Assembly: GCA_030041455.1 (NCBI GenBank)
Contig: JASHNV010000100.1
Coordinates: forward strand, 1 to 37,245
DNA from: Spirochaetia bacterium
GTDB taxonomy: Bacteria > Spirochaetota > Spirochaetia > DAHUYW01
Reading direction: 5' to 3'
DNA length: 37,245 nt
Position 1 is the first letter of the stretch. Every line of letters starts with the position of its first letter. A program made the position numbers and the translations under genes. The notes beneath the pieces are model-generated. The model ran no database searches. It worked only from the letters and a program-made list of their open reading frames with translations, and was not told where the DNA came from. This document shows, in pieces, positions 1 to 37,245 of this stretch.

Positions 1-896
1 CTCCCGTGCCCCGTCGCCGAAAGGTCGTGCGCCGCCTTCGCTTCGGCGAGGCCGAAGATCCTGCCGACCTCGGAGCTGATCTTCGAGCCGGCGAGGAGCG
101 CTCCGATCTCCGCCAGAAGCCCGGCGGGGCCCCGGCGGGAGCTGGACGCCGTCACGCCGAGGTGCTTGGCCTTTTCTTCGGAGACCTGTCCCGCGACGGT
201 AACGAGGATTCCGCCCCTCTTCAGGAGCGCGTAGGAGCTCTCGAGCGCCGCTCCCCCAACCGTGTCGATGACGGCGTCGGCGCCCTCGATCCGCGCGCCG
301 AGGTCGCCCTCCGCGTAGTCGACCGCCCGCTCGGCGCCCAGCGACCGCACGAAGGCGAGGTTGCCCTTCGACGCCGTACCGATCACCTTCGCGCCCTTCA
401 GGCGGGCGAACTGGACCGCGAAGAGGCCCACCCCGCCGGCGGCGCCCGTGACGACGACGGTTTGGCCCGCCGCGACCTTCGCGTCCTCGACGGCCTGCCA
501 GGCGGTGAGAGCTCCCACCGGAACCGCGGCCGCGCGCTCGAAGCTCACGCTGTCCGGCTTCGGCGCGACGTCGCCGGCCCCCGCCGCGGCGAACTCGGCG
601 TAGGTGCCGCTCGCGATGCCGAAAACGGCCTGTCCCTTTTTCAGGTTCGTGACCTCGGAGCCGACCTCTTCGACGACGCCGGAGCAATCCAGGCCCGGGG
701 TGAAGGGCAGGGGGACCGGCATGAAGTCTTTGTACAGACCGGAGCGGATCTTCCAATCCACGGGATTGACGCCCGCGAAATGGACCTTCACGAGAACTTC
801 ATTCGACTTCGGCGCGGGACGCGGGACGGTGTCGAGGACGAGCTTGTCGGACGGTCCGTATTCGTGGAAGCGGACCGCGTGCATCTGTTCGGACAT
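1..896 (-). CDS. Zinc-free quinone oxidoreductase / MDR family (3' end cut by window)
   Basis: The minus-strand frame starts with ATG at 896 (MSEQMHAVRFHEYG) and stays open for 298 codons to the window edge, so the C-terminus lies outside. The N-terminal GroES-like part contains NPVDWKIRSG and the glycine-rich PFTPGLDCSGVVEEVG, typical of QOR-type medium-chain dehydrogenases. The Rossmann fold begins at VVVTGAAGGVG (about residues 146-156), the NADPH-binding signature. No catalytic zinc cysteine cluster is seen. The family reduces quinones or enones with NADPH in the cytoplasm. The gene lies 13 nt behind the VOC dioxygenase gene on the same strand, so the two are probably one operon read from the promoter at 1955-1983. 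The substrate cannot be read from sequence. Family assignment is firm. Confidence 0.9.
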   Translation of the reverse strand, partial: MSEQMHAVRFHEYGPSDKLVLDTVPRPAPKSNEVLVKVHFAGVNPVDWKIRSGLYKDFMPVPLPFTPGLDCSGVVEEVGSEVTNLKKGQAVFGIASGTYAEFAAAGAGDVAPKPDSVSFERAAAVPVGALTAWQAVEDAKVAAGQTVVVTGAAGGVGLFAVQFARLKGAKVIGTASKGNLAFVRSLGAERAVDYAEGDLGARIEGADAVIDTVGGAALESSYALLKRGGILVTVAGQVSEEKAKHLGVTASSSRRGPAGLLAEIGALLAGSKISSEVGRIFGLAEAKAAHDLSATGHG

Positions 897-909
897 GGAA
901 CACTCCTTC

Positions 910-1905
910 TCACTGTGCGTGATTTCCGTCCGCCTCAAGGGCGGAGCCTGTCGCTCCCCGGACGGCTCCGGGGTCTTCTTCCGGTGCAGCGCGCGGCGCG
1001 GCGGCAAGCAGCACGCCGTTGCGCGACGGGTCGTGGAGGAGGCAACCGTCCTCCCGCTCCTCGACCGTGAAGCCCGCCTCGCGAACGCGGCCGGCCGCCG
1101 AGCGGAGCTCGTCGAGATTCGGCACTACGACCGTGAAGTAGCGCATCCCGAGCGAGCCGGCAGGCGCGCTCGGCGCCCCCGCCCCGATCCACGTGTTCAG
1201 GCCCACGTGGTGGTGATAGCCGCCCGCGGAGACGAAACCGGCCTGAACGGCGAGCGAGGATCCCATGTCGTCGAATCCGAGGACGGTCGTATAGAACCGA
1301 AGGGCCTCTTCGAGGTCGCGGACGTAGAGATGAACGTGTCCGATCCTCGTCGCCGCAGGGAGCGGCCGGTCGTGCCGGTCGCCAGGCCGGAGGTGCGAAA
1401 AGAGCGCCTCGAGGTCAAGCGGCTCTCTGCCGCTGCTCGGCGAGCCGTCCGACCGGCGCGCGTAGAATCGACCGCCTGAGACGCCCATCACCCCATCCTC
1501 GGGCGACTCCGCGTACAGCTCGATCTCCTGGCCCTCGGGGTCCTCCAGGTAGGTCGTTTTCGTCGCGACGTGGTCGGTCGGATAGTTGGGGTATCCCATC
1601 TCGAAGAGCCGCGCCACCGCCCGCGCGAGCTCCCGCCGGTTCGGGAGCAGCAGCGCAAAATGGTACAGCCCCGTCGTGCCGGGGACGCGACGCGCTCCGC
1701 GCTCCTCCTCGAGGCGCAAGAGATCCTCGCCGCCTGCGCCGAGGCCGGCGCTCCGCCCGTCGCTCCAGTGGAGGCGCAGGCCGAGCACCTCTTGGTAGAA
1801 CTCGAGCTGCCGCTTCAGGTTCGCTGCCGCGAGGACGACGGTGCCGATCCGCGTTTCGGGGTGGATCGAGCGGTCGTTTCGGTTCAGCGGGCTAGCCGCG
1901 TTCAT
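910..1905 (-). CDS. Two-domain VOC (glyoxalase/bleomycin resistance/extradiol dioxygenase) protein, CatE/YfiE-like
   Basis: A 331-residue protein with two VOC modules. The first covers about residues 18-135 (ETRIGTVVLAAANLKRQLEFYQEVLGL to the ledPEGQEIELY end). The second covers about 190-305 (TRIGHVHLYVRDLEEALRFYTTVLGF and YHHHVGLNTW). The His residues in HVHLYV and HHHVGLNTW fit metal ligands of the catechol-2,3-dioxygenase-like CatE group. I chose ATG 1905 rather than the longer open frame because GGAGG sits 6 nt upstream and the first VOC strand follows closely. It precedes the quinone oxidoreductase gene by 13 nt and is divergent from a TetR regulator, an arrangement common for electrophile or quinone stress responses (YodB/CatR-type logic, known from Bacillus). 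The aromatic substrate is inferred only. The last ~25 residues are an unconserved tail. Confidence 0.85.
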   Translation of the reverse strand: MNAASPLNRNDRSIHPETRIGTVVLAAANLKRQLEFYQEVLGLRLHWSDGRSAGLGAGGEDLLRLEEERGARRVPGTTGLYHFALLLPNRRELARAVARLFEMGYPNYPTDHVATKTTYLEDPEGQEIELYAESPEDGVMGVSGGRFYARRSDGSPSSGREPLDLEALFSHLRPGDRHDRPLPAATRIGHVHLYVRDLEEALRFYTTVLGFDDMGSSLAVQAGFVSAGGYHHHVGLNTWIGAGAPSAPAGSLGMRYFTVVVPNLDELRSAAGRVREAGFTVEEREDGCLLHDPSRNGVLLAAAPRAAPEEDPGAVRGATGSALEADGNHAQ

Positions 1906-1923
1906 GCGTGCCTCCGGCGGTCT

Positions 1924-1952
1924 TTGACCGGTTCGTCGAGTTCTGGTATATT
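1924..1952 (+). promoter_or_regulatory. Promoter for the TetR gene
   Basis: TTGACC (1924-1929), 17 bp spacer, TATATT (1947-1952). Transcription would start near 1959, about 115 nt before the regulator's ATG. The -10 hexamer lies inside the palindrome GTATAT-TCCA-ATATAC (1946-1961), which also holds the -10 of the opposite promoter. Confidence 0.55.
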
Positions 1953-1954
1953 CC

Positions 1955-1983
1955 AATATACACAACCGTCGCTTAGACGACAA
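1955..1983 (-). promoter_or_regulatory. Promoter for the VOC / quinone oxidoreductase operon
   Basis: On the minus strand TTGTCG (1983-1978), 17 bp spacer, TATATT (1960-1955), giving a leader of roughly 40 nt before ATG 1905. Its core elements overlap the region used by the rightward promoter, so two polymerases could not sit here together. Confidence 0.55.
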
Positions 1984-1994
1984 CCGTAGTCTAA
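1973..1994. promoter_or_regulatory. Candidate TetR-family operator (imperfect palindrome)
   Basis: TTAGACGAC-N4-GTAGTCTAA, 8 of 9 positions symmetrical, 22 bp in all. It covers the -35 of the leftward operon and lies just downstream of the start expected for the TetR transcript, so a bound dimer could repress both. Assignment to the adjacent TetR protein rests on position and symmetry. Confidence 0.5.
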
Positions 1995-2073
1995 ATTTTT
2001 TCCGCCGGATCCTCCGGCCGCTCGGCCTCGACCGACGGACGGGCGACCGAGCGCGACGGAGGAAGGGACCTCG

Positions 2074-2661
2074 ATGGCGACCGGCAAATCCGACCCCAGG
2101 GTCACCCGCACGCGGAAGCTCATCGAAGAGGCGTTCACGGCCGCCCTCGCGCAAAAGGGCTTCGAGGAGCTGTCGGTCCAGGACGTCGCGGAGCGCGCGG
2201 GGATCAACCGCGTCACCTTTTACTCCCATTTCCCGGACAAGTACGCGCTCCTCAGCCACTCCATTCGCCAGTCCTTCGGCAGGGAGCTCGAGGAGCGAAA
2301 GCTGCTCGGGCCCGGCCTCCTCCAGGATTGGCTGAGTCCGCTCTTCGTCGCGGTCTGCGAGTATGTCGCCGCGATCCACGACCACTGCAAGCCCCCCCAC
2401 GACCACCTCGACTGGCTCCTCGAGACGGTGGTCAAGGAGCTCGCGGCGGAGGTGATCGTCCGCCGGCTCGCGGGCTCGCCGCTCGGCGCCTCAGGCGACC
2501 GGGAGCTCGCCGCTCACGCGGCAAGCAGCGCGATCTACGGATTGGCCCTCCGCTGGATTCGCCGCGCCCGGCGCGGGAGCGCAGAGCGGTTCGTCGCCTC
2601 GACGCTTCACCTCGTCGCGGGGATAGTGGCGCTCGATCCGCCGGACGGCGGGGGGCAGTGA
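2074..2661 (+). CDS. TetR/AcrR family transcriptional regulator
   Basis: 195 residues, the usual size. The N-terminal domain reads TRKLIEEAFTAALAQKGFEELSVQDVAERAGINRVTFYSHFPDKYAL, a textbook TetR helix-turn-helix with the recognition helix about residues 40-50. The C-terminal ligand domain is helical and carries several His and Cys residues (around HDHCKPPHDHLDW, 107-119), which could sense a reactive compound or metal. It is divergent from the dioxygenase/quinone oxidoreductase operon and probably represses it and itself through the palindromes at 1946-1994. The 70 bp downstream contain nothing recognisable. Ligand unknown. Confidence 0.9.
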   Translation: MATGKSDPRVTRTRKLIEEAFTAALAQKGFEELSVQDVAERAGINRVTFYSHFPDKYALLSHSIRQSFGRELEERKLLGPGLLQDWLSPLFVAVCEYVAAIHDHCKPPHDHLDWLLETVVKELAAEVIVRRLAGSPLGASGDRELAAHAASSAIYGLALRWIRRARRGSAERFVASTLHLVAGIVALDPPDGGGQ

Positions 2662-2732
2662 GCCGCGGCTCGGGTCGAGGTGTCGCTCGGCACGCGGCGC
2701 CGGGAGGGAGTGCCGCCGCGACGCCCCCTTCG

Positions 2733-3101
2733 TCAAGACGCGCCGCGGAGCCCCGCGAGCTTCAGGAGAACGCCGTAGGACCTCGTGGGCGCGAGGTCGC
2801 GGCCGTCGAGCCCGCAACGGGTGAAGAAGTGGCGGTAGGCGTCGCAGAAGTCCCGGGAGGCGATCGCCTCGATGAAGGGCTTTCCCATTAGGACGCGGTA
2901 GCACGTGTCGACGAGCTCGGCCTGGAGCTCTTCGGTCGACGGGCCGCGCAGGAAGCCGGAATGGGAGGCGCGCCACGGCGCGTAGTCCGAATAGTTGTGC
3001 ACGCGGGAGGGAATCGAACTGATCGACTCCCTCCGCCTCCGGCACCCCATCTCGGTGAGGTGGACCGGCTTGCCGAAGCCCCGCCCCTCGCGCGAGAGAC
3101 C
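2733..3101 (-). pseudogene. C-terminal remnant of a GH10-like glycoside hydrolase
   Basis: The frame encodes GFGKPVHLTEMG, matching the beta-strand of clan GH-A/GH10 xylanases that carries the nucleophile Glu (PIHITE in the family), and then about 90 residues resembling the family tail (STEELQAELVDTCYRVLMGKPFIEAI, then LDGRDLAPTRSYGVLLKLAGL). The first two thirds of a GH10 domain, with the acid/base Glu, are missing. The frame runs without a shift into the TGA of the GMC oxidoreductase gene upstream (3102-3104), so the two fragments look joined by deletion. An ATG at 3050 would give 105 residues, but such a product would lack half of the barrel. The Trp pair expected in the family (ITWWD) reads IASRD, which also suggests decay. 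GH10 rather than another clan A family is my best guess. Confidence 0.55.
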
Positions 3102-4631
3102 TCAGGCGCGGCCCGCGCGGCTCTCCAGGAGTAGGTGCTCGGAGGCCCGGAGCGCCTGCGCGAGCAGCGTGAGGGAAGGATTCACCGCGGCTGACGACGG
3201 AAAGAAGCTCGCGTCGATGACGTAGAGGTTCTCAAGATCGTGCGCCTTGCACCACTCGTCCACCACGGAGGAGGAGGGGTCCGTTCCTAGGCGGGCGGTC
3301 CCGCACTGGTGCTGGATGGCGTTGACCCCGCGCTTGTCGACGATGCAGATCGGGTATCCCGCCTTCCGCATGGCGCGCCTCGCCTTTCGGAGGAGCTCCC
3401 GGTGAGCGCGCATGTTGGTCGGCCGGCGCTCGAGGCGGATCGCCCCGGAAGGGTCGAGCGCGACCCGATTGCCGGGATCCGGAAGGTCCTCGGTCATGAC
3501 CCAAAGGTCGACGCTCCTGAGGGCGATCGCCCGGCGGAAGATCCTGAGCAGCGGGTTTCGCTTGCTCTTGAGCATCTCCTCGGTCACCTTGCCGCGAAGC
3601 TGGATCGTGCCGAGCGGGCCTCCGGTGCGGGAGCCACGGTCGTAGAAGTCGTGGACCGCGAGCGTCTTCTGAAAGCGCGTGGGGTTCTTCCGAAACGGCG
3701 AGAGCGCGAGCACGACGCTGTTGTTGTGGGACATGAAGTTCCGCCCGACGAGGCCGCTTGAGTTCGCCAGGCCGGCGGGATGCCGGTCGCTCGCCGAGCG
3801 GAGGAGGAGCGCGGCGGAGTTGACGGCGCCGGCCGAGAGGATGAAGACCTCTCCTTCGACGAGGACGGCCTGTCCGTCCTTGATCACCCGGGCACGGACC
3901 ACCCGGCGCCCCCCCTCTTCGGTCTCAAGCCGCTCGACGTAGCTCCGCGTCCACAAGGTCACGTTCGGCGTCTTTTTCAGGAGGATGGGCCGCAGGAGTC
4001 GGTTCTCCGCGTCGCCCTTGGCGCGAATCATGCACGGAAAGCCGTCGCACGGGCTGCCTTTGCGGCACTTTCCGCCCGGCCCCTGATCGATCGCGAGGGG
4101 GAGGTGGAAGGGGTGGAGGCCCTGCCGCGCGAGGCGCCCGGAGAGCCGCTCGATCTCCTCCTCGTGCGCGATCGCGGGGAAGGGGAAGGCCCCCCGCGGC
4201 GGCTCGGTCGGGTCCTCGCCCGCCTCGCCGTGGACCTCGAGGAGCGCTTCGGCGCGCTCGTAGTAGGGCATGAGCTCGCGGTAGCCGAAGGGCCACGAGA
4301 CCGTCGCGCCGCCGTCGTGGCGGCGCGAGGAGAAGTCGCATTCCCTGAAGCGAAGCGCCGCCGCGCCGTACACTTTGGTGCTTCCCCCCACGTTGTAGTA
4401 GATCCGCGGGCGAAAGGGCCGGCCGTTCTGGTCGAGCCAGAGCTCCTCCGCGTCGTAGCGCCGCCTCTCGGCGACTTCCGCGACGTCCCAATTCTGCCTT
4501 TCCTGCTTGAGAAAATCGCCCCGCTCGAGGAGGAGAATGGATTCTCCGCTTTCTTTGAGGACGTGGGCGGCGGCGGAGCCGCCGAGCCCCGAGCCGACGA
4601 TCACGAACTTGAACCGCGTCCGTTCTTCCAT
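3102..4631 (-). CDS. GMC-family FAD oxidoreductase, glucoside 3-dehydrogenase-like
   Basis: 509 residues. FAD-binding dinucleotide fold at the N-terminus (VIVGSGLGGSAAAHVL, residues 10-25) and ERGD (36-39) closing the ADP site. The GMC C-terminal domain spans about 385-500 with HQCGTARLG (His441) and NPSLT (Asn484), the conserved catalytic His/Asn pair. Cysteines at 189, 195 and 200 sit in a GKCRKGSPCDGFPC cluster like that of bacterial glucoside 3-dehydrogenases and sorbose/gluconate dehydrogenase large subunits. Neither the small Tat-exported subunit nor a cytochrome c partner gene is present. No signal peptide is visible. It is co-directional with the DeoR and ROK genes (24 nt behind deoR), so oxidation of a sugar or glycoside imported by the locus is likely. 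The 3-keto product is an inference. Confidence 0.85.
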   Translation of the reverse strand: MEERTRFKFVIVGSGLGGSAAAHVLKESGESILLLERGDFLKQERQNWDVAEVAERRRYDAEELWLDQNGRPFRPRIYYNVGGSTKVYGAAALRFRECDFSSRRHDGGATVSWPFGYRELMPYYERAEALLEVHGEAGEDPTEPPRGAFPFPAIAHEEEIERLSGRLARQGLHPFHLPLAIDQGPGGKCRKGSPCDGFPCMIRAKGDAENRLLRPILLKKTPNVTLWTRSYVERLETEEGGRRVVRARVIKDGQAVLVEGEVFILSAGAVNSAALLLRSASDRHPAGLANSSGLVGRNFMSHNNSVVLALSPFRKNPTRFQKTLAVHDFYDRGSRTGGPLGTIQLRGKVTEEMLKSKRNPLLRIFRRAIALRSVDLWVMTEDLPDPGNRVALDPSGAIRLERRPTNMRAHRELLRKARRAMRKAGYPICIVDKRGVNAIQHQCGTARLGTDPSSSVVDEWCKAHDLENLYVIDASFFPSSAAVNPSLTLLAQALRASEHLLLESRAGRA

Positions 4632-4655
4632 GCCGTTTCGCCGCGCCAGCCCTGC

Positions 4656-5399
4656 CTAGACGAGGATGACGTCGACCCCCTTCGAGCGCAGGAAGTCCGG
4701 GTACTCGCCCGGAATCTCCGAATCGGTGATCAGGCAGTCGACCGCCTCCACCGGACAGATCGCGGTGAGCTCGGTCCGGCCGAACTTGCTCGAGTCGGTG
4801 AGGACGAAGCTCGTTTTCGCCCTGCGGACGATTTCCGAGGCGATCTCGGCGCGCATCATGTCCCTGCTCGTGAATCCGGTCTCGACCGAGAACCCGTCGA
4901 TGCCGATGAACGCCTTGCCGAAATTGAGCCGCTCGACGCACGAGCGAGCGAGCTGGCCGACGAGGCTCTCGCTCTCCGATTGGTAGAGCCCGCCCGCGAG
5001 GATGACCTGGACGTGCTTCGCGCCGCGAAGCTGCCGCGCGATGAACATGTTGGTCGTGACGACGGTGATCTTGTTCCTGGGCGCGAGCTCCCGCGCGAGG
5101 AGCGCGTTCACCGAGCCGGACTCGATGAGGATGGTCTCTCCGTCCTCGACGAGGCTCGCCGCCGCGCGGGCGACGCGCGCCTTCTTGTCGTAGTTGACGC
5201 CGAGCCTGCTCGCGATGTCGTCGGGGGAGGGCAGCACCGCCCCTCCGTGCACGCGCTTGAGGAGCCCCTCGTCTTCAAGCGCGGCGAGGTCTTGGCGGAT
5301 CGTCACCGAAGAGACCTCGAGCTCCTGCGCGAGCTCGTTGACCGACGTCTTGTTTCCCCGCGTGAGGATTCCGAGTATGCGATGATGCCGATCGTTCAT
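4656..5399 (-). CDS. DeoR/GlpR family sugar-phosphate-responsive repressor
   Basis: 247 residues. DeoR-type winged helix-turn-helix at residues 1-57 (MNDRHHRILGILTRGNKTSV, VSSVTIRQDLAALEDEGLLKRVHGGAV), then the sensor domain with IESGS (around 93-97), VTTN, and GFTSRDMMRAEIASEIVRRA, the phosphosugar-binding region of the family. ATG 5399 has a purine-rich GAGAGAAG upstream. It lies between a ROK kinase and a GMC oxidoreductase and probably senses the phosphorylated sugar made by the kinase and represses this operon. GTTTCGAAC at 6564-6572, between the divergent promoters, is a possible site. The 127 bp up to the ROK gene show no terminator. Confidence 0.93.
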   Translation of the reverse strand: MNDRHHRILGILTRGNKTSVNELAQELEVSSVTIRQDLAALEDEGLLKRVHGGAVLPSPDDIASRLGVNYDKKARVARAAASLVEDGETILIESGSVNALLARELAPRNKITVVTTNMFIARQLRGAKHVQVILAGGLYQSESESLVGQLARSCVERLNFGKAFIGIDGFSVETGFTSRDMMRAEIASEIVRRAKTSFVLTDSSKFGRTELTAICPVEAVDCLITDSEIPGEYPDFLRSKGVDVILV

Positions 5400-5526
5400 T
5401 GACTTCTCTCTCGACGCTCGCGCGAATCCCGCCCCTTCGACAGGAGCCCGGGAGACGGCCCGCGCCTCCTCCTTTGCATCACGATGCCGCCCGTTCCGCG
5501 AGCCGGAAGCGGATCCCGCCTCTCCG

Positions 5527-6492
5527 TCACCTCTCCTCGAGCACGAGCGAAGCAGCGCCGAGGATGCCCGAGGCGGCGCCGCCCCGCGCTTCCAGGATCG
5601 CCATCTCGTCGGACATCATGTCCCGCGCAAGGGCGCGGGCGTGACGCTCGATTCCGTCGAGGAACTCCCTGCCCCAGTTCACGAGGCCGCCGCCGAGGAC
5701 GACCGCCTGCGGATTGAGGACTTGAAACAGGTTGTAGACCCCGATGCCGATGTACCGGCAGAAATCCTCGACGATGCTCAGGCACACCTCGTCGCGCGCC
5801 GCGAGGCCCCGGGCGATGAAGGGACCGTCCACCTGCCGCGGGTCGAAGGAGCGCTCGAGCGCGATCTTCGAGTGAAGCCCCGCGTCGAGCTTCCGCTTGA
5901 AAGCGGCCGGAAGCGCGACGCCCGACGCGACCGCGATGAGGCAGCCGCGGTTTCCGCACGGGCAGCGCCGGTCGCTCTCGGGATCGACGATGGTATGGCC
6001 GATCTCGCCCGCCGTTCCGGTCATGCCGCGGTAGACCCTGCCGTCGATCACGATGCCCGCGCCGATCTGCGTGCTCAGCGTGAGGAAGACCATCGTGTCG
6101 AAGCCGCGCCCGGCGCCGTAGCGGTACTCCCCGTAGGCCTGGGCGTTCGCGTCGTTGTCGACCGCGATCTTCGCCGAGAAGCGGCGCTCGAGCTTCGAGC
6201 GAAGGGGGTAGCCCTTGAAGCCGGGCAGGTTCGACATCGTGATGAGGACGCCGTCGCGCTGGCGCAGGTGGCCCGCCGTCCCGACGCCGATCCCGAGCAG
6301 CTGCTCCTCGCGGAGGCCGTTCTTCGCGAGGAGCGCGCCGATCGTGGCGGCGATCGTGTCGAGGATTCCGTCCGGGTCCTGCGAGACGTGATCGAATCGC
6401 GTCGCTTGGTCGATCAGGTCCCCAGTCGCGGTGACGAGACCCACCGACAGCTTCGTGCCCCCGATGTCGACTCCGCATAGCACATTTTGCAA
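5527..6492 (-). CDS. ROK family sugar kinase
   Basis: The N-terminal phosphate loop GVDIGGTKLSVGLV, catalytic DNDANAQAYGEYRYGAG, and the zinc site region with GHTIVD then CPCGNRGCLI identify an ROK protein. It lacks the N-terminal helix-turn-helix of ROK repressors, so it should be a sugar kinase (glucose, fructose, allose or N-acetylmannosamine are family substrates). I prefer the TTG start at 6492 (321 residues), preceded by AGGGAG. An ATG at 6540 exists in frame, but a good promoter has its -10 at 6531-6536, so that ATG would be upstream of the transcript start. It leads the leftward operon ROK-DeoR-GMC and is divergent from the epimerase-like gene. The specific sugar is not readable. Confidence 0.9.
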   Translation of the reverse strand: MQNVLCGVDIGGTKLSVGLVTATGDLIDQATRFDHVSQDPDGILDTIAATIGALLAKNGLREEQLLGIGVGTAGHLRQRDGVLITMSNLPGFKGYPLRSKLERRFSAKIAVDNDANAQAYGEYRYGAGRGFDTMVFLTLSTQIGAGIVIDGRVYRGMTGTAGEIGHTIVDPESDRRCPCGNRGCLIAVASGVALPAAFKRKLDAGLHSKIALERSFDPRQVDGPFIARGLAARDEVCLSIVEDFCRYIGIGVYNLFQVLNPQAVVLGGGLVNWGREFLDGIERHARALARDMMSDEMAILEARGGAASGILGAASLVLEER

Positions 6493-6530
6493 TCTTACGA
6501 ACGCTCCCTGACGTGCAGCTCCAAAGCGCG

Positions 6531-6559
6531 AGCATAGCATGGCCTCATATGAAAGTCAA
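6531..6559 (-). promoter_or_regulatory. Promoter for the ROK-DeoR-GMC operon
   Basis: Minus strand TTGACT (6559-6554), 17 bp, TATGCT (6536-6531); start expected near 6524. It decides the start codon of the ROK gene. GTTTCGAAC (6564-6572), a near-palindrome centred on TTCGAA just upstream of the -35, is a possible DeoR or other repressor site. Confidence 0.65.
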
Positions 6560-6605
6560 ACAGGTTTCGAACAATGCCGATTCGGTTCTATTTTGAAAAA
6601 CCGTC

Positions 6606-6633
6606 TTGACGGAAAGGGCTCGTGGGGTATAAT
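6606..6633 (+). promoter_or_regulatory. Promoter for the epimerase-like gene and followers
   Basis: TTGACG (6606-6611), 16 bp, perfect TATAAT (6628-6633). The -10 is flanked by GGGG and CCCC, forming a GGGG-tataatt-CCCC inverted repeat. The start should be near 6640, with GGAGG (6644-6648) between it and ATG 6656. Confidence 0.75.
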
Positions 6634-6655
6634 TCCCCGTCACGGAGGAGAGCAC

Positions 6656-7480
6656 ATGGCGGAGACCGGCCACGTGGGGCGAGTCGACAAGCGCGTGAAG
6701 ATCGCGGCGGGGCTCTTTTGGGCCGACTACGGCAGCCTCGGCGCCACCGTGGAGGAGCTCGAGGCGGGCGGCGCCGACTGGATCCACATCGAGATGCGCG
6801 ACGGCAAGTACATGGATTTCGCGGCGCCGCGCGGCGGCATCGACGTACTCGACGGCGTGCGCGGTCGCACGAGCCTCCCGGTCGAGGTCCAGCTGCAGAT
6901 GGTTCGGCCGACCTTCGACCTCTTTCGCCAGCTGAAGGAGCTCGGCGCCGATCTCGTCAGCCTCCCGATCGAGACGACCGGCGAGATGCTCATGCAGCAG
7001 GTGATGTACATCCGCGAGACGCTCGAGCTCAAGGTCGGCGTCTGGGCGTGGCAGGGCGCCGGGATCGCGGCTTTCGAACAGTACGTGCCGTTCGTCGACA
7101 TCGTCGAGTACGAGAGCAAGGCGCCCTTTTGGAAGCCGACTTCGGGCTCGAAGAGCCCGCACACCGTCGACCCGATCATGCTCACGAACATCGGCAGGCT
7201 CCACGCGATGATCCGGGAGGCCGGGCGCGAGCGGGACGTCGACCTCATGGAGGACGGCGGACTGAGCCTGGAAAACGTCGACGGCTTCGTCGAGCGCGGG
7301 ATGACGGTCGGCGAGTTCTCCTCGCCGCTCCTGAAAGGGACCCGGGGAAGGCTCGTGCCGGGCTCCGGGGAGATCGCAGCCGCGGTGAGGGCGCTTCGCG
7401 AGAGGCTCGACGAGTCGGCCGCGAGGCACCGAAGCGATTCGGGCTTGAAGCGCGTCGCGGAAACGGGCGGGCAGCGTTGA
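6656..7480 (+). CDS. Ribulose-phosphate 3-epimerase-like TIM-barrel protein (divergent)
   Basis: 274 residues starting MAETGHVGRVDKRV; GGAGG precedes ATG 6656, so I reject the longer open frame. The opening KIAAGLFWADYGSLGATVEELEAGGADWIHIEMRDGKYMDF follows ribulose-phosphate 3-epimerase (KIAPSILSADF...GADWIHIDVMDGHFV). Of the metal ligands known in that family, the first His is kept (His44), the following Asp is Glu46, the second His is Gln79 (VEVQLQM for LDVHLM), and the distal Asp is kept (Asp200, EDGG). The phosphate-loop consensus of the family is not recognisable in the later strands. It may epimerise another ketose phosphate, possibly of the allulose-6-phosphate type, or have lost that activity. 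It is followed after 37 nt by the Gfo/Idh gene and sits divergent from the sugar kinase, so a role in processing the imported sugar is likely. Confidence 0.75.
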   Translation: MAETGHVGRVDKRVKIAAGLFWADYGSLGATVEELEAGGADWIHIEMRDGKYMDFAAPRGGIDVLDGVRGRTSLPVEVQLQMVRPTFDLFRQLKELGADLVSLPIETTGEMLMQQVMYIRETLELKVGVWAWQGAGIAAFEQYVPFVDIVEYESKAPFWKPTSGSKSPHTVDPIMLTNIGRLHAMIREAGRERDVDLMEDGGLSLENVDGFVERGMTVGEFSSPLLKGTRGRLVPGSGEIAAAVRALRERLDESAARHRSDSGLKRVAETGGQR

Positions 7481-7517
7481 ACGCGCCGAGTCTCGCGAGG
7501 GATCGGGGAGGCGCCGC

Positions 7518-8642
7518 ATGGCGTCGCTAGGGATCGGCCTCCTCGGGTACGGCGGCATCGGGAAGGTCCACACGCTCGCCTACCGGAGCATTCCGAGCAT
7601 CTACCCGGAGCTCCCGAGCTACCATCTTCAAGCGGTCTGCACGACGAGCCCGGCCACGGCCGCCGCCGCTGCGCGCGACGGCGGCTTCGCCCGCTCCTAC
7701 ACCGCCGTCGAGGACCTCGTCGCCGATCCGGCCGTAGCGGTCGTCGACTGCGCCCTTCCGAACGCGGCGCACAAGACAGCGCTCCTCGCGGCGCTTTCGG
7801 CCGGAAAGCACGTCTACTGCGAGAAGCCGCTCGCGCTCGACGCCGGCGAGGCGCGCGAGATCGCTCGGATCGCCGCCTCGTCGCGGGGACGAGTCGGGAT
7901 GACGTTCAACTATCGCTTCATTCCCGCCGTCATGCGCGCGAAGGAGCTCTGCGAGGAGCGCGCGCTCGGGGAGATCTACGGCTTTCGCTTCGAGTATCTT
8001 CACACCGGCTATCAAGATCCCGCGCGGCCCCTATCGTGGAGAATGGACCGCGAGAGGGCGGGCGGCGGCGCGCTCGTGGACCTCGGCTCCCACGTGATCG
8101 ATCTCGCCCGCCATCTTCTCGGCGAGATCGAGGCGACGCTGGCGGTCACGAAGACCTACGTCTCCGAGCGCCCCGTGGCGAAGGGCTCGGCGCTGAGGGG
8201 CCGCGTCACGGTCGACGACGCCGCGTGGCTGCAGGCGCGCCTCGCCTCGGGGGCGCACGGCACGATCGAGGTGTCGCGCTTCGCGACCGGCGCGGCCGAC
8301 GACCTTCGCTTCCGCATCGAAGGCTCGCGCGGCGCTCTCCGCTTCGATCTCATGGACTCCAACTGGCTCTACTACTACGACGGCTCGCGCCCCCAGGGGG
8401 TCTCCGGCTGGACGCGCCTCGAGACCGTGCAATCGTACCCGGGCGCCGCGGTTCCCCCGGCCCGATCGCCGGTCGGCTGGGCTCGCAGCCACGTCGAGAG
8501 CCAATATCGCTTTCTCAAGGCGGTCCTAGCCGGGGAGAAGCCGAGCCCCGGCGTCGAGGACGGCCTCGCCGTCGAGCTCGTGATCGAGGCGGCCTACGCC
8601 TCGGCCGAGCGCGGCGGGTGGGTCCCGGTCGGGAGGGCGTGA
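7518..8642 (+). CDS. Gfo/Idh/MocA family NAD(P)-dependent sugar dehydrogenase
   Basis: 374 residues. Rossmann fold GIGLLGYGGIGKVHTLAY (residues 5-22) and the family hallmark EKP at 102-104 (GKHVYCEKPLALDAGEA). The C-terminal alpha/beta domain contains MTFNYRFIPAVMRAKEL and GGGALVDLGSHVIDLARHLLGE, where the GSHxID motif holds the catalytic His and Asp region. The family oxidises or reduces sugar hydroxyl/keto groups with NAD(P) in the cytoplasm. Standing in one operon with an epimerase-like protein and a LacI regulator, and divergent from a GMC glycoside-type dehydrogenase, it could reduce or further convert a 3-keto sugar. A GGGGAGGCG ribosome site precedes the ATG. The gene ends 6 nt before lacI. 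Confidence 0.92.
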   Translation: MASLGIGLLGYGGIGKVHTLAYRSIPSIYPELPSYHLQAVCTTSPATAAAAARDGGFARSYTAVEDLVADPAVAVVDCALPNAAHKTALLAALSAGKHVYCEKPLALDAGEAREIARIAASSRGRVGMTFNYRFIPAVMRAKELCEERALGEIYGFRFEYLHTGYQDPARPLSWRMDRERAGGGALVDLGSHVIDLARHLLGEIEATLAVTKTYVSERPVAKGSALRGRVTVDDAAWLQARLASGAHGTIEVSRFATGAADDLRFRIEGSRGALRFDLMDSNWLYYYDGSRPQGVSGWTRLETVQSYPGAAVPPARSPVGWARSHVESQYRFLKAVLAGEKPSPGVEDGLAVELVIEAAYASAERGGWVPVGRA

Positions 8643-8648
8643 CGGCCG

Positions 8649-9674
8649 ATGGCTTCGCAGCAGGACGTGGCAAAGCGGGCGCGAGTCTCGTTCATGACGG
8701 TATCGCGGGTGGTCAACAACCATCCCGGAGTGAAATCGGAGACGCGCGAGCGGGTGCTCTCGGCGATCCGGGAGCTCGCCTACTACCCGAACGCGGCGGC
8801 GCGGACGCTGAACGGGCGCGGGACCAGGAACATCGGGATGATCTTTCCTCACAAGGAGTTCGTCCTTTCGCGGCCGTTCTTCATCGAGCTCTGCGTCGAG
8901 CTCGAATCCCATCTCAGCGACACCGGCTACCACCTCTTTCTCGGCTCCGTGCGCAAGGAGACCGGGAGCCTGGACCTCACCGTGCTCTTCAAGGAGCGTA
9001 AGGTCGACGGGCTCGTCATTTTCGCCCCCGAGCGAGACGACGAGAGCGTGAAACGCCTCGCCGCCGAGGGGCTTCCGTTCATCGTGGTCCATGGACGGAG
9101 CGACGCGGTCGAATACAGCTACGTCGACATCGACAACGAGCGAGGCGTCTCCCGGATCATGCGCTATCTCTTCGACCTCGGCCATCGGCGGATCGGCTTC
9201 GTGAGCGGCAACATGGAGGAGGTCAACGCGCAGGACCGCTCCGCGTGCTATCGAAGGGAGCTCGAAGCCGTCGGGGTCGGCTTCGACGAGCGAATCGTCC
9301 ACACCGGCGACTGGTCCCTCGAAAGCGGATACGAAGGCTTTCGCGCGCTCGTCGGCCGCGCTCCGGCGCCGAGCGCGATCGTCTTCTCGAACGACCAGAT
9401 GGCGCTCGGCGCGATCAAGGCCGCCCATGACCTCGGGGTGAGCATCCCCGGCGACGTCTCGATAACCGGCTACGACGACATCAAGTACGCTTCGTTCGTC
9501 GTGCCCGCCCTGACGACGATGCGCCAGCCGCTCGACCGCGTCGGCGAGGCGGTGGCCACGCTGATTCTCGAGAGGCTGGACGGAAGATCGGAATGCCGGC
9601 GGGTCATTCTCGAGCCCGAGTTCAAGATTCGCGATTCCTGCGGCCCCGCCCGAGCGGGCGGGAGCCCGCCGTGA
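8649..9674 (+). CDS. LacI/GalR family transcriptional regulator
   Basis: 341 residues. N-terminal helix-turn-helix SQQDVAKRARVSFMTVSRVVNNHPGVKSETRERVLSAI and hinge helix YYPNAAARTLNGRGT (residues 3-60), then a periplasmic-binding-protein-like sensor domain with IGMIFPHKEF, VDGLVIFAPE, DLGHRRIGFVSG, FSNDQMALGAIKAAHDLGVSIPGDVSITGYDD and LTTMRQPLDRVGEAV, all in the standard order. It probably binds a free or phosphorylated sugar and controls the ABC importer immediately downstream. A 16-bp perfect palindrome at 10046-10061 next to the importer promoter is the best operator candidate. Last gene of the epimerase-Gfo/Idh-LacI run. Confidence 0.95.
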   Translation: MASQQDVAKRARVSFMTVSRVVNNHPGVKSETRERVLSAIRELAYYPNAAARTLNGRGTRNIGMIFPHKEFVLSRPFFIELCVELESHLSDTGYHLFLGSVRKETGSLDLTVLFKERKVDGLVIFAPERDDESVKRLAAEGLPFIVVHGRSDAVEYSYVDIDNERGVSRIMRYLFDLGHRRIGFVSGNMEEVNAQDRSACYRRELEAVGVGFDERIVHTGDWSLESGYEGFRALVGRAPAPSAIVFSNDQMALGAIKAAHDLGVSIPGDVSITGYDDIKYASFVVPALTTMRQPLDRVGEAVATLILERLDGRSECRRVILEPEFKIRDSCGPARAGGSPP

Positions 9675-10010
9675 GCCTTCGCGGGCGCCGATCCGCGCTC
9701 GCGAGGCGACGACGGGCGGGCTCGCCTGTCCGCCGTTTCCCGAGAATGTGACCGATTCCCTCGCCTGCATGGGCTTTCGTCGCATGCCGGCACGTCGGAC
9801 TCGAGGAGCCCCACGATACCCAAGGGTCCATTCCGGAACGGTCTTCGACAAGCGTCTCGCGATGGGCGGATTCACCTCGGTCGAGGCGGTCGCGCTCCCG
9901 TGCTTGCGCGCCTCTTCTCGTTCCGCCGCCTCCGTTTCACGGCCTTCCCGCCATTGTTCGCTCGCAACGGATTCGATCCTCGCGCCGTAGCGCGCGCCCG
10001 CAGATTTTTC
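9675..10010. other. Intergenic region downstream of lacI
   Basis: No credible gene on either strand. The open frames here are Arg/Ser-rich shadows. GGCGGGAGCCCGCC spans the lacI stop and GGCGG-N10-CCGCC-GTTTC follows; these are weak hairpins without a proper T-run, so I do not call a terminator. AT content rises toward the promoter at 10011. Confidence 0.5.
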
Positions 10011-10061
10011 TTGACAACGATCCCGGGCAGTGGTTAAATACGTTGATGTTTGCGCAAACAT
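10011..10061 (+). promoter_or_regulatory. Promoter P1 of the ABC importer with a LacI-type operator
   Basis: TTGACA (10011-10016), 17 bp, TTAAAT (10034-10039). Starting 6 nt after the -10 is the perfect palindrome ATGTTTGCGCAAACAT (10046-10061), flanked by CGTTG and CAACG, which extend the symmetry with one base offset. The centred CG and this position over the transcription start are typical of LacI/GalR operators. The LacI gene ends 340 bp upstream. Confidence 0.75.
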
Positions 10062-10155
10062 TCAACGTAATTTCGAGGGGAATGAGTACGTTTTCCGTTC
10101 TGGCCCGATGGGCTTTCAAGCGAAAACACTTTTAATTTCGAATAGCGGATTTTCC

Positions 10156-10184
10156 TTGACATCGAAACAGGTCGGGCTGATAAT
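10156..10184 (+). promoter_or_regulatory. Promoter P2 of the ABC importer
   Basis: TTGACA (10156-10161), 17 bp, GATAAT (10179-10184), start near 10191. It lies between the operator-bearing P1 and the binding-protein gene and has no visible operator of its own. Between P1 and P2 the small frame ATG 10082 to TAA 10133-10135 (17 codons, AGGGGA ahead of it) could be a leader peptide, but nothing else supports it. Confidence 0.65.
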
Positions 10185-10221
10185 TGAGCGTTCATGCAAG
10201 AGGGGCCCGACCACACCGAGT

Positions 10222-10243
10222 CCTTGTCGCGCATGCGACAAGG
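10222..10243 (+). promoter_or_regulatory. 5' leader hairpin of the sugar-binding protein mRNA
   Basis: CCTTGTCGC-GCAT-GCGACAAGG, a perfect 9-bp stem with a 4-nt loop, lying downstream of both promoters and 12 nt before the AGGAG ribosome site (10256-10260). It may stabilise the mRNA 5' end. An operator function is also possible because the duplex DNA is nearly palindromic. Confidence 0.5.
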
Positions 10244-10268
10244 CACAGCGCAAAAAGGAGTAGAGAGT

Positions 10269-11579
10269 ATGAAAGTATTTCGCGGAATGTTGTTCCTCGC
10301 GGCCGCTTTCGTCTTGACGGCCGGTTCGCTCTTTGCCGGGGGGACAACGGAATCGAGCGCCTCGCAGGCGAACCAGTTCCTGATCTACGACTACTGGACC
10401 GCCGGAGGCGAGAAGCAGGCGATCGACGAGCTGTTCACGATGTTCAAGCAGCAGCAGCCCGGAGTGGACATCCTCGAGAACCAGGTGGCGGGAGGCGGCG
10501 GCTCGAACATGCTCGCCGTCCTCATCGGGAAGCTTCAGTCCCATAATCCGCCCGACGCCTTCCAGGCCTCCATGGGCAGCCAGCTGAAGGACTACGCCGA
10601 CGCCGGCTACCTCGACAACGTCGACAGCATCTGGCAGTCGTCCAACTACGCCGCCCGCATCAACCCGATGTGGATCAAGGTCATGAAGTTCAACGGCCAC
10701 TACTGGACCGTTCCGCTCAATGCGCACCGGACCAACTGGCTTTGGTACAACAAGAAGATCTTCACGCAGCTCAACCTGACTCCGCCGAGCGACTTCGCCT
10801 CCCTTCTCGCCGACGCGAAGGCGATCAAGCAGGCGCTGCCGAACGTGTCGCCCCTCGCGCTCGGCACCCGGGAGAAAGTCTGGTCCATCTACATCTTCGA
10901 CATGGTCGACCTCCTGACCGGCGGGCCGGACTTCATGCAGAAGGTGGACACCGGCGTCATCGACTTCGCGACCGACTCTACGTTCAGGCAGGCGATGGAG
11001 AACTACGCGGCGCTCATTCCCTACATCTATCCCTACAGCGCCACGAAGACGTGGGACGAGGCGGCGGGCCTGCTGAAGACCGGCGACGCGGCGATGTATT
11101 GGATGGGAGACTGGGTGCTCGGCTACTTCCTGAACGCCGGAATGCAGCCGGAGGTCGATTTCAGCGCGGTCGCGCTTCCCGCGAACGTCTGGATGGGCCA
11201 CGCCGACAGCTTCCCCATGCCGCACGGAGCGCCGCATCCCGCCCTCGCGAAAGCGTGGCTCAATATGCTCACGACCGCCGACGCGCAGAAGGCCTTCAAC
11301 TTGATCAAGGGCTCGGTCACGATCGTGAACGACGTGCCCGCGAGCGTCTACCCGGATCCCTATCGCAAGCTGAGCGCGACGGATCTCCAGACCAAGCTCG
11401 CGATTCCCGACGGGTTCCACGGAGGACTCATGACCGCCGACTTCGGAGGCGACCTCATGAACATCCTCACGCAGTTCCTCACCGACAGCAACGTCGACAA
11501 CGCGATCAACCAGATTGCGGCCGCGGCGGAGCGCGATCAGCTGAAGGCGAAGAGCGCCTGGTACTGGGCCGCGCAGTAG
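10269..11579 (+). CDS. ABC transporter sugar-binding protein (family 1 extracellular solute-binding)
   Basis: 436 residues. Signal peptide MKVFRGMLFLAAAFVLTAGSLFAGG ends in an Ala-Gly-Gly context followed by a Ser/Thr-rich stretch. There is no lipobox Cys, a form I associate with spirochaete binding proteins. The mature part has the family 1 pattern: FLIYDYWTAGGEKQAIDELFTMFKQQQPGVDI, then NGHYWTVPLNAHRTNWLWYNKKIFTQLNL, and GDAAMYWMGDWVLGYF. Start ATG 10269 has AGGAG 8 nt upstream; the longer frame would put 25 residues ahead of the signal peptide. It should deliver a mono- or oligosaccharide to the two permeases downstream. Expression is likely LacI-controlled through P1, with P2 as a second start. 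An intrinsic terminator follows, which should make this protein more abundant than the permeases. The sugar cannot be named. Confidence 0.93.
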   Translation: MKVFRGMLFLAAAFVLTAGSLFAGGTTESSASQANQFLIYDYWTAGGEKQAIDELFTMFKQQQPGVDILENQVAGGGGSNMLAVLIGKLQSHNPPDAFQASMGSQLKDYADAGYLDNVDSIWQSSNYAARINPMWIKVMKFNGHYWTVPLNAHRTNWLWYNKKIFTQLNLTPPSDFASLLADAKAIKQALPNVSPLALGTREKVWSIYIFDMVDLLTGGPDFMQKVDTGVIDFATDSTFRQAMENYAALIPYIYPYSATKTWDEAAGLLKTGDAAMYWMGDWVLGYFLNAGMQPEVDFSAVALPANVWMGHADSFPMPHGAPHPALAKAWLNMLTTADAQKAFNLIKGSVTIVNDVPASVYPDPYRKLSATDLQTKLAIPDGFHGGLMTADFGGDLMNILTQFLTDSNVDNAINQIAAAAERDQLKAKSAWYWAAQ

Positions 11580-11599
11580 GCCCTTCCCGCGAAAACCCT

Positions 11600-11634
11600 G
11601 CCGGAGAGTGCCCGGGCCTCTCCGGCGTTTTTTT
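11600..11634 (+). terminator. Intrinsic terminator between binding protein and permeases
   Basis: GCCGGAGAG (11600-11608), 9-nt loop, CTCTCCGGC (11618-11626), then G and seven T (11628-11634). Partial read-through would set the excess of binding protein over membrane components. Confidence 0.85.
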
Positions 11635-11672
11635 GCTTTACAGAGCCGTACAAAAACAGAGATAATTCAACG

Positions 11673-12545
11673 ATGGTGTTCAAGAAGAGCTACGGCTTCG
11701 CGTACCTCACCCCCGTGCTCGTTCTGACGGGGATCTTGTACCTGATGATCGTGTGGAACCTCGTCGCCTCCCTCACCGTCTGGAACGGCATCCTTCCGAC
11801 CTGGAAGTGGGCGGGTTTCGCGAACTACCTCAATCTCTTCTCCCTCGAGCGGTTCTGGGACAACCTCCGCCACAACGTCATCTGGCTCGTCGTCTTCATC
11901 GTGCCGACGACCTTCCTCGGTTTCGTTCTCGCCGACTTCTTCTCCGCGATGAAGCGCACGGAGGTCGTCTTCCGCCAGATCTTTCTCTATCCGATGGCGC
12001 TTTCCTACATCGTGACCGGCACGCTGTGGGCGTGGATGTACGATCCGAGCTCCGGTCTCGTCAATTCCCTCCTCGCGGCGTTTCACGTCGACGTAGCGAG
12101 GCTCGGCTGGATCGCCGATCCGAACATCGCGATCTACTGCATGATCGTGGCCGGCTTCTGGCAGTACGTCGGGTTCGCCGTCGTGGTCTACCTCGGCGCC
12201 ATCCGGGGGCTTCCGACCGAGATGTTCGAGGCCGCGCGTCTCGACGGCGCGAGCCGCGTACGGGTCATGTTCGGGATCACCTTTCCGAACGTCGGCCACG
12301 GTACCCTGATCACGACGACGATGCTCGCGATCTTCACCGTCAAGACGTTCGACCTCGTCTACATCATGACCGGCGGCGGCCCCGGCGATCACACCGAGGT
12401 CCTCCCCTTCCTCATGTACCAGGTCGCCTATTCGCAGCGCGACTTCGGGATGGGCACCGCCATCAGCACCGTCATCCTCCTCTTCGCCGCCATCATGGTG
12501 ATCCCCTACTCGAACTGGGCGATCAAGAAGTGGGTGCGGGAGTGA
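11673..12545 (+). CDS. ABC sugar transporter permease, MalF/UgpA type
   Basis: 290 residues with about six membrane segments (YLTPVLVLTGILYLMIVWNLV near the N-terminus; VIWLVVFIVPTTFLGFVLADF; IAIYCMIVAGFWQYVGFAVVVYLG and others). The EAA loop that docks on the ATPase is at about residues 183-205 (EMFEAARLDGASRVRVMFGI then TFP). The ribosome site is weak (GAGA 10 nt upstream), in keeping with lower expression than the binding protein. The next permease GTG overlaps this gene's stop by 4 nt, indicating translational coupling. No ABC ATPase gene lies in the window; a shared MsmX/UgpC-type ATPase elsewhere is presumed. Confidence 0.95.
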   Translation: MVFKKSYGFAYLTPVLVLTGILYLMIVWNLVASLTVWNGILPTWKWAGFANYLNLFSLERFWDNLRHNVIWLVVFIVPTTFLGFVLADFFSAMKRTEVVFRQIFLYPMALSYIVTGTLWAWMYDPSSGLVNSLLAAFHVDVARLGWIADPNIAIYCMIVAGFWQYVGFAVVVYLGAIRGLPTEMFEAARLDGASRVRVMFGITFPNVGHGTLITTTMLAIFTVKTFDLVYIMTGGGPGDHTEVLPFLMYQVAYSQRDFGMGTAISTVILLFAAIMVIPYSNWAIKKWVRE

Positions 12546-13375
12546 GCCTGCGCGCCGACGAGAGGAAGGACTTCGTCCTGCCCTACATCTTCGTGGTCGT
12601 TCTCGCCGTCGCGTGGCTCCTGCCGGTTTACGCGATGCTGACCACGTCGCTGAAGACCCAGCAGGAGGTCGCGGTTCAGCACTACCTTGCCCTTCCCGCC
12701 CATCCCGAGACGGCGAATTACGGGCAGGCCTTTCAGGCGCTCAAGCAGGGACTCGTCAACAGCCTCGTGATTACCATTCCCGCGACCTTTCTGTGCGTTT
12801 TCCTCGGCTCGCTCGCCGCCTACTACCTCATCATGTTCGAGTTCCGCTACGCGACGATCGCGTTTTTCGGGATCGTCGTCGCTTCCTTCCTGCCCTATCA
12901 GGTCGTGCTCATTCCGCTCACGCAGCTCATGAACGATCTTCGGCTCCTCGACACCTACCAGGGCCTGATCTTCGCCTACCTGATCGTCAACACCCCGATG
13001 GCGACGCTCGTCATCGCGACGTTCTTCATGAAGACGCCCCACTCGTTTCTCGAGGCGGCGGCGATCGACGGCTGCCGGCCCTTCACCTTCTACCGGCTCA
13101 TCCTCGTCCCGATGTCCATCCCGGGAATCGTCTCGGCGGCGATCCTCGTGTTCGTGCAGATCTACAACGAGTTCCTTCTCGCCCTCGCGCTCACCTCCAA
13201 TCCGTCGGTTCAGCCGGTGATGCCGACCCTCGCGACCCTCAAGGGCTCCGAGGTGGCGCAGTGGCAGATCCAGATGGCGGGAGCCGTGATCGTCTCGGTC
13301 GTGCCCCTCGTGGTCTTCGTCTTCCTCTCGCGCTACTTCGTCTCGGGCCTCATGGCCGGCTACTCGAAGGAGTAG
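12542..13375 (+). CDS. ABC sugar transporter permease, MalG/UgpE type
   Basis: 277 residues from GTG 12542, which overlaps the previous stop (GTGA). The longer open frame reaching back to 11753 is a shadow of the upstream gene. The start gives MSLRADERKDFVLPYIFVVV, the usual short N-terminus and first membrane helix. LPVYAMLTTSLKT follows, then the EAA loop SFLEAAAIDGCRPFTFYRLI and further helices. A glycine-poor C-terminus ends SGLMAGYSKE, typical of the MalG branch (GLTAGAVKG in relatives). It pairs with the preceding permease. No terminator is obvious after it. Confidence 0.95.
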   Translation: MSLRADERKDFVLPYIFVVVLAVAWLLPVYAMLTTSLKTQQEVAVQHYLALPAHPETANYGQAFQALKQGLVNSLVITIPATFLCVFLGSLAAYYLIMFEFRYATIAFFGIVVASFLPYQVVLIPLTQLMNDLRLLDTYQGLIFAYLIVNTPMATLVIATFFMKTPHSFLEAAAIDGCRPFTFYRLILVPMSIPGIVSAAILVFVQIYNEFLLALALTSNPSVQPVMPTLATLKGSEVAQWQIQMAGAVIVSVVPLVVFVFLSRYFVSGLMAGYSKE

Positions 13376-13434
13376 CCGCCGCCTCCTCAAGGCCACGGGT
13401 CCGGAAAGCCGTCCAAGAGGCCGGCCGGGGCGGG

Positions 13435-13464
13435 TTGCGCGCTCGCGCCCGGGCGGGCCATACT
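13435..13464 (+). promoter_or_regulatory. Possible promoter for the aminotransferase gene
   Basis: TTGCGC (13435-13440), 18 bp, CATACT (13459-13464), with ATG 13478 only 13 nt after the -10 and no Shine-Dalgarno sequence. Modest match to consensus. Confidence 0.35.
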
Positions 13465-13477
13465 TGCGTTCTCTTTT

Positions 13478-14650
13478 ATGGAAAAGAACAGGATCCAAAC
13501 CGAGCTCGAGCGCCTCAAGGCGGCGGGAGCGCCGGTCATCGACATGATCGACACGAACTTCCACCGGAACGGGTTTCGCCTCCCCGACGAGGTGCTTCGG
13601 CCGCTCTTCGAGGAATACCTCCGCGTCCGGAGCTACGAACCGGACGCGAAGGGCGATCCGAGGGCCCGCGAGAGCATCGCCGCCTACTACGCCGCGCGAG
13701 CGGTCTCGGCCTCCCCCGAGCGGGTCATCATCACCGCGTCCGCCTCGGAGAGCTACAACCTTCTCTTCAACACGCTCGCGGAGCCCGGCGACAACATTCT
13801 CCTCCCCCGGCCCGGCTATCCGCTGTTCGAGTACCTAGCCGGCTTCAACCGGCTTGAGGCGCGCTTCTACCGGATGCCGAGCGACGAACGCTACCGGATC
13901 GATCTCGATTCCCTCGAGGACGCCGCCGACGAGCGGACCCGGGCGATCGTGCTCATATCGCCGAACAACCCGACCGGGCAGATCGCGGAGGAAGCCGAGA
14001 TCGAAGGCATGCTCCGGGTCTGCGAGCGGCGGGGCGCCGTCTTGATCTCCGACGAGGTCTTTAGCGAGTTCGTCTACGGCGAAGCTCCGTCGCTCCCCCG
14101 TCCCGGGGCGCTCGGCTCGCCGGTCCCCGTCTTCACCCTCAACGGAATCTCGAAGATGTTCGCGAGCCCCGATCTGAAGCTCGGCTGGATGTTGGCGACC
14201 GGCGAGCCGAGCCGGACCGCCGAGCTCCTCAAACGGCTCGAGATCGCGAACGACGTGTACCTAAGCTGCTCGAGCCTCTCGCAGCGCATCCTTCCGGGGC
14301 TCTTCGCATCGGCGGCCGCCTTCACTCAGGCGATGGTCCGGGAAATCGAAGGCCGTCGCGCGATGCTCATCCGCGCGCTTGAGGCGACCGGAACGCTCGG
14401 CTTCGTACCGCCCCGCGGCGGCATCCACTGCCCCGTGGAGATTCCCGGGGCCCTCGCGGGTCCGGACGACGACGAGGAGCTCGCGCTCAGGCTCCTTCGC
14501 GAGCGCCATCTCTACGTCCATCCCGGCTTCTTCTACGGCTTCGAGGAGCGTCCCGACCGACTCTTCATCGTGGTGAGCTTCCTCCTCGCGGCGGAGAAGC
14601 TCGCCGAGGCGCTCGCGCGCCTCTCAAGCTTCGCCTCAGGCGGCCGCTAG
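13478..14650 (+). CDS. Class I/II PLP-dependent aminotransferase
   Basis: 390 residues with the full fold type I signature: GDPRARESIAAYY (59-71), YPLFEYL for the aromatic stacking region, NNPTG at 163-167, SDEVFSEFVYG with Asp192, and the PLP lysine in NGISKMF (Lys226). ERLFIVVSF-like RLFIVVSFLLAAEKL near the end matches the C-terminal substrate-binding Arg region with an altered RLSF. It transfers amino groups between an amino acid and a keto acid; the substrate is open, with aspartate/aromatic or alanine-type activity all possible. It is separated by 102 bp from the transporter and convergent with an MFS gene, so no operon partner hints at its pathway. No ribosome site precedes the ATG. 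Confidence 0.9.
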   Translation: MEKNRIQTELERLKAAGAPVIDMIDTNFHRNGFRLPDEVLRPLFEEYLRVRSYEPDAKGDPRARESIAAYYAARAVSASPERVIITASASESYNLLFNTLAEPGDNILLPRPGYPLFEYLAGFNRLEARFYRMPSDERYRIDLDSLEDAADERTRAIVLISPNNPTGQIAEEAEIEGMLRVCERRGAVLISDEVFSEFVYGEAPSLPRPGALGSPVPVFTLNGISKMFASPDLKLGWMLATGEPSRTAELLKRLEIANDVYLSCSSLSQRILPGLFASAAAFTQAMVREIEGRRAMLIRALEATGTLGFVPPRGGIHCPVEIPGALAGPDDDEELALRLLRERHLYVHPGFFYGFEERPDRLFIVVSFLLAAEKLAEALARLSSFASGGR

Positions 14651-14679
14651 CGGCCCGCGACGGGAGGCCGGTCCGGTTC

Positions 14680-15843
14680 TCATTCGACGGGTACCGCCGA
14701 GGCGCGCCGGGCGGAGAGCACCACCCCCAGGACCACCAACGTCAGCACCCCGACCGTCGCCTCGATCGACGGGAGGAGACCGATCGTGACCGAGAGCACC
14801 CCGGCGCCCAAGACCGGCACGATCATGCCGGCATAGGCGCAGAGAAAGTAGGTCGTCATGACCCGGACCTTGACCCCCGCGAGGGCGATCTGTCCGGCGA
14901 GGGTGAGGCTGGCCTGGAACACGAGACCGACCCCGGCGCCCTGCGCGAGGACGGCGAGGACGACGAGAACGGGACTTGACAGCGCCTCGGCGGAGACGAC
15001 CGCCCAGCTTCCGAGACCCATCGACACCATGCCGAGCGTCAGGCGGCCGCGCAGGGTGGCCGGACGAGCCGCCTGCTGCGCGATCGCGCCCGAAAGCGTC
15101 ATGAGGAAGATGAGGATTCCCCCGGTCCCGGGAGGCAGGCCGCGGAAGGCGAGCCGCGCTTCGCTCGGCAGGAGCGAGAAGGCGATGCCGCCGAGCGCGA
15201 AGGCGGCGAACATCGAGGGGGCGGCCAGGGTCCAGAAGGGGAGGCGGCCCTCGGCCGGCACGCCGAGCCTGATCCTGAACGGACCGGCGGCCTGTCCGCC
15301 TGACTGCGGAACCTTCAGCGTCAGGAGAACGACGAGCCCGGCCGCGAGGGCGAGGAGGAGGATCTCGTAGGGCGACCGCGTCGGCCGCCACGGGAGGTAG
15401 GCAAGGAGCGCGCCGCCGACGCCCGGGCCGAGCCCGAAGCCGAAGAGGTTCAGCGTGCTCGACAGCCTCATGGCGCGGCCCAAACGTTCGGGAGACGAGA
15501 GCTGGACGAGGAGCGTATTGCTCGTCGCCATGAATGCGCCGACGGCGAGGCCTCCGAGAAGGCGGCCGACGAAGAGCGCGGTCGCGCTTCCGGCCTCGCG
15601 GAAGGTCAGCGCGGAGGCCATCGCGACGAGGAGCGCGGCGAGCGCGACCGGCTTGGGCCCGATCCGTTCCGCGATCGACCCCGAGACGAGCAGCGTCGCG
15701 AGGACTCCGAGCGCGTAGACCGCGAAGATCACGGTCACGTCGGCCGTGCTCAGGCCGAACTGCCTCTGGTAGAGGGGAAAGAGCGGGCTTGCGACGTTCG
15801 TGCCGAACGCGACGGCAAGGATGACATACAGCATTCGCTTCAT
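14680..15843 (-). CDS. MFS transporter, drug-efflux-like
   Basis: 387 residues, about 12 membrane helices. The loop 2-3 motif A region reads SGSIAERIGPKPVALAALLVA, and a second-half helix carries a GxGVGxxF-like stretch (AQGAGVGLVFQASLTLAG). The family comprises proton-coupled exporters and metabolite carriers in the inner membrane. ATG 15843 has GAGGT 7 nt ahead. It is downstream of, and on the same strand as, a GlxA-type AraC regulator, which is probably its controller. The 290 bp between them contain a degraded look-alike of this gene's 5' end. Substrate unknown. Confidence 0.88.
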   Translation of the reverse strand: MKRMLYVILAVAFGTNVASPLFPLYQRQFGLSTADVTVIFAVYALGVLATLLVSGSIAERIGPKPVALAALLVAMASALTFREAGSATALFVGRLLGGLAVGAFMATSNTLLVQLSSPERLGRAMRLSSTLNLFGFGLGPGVGGALLAYLPWRPTRSPYEILLLALAAGLVVLLTLKVPQSGGQAAGPFRIRLGVPAEGRLPFWTLAAPSMFAAFALGGIAFSLLPSEARLAFRGLPPGTGGILIFLMTLSGAIAQQAARPATLRGRLTLGMVSMGLGSWAVVSAEALSSPVLVVLAVLAQGAGVGLVFQASLTLAGQIALAGVKVRVMTTYFLCAYAGMIVPVLGAGVLSVTIGLLPSIEATVGVLTLVVLGVVLSARRASAVPVE

Positions 15844-15845
15844 GA

Positions 15846-16124
15846 TTACCTCATGGTGTTTCGTCCGGCGGCTTCGGTCTCGCGCCGGCCGGAGGCGGCT
15901 CGGCGGCGGACCGGCGGAACGGGTTCCGGACGCTTCCGCCTTGGAGCGAGATTCCCGGGAAGACGGTGCCGGGCGCGTCGCCCGGGATTACGACGCGAAC
16001 GAAGTCGGCTCAGGAGGAGGAGCGCCGGGTTCCCCCTCGGTCCGGGTGCGCTCTCCTCGATGACCAAGATCGAGACGAGCGGGCTCGCGCCTGAGGCGAC
16101 GACGATGAACGGCATTCGTTTCAC
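15846..16124 (-). other. Interval between AraC and MFS genes with a possible decayed copy of the MFS 5' end
   Basis: The frame opens MKRMPFIVVASGASPL, resembling the MFS start MKRMLYVILAVAFGTNVASPL, and the DNA also matches in the first ~20 and the AGCCCGCTC blocks. After that it becomes Arg/Pro-rich and unlike any protein, ending just before the MFS ribosome site. I read it as non-coding, perhaps a partial duplication. Confidence 0.3.
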
Positions 16125-16133
16125 GATGACCGC

Positions 16134-17168
16134 CTACGGGCGCAACGCGGTCGTGAAGCGGTGGCGGTACTCGCTCGGGGTCGTTCCGAGATCGGCGAGG
16201 AACCGGCGCTGCAGGCTGTCGGCGCTCCCGAAACCGCACGCGGCCGCCACCCCTTCGATGGTCTCGTCATGTTCCTCCAGGCGTCTGCGGGCCTCCTCCA
16301 TCCTGAGCTCCTGCACGTACTTCGCCGGAGTCGTACCCGCCTCGCGCGTGAAGACCCGCGCGAAGTTCCGGGGGCTCATTCCGGCGATCGCCGAGAGCCG
16401 CTCGACCGAGAGCTCCTCGTCGAGGTGCTCATGGATCCAGAGCTCGGCGCGTCCGACCGGCGAGACGCCCGAGCTCTGGCGGCGAAGCGCCGCGCTGAAC
16501 TGCGACTGGCCGCCGGGCCGCTTGAGATAGAGCACCATCGACCGTGCGACGGAGAGCGCAAGGTCGCGGCCGAAGTCCTCCTCCACGAGCGCGAGGGCGA
16601 GGTCCATGCCCGCCGTGACGCCGGCGGACGTATACACGTTCCCGTCCCGGACGTAGATGGCGTCGGGCTCGACGGTCGTTTCGGGATAGCGGCGGGCGAG
16701 CTCCGAAGCGTAGCGCCAGTGTGTCGTCGCGCGGCGGCGTTCGAGAAGCCCCGCCTCGGCAAGCAGGAAGGATCCCGTGCACACCGAGGCGAGCCGCCGG
16801 ACGCTCGGAGCGGTCAGGCGAATCCAGTCGACGAGCTTCCCGTCGAGGGGCTTTCCGCTCGACACGGCCGATCCCGCGACGATGAGTGTGTCGATCTCGC
16901 CGTCGAAGGAGTCGATCGAGTCGGTGCAGATGAGGCCCAAGCCGGTCCGGGACCTCACGATCCCGTCCGGATCGTCTGAGAGGACGCGCACGCGGTAGCA
17001 GTCGGGGGCTCCCGGCGCCCGAAGAGCGCGCTCGGCCCCGGCGCGCGTGAAGACTTGGTGCGGACCGACGATGTCGATGAGGAGCTCGCCGCTTCCGGAC
17101 AGGATCGCCACTGGGATCGGAAGCGATCGGCCGTGTTTTCTTCCATAGGTTCGATGGGGCTGTTTCAT
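16134..17168 (-). CDS. GlxA/FtrA-type AraC family regulator with DJ-1/PfpI domain
   Basis: 344 residues from ATG 17168. Residues about 18-195 form a DJ-1/PfpI-like class I amidotransferase fold (PVAILSGSGELLIDIVGPHQVF; nucleophile-elbow region LASVCTGSFLLAEAGLL with Cys130; TTHW at 148-151). Two AraC helix-turn-helices follow at about 240-340 (LSVERLSAIAGMSPRNFARVF and IEGVAAACGFGSADSLQRRF, ending TTPSEYRHRF). Members sense small amines or metabolites and activate a nearby catabolic or transport gene, here most likely the MFS exporter downstream. The open frame extends 35 codons further, but the promoter at 17176-17203 lies inside that extension, and the DJ-1 strand starts soon after the chosen Met. 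Confidence 0.9.
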   Translation of the reverse strand: MKQPHRTYGRKHGRSLPIPVAILSGSGELLIDIVGPHQVFTRAGAERALRAPGAPDCYRVRVLSDDPDGIVRSRTGLGLICTDSIDSFDGEIDTLIVAGSAVSSGKPLDGKLVDWIRLTAPSVRRLASVCTGSFLLAEAGLLERRRATTHWRYASELARRYPETTVEPDAIYVRDGNVYTSAGVTAGMDLALALVEEDFGRDLALSVARSMVLYLKRPGGQSQFSAALRRQSSGVSPVGRAELWIHEHLDEELSVERLSAIAGMSPRNFARVFTREAGTTPAKYVQELRMEEARRRLEEHDETIEGVAAACGFGSADSLQRRFLADLGTTPSEYRHRFTTALRP

Positions 17169-17175
17169 TCCTCGA

Positions 17176-17203
17176 ATATAATCGATCGAGGTATTGGCAG
17201 CAA
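17176..17203 (-). promoter_or_regulatory. Promoter of the AraC-family gene, with inverted repeat
   Basis: Minus strand TTGCTG (17203-17198), 16 bp, TTATAT (17181-17176), only 7 nt from the ATG, so the transcript would be leaderless or nearly so. CCTCGA-N10-TCGAGG (17170-17191) brackets the -10 and could be an autoregulatory site. Confidence 0.45.
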
Positions 17204-17680
17204 TGACAATTATGCCGCATTTTCTGCCAAAAGAGGAAGAACGGAGGACGGGACGGACAGCAAGCTCTCTCAAAGGGCATCTAGTCTTCCCAATCGCCCC
17301 TGCCCGAGGAGCCGCCTCGAACCTCGCGCTGTCCAGGCCGGAGGGGACGGCGGAGACGGTCGGGGCCTCGTTTCGGCCGCCGACAGGACGTAAGAAACTA
17401 TCTCTGAACGTAGTTTGGTCGTATGGTGGATTCTATTCCTTGGAAGGGCACAAGGACGGAAGCCTCGGTTTCCGACCCTGTAGGAGGTTCCCGACGTTGG
17501 AGGGGACCGCATGCAGCCCATTCGTGACGCACTGCTCCTCCTTCCCGCCCGACCTCTTCATTGTCTATTGTCTACGGACTCATGTGGGCCCCTACAAAAG
17601 GCTTGGCGGCCAACAATGTTCCCGTGCGCGCCGGTTCCGTAGGTCGCTTTTTAACCATAAACCTCTATTCCCTCCAAAGT
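17204..17680. other. Gene-free stretch
   Basis: No frame on either strand gives a protein-like sequence, and no RNA gene was recognised. Base composition becomes less GC-rich from about 17400 on (runs such as aaactatctctgaacgtag and taaccataaacctctattcc), unlike the flanking genes. It is the left edge of a decayed, possibly acquired segment. Confidence 0.5.
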
Positions 17681-17703
17681 AAAGGGGACATCATGTCCCC
17701 TTT
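17681..17703. repeat. 23-bp near-perfect palindrome (REP-like)
   Basis: AAAGGGGACAT-C-ATGTCCCCTTT, 11-bp arms around one base, followed by one further T and CCCC. GGGGACA/TGTCCCC palindromes are often seen as dispersed elements in bacteria, commonly near RAYT-type transposases (from memory). A single copy is present here, so its repeat status is inferred. As a transcript end it lacks an adequate T-run. Confidence 0.45.
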
Positions 17704-17849
17704 TCCCCACCAACCGCTATCAGCTTCAGCTCTCCCGCCGACGCCCGCCTCGCCCTGTCCACCGCATTTTTCTCTCTGATCGCGACGACCGCTTGACCAG
17801 CGTCATCGCCAATCACCGTGATTCGGTCGATGAAGATGATATCGAGCTC

Positions 17850-18150
17850 GCCATGCCTTCTCGTGGAAGCTTTTCTGGCGAAGCGCTTGCTCTTCAAGCG
17901 CGGGCGTTGATGGTCCGATCGGGGATCGCGGAGGCTCTGCGGGCGGCCCTCGCCCAAGACGGGACGAGGCCCCACCGCGCGAGGCGCACGGTCTTTTTCT
18001 CGCTGCGGCCGACCGACAACTCGGGATGGGCGAAATCCGAGGTGACGTAGTACGCTGACAGCAGAGCGAGGGAGGGCTCTCGGGGTCGCCGAGGAACGCC
18101 TCCATCTGTTGACCGGCTCGAGGTCCGTCCAGAGACATCAGAAAACACAT
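17850..18150 (-). pseudogene. Frameshifted SRAP (YedK/HMCES-like) DNA-protein crosslink protein remnant
   Basis: Three pieces in different frames line up with the SRAP family. Piece 1 is ATG 18150, MCFLMSLDGPRAGQQMEAFLGD, where Cys2 is the catalytic residue exposed after Met removal. Piece 2 is SAYYVTSDFAHPELSV then TVRLARWGLVPSWARA and TINARA, the signature WGLxPSW...NARAET core, ending at TGA 17894-17896. Piece 3, after removing one T, is AEEQALRQKSFHEKAW, equivalent to the AETxxEKPSFREAW region. At least two frameshifts (about 18060-18090 and 17896) and loss of the C-terminal half make it non-functional. The first residues resemble the MCF-starting SRAP branch. Intact members form a thiazolidine link with abasic sites in single-stranded DNA. 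It is divergent from the NYN gene. Confidence 0.7.
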
Positions 18151-18175
18151 GTGCCAGAAACGCTCGCCAAAACAC

Positions 18176-18204
18176 TTGACGTCGGGGCCGATATTCCCGA
18201 TACT
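18176..18204 (+). promoter_or_regulatory. Promoter of the NYN gene leader
   Basis: TTGACG (18176-18181), 17 bp, GATACT (18199-18204); start expected near 18210, giving a 130-nt leader before ATG 18341. Confidence 0.6.
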
Positions 18205-18209
18205 TACCT

Positions 18210-18321
18210 GGATGTATCCGCCCTGTCGTTCCGTAAAGCGCAGATATCTGCGCGGAGGATGACAGGAATAAATGACCAAGTGGAAAACGAAGGGCTGTCA
18301 AATGTGGCAGCCCTTTTTTTT
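18210..18321 (+). ncRNA. Candidate structured leader RNA / small RNA ending at an intrinsic terminator
   Basis: From the predicted start to the T-run is about 110 nt. It contains a long hairpin at 18222-18266: outer stem CCTGTC with GACAGG, extended by a G-T wobble and TCC/GGA-type pairs, and an inner perfect 16-bp palindrome GCGCAGATATCTGCGC (18238-18253). A terminator hairpin follows. This unit could be a free small RNA or a cis-acting attenuator for the NYN gene. It matches no riboswitch class that I recognise. Support comes only from promoter, structure and terminator being correctly ordered. Confidence 0.45.
18291..18321 (+). terminator. Intrinsic terminator inside the NYN gene leader
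   Basis: AGGGCTGTCA-AATG-TGGCAGCCCT (one G-T wobble in the stem) followed by eight T (18314-18321). It sits only 8 nt before the NYN Shine-Dalgarno sequence. An ATG at 18272 with AGGA upstream opens a frame that crosses this hairpin and runs in phase into NYN, so translation could affect termination. Confidence 0.8.
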
Positions 18322-18340
18322 GCGAAAAGGGGAGGCTCCG

Positions 18341-18898
18341 ATGGGAGATTCCGTTGCCATCTTCATCGACGGCGGATACCTCGAAAAGGTTCTCAAAGAA
18401 GACTTCGGACAACCCAAGGTCGATTTCAAGAAGCTATCCCTCGAAATCGTCCGACAGGTCGGCGGAGGCCGCACCCTCTACCGCACCTACTATTACAACT
18501 GCCCTCCTTTCCAAAGCTCTGTCCCCACCGACGAGGAGAGACGTCGTCTCGCAAGCCAGGAATCCTTCATTCATGCCCTTAAGCAGCCATCCAGACTCGA
18601 AATCCGCATGGGCCGACTCGTCAGAAGGGGCCAGCCCGGCGCCTACACCTATGAGCAAAAGCAAGTCGACATGCTGCTCGGAATCGACGTTGTTCGACTC
18701 GTCGCCTCACGGGCGATCTCGGATGTCGCTATAATTGCCGGCGACAGCGATTTCGTCCCGGCTCTTCAGGTCGCAAAAAACGACGGGGCGATTGTCCACC
18801 TTTTTCACGGCAAGAATCCACATCTGGAACTTCGCGACCTCTCCGACGAACACCACTTGATCGACCAAGACTTTATCAAAGCCATTTCGATGTACTAA
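18341..18898 (+). CDS. NYN-domain (LabA/DUF88-like) ribonuclease
   Basis: 185 residues forming one PIN-like NYN domain. IFIDGGYL gives the first acidic residue (Asp10). EQKQVDMLLGIDVVRLV supplies Asp110 and Asp116, and VAIIAGDSDFVPAL supplies Asp135 and Asp137. This is the metal-binding Asp set expected of a nuclease. YEQKQVDMLLGIDVV is the KGVDVxLAxDxV motif of the LabA/DUF88 group. I chose ATG 18341 because GGGGAGG lies 5 nt upstream. An in-frame ATG at 18272 would add a Lys/Trp-rich 23 residues over the terminator. Codon use is visibly less GC-biased than in neighbouring genes, suggesting transfer. Its immediate surroundings are decayed DNA. RNA target unknown; a defence or RNA-turnover role is possible but unproven. 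Confidence 0.88.
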   Translation: MGDSVAIFIDGGYLEKVLKEDFGQPKVDFKKLSLEIVRQVGGGRTLYRTYYYNCPPFQSSVPTDEERRRLASQESFIHALKQPSRLEIRMGRLVRRGQPGAYTYEQKQVDMLLGIDVVRLVASRAISDVAIIAGDSDFVPALQVAKNDGAIVHLFHGKNPHLELRDLSDEHHLIDQDFIKAISMY

Positions 18899-19267
18899 GA
18901 GTATCGCTATTCGACGTCGGCATCGGACTCCAGTATCTTGTAACGTACGGTTCCTTGCAAAACACCAAGCGTATTGCCGAGCGGACCGCGTATCTCGCAG
19001 CAAGGCTCAAGGGAAGCGGTCGTACGGCATAGAAATGCGGTCAGAGGCAGTGCGATCGCAGATAGGATCATCCCCCGGCGACCGGCCCTTTCGGGCCGAC
19101 AGAACGCCGGGTCTTTTAACCCCACCCGGCCGCGGGTCAACCGACCTTTCCCGTCGATTGCCTTTTCGCCGCGCTTCAAGTATCGTACCCGGTCTCAGCC
19201 GCCGATTTCGGTCGGGCCATCGAGGCGACCGTGACGCCACGGGTCCGGGGACCACGAAGGAACATCG
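18899..19267. other. Intergenic region after the NYN gene
   Basis: No firm gene. A minus-strand frame 19071-18907 (54 codons: hydrophobic start MILSAIALPLTAFL, later PCCEIRGPLGNTLG) might be a small gene or fragment but has no ribosome site and no family I know. A CGGCCC-TTTC-GGGCCG hairpin (19083-19098) has no T-run. GC content returns to the high background from about 19080. Confidence 0.4.
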
Positions 19268-20467
19268 ATGGGAAGCTCTACTTCGCGATTCATCGAGCGC
19301 CGCTACCGGATAATCTTCTGGCCGATTCTCGTAGCCTGCGCGACGTTCGGCACGAGCTATACGACGATCGGGGCCCTCCTCCCGAGGGTGCTTTCGGAGT
19401 TCGGCTGGACGTTCACGCTGGCCGGCTTGGTCATCGCCGCCAATTCGGTGGGCTATTTCACCTCGACGCTTCTGTGCGGCGTCCTCGTCCACCGGTTCGG
19501 CCTGAAGCCTGTCGTCGTGGTCGGACTTGTCCTCCAGGCGGCGAGCCTTTTCCTCTTCGGCACGACTCCGAGCGCGGCGCAAAACGCCTTCCTGAGCTTT
19601 TTCATCGGCGTCGGCGGAGGGGCGGTGGAGGTCACCATCAACTCGAGCGCCGTGCGGATGGAGCGTCCGGGCCAGAGCCACCTGATGAGCTTCATTCACG
19701 CCTCCTTCTCGGTCGGCGCGATCGTCGGTCCTGTCGTGATCGGCCTCATCGTATCGCGAGAGCTTCCCTGGCAGGGGGTCTATCGTGCCCTCGGCCTCGT
19801 CTCCCTCGCGATCGCGCTCCTCATGGCGCTCCTGCCCTTTCGCGTGCTTCGTTACGGGCGGGAGCCGGGACACGACGGAACGGCGCTTCCGGCGCTCTTC
19901 TCCCGCCCGCTTCTCTTCCTCGCGTTCTTCGCCCTGTTTCTGTACGTCGGGTTCGAGACGGGGATTACGAATTGGCTCTCGGAGTATTTTGTCAGGGTGC
20001 TCGGTACGCCCGCGCCCGTCGGCGCCTTCATGGTGGCGCTCTTCTGGGCGGGCATCCTCGTCGGCAGGGTGGTCCTCCCGGTCGCCTATCGCGGCGGGCG
20101 CCAGGCGGAGGTGCTCGTCGGTCTCGCCGGGCTCTACACGGTGTCGCTCGTCGCGGGGCTCCTCGTGCATTCCCCCGGACCGGCGGGCCTCTTCTTTTTC
20201 CTCGCGAGCCTCGGCTGCTCCGCGGTGTACCCCATCGTCATGACGCTGCTTGGGCGCCACTTCAGCGAGGCCCAGAGCGTCGCGGTCGGATTCGTCACCA
20301 CCGGAGGCGGGGTCGGCATGCTCGTCTTCCCGCTCGCCATGGCGGGCGTCGCGGAGCGCTCCGGCCTCCGCGCGGGGTTCCTCCTCTACGCCCTGATGGG
20401 CGCGGCGCTCTTCGCGCTCGCCCTCTTCATCCGGCGGGAGATCGAGGCTCGTCGGGAGGTGCGATAG
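19268..20467 (+). CDS. MFS permease, sugar (FucP/NanT-like) type
   Basis: 399 residues, about 12 membrane helices. GVLVHRFGLKPVVVVGLVLQA is motif A of the first half; GVGGGAVEVTINSSAV follows and resembles the NP(x)N-type fourth helix of the fucose-permease branch. HASFSVGAIVGPVVIGLIV and YPIVMTLLGRHFSEAQSVAVGFVTTGGGVGMLVFPLAM add the equivalent segments of the second half, where SxGCxxxYPxxM is typical of this branch. AAGGA 7 nt ahead of ATG 19268 fixes the start. It is an isolated gene between the decayed segment and a convergent DUF4097 gene, so nothing local names the substrate; a sugar is inferred from the family. Confidence 0.88.
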   Translation: MGSSTSRFIERRYRIIFWPILVACATFGTSYTTIGALLPRVLSEFGWTFTLAGLVIAANSVGYFTSTLLCGVLVHRFGLKPVVVVGLVLQAASLFLFGTTPSAAQNAFLSFFIGVGGGAVEVTINSSAVRMERPGQSHLMSFIHASFSVGAIVGPVVIGLIVSRELPWQGVYRALGLVSLAIALLMALLPFRVLRYGREPGHDGTALPALFSRPLLFLAFFALFLYVGFETGITNWLSEYFVRVLGTPAPVGAFMVALFWAGILVGRVVLPVAYRGGRQAEVLVGLAGLYTVSLVAGLLVHSPGPAGLFFFLASLGCSAVYPIVMTLLGRHFSEAQSVAVGFVTTGGGVGMLVFPLAMAGVAERSGLRAGFLLYALMGAALFALALFIRREIEARREVR

Positions 20468-20483
20468 CGCGGGCCTCCGATCG

Positions 20484-21638
20484 CTACAGCGGCTTCACCG
20501 CGATATTGCCCGACCGGGTCGAGAGCTCGACGGTACCGCTTGCGCCGTTGAGGACGCCCCGAACGCGTCGATCGCCGCGCTCCGCGTACTCAAGCGGAAG
20601 CCCGCAGTCGATGTCGCCGCTTCCGGTCTCCGCGGCGAGCTTGAAGGACGCATCGGCCGGGAGCTTCAGGCGGAGGTCGCCGCTCACGGATTTCAAGTTG
20701 ACCGAGGAGCGCTCCTCCGGGCGGAGCTCGACGCGAACGTCGCCGCTCACCGAGTGGCAGCTCACGGTGCTGGCGCGGTGGGAGAGCACCGTGATCCCGC
20801 CGCTCACCGCGGCGGCGCGGAGGGCGCCCGAGCAGCCTTCGATCTCGAGATCGCCGCTCTTTGAGTCCGCGACGAGGTCTCCGGCGACGCCTTTCGCCGT
20901 CAGGTCGCCCGAAAGGCTCCAAAGCCGAGCGTTGCCTTCCGTGCCGGCGACGGAGAGGTCTCCGCTCATGCTCTTCAGATCGACCTCCATCGCCCGGGGA
21001 ACCGAGATTTCGAAGTCGACCTTGTAGCGGCTCCTCGCCCATCGGGGGCCCGGCGCGTGCTTGATCACGAGGGCGTCGCCCTCGCGCGAGGCGGCGATCT
21101 CGACGCCGTCGGCGAACTCCTGCGCGGCGGCGCGATCGGGGCCCCAAGCCGAGACCCGCGCGTGGACCACGACCTCGGACGTCTCGGCGGCTGTGACTGT
21201 GGCGTTGCCCCAGGAATTGGACAGCGTCAGGCCTCGAAGGCCGGAGCTCGACACGCGGGACTCCTTGACCGCCTCGGCGCGCGCCTTTCCGAAAATTCTT
21301 CCGAGGTGGCCCTCGAAGTCCATCTTGGGAAAGTTCTTCGCCGCCTCGCGCAAGGACTGCTCGAAGCCCTTGAAGGCCTCCTGGAAGCTCGATTGAATGG
21401 GCGAGAAGTCGAAGTCGAAGCTCGACCAGCCCGGTCCGGGACGATGCCCTCCGCGGGCCCAATCGTGTCCATGGCGCCAGTGGCCCCTGCCGCCGCTCGC
21501 CTCGCCGGGACCCTCGCTCCGGGTTCCTTCGCCCGACTCTTCGCCTTCGTTGAGTGCGTCGAGCAGGAGCTCCGCCTCCTCCACGGTGATCCGGCCCTCT
21601 TTGACCATTTTGAGGATCTTTGCGCGCTCTTCGCTCAT
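20484..21638 (-). CDS. YvlB-like protein: SHOCT-like N-terminus and DUF4097 beta-repeat domain
   Basis: 384 residues from ATG 21638, which has AGGAGG upstream. Residues 1-30 (MSEERAKILKMVKEGRITVEEAELLLDAL) are the short two-helix module also found at the start of Bacillus YvlB. A His/Gly/Trp-rich linker follows (about 45-75), then a helical stretch. From about 150 to the end is a right-handed beta-repeat (DUF4097) with many SGDL/SGDV/SGDI turns spaced 15-25 residues apart. No signal peptide or transmembrane helix is present. The family is linked to envelope stress in Firmicutes, but its biochemical function is not known. A good promoter (21658-21686) precedes it. It is divergent from the Smr gene. 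Confidence 0.88.
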   Translation of the reverse strand: MSEERAKILKMVKEGRITVEEAELLLDALNEGEESGEGTRSEGPGEASGGRGHWRHGHDWARGGHRPGPGWSSFDFDFSPIQSSFQEAFKGFEQSLREAAKNFPKMDFEGHLGRIFGKARAEAVKESRVSSSGLRGLTLSNSWGNATVTAAETSEVVVHARVSAWGPDRAAAQEFADGVEIAASREGDALVIKHAPGPRWARSRYKVDFEISVPRAMEVDLKSMSGDLSVAGTEGNARLWSLSGDLTAKGVAGDLVADSKSGDLEIEGCSGALRAAAVSGGITVLSHRASTVSCHSVSGDVRVELRPEERSSVNLKSVSGDLRLKLPADASFKLAAETGSGDIDCGLPLEYAERGDRRVRGVLNGASGTVELSTRSGNIAVKPL

Positions 21639-21657
21639 ACCGGCCTCCTGATTAACA

Positions 21658-21686
21658 ATCTTAATAACGATCCGGTTGAAAATCAA
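21658..21686 (-). promoter_or_regulatory. Promoter of the DUF4097 gene
   Basis: Minus strand TTGATT (21686-21681), 17 bp, TAAGAT (21663-21658), in an AT-rich patch; AGGAGG and ATG 21638 follow. Confidence 0.6.
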
Positions 21687-21729
21687 GAAATTTAACTCCA
21701 TGGTGCAGTTTTTTAATATTGCGCTCCGC

Positions 21730-21758
21730 TTGACCGACTCACCGTTCGCTAGTAGCTT
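21730..21758 (+). promoter_or_regulatory. Promoter of the Smr-domain gene
   Basis: TTGACC (21730-21735), 17 bp, TAGCTT (21753-21758). ATG 21769 is 10 nt further on without a Shine-Dalgarno sequence, so the mRNA may be leaderless. The same hexamer pair style occurs at fabD. Confidence 0.5.
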
Positions 21759-21768
21759 ACAGTCCACC

Positions 21769-22152
21769 ATGGACTACGCGAAGGCTCTCGGCGAGTGGCT
21801 CGATCGACATCCTCCGGTCCCCAAGGAGCCGGAGGAGGAGCCGTCGAGACGAGCGCTCGGAGAGGAGCGGCGGGCGCTCCGAAGGCTCCGGCCCGAGGCT
21901 CGGCTCGACCTCCACGGGCTCACGGTCGAGGAGGCGCTCGGCCGCGCCGACCGGTTCTTACGCGATTCCAAGGCTCAAGGCTTCCGGAAGGTGCTCATCA
22001 TCCACGGGAAGGGCAACCACTCCGCCCAAGGACGCGGGGTTCTCCGCGAGAAGGTGCGCGAGCTCGTGAGAAATCATCCATTATCGGGGGAGACAGGCGT
22101 GCCCGATCCCGCCGAAGGGGGCGACGGAGCGATCTGGGTGATCGTTCGGTGA
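21769..22152 (+). CDS. Small Smr-domain protein (putative endonuclease)
   Basis: 127 residues. The Smr core runs from LDLHGLTVEEALGRADRFL (46-64; LDLHG holds the conserved His49) to KVLIIHGKGNHSAQGRGVLREKV (74-96; HGKGxHS and GxLR motifs), with a charged N-terminal helix before it. Stand-alone Smr proteins of this size are related to YdaL/SmrA/SmrB; MutS2- and SmrB-type Smr domains cut DNA or mRNA on collided ribosomes. ATG 21769 is chosen because the promoter lies just upstream. The longer frame would start before the promoter. Convergent with infA, 12 nt between stops. Confidence 0.88.
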   Translation: MDYAKALGEWLDRHPPVPKEPEEEPSRRALGEERRALRRLRPEARLDLHGLTVEEALGRADRFLRDSKAQGFRKVLIIHGKGNHSAQGRGVLREKVRELVRNHPLSGETGVPDPAEGGDGAIWVIVR

Positions 22153-22164
22153 CGGGGCGCGGTA

Positions 22165-22383
22165 TCAGCGCTCGCGGTAGATGATTCGACCGCGAGTCAA
22201 ATCGTAGGGAGAGAGCGCGACCCTGACTTTGTCGCCGGGTACGATGCGGATATAGTGCTTTCTCATTTTGCCCGACAGGTGGGCGAGGATGACGTGTCCG
22301 TTCTTCAACTCAACGCGGAACATGGTGTTCGGGAGAGACTCTTTGACGATGCCCTCAACTTCGATTGCTTCCTCTTTTGCCAC
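22165..22383 (-). CDS. infA: Translation initiation factor IF-1
   Basis: 72 residues, the exact usual length, one OB-fold S1 domain: [57 protein letters not shown]. These blocks are nearly invariant in IF-1. It binds the 30S A site during initiation. Start codon is GTG at 22383 with GGGAGG 5 nt upstream. The gene stands alone, not in the ribosomal protein operon, and is divergent from a DksA/TraR gene. A strong promoter is at 22407-22435. Confidence 0.97.
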
Positions 22384-22406
22384 TCACGCCTCCCGATGGT
22401 CGTCCC

Positions 22407-22435
22407 ATACTATGGAGACGAAAGTAGTTTGTCAA
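22407..22435 (-). promoter_or_regulatory. Promoter of infA
   Basis: Minus strand TTGACA (22435-22430), 17 bp, TAGTAT (22412-22407), start near 22400, 17 nt before the GTG. Confidence 0.75.
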
Positions 22436-22500
22436 CGTATCCCGGCCGGAGCGGGAGGCCCGGACGGGACGATTGCGGAAAATGGAAGTTCTTGACTTTT

Positions 22501-22523
22501 CCAACCATATCGTACATGGTTGG
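22501..22523. promoter_or_regulatory. Inverted repeat upstream of the DksA/TraR gene
   Basis: CCAACCAT-N7-ATGGTTGG, perfect 8-bp arms. TTGACT (22492-22497) lies just before it, but no good -10 is found at 16-18 bp, so the promoter is undefined. The repeat could be an operator over the promoter or a leader hairpin. Confidence 0.5.
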
Positions 22524-22557
22524 TTTTCCAAAAATCCCGGGTTGGAAGGTTACCGGT

Positions 22558-22914
22558 ATGGAGAAGACTTTTATCGAAGGTCAGAAGGAATCTCTCCTGC
22601 GACTCAAGGAAGAGATCATTGAGAATCTGATCGCCGAAAGCGCGGATTTCAAGACTCTCGTTGAGGATATGGACCCGAAAGACCTGGTGGATGTCGCGGC
22701 CGACGATATAGACCGCAAGACCCTCGACACGCTGAGCTCGAAGGACATCAAGCGGCTTCGCCTCATCGACTCGGCGCTTGCGAGGATCCAGAACGGCCGC
22801 TACGGCCTGTGCATGAAGTGCAACAAAAAAATCCCGAAGGAGCGTCTCGAGGCGATTCCCTACGCGCTCATGTGCATCGAGTGCCAGACCTCCGACGAGC
22901 GGCGCAATCGGTAG
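22558..22914 (+). CDS. DksA/TraR family zinc-finger protein
   Basis: 118 residues. A coiled-coil N-terminal half carries DLVDVA (42-47), matching the DxxDxA tip motif that reaches into the RNA polymerase secondary channel. It is followed by a C4 zinc finger, YGLCMKC (Cys85, Cys88) and MCIEC (Cys106, Cys109), with the family's IPxxRLEAxPxAxxC spacing. Start ATG 22558 has GGAAGGT upstream; the longer frame overlaps the infA promoter region and is rejected. Shorter than E. coli DksA (151 residues), as in other short DksA-like proteins. Likely a transcription modulator with ppGpp. A neighbouring infA and DksA-like gene is something I recall from Treponema, unverified here. Confidence 0.9.
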   Translation: MEKTFIEGQKESLLRLKEEIIENLIAESADFKTLVEDMDPKDLVDVAADDIDRKTLDTLSSKDIKRLRLIDSALARIQNGRYGLCMKCNKKIPKERLEAIPYALMCIECQTSDERRNR

Positions 22915-22941
22915 CGACCCCGAAAAGCGCCGAATTAAGTC

Positions 22942-22980
22942 CTTATCTCTGGGCCGGCCCTGCCGATAGCTAAAGATAAG
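22942..22980. promoter_or_regulatory. Inverted repeat ahead of the 129-residue hypothetical gene
   Basis: CTTATCT (22942-22948) pairs with AGATAAG (22974-22980), enclosing the palindrome GGGCCGGCCC (22951-22960). It ends 8 nt before ATG 22989 and overlaps the ribosome site region (AGAGGA). It may be a leader hairpin limiting translation or an operator. Confidence 0.35.
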
Positions 22981-22988
22981 AGGACCGT

Positions 22989-23378
22989 ATGGAGATCAGA
23001 GCGATTTCCCCCGAGACGATTCCCCTCGTCAACATCGTGGCGGCGCGCGTCAACACGACGAGCACCGTCTCGGTGCCCGTCGACCCGGACGCTCTCCTCT
23101 ACGCGCGCTTCAAGCACATCTCCGGAGTGCCGGCGACCGACGGCGACCAGGGGGTGTCGATCGAGCGGCTGCGCATCCTCGACAGTCTCATCGACCGCCT
23201 CGTCGCGACGAACGGCCAAAAGGCCTACGTGCGCGACGTGAGGGGCATGTCGCCGAACGAGGCCGAGACGCTGATCTCCCGCTACGAGCAGGAGCTGCAT
23301 TCCGCGCTCCGCGCCTCCCGGCCGGAGCCCTACCGGGACTCCGCCGCAGCGGGTATCCTCCTCAATCTCGTCGCATAG
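22989..23378 (+). CDS. Hypothetical protein, 129 residues
   Basis: Starts MEIRAISPETIPLVNIV with AGAGGA 5-6 nt ahead. It is a soluble, mixed alpha/beta protein without signal or membrane segments. The central part HISGVPATDGDQGVSIERLRILDSLIDRLV suggests two helices. I recognise no family. Codon use matches the neighbours and the open frame is well bounded, so it is probably a real gene. Its 3' end overlaps the convergent metallo-hydrolase gene by 17 bp. It follows the DksA-like gene by 74 bp, perhaps co-transcribed. Confidence 0.7.
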   Translation: MEIRAISPETIPLVNIVAARVNTTSTVSVPVDPDALLYARFKHISGVPATDGDQGVSIERLRILDSLIDRLVATNGQKAYVRDVRGMSPNEAETLISRYEQELHSALRASRPEPYRDSAAAGILLNLVA

Positions 23379-24063
23379 CGCCGCTACCCAGGGCGTGGCT
23401 GAAAAAAGGATTATGAAGCTGCTCGCGCTCGATGGTCGTGAAAGGCCCGTGGCCCGGAAAGACGCGGGTGCTCGGCGGGAGGGTGAAGAGCCGCGTGCGG
23501 ATGGTCTCGCGAAGCAGCGCTCGATCGCGGGCGGTGAGGCCGGTCTCGCCGATGCCCTCGAAGAACAGGGTGTCTCCCGAGAATAGGAGCTCCTGGCCTT
23601 CGCTGTACAGGCACATGCTTCCCGGCGTGTGGCCGGGAGTGTGAATGACGCAGAGCTCGGAACCGAATACGAAATCCCCTTCATGGGAGAAAACGTCGGG
23701 TTTCGGAAGGTTCGCGATCGCCTGCTCGTAGGAGGCGCCCGAGCCGGATTCCATCTTCGCGATGTTCCTTCGATGCTTTTGCTTCGCGGCCCGGCCGAAG
23801 TAGGAGGCGTCGGCCTCGTGGACCGCGACGGGCACGCGAATGGACAGCTCCTCGAAATGCCGCCGGATGCTCTCGGCGGCGGAGATGTGGTCGATGTGCC
23901 CGTGGGTCAGCACGATTCCGCGCGGCCGCAAGTTCTTGACGGTCATGCGCTCGATGATCTTGTCTTCTTCGGCGCCGGGGTCGATGACCAGGCACTCCTT
24001 CTTCCATTCCGAGTAAATGTACGCGTTGGTATTCATCGGACCTACAGCAATTCGCTCGACCAT
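23362..24063 (-). CDS. Metallo-beta-lactamase-fold hydrolase, glyoxalase II-like
   Basis: 233 residues from ATG 24063. MVERIAVGPMNTNAYIY is the standard start of this branch. Metal ligands are complete: HGHIDH (His54, His56, Asp58, His59), His141/His145 in HTPGHTPGS, Asp164 in SGDTLF, and His205 in FPGHGP. The family hydrolyses thioesters such as S-lactoylglutathione or related substrates and includes YcbL/YqgX-type proteins lacking strict glutathione specificity. A longer frame to 24123 would overlap the divergent membrane-protein gene start and the extended -10 region. The 17-bp tail overlap with the convergent gene is unusual but both frames look intact. Confidence 0.88.
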   Translation of the reverse strand: MVERIAVGPMNTNAYIYSEWKKECLVIDPGAEEDKIIERMTVKNLRPRGIVLTHGHIDHISAAESIRRHFEELSIRVPVAVHEADASYFGRAAKQKHRRNIAKMESGSGASYEQAIANLPKPDVFSHEGDFVFGSELCVIHTPGHTPGSMCLYSEGQELLFSGDTLFFEGIGETGLTARDRALLRETIRTRLFTLPPSTRVFPGHGPFTTIEREQLHNPFFSHALGSGAMRRD

Positions 24064-24071
24064 GCTACAAT
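24063..24071 (+). promoter_or_regulatory. Extended -10 promoter for the membrane protein gene
   Basis: TGC-TACAAT: TG one base before a good -10 hexamer (24066-24071), about 38 nt upstream of ATG 24110. No clear -35, as expected for an extended -10 promoter. It overlaps the first codons of the divergent hydrolase gene. Confidence 0.45.
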
Positions 24072-24109
24072 CACGGTACGTCTTTTGATTCGAAGTATCA
24101 AGGGCGGCT

Positions 24110-25297
24110 ATGGACTCACTCATCCTCGTCCTTGCGCTCGCGGTGGTTTTCTACGGGCTGATTCCGGGCTTCGGCGCCTTCTACGTCCGCCGTCGATGGC
24201 GGGAGTTCAGGCGGCGGATCATCAGCGCTTCCCTCTATCCTCTCGCGGAATACCGGAGCCTGAGGCGGACGGAGCACGGCTTCGTCGGCAATCTTCGTTT
24301 TTTTGGGGGCTTGGAGGCGACCCAGGGCGACGACGTGGTCTGGCTGCGCAGCGGAAGCCTCTCGGTCGCCGCCGAGCTCAAGAAGGTGGCCGTCTACTGG
24401 CTTCCGTCCTTTGCGTTCGTGGAGGCGGAGGGACCGGTCGAGATCAACGAGGAATCCCTCCCCGACGAGACACCGACCAGGGTCCGCTGGGAGCGGATCT
24501 TCTCGCTTCCCGAGGGGACGCAGGTCTTCGTGAGCGGCCCCCTGTACATCGACCGCGGCCGGCCGGTCTTCCGCTCCGACCGCCAGCGCTCCCTCACCGT
24601 CGTCATCTACGACGGCCAGCAGAACACCATCCTCAGGCGCTCGATCTGGGGAGGCCGCCATCGCAACGAGTACGTGAACCCCTTCACCCCCGGCTCGATC
24701 ACCGCGGGGTCGTTCTCGCTCCTCATCCTTGCCTACATCCTGCTCCGCTCGCCGCAGCTCAGGTTGCCGGCGATCATCGCCCTCACGGCGAGCCTTTTCC
24801 CGCTGCTCGTCCTCCTGCCGCCGGGGCTGCTGTTCTTCTTTCTCTACAGGAACTGGTGGAAGGAGGCGCGCTTCCTGCGAGCCGAGCGCGACATGCTTCT
24901 CCTGCCCTTGAGGTACTTTCCGGATTTTCCGACCGGGAGCGCTTCGGTGCGCCTGCCCGACGGCGAGGCCTACGTCATGGAGCGCCACGCCGAGCGCGCC
25001 GAGGCGATCGCCCGCCTCGGCGCCGGCAAAATCAGGCAGGCGACGCGGCTCGGCTCCGCCGCGCTGCGCGAAGCCGACTACTACGTCTTCGGCGGTCCCG
25101 CGCAGGGAGGCCCGCTCGGGCGGCCGCTTGACCCGATGGCGGAGCTCATCATGATCCCCGGCCATCCGCTCGAGCTCTCGCGGCGCTGCTCCAAGCGCGC
25201 GAGGTTGTTCGAGCTCCTCTCGACCGGCGCGATCGTGGTCGGGCTCCTCATGAACCTGTGTATCTTGCTCGTCCTGCTCGCGGCGCTGATCAAGTAG
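24110..25297 (+). CDS. Membrane protein of unknown function, 395 residues
   Basis: Predicted topology: N-terminal helix (about 2-25), a soluble region of 165 residues rich in beta strands (including VFVSGPLYIDRGRPVF), two central helices (about 200-246), a basic soluble part, and a C-terminal helix (about 370-395, GAIVVGLLMNLCILLVLLAALIK). I recognise no named domain, but the double soluble/double membrane layout and phrases such as EGTQVFVSGPL and ADYYVFGGPAQ recall membrane proteins with one outer-facing beta domain (E3-ligase-like MULAN/GIDE domain layout), a loose resemblance only. It overlaps the convergent helicase-like gene by 8 bp at its 3' end. Confidence 0.75.
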   Translation: MDSLILVLALAVVFYGLIPGFGAFYVRRRWREFRRRIISASLYPLAEYRSLRRTEHGFVGNLRFFGGLEATQGDDVVWLRSGSLSVAAELKKVAVYWLPSFAFVEAEGPVEINEESLPDETPTRVRWERIFSLPEGTQVFVSGPLYIDRGRPVFRSDRQRSLTVVIYDGQQNTILRRSIWGGRHRNEYVNPFTPGSITAGSFSLLILAYILLRSPQLRLPAIIALTASLFPLLVLLPPGLLFFFLYRNWWKEARFLRAERDMLLLPLRYFPDFPTGSASVRLPDGEAYVMERHAERAEAIARLGAGKIRQATRLGSAALREADYYVFGGPAQGGPLGRPLDPMAELIMIPGHPLELSRRCSKRARLFELLSTGAIVVGLLMNLCILLVLLAALIK

Positions 25298-26822
25298 AGC
25301 CGGACTGCTCGTCGCGCTTGCGGGCGCGGTTGACGGTGATCTTTCTGCCGCGGTAGTCGGTTCCGTCGAGCAGGCCGATGGCTTTGTCGGCGAGGCTTTC
25401 GGGAAGGTCCACGAAGGAATAGTTGTCGAGAACCTTGATGTTCCCGATCGCAGCGGCGTCGATTTTGAGCGCCGCGGAAAAGAGCTTGGAGAGATCCTTC
25501 GGAAACGCCTTGCGGTTCTTGCCGACGCTCACGAAGAGCGTCTTCATCTCCCCCTGAGGAGCCCGGCCGGCCGCCGGCTGGCCGCCGAACAGCTCTTTGA
25601 GGATGAAGGCGGCGAAATAGCCTCGCAGAAACAGCGGGACGTGCCGTCCGATGATCTTGCGAAAGCGGTTCAGCTCGTCGGGATCCTCGTTCTCCTTGAT
25701 CCGCTTGAGGATGCTCGTGATCCGCCCTTTCAAGACCTCATCGGGCGAGGGGTTGCTGCTCCTATCCACGTGGTGAACCTCCTGAAATCGGTGAATGGGG
25801 CCGGTTTCTTCCGGCGAGCTCAGAATGGCGAAACGGCCGCGCTCGCAGGCCCCCTTTGCCCAGGCGTCGGCGGCCTTGGTCGCCGGGACGCCGTAGAAGA
25901 AGAGCGCTTCGCAGGCGTCGGGCGCCTCGCCTCCTTCGGCGAGCTCGGCGACGACCGCGCGGAGCGCGCCGGAGGCGAGATCCCTCGACAGCGTCTGTCG
26001 CTCCTCGGCGCCGGTCCCCGCGCCGAGGTAGGCGGAGGAGATGCCCTCGTGATCGAGGTAGGCGCCCAGGGCCCGCGCGGCGGCCGGGGTGCGGCACAGT
26101 ACGAGCGAGCGGGGGAGGCCGGCCGACCACATGAGGTCGGCGAGGAGGCGCGGCTTGGACTCCTCGCTTTCGGCCTCATAGAGGTCGTAGCGGACCTGCG
26201 GGTCGGGAGAGGTCCGAAGGACCACCGGCCGCCTGAGGAGGGCGGCGAGCGGATGCGGCTCCGCGACCTCGGGATCGATGACCACGGTCTGAACTTTGGA
26301 GGGCAGCTTCGAGCAGATGAAAAGGACGTCCTTGTCGAACGCCGTCTCCTCGAAATCGAGCCCGAGCTCGATGTAGACCCGCCGGACCCGGCCGAGGGCG
26401 AGATTGTCGCGCCGAATGTGGTCGATTATCCGTTCGGACGTGCCGATAACCACCTCAAAGGGGTGCGCAAGTAGCTGCAGCTCCTTGCGGATGTTTTCAT
26501 CAACGCCGAGCTCGACGGCGGTGAGTTTCCGCGAGCCCGCCGAGGCGAGCTCCTTGATCCGCCGCCCGAACCATTTGACGCTTTCGACGCTCGACGCGAT
26601 GATAACCGTGTGAAGTCCGGCGCCCTCGCGCTCGTGGAGAAGCGGTACGACAAGAGCATGGCCAGTGTCCTCAACATTCGGAACTTCGATCACGACGTCT
26701 CGTCCCGAAAGGACGGGCACGCCGTACCTGCGCTCGGCCTTCGTCGGGCTGCCGTACCCAAGCTCGCGGCTTACCGTCAGAAAATCTCCCTCCCCTCGAG
26801 ATGTCCCGAAAATTTGAAACAC
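25290..26822 (-). CDS. DEAD-box helicase-like pseudoenzyme with DbpA RNA-binding domain
   Basis: 510 residues from GTG 26822 (AGGA 7 nt ahead). The fold order is that of a DEAD-box protein, but the catalytic motifs are gone. GYGSPTKAERRYGVPVLSGRDVVIEVPNVEDTG shows the Q-motif region without Gln and Walker A replaced by VPNVEDTG (47-54). GTSERIIDHI (127-136) stands for GTPGRLxD. DEAD is IELG (151-154), SAT is ICS (169-171), and no HRxGRxGR is found. RecA-like domain 2 is recognisable (LVLCRTPAAARALGAYL, 240-256). Residues 427-500 form a DbpA/CsdA RNA-binding domain (MKTLFVSVGKNRKAFPKDL, NIKVLDNYSFVDLPESLADKAIGLL). ATP hydrolysis is therefore unlikely; RNA or ribosome binding may persist. The frame is long and undisturbed, so it is under selection. 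A strong promoter precedes it. Confidence 0.85.
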   Translation of the reverse strand: MFQIFGTSRGEGDFLTVSRELGYGSPTKAERRYGVPVLSGRDVVIEVPNVEDTGHALVVPLLHEREGAGLHTVIIASSVESVKWFGRRIKELASAGSRKLTAVELGVDENIRKELQLLAHPFEVVIGTSERIIDHIRRDNLALGRVRRVYIELGLDFEETAFDKDVLFICSKLPSKVQTVVIDPEVAEPHPLAALLRRPVVLRTSPDPQVRYDLYEAESEESKPRLLADLMWSAGLPRSLVLCRTPAAARALGAYLDHEGISSAYLGAGTGAEERQTLSRDLASGALRAVVAELAEGGEAPDACEALFFYGVPATKAADAWAKGACERGRFAILSSPEETGPIHRFQEVHHVDRSSNPSPDEVLKGRITSILKRIKENEDPDELNRFRKIIGRHVPLFLRGYFAAFILKELFGGQPAAGRAPQGEMKTLFVSVGKNRKAFPKDLSKLFSAALKIDAAAIGNIKVLDNYSFVDLPESLADKAIGLLDGTDYRGRKITVNRARKRDEQSGST

Positions 26823-26862
26823 TTCTTCATCCTATCGGCCGCGTCAGACCCGGATTCCTATC

Positions 26863-26890
26863 ACTATAGGCGATTTCCGTCGTTTGTCAA
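26863..26890 (-). promoter_or_regulatory. Promoter of the helicase-like gene
   Basis: Minus strand TTGACA (26890-26885), 16 bp, TATAGT (26868-26863); start near 26856, leaving a leader of about 35 nt. Confidence 0.75.
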
Positions 26891-26974
26891 TGGAAGTCAT
26901 TTTTCGAATTCCTCGTTTCTCGGGAAAAAAGGACCGGATCTCGTACGTCCGGATCGGATGCGGGGCTGAGCGGC

Positions 26975-27634
26975 ATGGAGAGGACGATTCGCGCCGTGCT
27001 GTTCGACATGGACGGGGTCATCGTCGATTCCGAAGGGTTCATCCGCGACGCGGCGATCGCGATGTTCCGCGAGCTCGGTCTCGCCGTCGCGCCGCGGGAC
27101 TTCGTCCCCTTCGTCGGCACCGGCGAGAACCGCTACCTCGGCGGCGTCGCCGAGCGGTACGGCCTCGCGATCGACGTCGAGGCGGCAAAAAAGCGCACCT
27201 ACGAGCTGTTCGGCGACCTCATCAAGGGCTCCCTGAAGGCCCTTCCCGGCTCCGTCGAGTTCATCGAGCTCTGCCGGAGCCGCTCGCTGCGCATCGCGCT
27301 CGCGACGAGCGCAGACCCGGTCAAGGCTCGCGCCAATCTCGCGGAGATCGGGCTTTCCTTCGCGACCTTCGACGCCGTCGTGAGCGGGCTCGACGTCGCG
27401 CGCACGAAACCCGATCCGGACATTTACCTCGCGGCGGCGAAGCGGCTCGGCGTCGCCCCCGAGCGCTGTCTCGTCGTCGAGGACGCGCTCACCGGGCTCG
27501 CCGCCGCGCGAGCCGCGGGGTCGAGGTGCCTCATGCTCACGACGAGCTTCCCGCGAGAGACGATCGAGCCGCTCCGGCCCGACTGGATCGCCTCCGACCT
27601 TTCGAAGGCGCCTCCGGAGGCGCTTGAATGGTAG
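26975..27634 (+). CDS. HAD-superfamily hydrolase, beta-phosphoglucomutase/CbbY-like
   Basis: 219 residues. Motif I FDMDGVIVDSEG (Asp11 nucleophile, Asp13), cap domain inserted after it (LAVAPRDFVPFVGTGENRYL), motif II LATSAD, motif III Lys in ARTKPDPDIYLAAA, motif IV VEDALTGLAAARAAG. This is the type I cap subfamily of sugar phosphatases and phosphoglucomutases. It begins the run HAD - K+ channel - cNMP-binding protein: its stop overlaps the channel ATG by 7 nt, suggesting coupled translation, although a metabolic link is not evident. No ribosome site is clear ahead of the ATG. CCGGA-N9-TCCGG (around 26931-26949) precedes it. Confidence 0.9.
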   Translation: MERTIRAVLFDMDGVIVDSEGFIRDAAIAMFRELGLAVAPRDFVPFVGTGENRYLGGVAERYGLAIDVEAAKKRTYELFGDLIKGSLKALPGSVEFIELCRSRSLRIALATSADPVKARANLAEIGLSFATFDAVVSGLDVARTKPDPDIYLAAAKRLGVAPERCLVVEDALTGLAAARAAGSRCLMLTTSFPRETIEPLRPDWIASDLSKAPPEALEW

Positions 27635-28809
27635 CGAAGCGCCTGACCTCCTTTCGAAAGCGCGCGGAGGGGTTCGTCTGGACCTTCCGCCATACCCGCT
27701 TGCCGCGGCTCATCGTCGCGTTCACCGCGTTCTTCCTCGCCGCGGGAGCCGCCGTGTCGCTCTTCGAGCGGGGGCGCAACCCCCAATTCTCGACCATCGC
27801 CGACGGCTGGTGGTGGGTCATCGTCACCTTCAGCACGACCGGCTACGGCGACAAGGTCCCGGTGACTCCCGAGGGGAGGATCACCGCGGTCTTGACGATC
27901 CTCGCGGGCATCGTCGCCATGGCGGTGATATCGGGATCGCTCGCCTCGTTCTTCGTCGACCAGAATTCCCGCGCAAGGAGAGGCCTGATGCAGATAACGC
28001 GGTTGCAGAACCATTTCATCATTTGCGGATGGAAGGACCAGATGCAGGAGATTCTCCTCGACATGCTGAGCCTCTCCCCGGATCTTTCCGCGCGGATGAT
28101 CGTGATCGTGTCGAACATCGAGGGCGAAAAGGTCGACGAGCTGCGCCACGCCAAGGAGCTGAAGACCGTCAATTTCGTCCGCGGCGACTACTTCTCGGAC
28201 TCCGCGCTCGCGCGCGCCAACGTCAAGCAGGCGCGGAAGGTCCTCGTTCTCTCGGACGTCTACGAGAGCGCGGCGACCTCGGAGGTCGACTCGAAGACCG
28301 TCATGACGGTGCTCACCGTCAAGTCGATATCGAAAGACATCTACGTCTGCGCGGAGCTCATCGATCGGAAATACGAGGTCTACCTCAAGCAGGCGATGTG
28401 CGACGAGATCATCTTCACGAGCGATTTCAACAAGCGCATCCTCGGCAGCGCGTCGGCGATCAGCGGAATGTCGCACATCATCCGCGAGCTCCTCTCGCAC
28501 GAGGTAAGCACCACCCATCTCGCGACGCTCGACATCCAGCCGGATTTCATCGGGAAGCCCTACCACGAGTTCAGGACGTTCATGCACCTCGAGACCGGAC
28601 GGGTTCTTCTCGGGATCCTCGAGAACACCGGGTCGCCGAACAGGATGAAGCTTGACGCGCTGCGCGACGCGCAGAAGACCTCCGACGTCTCGCAGCTCGT
28701 CGCCAACCTCCAGTCGGTGAAGGGCCTCGAGGTCAACAAGCCGGTCTTGGTCCCGGAGGACGCCTACGTCATCCCGAAGCACTCGCGCGCGATCGTGCTG
28801 GAGCGCTGA
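27628..28809 (+). CDS. Two-TM potassium channel with RCK (TrkA-N) regulatory domain
   Basis: 393 residues. TM1 about 27-47 (RLIVAFTAFFLAAGAAVSLFE), pore helix GWWWVIVTFST, selectivity filter TTGYGD (70-75), TM2 about 86-110. The RCK/TrkA-N Rossmann domain starts at NHFIICGWKDQMQEILLDML (128-147) and continues with VRGDYFSDSALARANVKQARKVLVLSD. A further C-terminal ligand-type domain includes MHLETGRVLLGILENTG. The protein forms a tetrameric cation channel with a cytoplasmic gating ring in the MthK/Kch manner. It begins 7 nt inside the HAD gene and ends 2 nt before the cyclic-nucleotide-binding protein gene, so all three are one transcript. Confidence 0.93.
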   Translation: MVAKRLTSFRKRAEGFVWTFRHTRLPRLIVAFTAFFLAAGAAVSLFERGRNPQFSTIADGWWWVIVTFSTTGYGDKVPVTPEGRITAVLTILAGIVAMAVISGSLASFFVDQNSRARRGLMQITRLQNHFIICGWKDQMQEILLDMLSLSPDLSARMIVIVSNIEGEKVDELRHAKELKTVNFVRGDYFSDSALARANVKQARKVLVLSDVYESAATSEVDSKTVMTVLTVKSISKDIYVCAELIDRKYEVYLKQAMCDEIIFTSDFNKRILGSASAISGMSHIIRELLSHEVSTTHLATLDIQPDFIGKPYHEFRTFMHLETGRVLLGILENTGSPNRMKLDALRDAQKTSDVSQLVANLQSVKGLEVNKPVLVPEDAYVIPKHSRAIVLER

Positions 28810-28811
28810 CC

Positions 28812-29321
28812 ATGGCGCAAGCTTTGTCCTCCAACGAGGCGCTCCTCGAGAAGCTCCGCCAGATTCCGCTTTTCGCGGGCATCAAGGGAAATCCCGGGTA
28901 CATGGAGCGGCTTGTCGCGATCTGCACGGTGCGCGCCTTCAAGCGCGGCGAGGAGATCATCCGAGAGGGCGACCTCGGCTCGCAGATGTACGTTCTCGGG
29001 CTCGGAAGGGTCGGGATCCAGAAGCGCACGAGGGCGGGGGACACCTACACGGTCGTGACCTTGAAGGCCGAGCAGAACGTGTTCTTCGGGGAGCTCGCCC
29101 TGATCGACGACGAGAGGCGGTCGGCGACCGTGACCGCGATCGAGGACTCCGAATGCCTCGTCGTAGCGAAAGAGGACTTCACGGTTCTCGGCGACGAGTT
29201 CCCGGAAATAGGCCTACCCATCACGCGCGAGATCTCCAAGATCCTCTCCGCCCGCCTTCGCTCGACCACCGAGGACATGATGACGATCTTCGACGCGCTC
29301 GTGAACGAGCTCAAGGAGTAG
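28812..29321 (+). CDS. Stand-alone cyclic-nucleotide-binding domain protein
   Basis: 169 residues, a single CNB domain with a helical C-terminal tail and no helix-turn-helix, kinase or membrane part. LRQIPLFAGI starts the domain and FKRGEEIIREGDLGSQMYVLGLGRVGI is the beta-roll. The phosphate-binding cassette reads FFGELALIDDERRSATV (91-107) with the Gly-Glu pair (93-94) and Arg103, which contact ribose and phosphate in cAMP-binding proteins. It lies 2 nt behind the K+ channel gene, which suggests that it is a separate gating subunit or partner of the channel. That pairing is an inference from gene order. Whether cAMP or cGMP binds cannot be read. Confidence 0.9.
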   Translation: MAQALSSNEALLEKLRQIPLFAGIKGNPGYMERLVAICTVRAFKRGEEIIREGDLGSQMYVLGLGRVGIQKRTRAGDTYTVVTLKAEQNVFFGELALIDDERRSATVTAIEDSECLVVAKEDFTVLGDEFPEIGLPITREISKILSARLRSTTEDMMTIFDALVNELKE

Positions 29322-29328
29322 CGGGCAT

Positions 29329-29356
29329 TTGACTATTTCGCCGGAATGCGTATGAT
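29329..29356 (+). promoter_or_regulatory. Promoter of the lipoprotein-HPr unit
   Basis: TTGACT (29329-29334), 16 bp, TATGAT (29351-29356), starting right after the cNMP-protein stop and about 45 nt before the lipoprotein start. Confidence 0.7.
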
Positions 29357-29401
29357 AGCGAGCGGAATCTTCGCGCCGCGACCTCGAGGAGGACAATCGG
29401 C

Positions 29402-30082
29402 TTGAAAGGAAGGCGTTTCTCCACGATATTCCTCGGCGTCGCGTGCGCGGCGCTCCTCAGCTCGTGCCTCGGCGTGGACATGAACACCCGTTTCGCGAAG
29501 GACGGCTCGGGCGCCCTTACGGTGAAGCTCCGGCTTTCCCAGCAGATGCTCGCCATGGCGCAGGAGCAGGGCAAGTCCGCGATTCCCCTGACCAAGGAAG
29601 ACGTCGAGGCGTCCTACAAGAATCTTCCCGGCGTGAAGGTGGAGAGCGTCACGCAGGAAAATACGGATCAGGACAGGATCATCACCGCGGTGATCAGCTT
29701 TCGCGATTTCTCGGTCTTCAAGGCTACCGACGGGCTCGCCGGCTCCGGGGCGACCCTCGCGAGGAGCCCCGACGGAACGACCACCTACCGCGTGATCGTC
29801 GGCTCGCCCGACGCTTCGAAGGGGCTCCAGCAGGGGCCGTCTCAGGCGACGCCGTCGGCTCAATCGCCTCAACCCGATCCCCAGACCGAACAGGCGGTGG
29901 AGGCGATGCTCAAGAGCCTCATGAGCGGGTACTCCCTCGTCTATTCGGTCACCGCTCCCAGCAAGATTCTTTCCCACACGCTCGGCAATCTCTCCGCGGA
30001 CGGCATGACCGTCGAGTACAGCATACCGATGGCCGATTACGTCGACCTCAAAAGTCCGCTCACCTTCGCCGTGACCTGGTAG
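29402..30082 (+). CDS. Putative outer-surface lipoprotein of unknown function
   Basis: 226 residues from TTG 29402 with GAGGA 8 nt upstream. Signal sequence KGRRFSTIFLGVACAALLSSC ends in the lipobox LSSC with Cys22 as the lipidated residue. The mature part is soluble, with FAKDGSGALTVKLRLSQQM, a Pro/Gln-rich linker (SQATPSAQSPQPDPQTEQ, about 142-160), and a C-terminal half with beta-type segments. The combination of a short N-terminal VDMNTRF strand and DGSGALTVKLRLS recalls the LppM-like lipoproteins of bacteria, but I cannot assign it firmly. It lies 26 nt ahead of the HPr gene, on the same transcript. Confidence 0.8.
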   Translation: MKGRRFSTIFLGVACAALLSSCLGVDMNTRFAKDGSGALTVKLRLSQQMLAMAQEQGKSAIPLTKEDVEASYKNLPGVKVESVTQENTDQDRIITAVISFRDFSVFKATDGLAGSGATLARSPDGTTTYRVIVGSPDASKGLQQGPSQATPSAQSPQPDPQTEQAVEAMLKSLMSGYSLVYSVTAPSKILSHTLGNLSADGMTVEYSIPMADYVDLKSPLTFAVTW

Positions 30083-30108
30083 GCCGGATCGACTCCCGCG
30101 ACCGGAAC

Positions 30109-30387
30109 ATGGTCACGAAGCGCGCGGTCATTCAGAACGACGCCGGTATCCACGTGCGGCCTTCCGGTGTCATCATGCAGGAGGCGTCCGGCTACGCCGG
30201 GACCATCGTGCTCAGGACGAAGTCCGCCGAGGCGCCGCTTGAGTCCGTCATCGGTCTCATCGCGCTCGGGCTTGCGCCCGGCGACTGGGTGGACGTCACC
30301 GTTTCGGGACCCGACGAAGAGCGAACGTGCGACGCTCTCGTAGAGCTCTTCGAGCGTCGCTACGACTTCCCACCAAAAACATCATAA
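30109..30387 (+). CDS. ptsH: Phosphocarrier protein HPr
   Basis: 92 residues from ATG 30109. NDAGIHVRPSGVI places the phosphorylated His exactly at residue 15, with Arg17 as in HPr. ESVIGLIALGLAPGDWVDV places Ser at residue 46, the site used by HPr kinase/phosphorylase in Gram-positives and many spirochaetes. The long frame that begins upstream is a shadow of the lipoprotein gene. Isolated HPr genes without a PTS permease usually serve regulation, with Ser46 phosphorylation linked to carbon status. No enzyme I, HPr kinase or PTS permease gene is in the window. A slightly longer C-terminus (RRYDFPPKTS) than in E. coli HPr. Confidence 0.9.
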   Translation: MVTKRAVIQNDAGIHVRPSGVIMQEASGYAGTIVLRTKSAEAPLESVIGLIALGLAPGDWVDVTVSGPDEERTCDALVELFERRYDFPPKTS

Positions 30388-30421
30388 ACTCCATTATCTC
30401 CTTTTATCAGGAGCGCTTCAC

Positions 30422-30450
30422 TTGACAGGCCCCTGCTCGTATGGTAGCTT
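30422..30450 (+). promoter_or_regulatory. Promoter of the fab operon
   Basis: TTGACA (30422-30427), 17 bp, TAGCTT (30445-30450), with fabD ATG 30458 only 7 nt after the -10 and no Shine-Dalgarno sequence. Transcription should start at or beside the A of the ATG. Confidence 0.65.
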
Positions 30451-30457
30451 CCGTCAG

Positions 30458-31405
30458 ATGAAAACCTGCTTCCTGTTCCCGGGGCAAGGAGCACAGTCGC
30501 CCGGCATGGGCCGCGATCTGTGGGAGCACAGCGCCCGGGTGCGGGAAATATTTGAGGCGGCAAGCGCCGCCGCCGCGTTCGATGTCCGCGCGCTGATTTT
30601 TGAAGGCACCGAAGAGGAGCTGCAGGGCACCGACCGGGCTCAGATCGCGATCACGACCGTCAACCTCGCGGCAAGCGCCGTGCTTCGCGAGCGCGGGCTG
30701 TCGTGCGACGGCGCGGCGGGCTTCAGCCTCGGCGAGTACGCCGCGCTCTACGAGGCCGGGGTCATCGCCCTCGAAGATCTCTTCCCGATCGTCACGGCTC
30801 GCGGCGAGGCGATGGCCGCCGCGAGCGACGCGCTTCGCACCGACGCGGGACCGGCCGGCATGGCGGCCGTTCTCGGCCTCGACTACTCGAGGATCAAGGA
30901 GCTCTGCGAGACCCGCCTGCGCGACGTCTACGTCGCGAACTACAACAGCCCCACCCAGACCGTGCTCTCCGGAACCGCGGAAGGTCTCGCGGAGGCGGAC
31001 CGGCTCTGCAAGGAAGCCGGCGCGAAACGCTTCATCGCGCTCAAGGTGTCCGGACCCTTCCACTCCCCGCTCATCGACGGCGCGCGCGCCGAGCTCAAGC
31101 GACACCTCGAGGCCTACACCTTCCGGGACCCGCGCCTGCCGGTCTACTCCAACGTCACCGGCGCGGCGATCCGCACCGGCGCCGAGGCGAAGGAGCTCTG
31201 CGTTCGACAGATCGTCTCGACGGTTCGGTGGGTCGACGACGAGCGTGCGGTGCTCGCCGACGGCTTCACGCGCTGCGTCGAGGCGGGGCCCGGAAGGGTT
31301 CTCACGGGGCTGTGGAAGTCCGTCGGGGAGACCGTGCCGTGCGCTCCGGCCGGGACGATCGAGCAAATCGAAGCCCTCGTGGAGGACGCCCGTGAGCATG
31401 CTTGA
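30458..31405 (+). CDS. fabD: Malonyl-CoA:ACP transacylase
   Basis: 315 residues. MKTCFLFPGQGAQSPGMGRDL is the standard start, with the GQGxQ oxyanion loop at 9-13. The GFSLGEY active-site elbow has Ser90, and FHSPL provides the catalytic His202. YNSPTQTVLSG and VYSNVTG match conserved strands. It transfers malonyl groups from CoA to ACP for fatty acid synthesis. Start is ATG 30458; a longer frame from 30422 would begin inside the promoter -35. It overlaps fabG by 14 nt, so the genes are translationally linked. Likely translated from a leaderless mRNA. Confidence 0.96.
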   Translation: MKTCFLFPGQGAQSPGMGRDLWEHSARVREIFEAASAAAAFDVRALIFEGTEEELQGTDRAQIAITTVNLAASAVLRERGLSCDGAAGFSLGEYAALYEAGVIALEDLFPIVTARGEAMAAASDALRTDAGPAGMAAVLGLDYSRIKELCETRLRDVYVANYNSPTQTVLSGTAEGLAEADRLCKEAGAKRFIALKVSGPFHSPLIDGARAELKRHLEAYTFRDPRLPVYSNVTGAAIRTGAEAKELCVRQIVSTVRWVDDERAVLADGFTRCVEAGPGRVLTGLWKSVGETVPCAPAGTIEQIEALVEDAREHA

Positions 31406-32132
31406 AGGCCGAACCGCCCTCGTGACCGGCGGCTCCCGGGGAATCGGGAGCGCGATCGTGCTCGCCTTCCTCCGCGAGGGGGCGAGAGTTTTCTACGCGT
31501 CTCGCACCGAGGGCGATCTCGCCGCCTTCAAAGAGGAGGCTTCGCGCTCAGGCGCCGAGGTGCGCTTTCTGCCCTGCGACATCGCCGACGGGACGCGGCT
31601 CTCGCAGGTCGTCTCCGAGGTCCTCGAAGCCGGCGGCGTCGACATTCTCGTGAACAACGCGGGGATCACCCGCGACGGGCTCATTTTCAGGATGACGCAG
31701 TCCGACTGGAGCGACGTGCTCGCGACGAACCTCACGAGCGCCTTCATCGCCTCGAAAGCGGTCGCCTACCACATGATCAAGCGGCGCGCGGGCTCCATCG
31801 TCAACATGTCCTCCGTCGTCGGGCTCCTCGGGAATGCCGGCCAGACCAACTACGCCGCCTCGAAGGCGGGCCTCATCGGGTTCACGAAGAGCCTCGCGCG
31901 CGAGGTGGCTAGCCGCGGGGTCCGGGTGAACGCGATCGCGCCCGGATTCATCGAGACCGCCATGACCGAGCGGATGGGCGACAAGCACAAGGAGGCCATG
32001 CTCGCCCAGATACCCCTCGCCCGGCCGGGCTTGCCCGGGGAGGTCGCGCAGGCGGCACTCTTCCTTGCGTCGGACATGTCGTCGTATATTACCGGACAGG
32101 TCATCCAAATCGACGGCGGATTGGGGATGTAG
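31392..32132 (+). CDS. fabG: 3-oxoacyl-ACP reductase
   Basis: 246 residues from GTG 31392 (GGAGG 6 nt ahead; ATG 31398 is the alternative, two codons later). Cofactor loop TGGSRGIG (12-19), NNAG (88-91), Asn113, Ser140/141, Tyr154-x3-Lys158 (NYAASKAG), and the family's C-terminal motif RPGLPGEVAQAALFLASDMSSYITGQVIQIDGGLGM. It reduces beta-ketoacyl-ACP with NADPH. It overlaps fabD and is followed 8 nt later by fabF. The usual acpP between fabG and fabF is absent. Confidence 0.96.
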   Translation: MSMLEGRTALVTGGSRGIGSAIVLAFLREGARVFYASRTEGDLAAFKEEASRSGAEVRFLPCDIADGTRLSQVVSEVLEAGGVDILVNNAGITRDGLIFRMTQSDWSDVLATNLTSAFIASKAVAYHMIKRRAGSIVNMSSVVGLLGNAGQTNYAASKAGLIGFTKSLAREVASRGVRVNAIAPGFIETAMTERMGDKHKEAMLAQIPLARPGLPGEVAQAALFLASDMSSYITGQVIQIDGGLGM

Positions 32133-32140
32133 GAGAGGAT

Positions 32141-33388
32141 ATGGAGACAAAACGGAGAGTCGTCGTCACGGGCCTCGGAACCGTGAACCCTCTCGCCAAC
32201 AACGTGAAGGACTTCTGGAAAGGGGTCCGCGAAGGCAGGAGCGGAATAGCGCGGATCACCCGGTTCGACACGGACGAGTATCCCGCGAAGATCGCGGGGG
32301 AGGTGAAAGACTACGATCCGTCCTCCTTCCTCGACGGCAAGGAGGCGAGGCGGATGGACCGCTTCGCGATCTACGCGCTCGGCGCGACGCTCGAGGCGAT
32401 GGGCGACGCCGGGCTCGACGCCGAAAAGATCGATCACGAGCGCTTCGGGGTGGTGCTCGGCAACGGCATCGGCGGCATGGAGAGCCTCGAAGAGGCCTAC
32501 TTCATCCTTTTCGAGAAGGGTCCCCGGCGCATCCCGATCATGACCATTCCGAAGCTCATCAGCAACATCGCCCCCGGGCAGATCGCGATCCGCCTTCAGG
32601 CATGGGGGCCGTGCTATACGATCGTCACCGCCTGCTCGTCGAGCTCGGACGCGATCGGCGAGGCGGCCAAGTGGATCCAGGACGGCCTAGCCGACGTCAT
32701 GATCACGGGGGGCACCGAAGCCGCGATAACCAAGATGGGGATCGGCGGGTTTTGCATGCTCCAGACGCTCGCGACGAAGTTCAACGACGCCCCGCAGCGG
32801 GCGAGCCGCCCCTTCGACAAGAACCGCGACGGCTTCGTTCTCTCCGAGGGCGCGGGAATCCTCGTTCTCGAGGACTACGAGTACGCGAAGAAGCGCGGCG
32901 CGCGCATCTACTGCGAGCTCGTCGGCGCCGCGATGACCTGCGACGCGAACCACCTCACGGCGCCGCATCCTGAAGGGCGAGGCGCGGTCCTCGCGATGAA
33001 GACGGCGCTCAAGCGGGCCGGCCTCGAGCCGACCGACGTCGATTATATCAACGCCCACGGGACGTCCACGCACCTGAACGATTTGACCGAAACCAAGGCG
33101 GTGAAGATCGCCTTCGGCGAGCACGCCCGCAAGCTCAAGATCTCGTCGACCAAGAGCATGACCGGTCACTGCGTCGGGGCGGCGGGCGGAATCGAGGCCA
33201 TCGTGAGCGTGCTCGCGATCAGAGACCAATTCTTTCCGCCGACCATCAACCTGGAAGAGCCGGACCCCGACTGCGACCTCGACTACGTTCCCAACAAGGG
33301 TGTCCATGGGAAGATCGACGTGGTGATGTCGAACACGTTCGGCTTCGGCGGGCACAACGGCACCATCATCGTCAAGAAGCTCGCCTAG
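32141..33388 (+). CDS. fabF: Beta-ketoacyl-ACP synthase II
   Basis: 415 residues. Thiolase-fold condensing enzyme with Cys165 in TACSSSSDA, first His in NAHGTSTHLND, second His in KSMTGHCVGAAGG, and the C-terminal SNTFGFGGHN motif. It extends acyl-ACP by two carbons in the FAS II cycle. It has the usual length and all three catalytic residues. AGGAGA 5 nt ahead of ATG 32141. The next gene starts directly at its stop, so the operon continues. Confidence 0.96.
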   Translation: METKRRVVVTGLGTVNPLANNVKDFWKGVREGRSGIARITRFDTDEYPAKIAGEVKDYDPSSFLDGKEARRMDRFAIYALGATLEAMGDAGLDAEKIDHERFGVVLGNGIGGMESLEEAYFILFEKGPRRIPIMTIPKLISNIAPGQIAIRLQAWGPCYTIVTACSSSSDAIGEAAKWIQDGLADVMITGGTEAAITKMGIGGFCMLQTLATKFNDAPQRASRPFDKNRDGFVLSEGAGILVLEDYEYAKKRGARIYCELVGAAMTCDANHLTAPHPEGRGAVLAMKTALKRAGLEPTDVDYINAHGTSTHLNDLTETKAVKIAFGEHARKLKISSTKSMTGHCVGAAGGIEAIVSVLAIRDQFFPPTINLEEPDPDCDLDYVPNKGVHGKIDVVMSNTFGFGGHNGTIIVKKLA

Positions 33389-33775
33389 GTGGCCTCCTCG
33401 CGGCGGTTTCACAAGCTCGTCCGCCATCTCGCGAAGGATTCCGCGGACTTGGGGAGCGGGGAGATCGAGGAGCGGCTGCGTTCGCTCTTTTTCGCGGGCA
33501 CGAGAGAGCTTCCCGAGGCGCTCAGGGACGACCTTTTCGACCGCTACGCGGGATCGCTCGAGCGCGATCCCGGAAAGGACGGTCTCTTCGAGGCGGCCGC
33601 ACGGCTCGGGGAGATCATCGACCTGTTCGAGCGCGACTACGACGAGGAGGGGGATCCCCTCCCGGCGCCGGAATGGGATTTCATTCGCGACGCCGTGAGC
33701 GAGAGCGCGGGGGATCTCGACGTCGAGACGCTCTCCTACGTCATGAGGCTCGTCGTGGAACGGCACCGCCTGTAG
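33389..33775 (+). CDS. Hypothetical acidic protein, 128 residues
   Basis: GTG start immediately after the fabF stop (TAG-GTG), so expression depends on the fab operon, perhaps by translational restart. It is predicted helical and acidic, with many Glu/Asp/Leu (GEIEERLRSLFF, ALRDDLFDRYAG, LGEIIDLFERDYDEEGD). No signal peptide, membrane segment or family that I recognise. Its continuing open frame and codon bias like its neighbours support a real gene. Given the position, some link to fatty acid synthesis is possible but unproved. Confidence 0.65.
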   Translation: MASSRRFHKLVRHLAKDSADLGSGEIEERLRSLFFAGTRELPEALRDDLFDRYAGSLERDPGKDGLFEAAARLGEIIDLFERDYDEEGDPLPAPEWDFIRDAVSESAGDLDVETLSYVMRLVVERHRL

Positions 33776-33796
33776 CGCAGTCGTCCTCCGGCAGAC

Positions 33797-33826
33797 TTGA
33801 GTCCCGCGGGCTCGGCGGCGTATCAT
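33797..33826 (+). promoter_or_regulatory. Possible promoter of the glutaredoxin-FTR unit
   Basis: TTGAGT (33797-33802), 18 bp, TATCAT (33821-33826). ATG 33839 follows 12 nt after the -10 with no Shine-Dalgarno sequence. Confidence 0.45.
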
Positions 33827-33838
33827 TGCGCGAGCATC

Positions 33839-34162
33839 ATGTTCGAGTATATTCGGTTCGTTTCCGTCGCGGGCTCGCGCGAGGAGCGCGATCTCAGGCT
33901 CTTCACGCTCACGACGTGCGCGTTCTGCGCCCGCTCGGCGAAGTACCTCTCCGACCGCGGATTCGCCTACCTGAAGGCGAACGTCGACGAGCTTCCGCTT
34001 GAATCGAGGAAGATGTTCCGAAACGAGATCCATCGGCGGTTCGCCTCGCAGCTTCGCTATCCGATGCTGGTCGTCGACGGGAAGACCCTGCTCCGCGGTT
34101 TCGAGGAGCGGGAATGGGAGGAGGCGCTCGGAAGCCCGGAGGGGGGACGCGGTGGCGAATAA
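33839..34162 (+). CDS. Glutaredoxin-like (thioredoxin-fold) protein
   Basis: 107 residues from ATG 33839. LRLFTLTTCAFCARSAKYL (19-37) has a CxxC active site CAFC (Cys27, Cys30) following a beta strand. RYPMLVVDGKTLLRGFEEREWEEAL (74-96) has the cis-Pro75 and the terminal GFxxxxW-type helix of NrdH/glutaredoxins. It overlaps the ferredoxin:thioredoxin reductase catalytic gene by 11 nt, so it is the probable electron acceptor of that reductase, replacing a thioredoxin. The sequence between the CxxC helix and the cis-Pro is a little longer than in a standard Grx. Confidence 0.85.
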   Translation: MFEYIRFVSVAGSREERDLRLFTLTTCAFCARSAKYLSDRGFAYLKANVDELPLESRKMFRNEIHRRFASQLRYPMLVVDGKTLLRGFEEREWEEALGSPEGGRGGE

Positions 34163-34508
34163 GGCGCGGGAGCCGAAGAGCCCTGCGGACGGCCTTTTCT
34201 TCATCCGCTCCGTGGCCGCGAAAAACGGCTTCGTCGTCAACCCCGACGTCGGGCTCGTCGACGGCTTCGCCGAGGGCTTCGCGATAAACTACAATCGCTA
34301 CGGCTTCTACCAATGCCCCTGCCGCGACTCCTGGGGCGGCGACCGCGTGCTCGATCGGGACATCGCCTGCCCCTGCGCGTACTGCGCCGCCGATCAGGCC
34401 GAATACGGGCACTGCTACTGCGGTCTCTTCCTCGCGAAGACGTTCGCCGAAACGGGCGGGAGGGTGAGGCCGATACCGGAGCGCCGGCCGCCTGAGCGCT
34501 TTCCGTAG
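34152..34508 (+). CDS. Ferredoxin:thioredoxin reductase catalytic subunit-like protein
   Basis: 118 residues from GTG 34152 (purine-rich GGAGGGGGGA ahead). The [4Fe-4S]/disulfide module is complete: QCPCR (Cys55, Cys57), then ACPCAYC (Cys73, Cys75, Cys78), then HCYCGLF (Cys88, Cys90). That is the CPC-x15-CPC-x12-CYC spacing of FTR catalytic chains, with one additional Cys78. The family reduces thioredoxin-type disulfides with electrons from ferredoxin; the variable subunit found in plants is missing, as in most bacteria other than cyanobacteria. It overlaps the glutaredoxin-like gene, and PanE-like gene follows 11 nt later. Confidence 0.92.
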   Translation: MANKAREPKSPADGLFFIRSVAAKNGFVVNPDVGLVDGFAEGFAINYNRYGFYQCPCRDSWGGDRVLDRDIACPCAYCAADQAEYGHCYCGLFLAKTFAETGGRVRPIPERRPPERFP

Positions 34509-34519
34509 GGGAGGACTCG

Positions 34520-35461
34520 GTGAAGGTCTTGGTCTACGGCGCGGGAGTCCTCGGGAGCCTCTACGCGGCGCGCCTGCGGGACGCGGGCGTGGATGCGACG
34601 ATACTCGCGCGCGGGCGGCGTCTGCAGTATCTTTGCGAGAACGGGATCGTGCTTCGGAGCGCCTATACGGGCCGGAAGACCGTTCACGAAGTCCCGGTCG
34701 TCGACAAGCTCGATCCCGAGCTCCGGTGGGATCTCGTTCTCGTCGCGGTCCGAAACAACCAGATCGCCTCGTCGCTGAAAGATCTCGCCGCCGCGAAGAC
34801 CGAGAACCTGCTCTTTCTCGGAAACAACGTGAACGGAACCCCGGTGCTCACCGAGGCGCTCGGCGCCGAGCGCGTCCTGCTCGGCTTTCCGGGCGCCGGA
34901 GGCATTCTCGAGGACGACGTCGTGGTGTACATCGACTCCGAGGAGGGCTCCTCGAAGACGTGGGGATTGGTCATCGGCGAGATCGACGGCTCGGCGACCG
35001 CGCGCCTCGGCAAGATCAAGGCGCTTTTCGAAGGCGCCTCGGTACCCGCGGAGATCGCCTCGAACATCTGCGCTTGGCTCGTTACCCACGCGAACGTGGC
35101 CGTCCCCATCGCGTACGCGCTCTACCTGATCGACGGGGGTCTCGGCGATCTCGCGGAGCGCGCCGACGTGCTCCGTCTCCTCATCTTCGCGATTCGCGAG
35201 GGCTTCACGGTCCAGGAGGCGCTCGGCATTCCGGTGACGCCGGCGCGCATGCGCCTCTACAAGCGGGTGCCCGCCTGGGTGCTGAACGGGATGCTGAGGT
35301 CGAGGTTTCGTTCGCGCATGGCGGAGATCGGCATCCAGGGCCACGCGCTCGCGGCCCCCGACGAAATGAACGCCCTCGCGCTCGATCTCCAGGAGCTCAT
35401 TCGCCGCGCCTCTCTTCCGACTCCGGCGCTCCGGACCCTCTACAACATCGAGGAGGACTGA
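34520..35461 (+). CDS. 2-dehydropantoate 2-reductase family protein (ApbA/PanE-like)
   Basis: 313 residues from GTG 34520 with GGGGAGGA ahead. MKVLVYGAGVLGSLYAARL (1-19) is the NADPH-binding GxGxxG motif. DLVLVAVRNNQIASSLKDLA and LLFLGNNVNGTPVLTEALG match the family (vkNxqxxxal and NG). KxHAN-type ITRAN region reads ICAWLVTHANVAVPIAYAL. The conserved catalytic Lys of PanE is not evident there (CAWLVTH rather than KxxxN), so another hydroxy/keto acid substrate is possible. It is downstream of FTR in one run of genes. Confidence 0.82.
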   Translation: MKVLVYGAGVLGSLYAARLRDAGVDATILARGRRLQYLCENGIVLRSAYTGRKTVHEVPVVDKLDPELRWDLVLVAVRNNQIASSLKDLAAAKTENLLFLGNNVNGTPVLTEALGAERVLLGFPGAGGILEDDVVVYIDSEEGSSKTWGLVIGEIDGSATARLGKIKALFEGASVPAEIASNICAWLVTHANVAVPIAYALYLIDGGLGDLAERADVLRLLIFAIREGFTVQEALGIPVTPARMRLYKRVPAWVLNGMLRSRFRSRMAEIGIQGHALAAPDEMNALALDLQELIRRASLPTPALRTLYNIEED

Positions 35462-35480
35462 GTCCCGTGCGGCGCCAGCG

Positions 35481-35627
35481 CTACGGCTTCGCGTACTTCG
35501 CCGGCTTCCGGTCGAACTCCTTTTTGCAGCCCGGCGCGCAGAAATAATAGGATTTTCCGCCGTATCGCGAGACGAACTGCGCGCTCTTTTCGTCGACTTC
35601 CATTTTGCACACCGGATCGATGACCAT
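35481..35627 (-). CDS. Small YHS-domain protein, 48 residues
   Basis: The minus strand from ATG 35627 to TAG 35481 encodes MVIDPVCKMEVDEKSA, then YYFCAPGCKKEFDRKP, a complete YHS domain: DPVCKM with Cys7, aromatic core YYF, and the Cys30/Cys34 pair in FCAPGC. YHS modules of this size bind transition metals and accompany copper or mercury handling proteins, or act as their small chaperones. No metal transporter gene is next to it. A weak ribosome site GGGGTGG precedes it. Convergent with the reductase gene, 19 nt between stops. Confidence 0.85.
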   Translation of the reverse strand: MVIDPVCKMEVDEKSAQFVSRYGGKSYYFCAPGCKKEFDRKPAKYAKP

Positions 35628-36013
35628 GCGCCACCCCCGCCTACCATACGCGGATCCGCTCGGCGCGTATAGACGTCTTCCGCGCGCAGGTTGATTAATC
35701 CGGCCGGGGGGACTAGTATCGAGGCGGGCCCCACGAGGTCCTCAGGGACACGGCGGAGGGGACCGGTTTTCCCCGATCGGCGTTCGTCGAGGCTTCGAGC
35801 CGAGCGCGCGCCTTGGCGGGCGAGGCCGGACCGGGCTACGGCGTCGGACATCGCCTCACGGCGGCGGCCGCGTGCCCGGGTTCCCGGAGAAACACCTCCG
35901 CGGTTCGCAGTGTCTGTCTGCCCGGTCGTGCGCGAGGTCCGCGCCACCCAGGCTCTCTCCCGCTCGCGCGGCGGAAGCTCGCGCCTGATACTGAGCCGAT
36001 TACGGAGTACGGA
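35628..36013 (+). promoter_or_regulatory. Promoter and long leader of the FecR-domain gene
   Basis: TTGATT (35691-35696), 17 bp, TAGTAT (35714-35719), giving a leader of about 290 nt to ATG 36014. The leader is very GC-rich and no known riboswitch was recognised. Frames in it are Arg-rich and not protein-like. The rest of the interval up to 35690 contains only the upstream part of the YHS gene. Confidence 0.5.
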
Positions 36014-37240
36014 ATGAAACGAGCATCGATTCTCGCGGCGCTCGCCGCGGCGCTCGCCGCGCTTCCCGCGGCCGCCCAACAGGTGGGGGAGATCACCTAC
36101 TCGGAGGGGACCGTCGGGATCGTGCGCGACGGCCAGGCCGTCGATCCTTCGACCATCGGCCCGGGCACGGCGATCGACGACATGGATCTCATTCAGACCG
36201 GCGACGACGGAAGCGCTACGATAACGACCGACGCCTCAAGCGGCGTCTCCTCGACGATCAACGTCCAGCCGGACACGAGCTTTACCGTCAATTTCGCCGA
36301 CGTCTCGACGCCGAACGACCATTCGGTCGACCTCCTCGCGGGGAGCCTGGCTTTCGCGGTGAACAAGCTCGCGGAGAACCAGAACATGGAGGTCGACACC
36401 GACACGGCCGTCATGGGCATCCGGGGGACGGTTTTCGACGTCTCCACGGTCGCAAGCGGCGACGCCCTCCTTTCGGTGAGCGACGGAAAGGTGAGCTGCC
36501 AGACCGACAGCGGCGGCACGCTGTACGCCGATCCCGGGAACGCGGTGCAATTCTCGGGCAACACCTGGGGCAACACCGCCTACACCGCCTCCGGCATCGC
36601 CTCCTTCCGCACGAAATGGCACGCGAACCATCTCGCGACGCTTCGCGCCCACGCGGGCGATATCCTGAAGGCGACCGCCGAGCGCTACCTCGCCCTCAAG
36701 GCCAAGTTCGACGCCTCCTACGCCACGTTGAACCGGCAGAGCGGCGTCATCAACGGGTGGATCAACGACTCGCGCTCGCGGCGCGCGGTCACGGCCCGCG
36801 AGGTCGCCGCTCAGCGGAGCGCGGTCGCGGGCCCCTTGAGCGCGGCGCACGAGAGTCTCGTTCCCCTCGAGCACGTCTATTACCGCCTGCGCCGCCTCGA
36901 GGCGCTCCAGAGCCAGGGGTACGCGTTCGGCGACGTGCGGCCCGGCCTCAGCGCCGCCGCCTTTTTCGCCCAGATCGAGCGCGACCGACCGGACCTCACG
37001 CAACGGATGTACAAGCTGCGCTACTTCGTGAAGGTCGATCGCGCGCGGATGCGCGCGGCGCACATCCGGCCGCAGCCGTCGGAGTTCCGGGAGAGCCGCA
37101 TCCTTCGCGCGACTTCTCGCGAGCGCGGGCCGGAGGGACAGCGGGACAGGGGGCGGACGAACGTGAGAGAGCGGAATGACGCCGGGAAACAGAACGATCG
37201 GCGGCAAGGCGACGAACGAAAGAGGGAAGACGATCGCTGA
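36014..37240 (+). CDS. Exported FecR-domain protein with helical middle and basic tail
   Basis: 408 residues from ATG 36014, GGAG ahead. Signal peptide MKRASILAALAAALAALPAAAQQ. A FecR domain follows (about 30-175): GTVGIVRDGQAV, DDMDLIQTGDDGSATITTD, DLLAGSLAFAVNKL, the VMGIRGTVFDVS signature, then LLSVSDGKVSCQTDSG. There is no transmembrane helix or sigma-regulator part, so it is a periplasmic or surface FecR module of the kind common in Spirochaetes, not a classic anti-sigma factor. The second half is helical (FRTKWHANHLATLRAHAG, YLALKAKFDASYATL). The last 45 residues are extremely rich in Arg, Glu, Asp and Gln. The function is unknown. Confidence 0.88.
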   Translation: MKRASILAALAAALAALPAAAQQVGEITYSEGTVGIVRDGQAVDPSTIGPGTAIDDMDLIQTGDDGSATITTDASSGVSSTINVQPDTSFTVNFADVSTPNDHSVDLLAGSLAFAVNKLAENQNMEVDTDTAVMGIRGTVFDVSTVASGDALLSVSDGKVSCQTDSGGTLYADPGNAVQFSGNTWGNTAYTASGIASFRTKWHANHLATLRAHAGDILKATAERYLALKAKFDASYATLNRQSGVINGWINDSRSRRAVTAREVAAQRSAVAGPLSAAHESLVPLEHVYYRLRRLEALQSQGYAFGDVRPGLSAAAFFAQIERDRPDLTQRMYKLRYFVKVDRARMRAAHIRPQPSEFRESRILRATSRERGPEGQRDRGRTNVRERNDAGKQNDRRQGDERKREDDR

Positions 37241-37245
37241 CCGTC

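Follow-up and report, generated by a model that had tools for sequence, protein, structure and literature searches.

The window analysed here is the whole stretch of 37,245 nucleotides from a Spirochaetia bacterium (contig JASHNV010000100.1), and the gene under study is its minus-strand ORF 25290-26822, which encodes a 510-aa protein from a GTG start. The gene, its promoter and the parts of its product are as follows.

25290..26822, minus strand: pseudohelicase coding sequence, an ATPase-dead, DEAD-box-derived protein of 510 aa with a DbpA-type RNA-binding domain (RBD) (ORF, profile matches and alignment)
26863..26890, minus strand: sigma-70-like promoter TTGACA-16-TATAGT, about 41 nt 5' of the GTG start (consensus match only, 11/12)
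26208..26822, minus strand: RecA1-like domain with degenerate ATP-binding motifs, residues 1-205 (alignment and profile)
26655..26684, minus strand: degenerate Walker A VPNVEDTGHA, residues 47-56, with Thr at the Lys53 position (alignment)
26388..26447, minus strand: conserved motif Ib block, starting GTSERIIDHIRRDN, residues 126-145 (mean pairwise identity 52%; 68/69 members of the family have Arg137)
26358..26369, minus strand: degenerate DEAD motif ELGL, residues 152-155 (alignment)
26283..26342, minus strand: conserved F..D..FI.SK block, residues 161-180 (alignment)
25788..26207, minus strand: RecA2-like domain, residues 206-345, in which motifs IV-VI have degenerated or disappeared; many relatives lack the domain (alignment)
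25578..25727, minus strand: conserved helical linker, residues 366-415, sitting where Hera and DeaD have a dimerization domain (alignment; PF25399 only 0.11)
25314..25541, minus strand: DbpA/YxiN-type RBD (RRM fold), residues 428-503; F430, Y468 and F470 are invariant (profile and alignment)

An Rfam scan of the window gave no match. The near-consensus promoter that the sequence-only reading had proposed matches the consensus at 11/12 positions, and the region holds three promoter-like sites, compared with 0.1 expected. The pseudohelicase gene is convergent with the gene of a conserved membrane protein (24110-25297, plus strand), the two overlapping by 8 bases at their ends; the membrane protein matched no Pfam family, and its homologues neighbour the pseudohelicase gene in most relatives. 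Onward lie genes for a metallo-beta-lactamase protein, a protein of about 130 aa, DksA/TraR and Smr, and then the BatD-like/bat region. The block from BatD-like/bat to the membrane protein, followed by the pseudohelicase gene, is conserved across Spirochaetia and spans 21676-25297 in the window; six relatives have an IF-1-like ORF inside it. On the other side of the pseudohelicase, relatives have a divergent OmpA-family gene. In the window, 27628-29321 (plus strand) resembles, by reading of the sequence, a potassium channel/TrkA-type protein and, after it, a cyclic-nucleotide-binding protein.

The motifs of the window protein were read from an alignment with CshA (5ivl) and DbpA (7pli). The protein is related by sequence to CshA, DbpA and eIF4A, and it has lost the catalytic motifs that define a DEAD-box RNA helicase (SF2): motif I GxGKT is changed to NVEDTG, the DEAD of motif II to ELGL and the SAT of motif III to DPE, and motif VI (HRIGRTxRAG, in its required form HRxGRxxR) is absent. 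The earlier reading of DEAD as IELG was right about the degeneracy, although offset by one residue. The Pfam DEAD match reached only 0.0023, under its cut-off. Both RecA-like domains were recognisable through the family profile, which matched CshA at 2e-51 over residues 6-385, whereas the window sequence alone gave a weak match.

The same losses were found in a same-genus homologue (54% identical) and throughout the family. Among 69 non-redundant members with RecA1, none has an intact DEAD quartet or an intact SAT, and motif VI is present in 0/41 full-length members, whereas GKT, DEAD, SAT and motif VI are all intact in 9/9 canonical spirochaete helicases with an RBD. Restoration of the motifs in homologues, which had been named as the outcome that would count against an ATPase-dead protein, thus did not occur. 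The claim that all ATPase motifs are lost holds for the window protein but not family-wide, since GK[ST] is still present in 21/69 relatives and D-E at motif II in 5/69, and motif Ib is kept. Because of these remnants, motif decay in the family is graded, with the window protein at its fully degenerate end, and some of the relatives retaining GK[ST] or D-E could still bind nucleotide. A sequencing error or a pseudogene was ruled out by the shared losses, the intact frames and dN/dS.

We next consider the C-terminal domain. The Pfam DbpA RBD profile (PF03880) matched the window protein at 3.8e-18 with 65.7 bits, above the cut-off of 25.6, and it matched 31/31 family members scanned. A C-terminal domain without a DbpA profile match, the other outcome held to speak against the sequence-only reading, was therefore not what we found, and together with the motif alignment this bore out the proposal that a DbpA-type RBD is joined to an ATPase-dead relative of the DEAD-box proteins. 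Compared with known domains, the RBD was closest to that of YxiN (2g0c/3moj, 7e-11), followed by E. coli DbpA (5.5e-7) and the DeaD RBD (0.014). The DbpA equivalog NF008744 gave 70.2 bits against a curated cut-off of 524 bits, so that the protein falls outside it, and the dimerization profile PF25399 stayed below its cut-off in the linker region (E 0.11, 13 bits versus 23). An AlphaFold2 model built from three sequences had a mean pLDDT of 49 and was usable in its RBD part only; the top Foldseek match of this low-confidence model was DbpA (7pli).

The RNA contacts of YxiN, including the guanine site and Lys427, which reads a loop uridine, have been described (PMC3695512). In the window protein, I459-G460-x-I462 corresponds to the main-chain guanine site of YxiN (I436, G437, I439), and the RRM-type aromatics F430, Y468 and F470 are invariant in the family; Lys427, a loop contact, is not conserved, and its equivalent is Ala450. 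Hairpin 92 (h92) of 23S rRNA is no more than a possible target. A 50S assembly factor, whose RBD would dock on 23S rRNA near h92 while the dead core would hold neighbouring helices until assembly proceeds, is a possibility that we hold tentatively. It is suggested by the h92-specific YxiN RBD as the best solved-structure match of the C-terminus, by the shared guanine site, by weak Pfam matches of the core to the eukaryotic ribosome-assembly proteins CMS1 (4/31 members) and Utp25_C (2/31 members) at E 0.01 or better, and by the DksA/TraR neighbour and the IF-1-like gene nearby in six relatives. However, the reader of the loop uridine is not conserved, and the related RBD of Hera recognises GGGPyr and not the loop of h92 (PMC3695512), so the fold does not fix the target.

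A profile search, using a profile of 137 C-terminal positions, found orthologues in 346/395 Spirochaetia genomes and 124/133 genera; relatives were found in 54/60 related genomes. No family match was obtained by the C-terminal profile search in f19, a group of small, Borreliaceae-like genomes. A link to the Borrelia RNA-chaperone candidates BB0749, BB0713 and BB0796 was rejected, as none was apparent from the descriptions in their paper (a disordered region, a zinc ribbon and a Skp-like protein) and f19 has no match. Of the 122 non-redundant loci that we collected, 41 retain both RecA domains, 28 retain RecA1 alone and 38 are core-less; a further 6 are short forms that belong to other classes of Spirochaetota, and 9 are canonical RBD-bearing DEAD-box helicases. 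From other Spirochaetota classes, L153 and L155-L158 encode stand-alone proteins of 166-201 aa, in which a helical N-terminal part precedes a DbpA-type RBD and which are either sister to the Spirochaetia family or independent of it. In many family genes (L001, L003, L004, L017, L033 and others) the start codon appears to be GTG and not ATG, and in several of them a stop codon is part of a Shine-Dalgarno-like TAGGA; low or regulated translation is a possible consequence.

Full-length loci have the neighbourhood order in common with the RecA1-only loci L177-L181 and with the core-less L182, L183 and L187, and no RecA remnants adjoin the core-less genes. The treponeme loci L184 and L185 lack the shared neighbourhood and are linked to the family by sequence only. 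The C-terminal tree gave 23 architecture changes; it is weakly resolved, with 56/119 inner branches open, and only a minimum number of changes was used, its well-supported branches forcing at least five changes for the core-less label and at least five for the RecA1-only label. The simplest reading of the three forms is repeated loss of the core, because the domain order equals that of canonical helicases. The sequence-only proposal of a scaffold that keeps both RecA domains cannot be the general function, as many members lack RecA2 or the whole core.

Conservation was uneven along the protein. Among 22 full-length members, mean pairwise identity was 52% for the RBD and also for the motif Ib block, 44% for the F..D..FI.SK block, 39% for the helical linker, 22% for the N-terminal rest of RecA1 and 17% for RecA2. 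The best-kept part of the core is thus the motif Ib block, GTxxRIIDHIRRxN, in which Asp134 and Arg137 are each present in 68/69 members. The nine canonical helicases have another residue at position 137, so Arg137 is a derived basic residue fixed within this family; Lys172 behaves similarly (61/69). Motif Ib of DEAD-box proteins touches the backbone of the RNA, and the helix that follows is a wedge bending the RNA, as in the eIF4AIII and Vasa structures.

Selection was estimated per domain in close pairs as Nei-Gojobori dN/dS, and the values were 0.07-0.19 for the dead RecA1, 0.07-0.22 for RecA2 in most pairs and 0-0.09 for the RBD. In the closest pair, the window protein and L003, RecA2 gave about 0.58, a rough value since dS is high. 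Because dN/dS is low in most pairs, the dead core is constrained in most lineages, and it is perhaps relaxing in the window lineage. That the gene is simply decaying and functionless is hardly credible: the lost core motifs, the relaxed RecA2 of the nearest pair and the repeated loss of core domains would suit such a gene, but the frame is intact and under purifying selection, the gene is retained class-wide with a strongly conserved RBD, and a homologue is abundant as a protein.

The earlier reading had also advised looking for an active DbpA elsewhere in the genome. In the organism's own genome (95% complete), none was found: the sole PF03880 match is the window gene, and the separate active DEAD-box proteins encoded there have no RBD. 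At least 19/60 related genomes encode an active helicase whose sequence continues from motif VI to an RBD, and most of the 60 show no clear one. A competitor or anti-helicase, occupying the sites of an active DbpA/DeaD helicase as the sequence-only reading had suggested, is therefore very unlikely. Such a helicase does co-occur with the family in those 19 or more genomes, but the own genome has nothing for the protein to compete with, and a simple antagonist of active DbpA is not what this distribution describes.

The family has a core-less member in Treponema pallidum. In genome G076, the minus-strand ORF 7748-8449 of L185 encodes only the linker and a DbpA-type RBD. The tp1030 primer ACGTTTCGTGCGCTCATAAT (PMC7864442) matches L185 at about 8453, adjoining this ORF, which we therefore identify as TP1029. 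This protein was termed a putative helicase (PMC7864442), and it has no helicase domain. It has been reported as an uncharacterized 25 kDa protein with an NSAF of 7.4 (mean = 1), in a table of the 50 most abundant detected proteins (PMC5015957). A structural RNA binder would account for such abundance more readily than an enzyme of low copy number. This result corrects the annotation of an abundant protein of the syphilis spirochaete, named a putative helicase and lacking a helicase domain.

Hfq (PF17209) and ProQ (PF04352) were undetected in 60/60 Spirochaetia genomes, with working controls; this is a class-wide correlation only, as members without the pseudohelicase gene (e.g. f19) also lack both. 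The absence, together with the abundance of the T. pallidum homologue, which is expected of a global RNA binder, would agree with a protein in the role of Hfq/ProQ, which regulates mRNAs and small RNAs post-transcriptionally or acts as their matchmaker. We regard this role as rather doubtful, since the co-absence is a single class-wide pattern with no independent gains or losses, and the survey of such RNA binders covered Hfq and ProQ. Sequence cannot separate this general mRNA/sRNA role from ribosome assembly. It is unlikely that a class-wide ATP-independent chaperone, which arose as a DEAD-box helicase lost its motor step by step, is a main global RNA chaperone or matchmaker of Spirochaetia, replacing Hfq and ProQ. 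In a bacterial class that has neither of these, the family is a candidate for an RNA chaperone.

Stated generally, the pseudohelicase is probably an ATP-independent RNA-binding or chaperone protein. Starting from the observed motif loss, same-locus orthology and selection on the core, and from anatomy, conservation and published abundance, we infer RNA binding in vivo, dimerization, chaperone activity and the RNA target. The RBD would dock on RNA as an anchor, and the helical linker might pair two copies. The motif Ib surface that survives on RecA1 (TxxRIIDHIRR, including the new arginine) might then grip or bend a neighbouring RNA strand, so that the protein could act as an RNA chaperone or an RNP-assembly clamp with no ATP turnover. 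Where the extra RecA1 grip is dispensable, the core would erode and then be deleted, leaving linker and RBD as in TP1029.

Compared with known systems, the family resembles DbpA/YxiN in the RecA1-RecA2 order and the C-terminal PF03880 RBD, which is closest to that of YxiN. DbpA and YxiN are h92-specific helicases, whereas this family lacks the ATPase motifs, its RecA domains erode or vanish, and a helical linker is added. The family works like the DbpA helicases and is not a member of them, as the defining catalytic motifs were tested and are not in place. With Hera of Thermus, DeaD/CsdA and CshA it shares the layout of core, helical or dimerization segment and RBD (PMC3695512), its core being closest to CshA; Hera and CshA, however, are active ATPases, whereas the window family has no ATP motifs and its linker scores below the cut-off of PF25399. 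A partial literature search found no paper on this family and no bacterial pseudohelicase family, which agrees with the sequence-only suggestion of an undescribed protein type. The nearest precedent is eukaryotic Utp25/Def, an SSU processome pseudohelicase that has kept the DEAD-box fold and lost the catalytic motifs; it has been put forward as the first pseudohelicase to be fully validated (PMC9539457). Utp25/Def and Cms1 share with the present family a retained DEAD-box-derived fold without catalytic motifs, but they are eukaryotic and have no DbpA RBD. The window protein matched no Utp25/Cms1 family profile, we read the weak CMS1 and Utp25_C matches as convergent decay of the same fold, and the decay of Utp25/Cms1 was presumably independent. 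Utp25 and Cms1 retain the core, whereas it has been lost in many Spirochaetia lineages. Pseudohelicases have hardly been described, and here one family presents three stages of motor loss, partly at one locus, with the RNA-binding end kept, which makes an ATP-free role of a DEAD-box protein directly testable.
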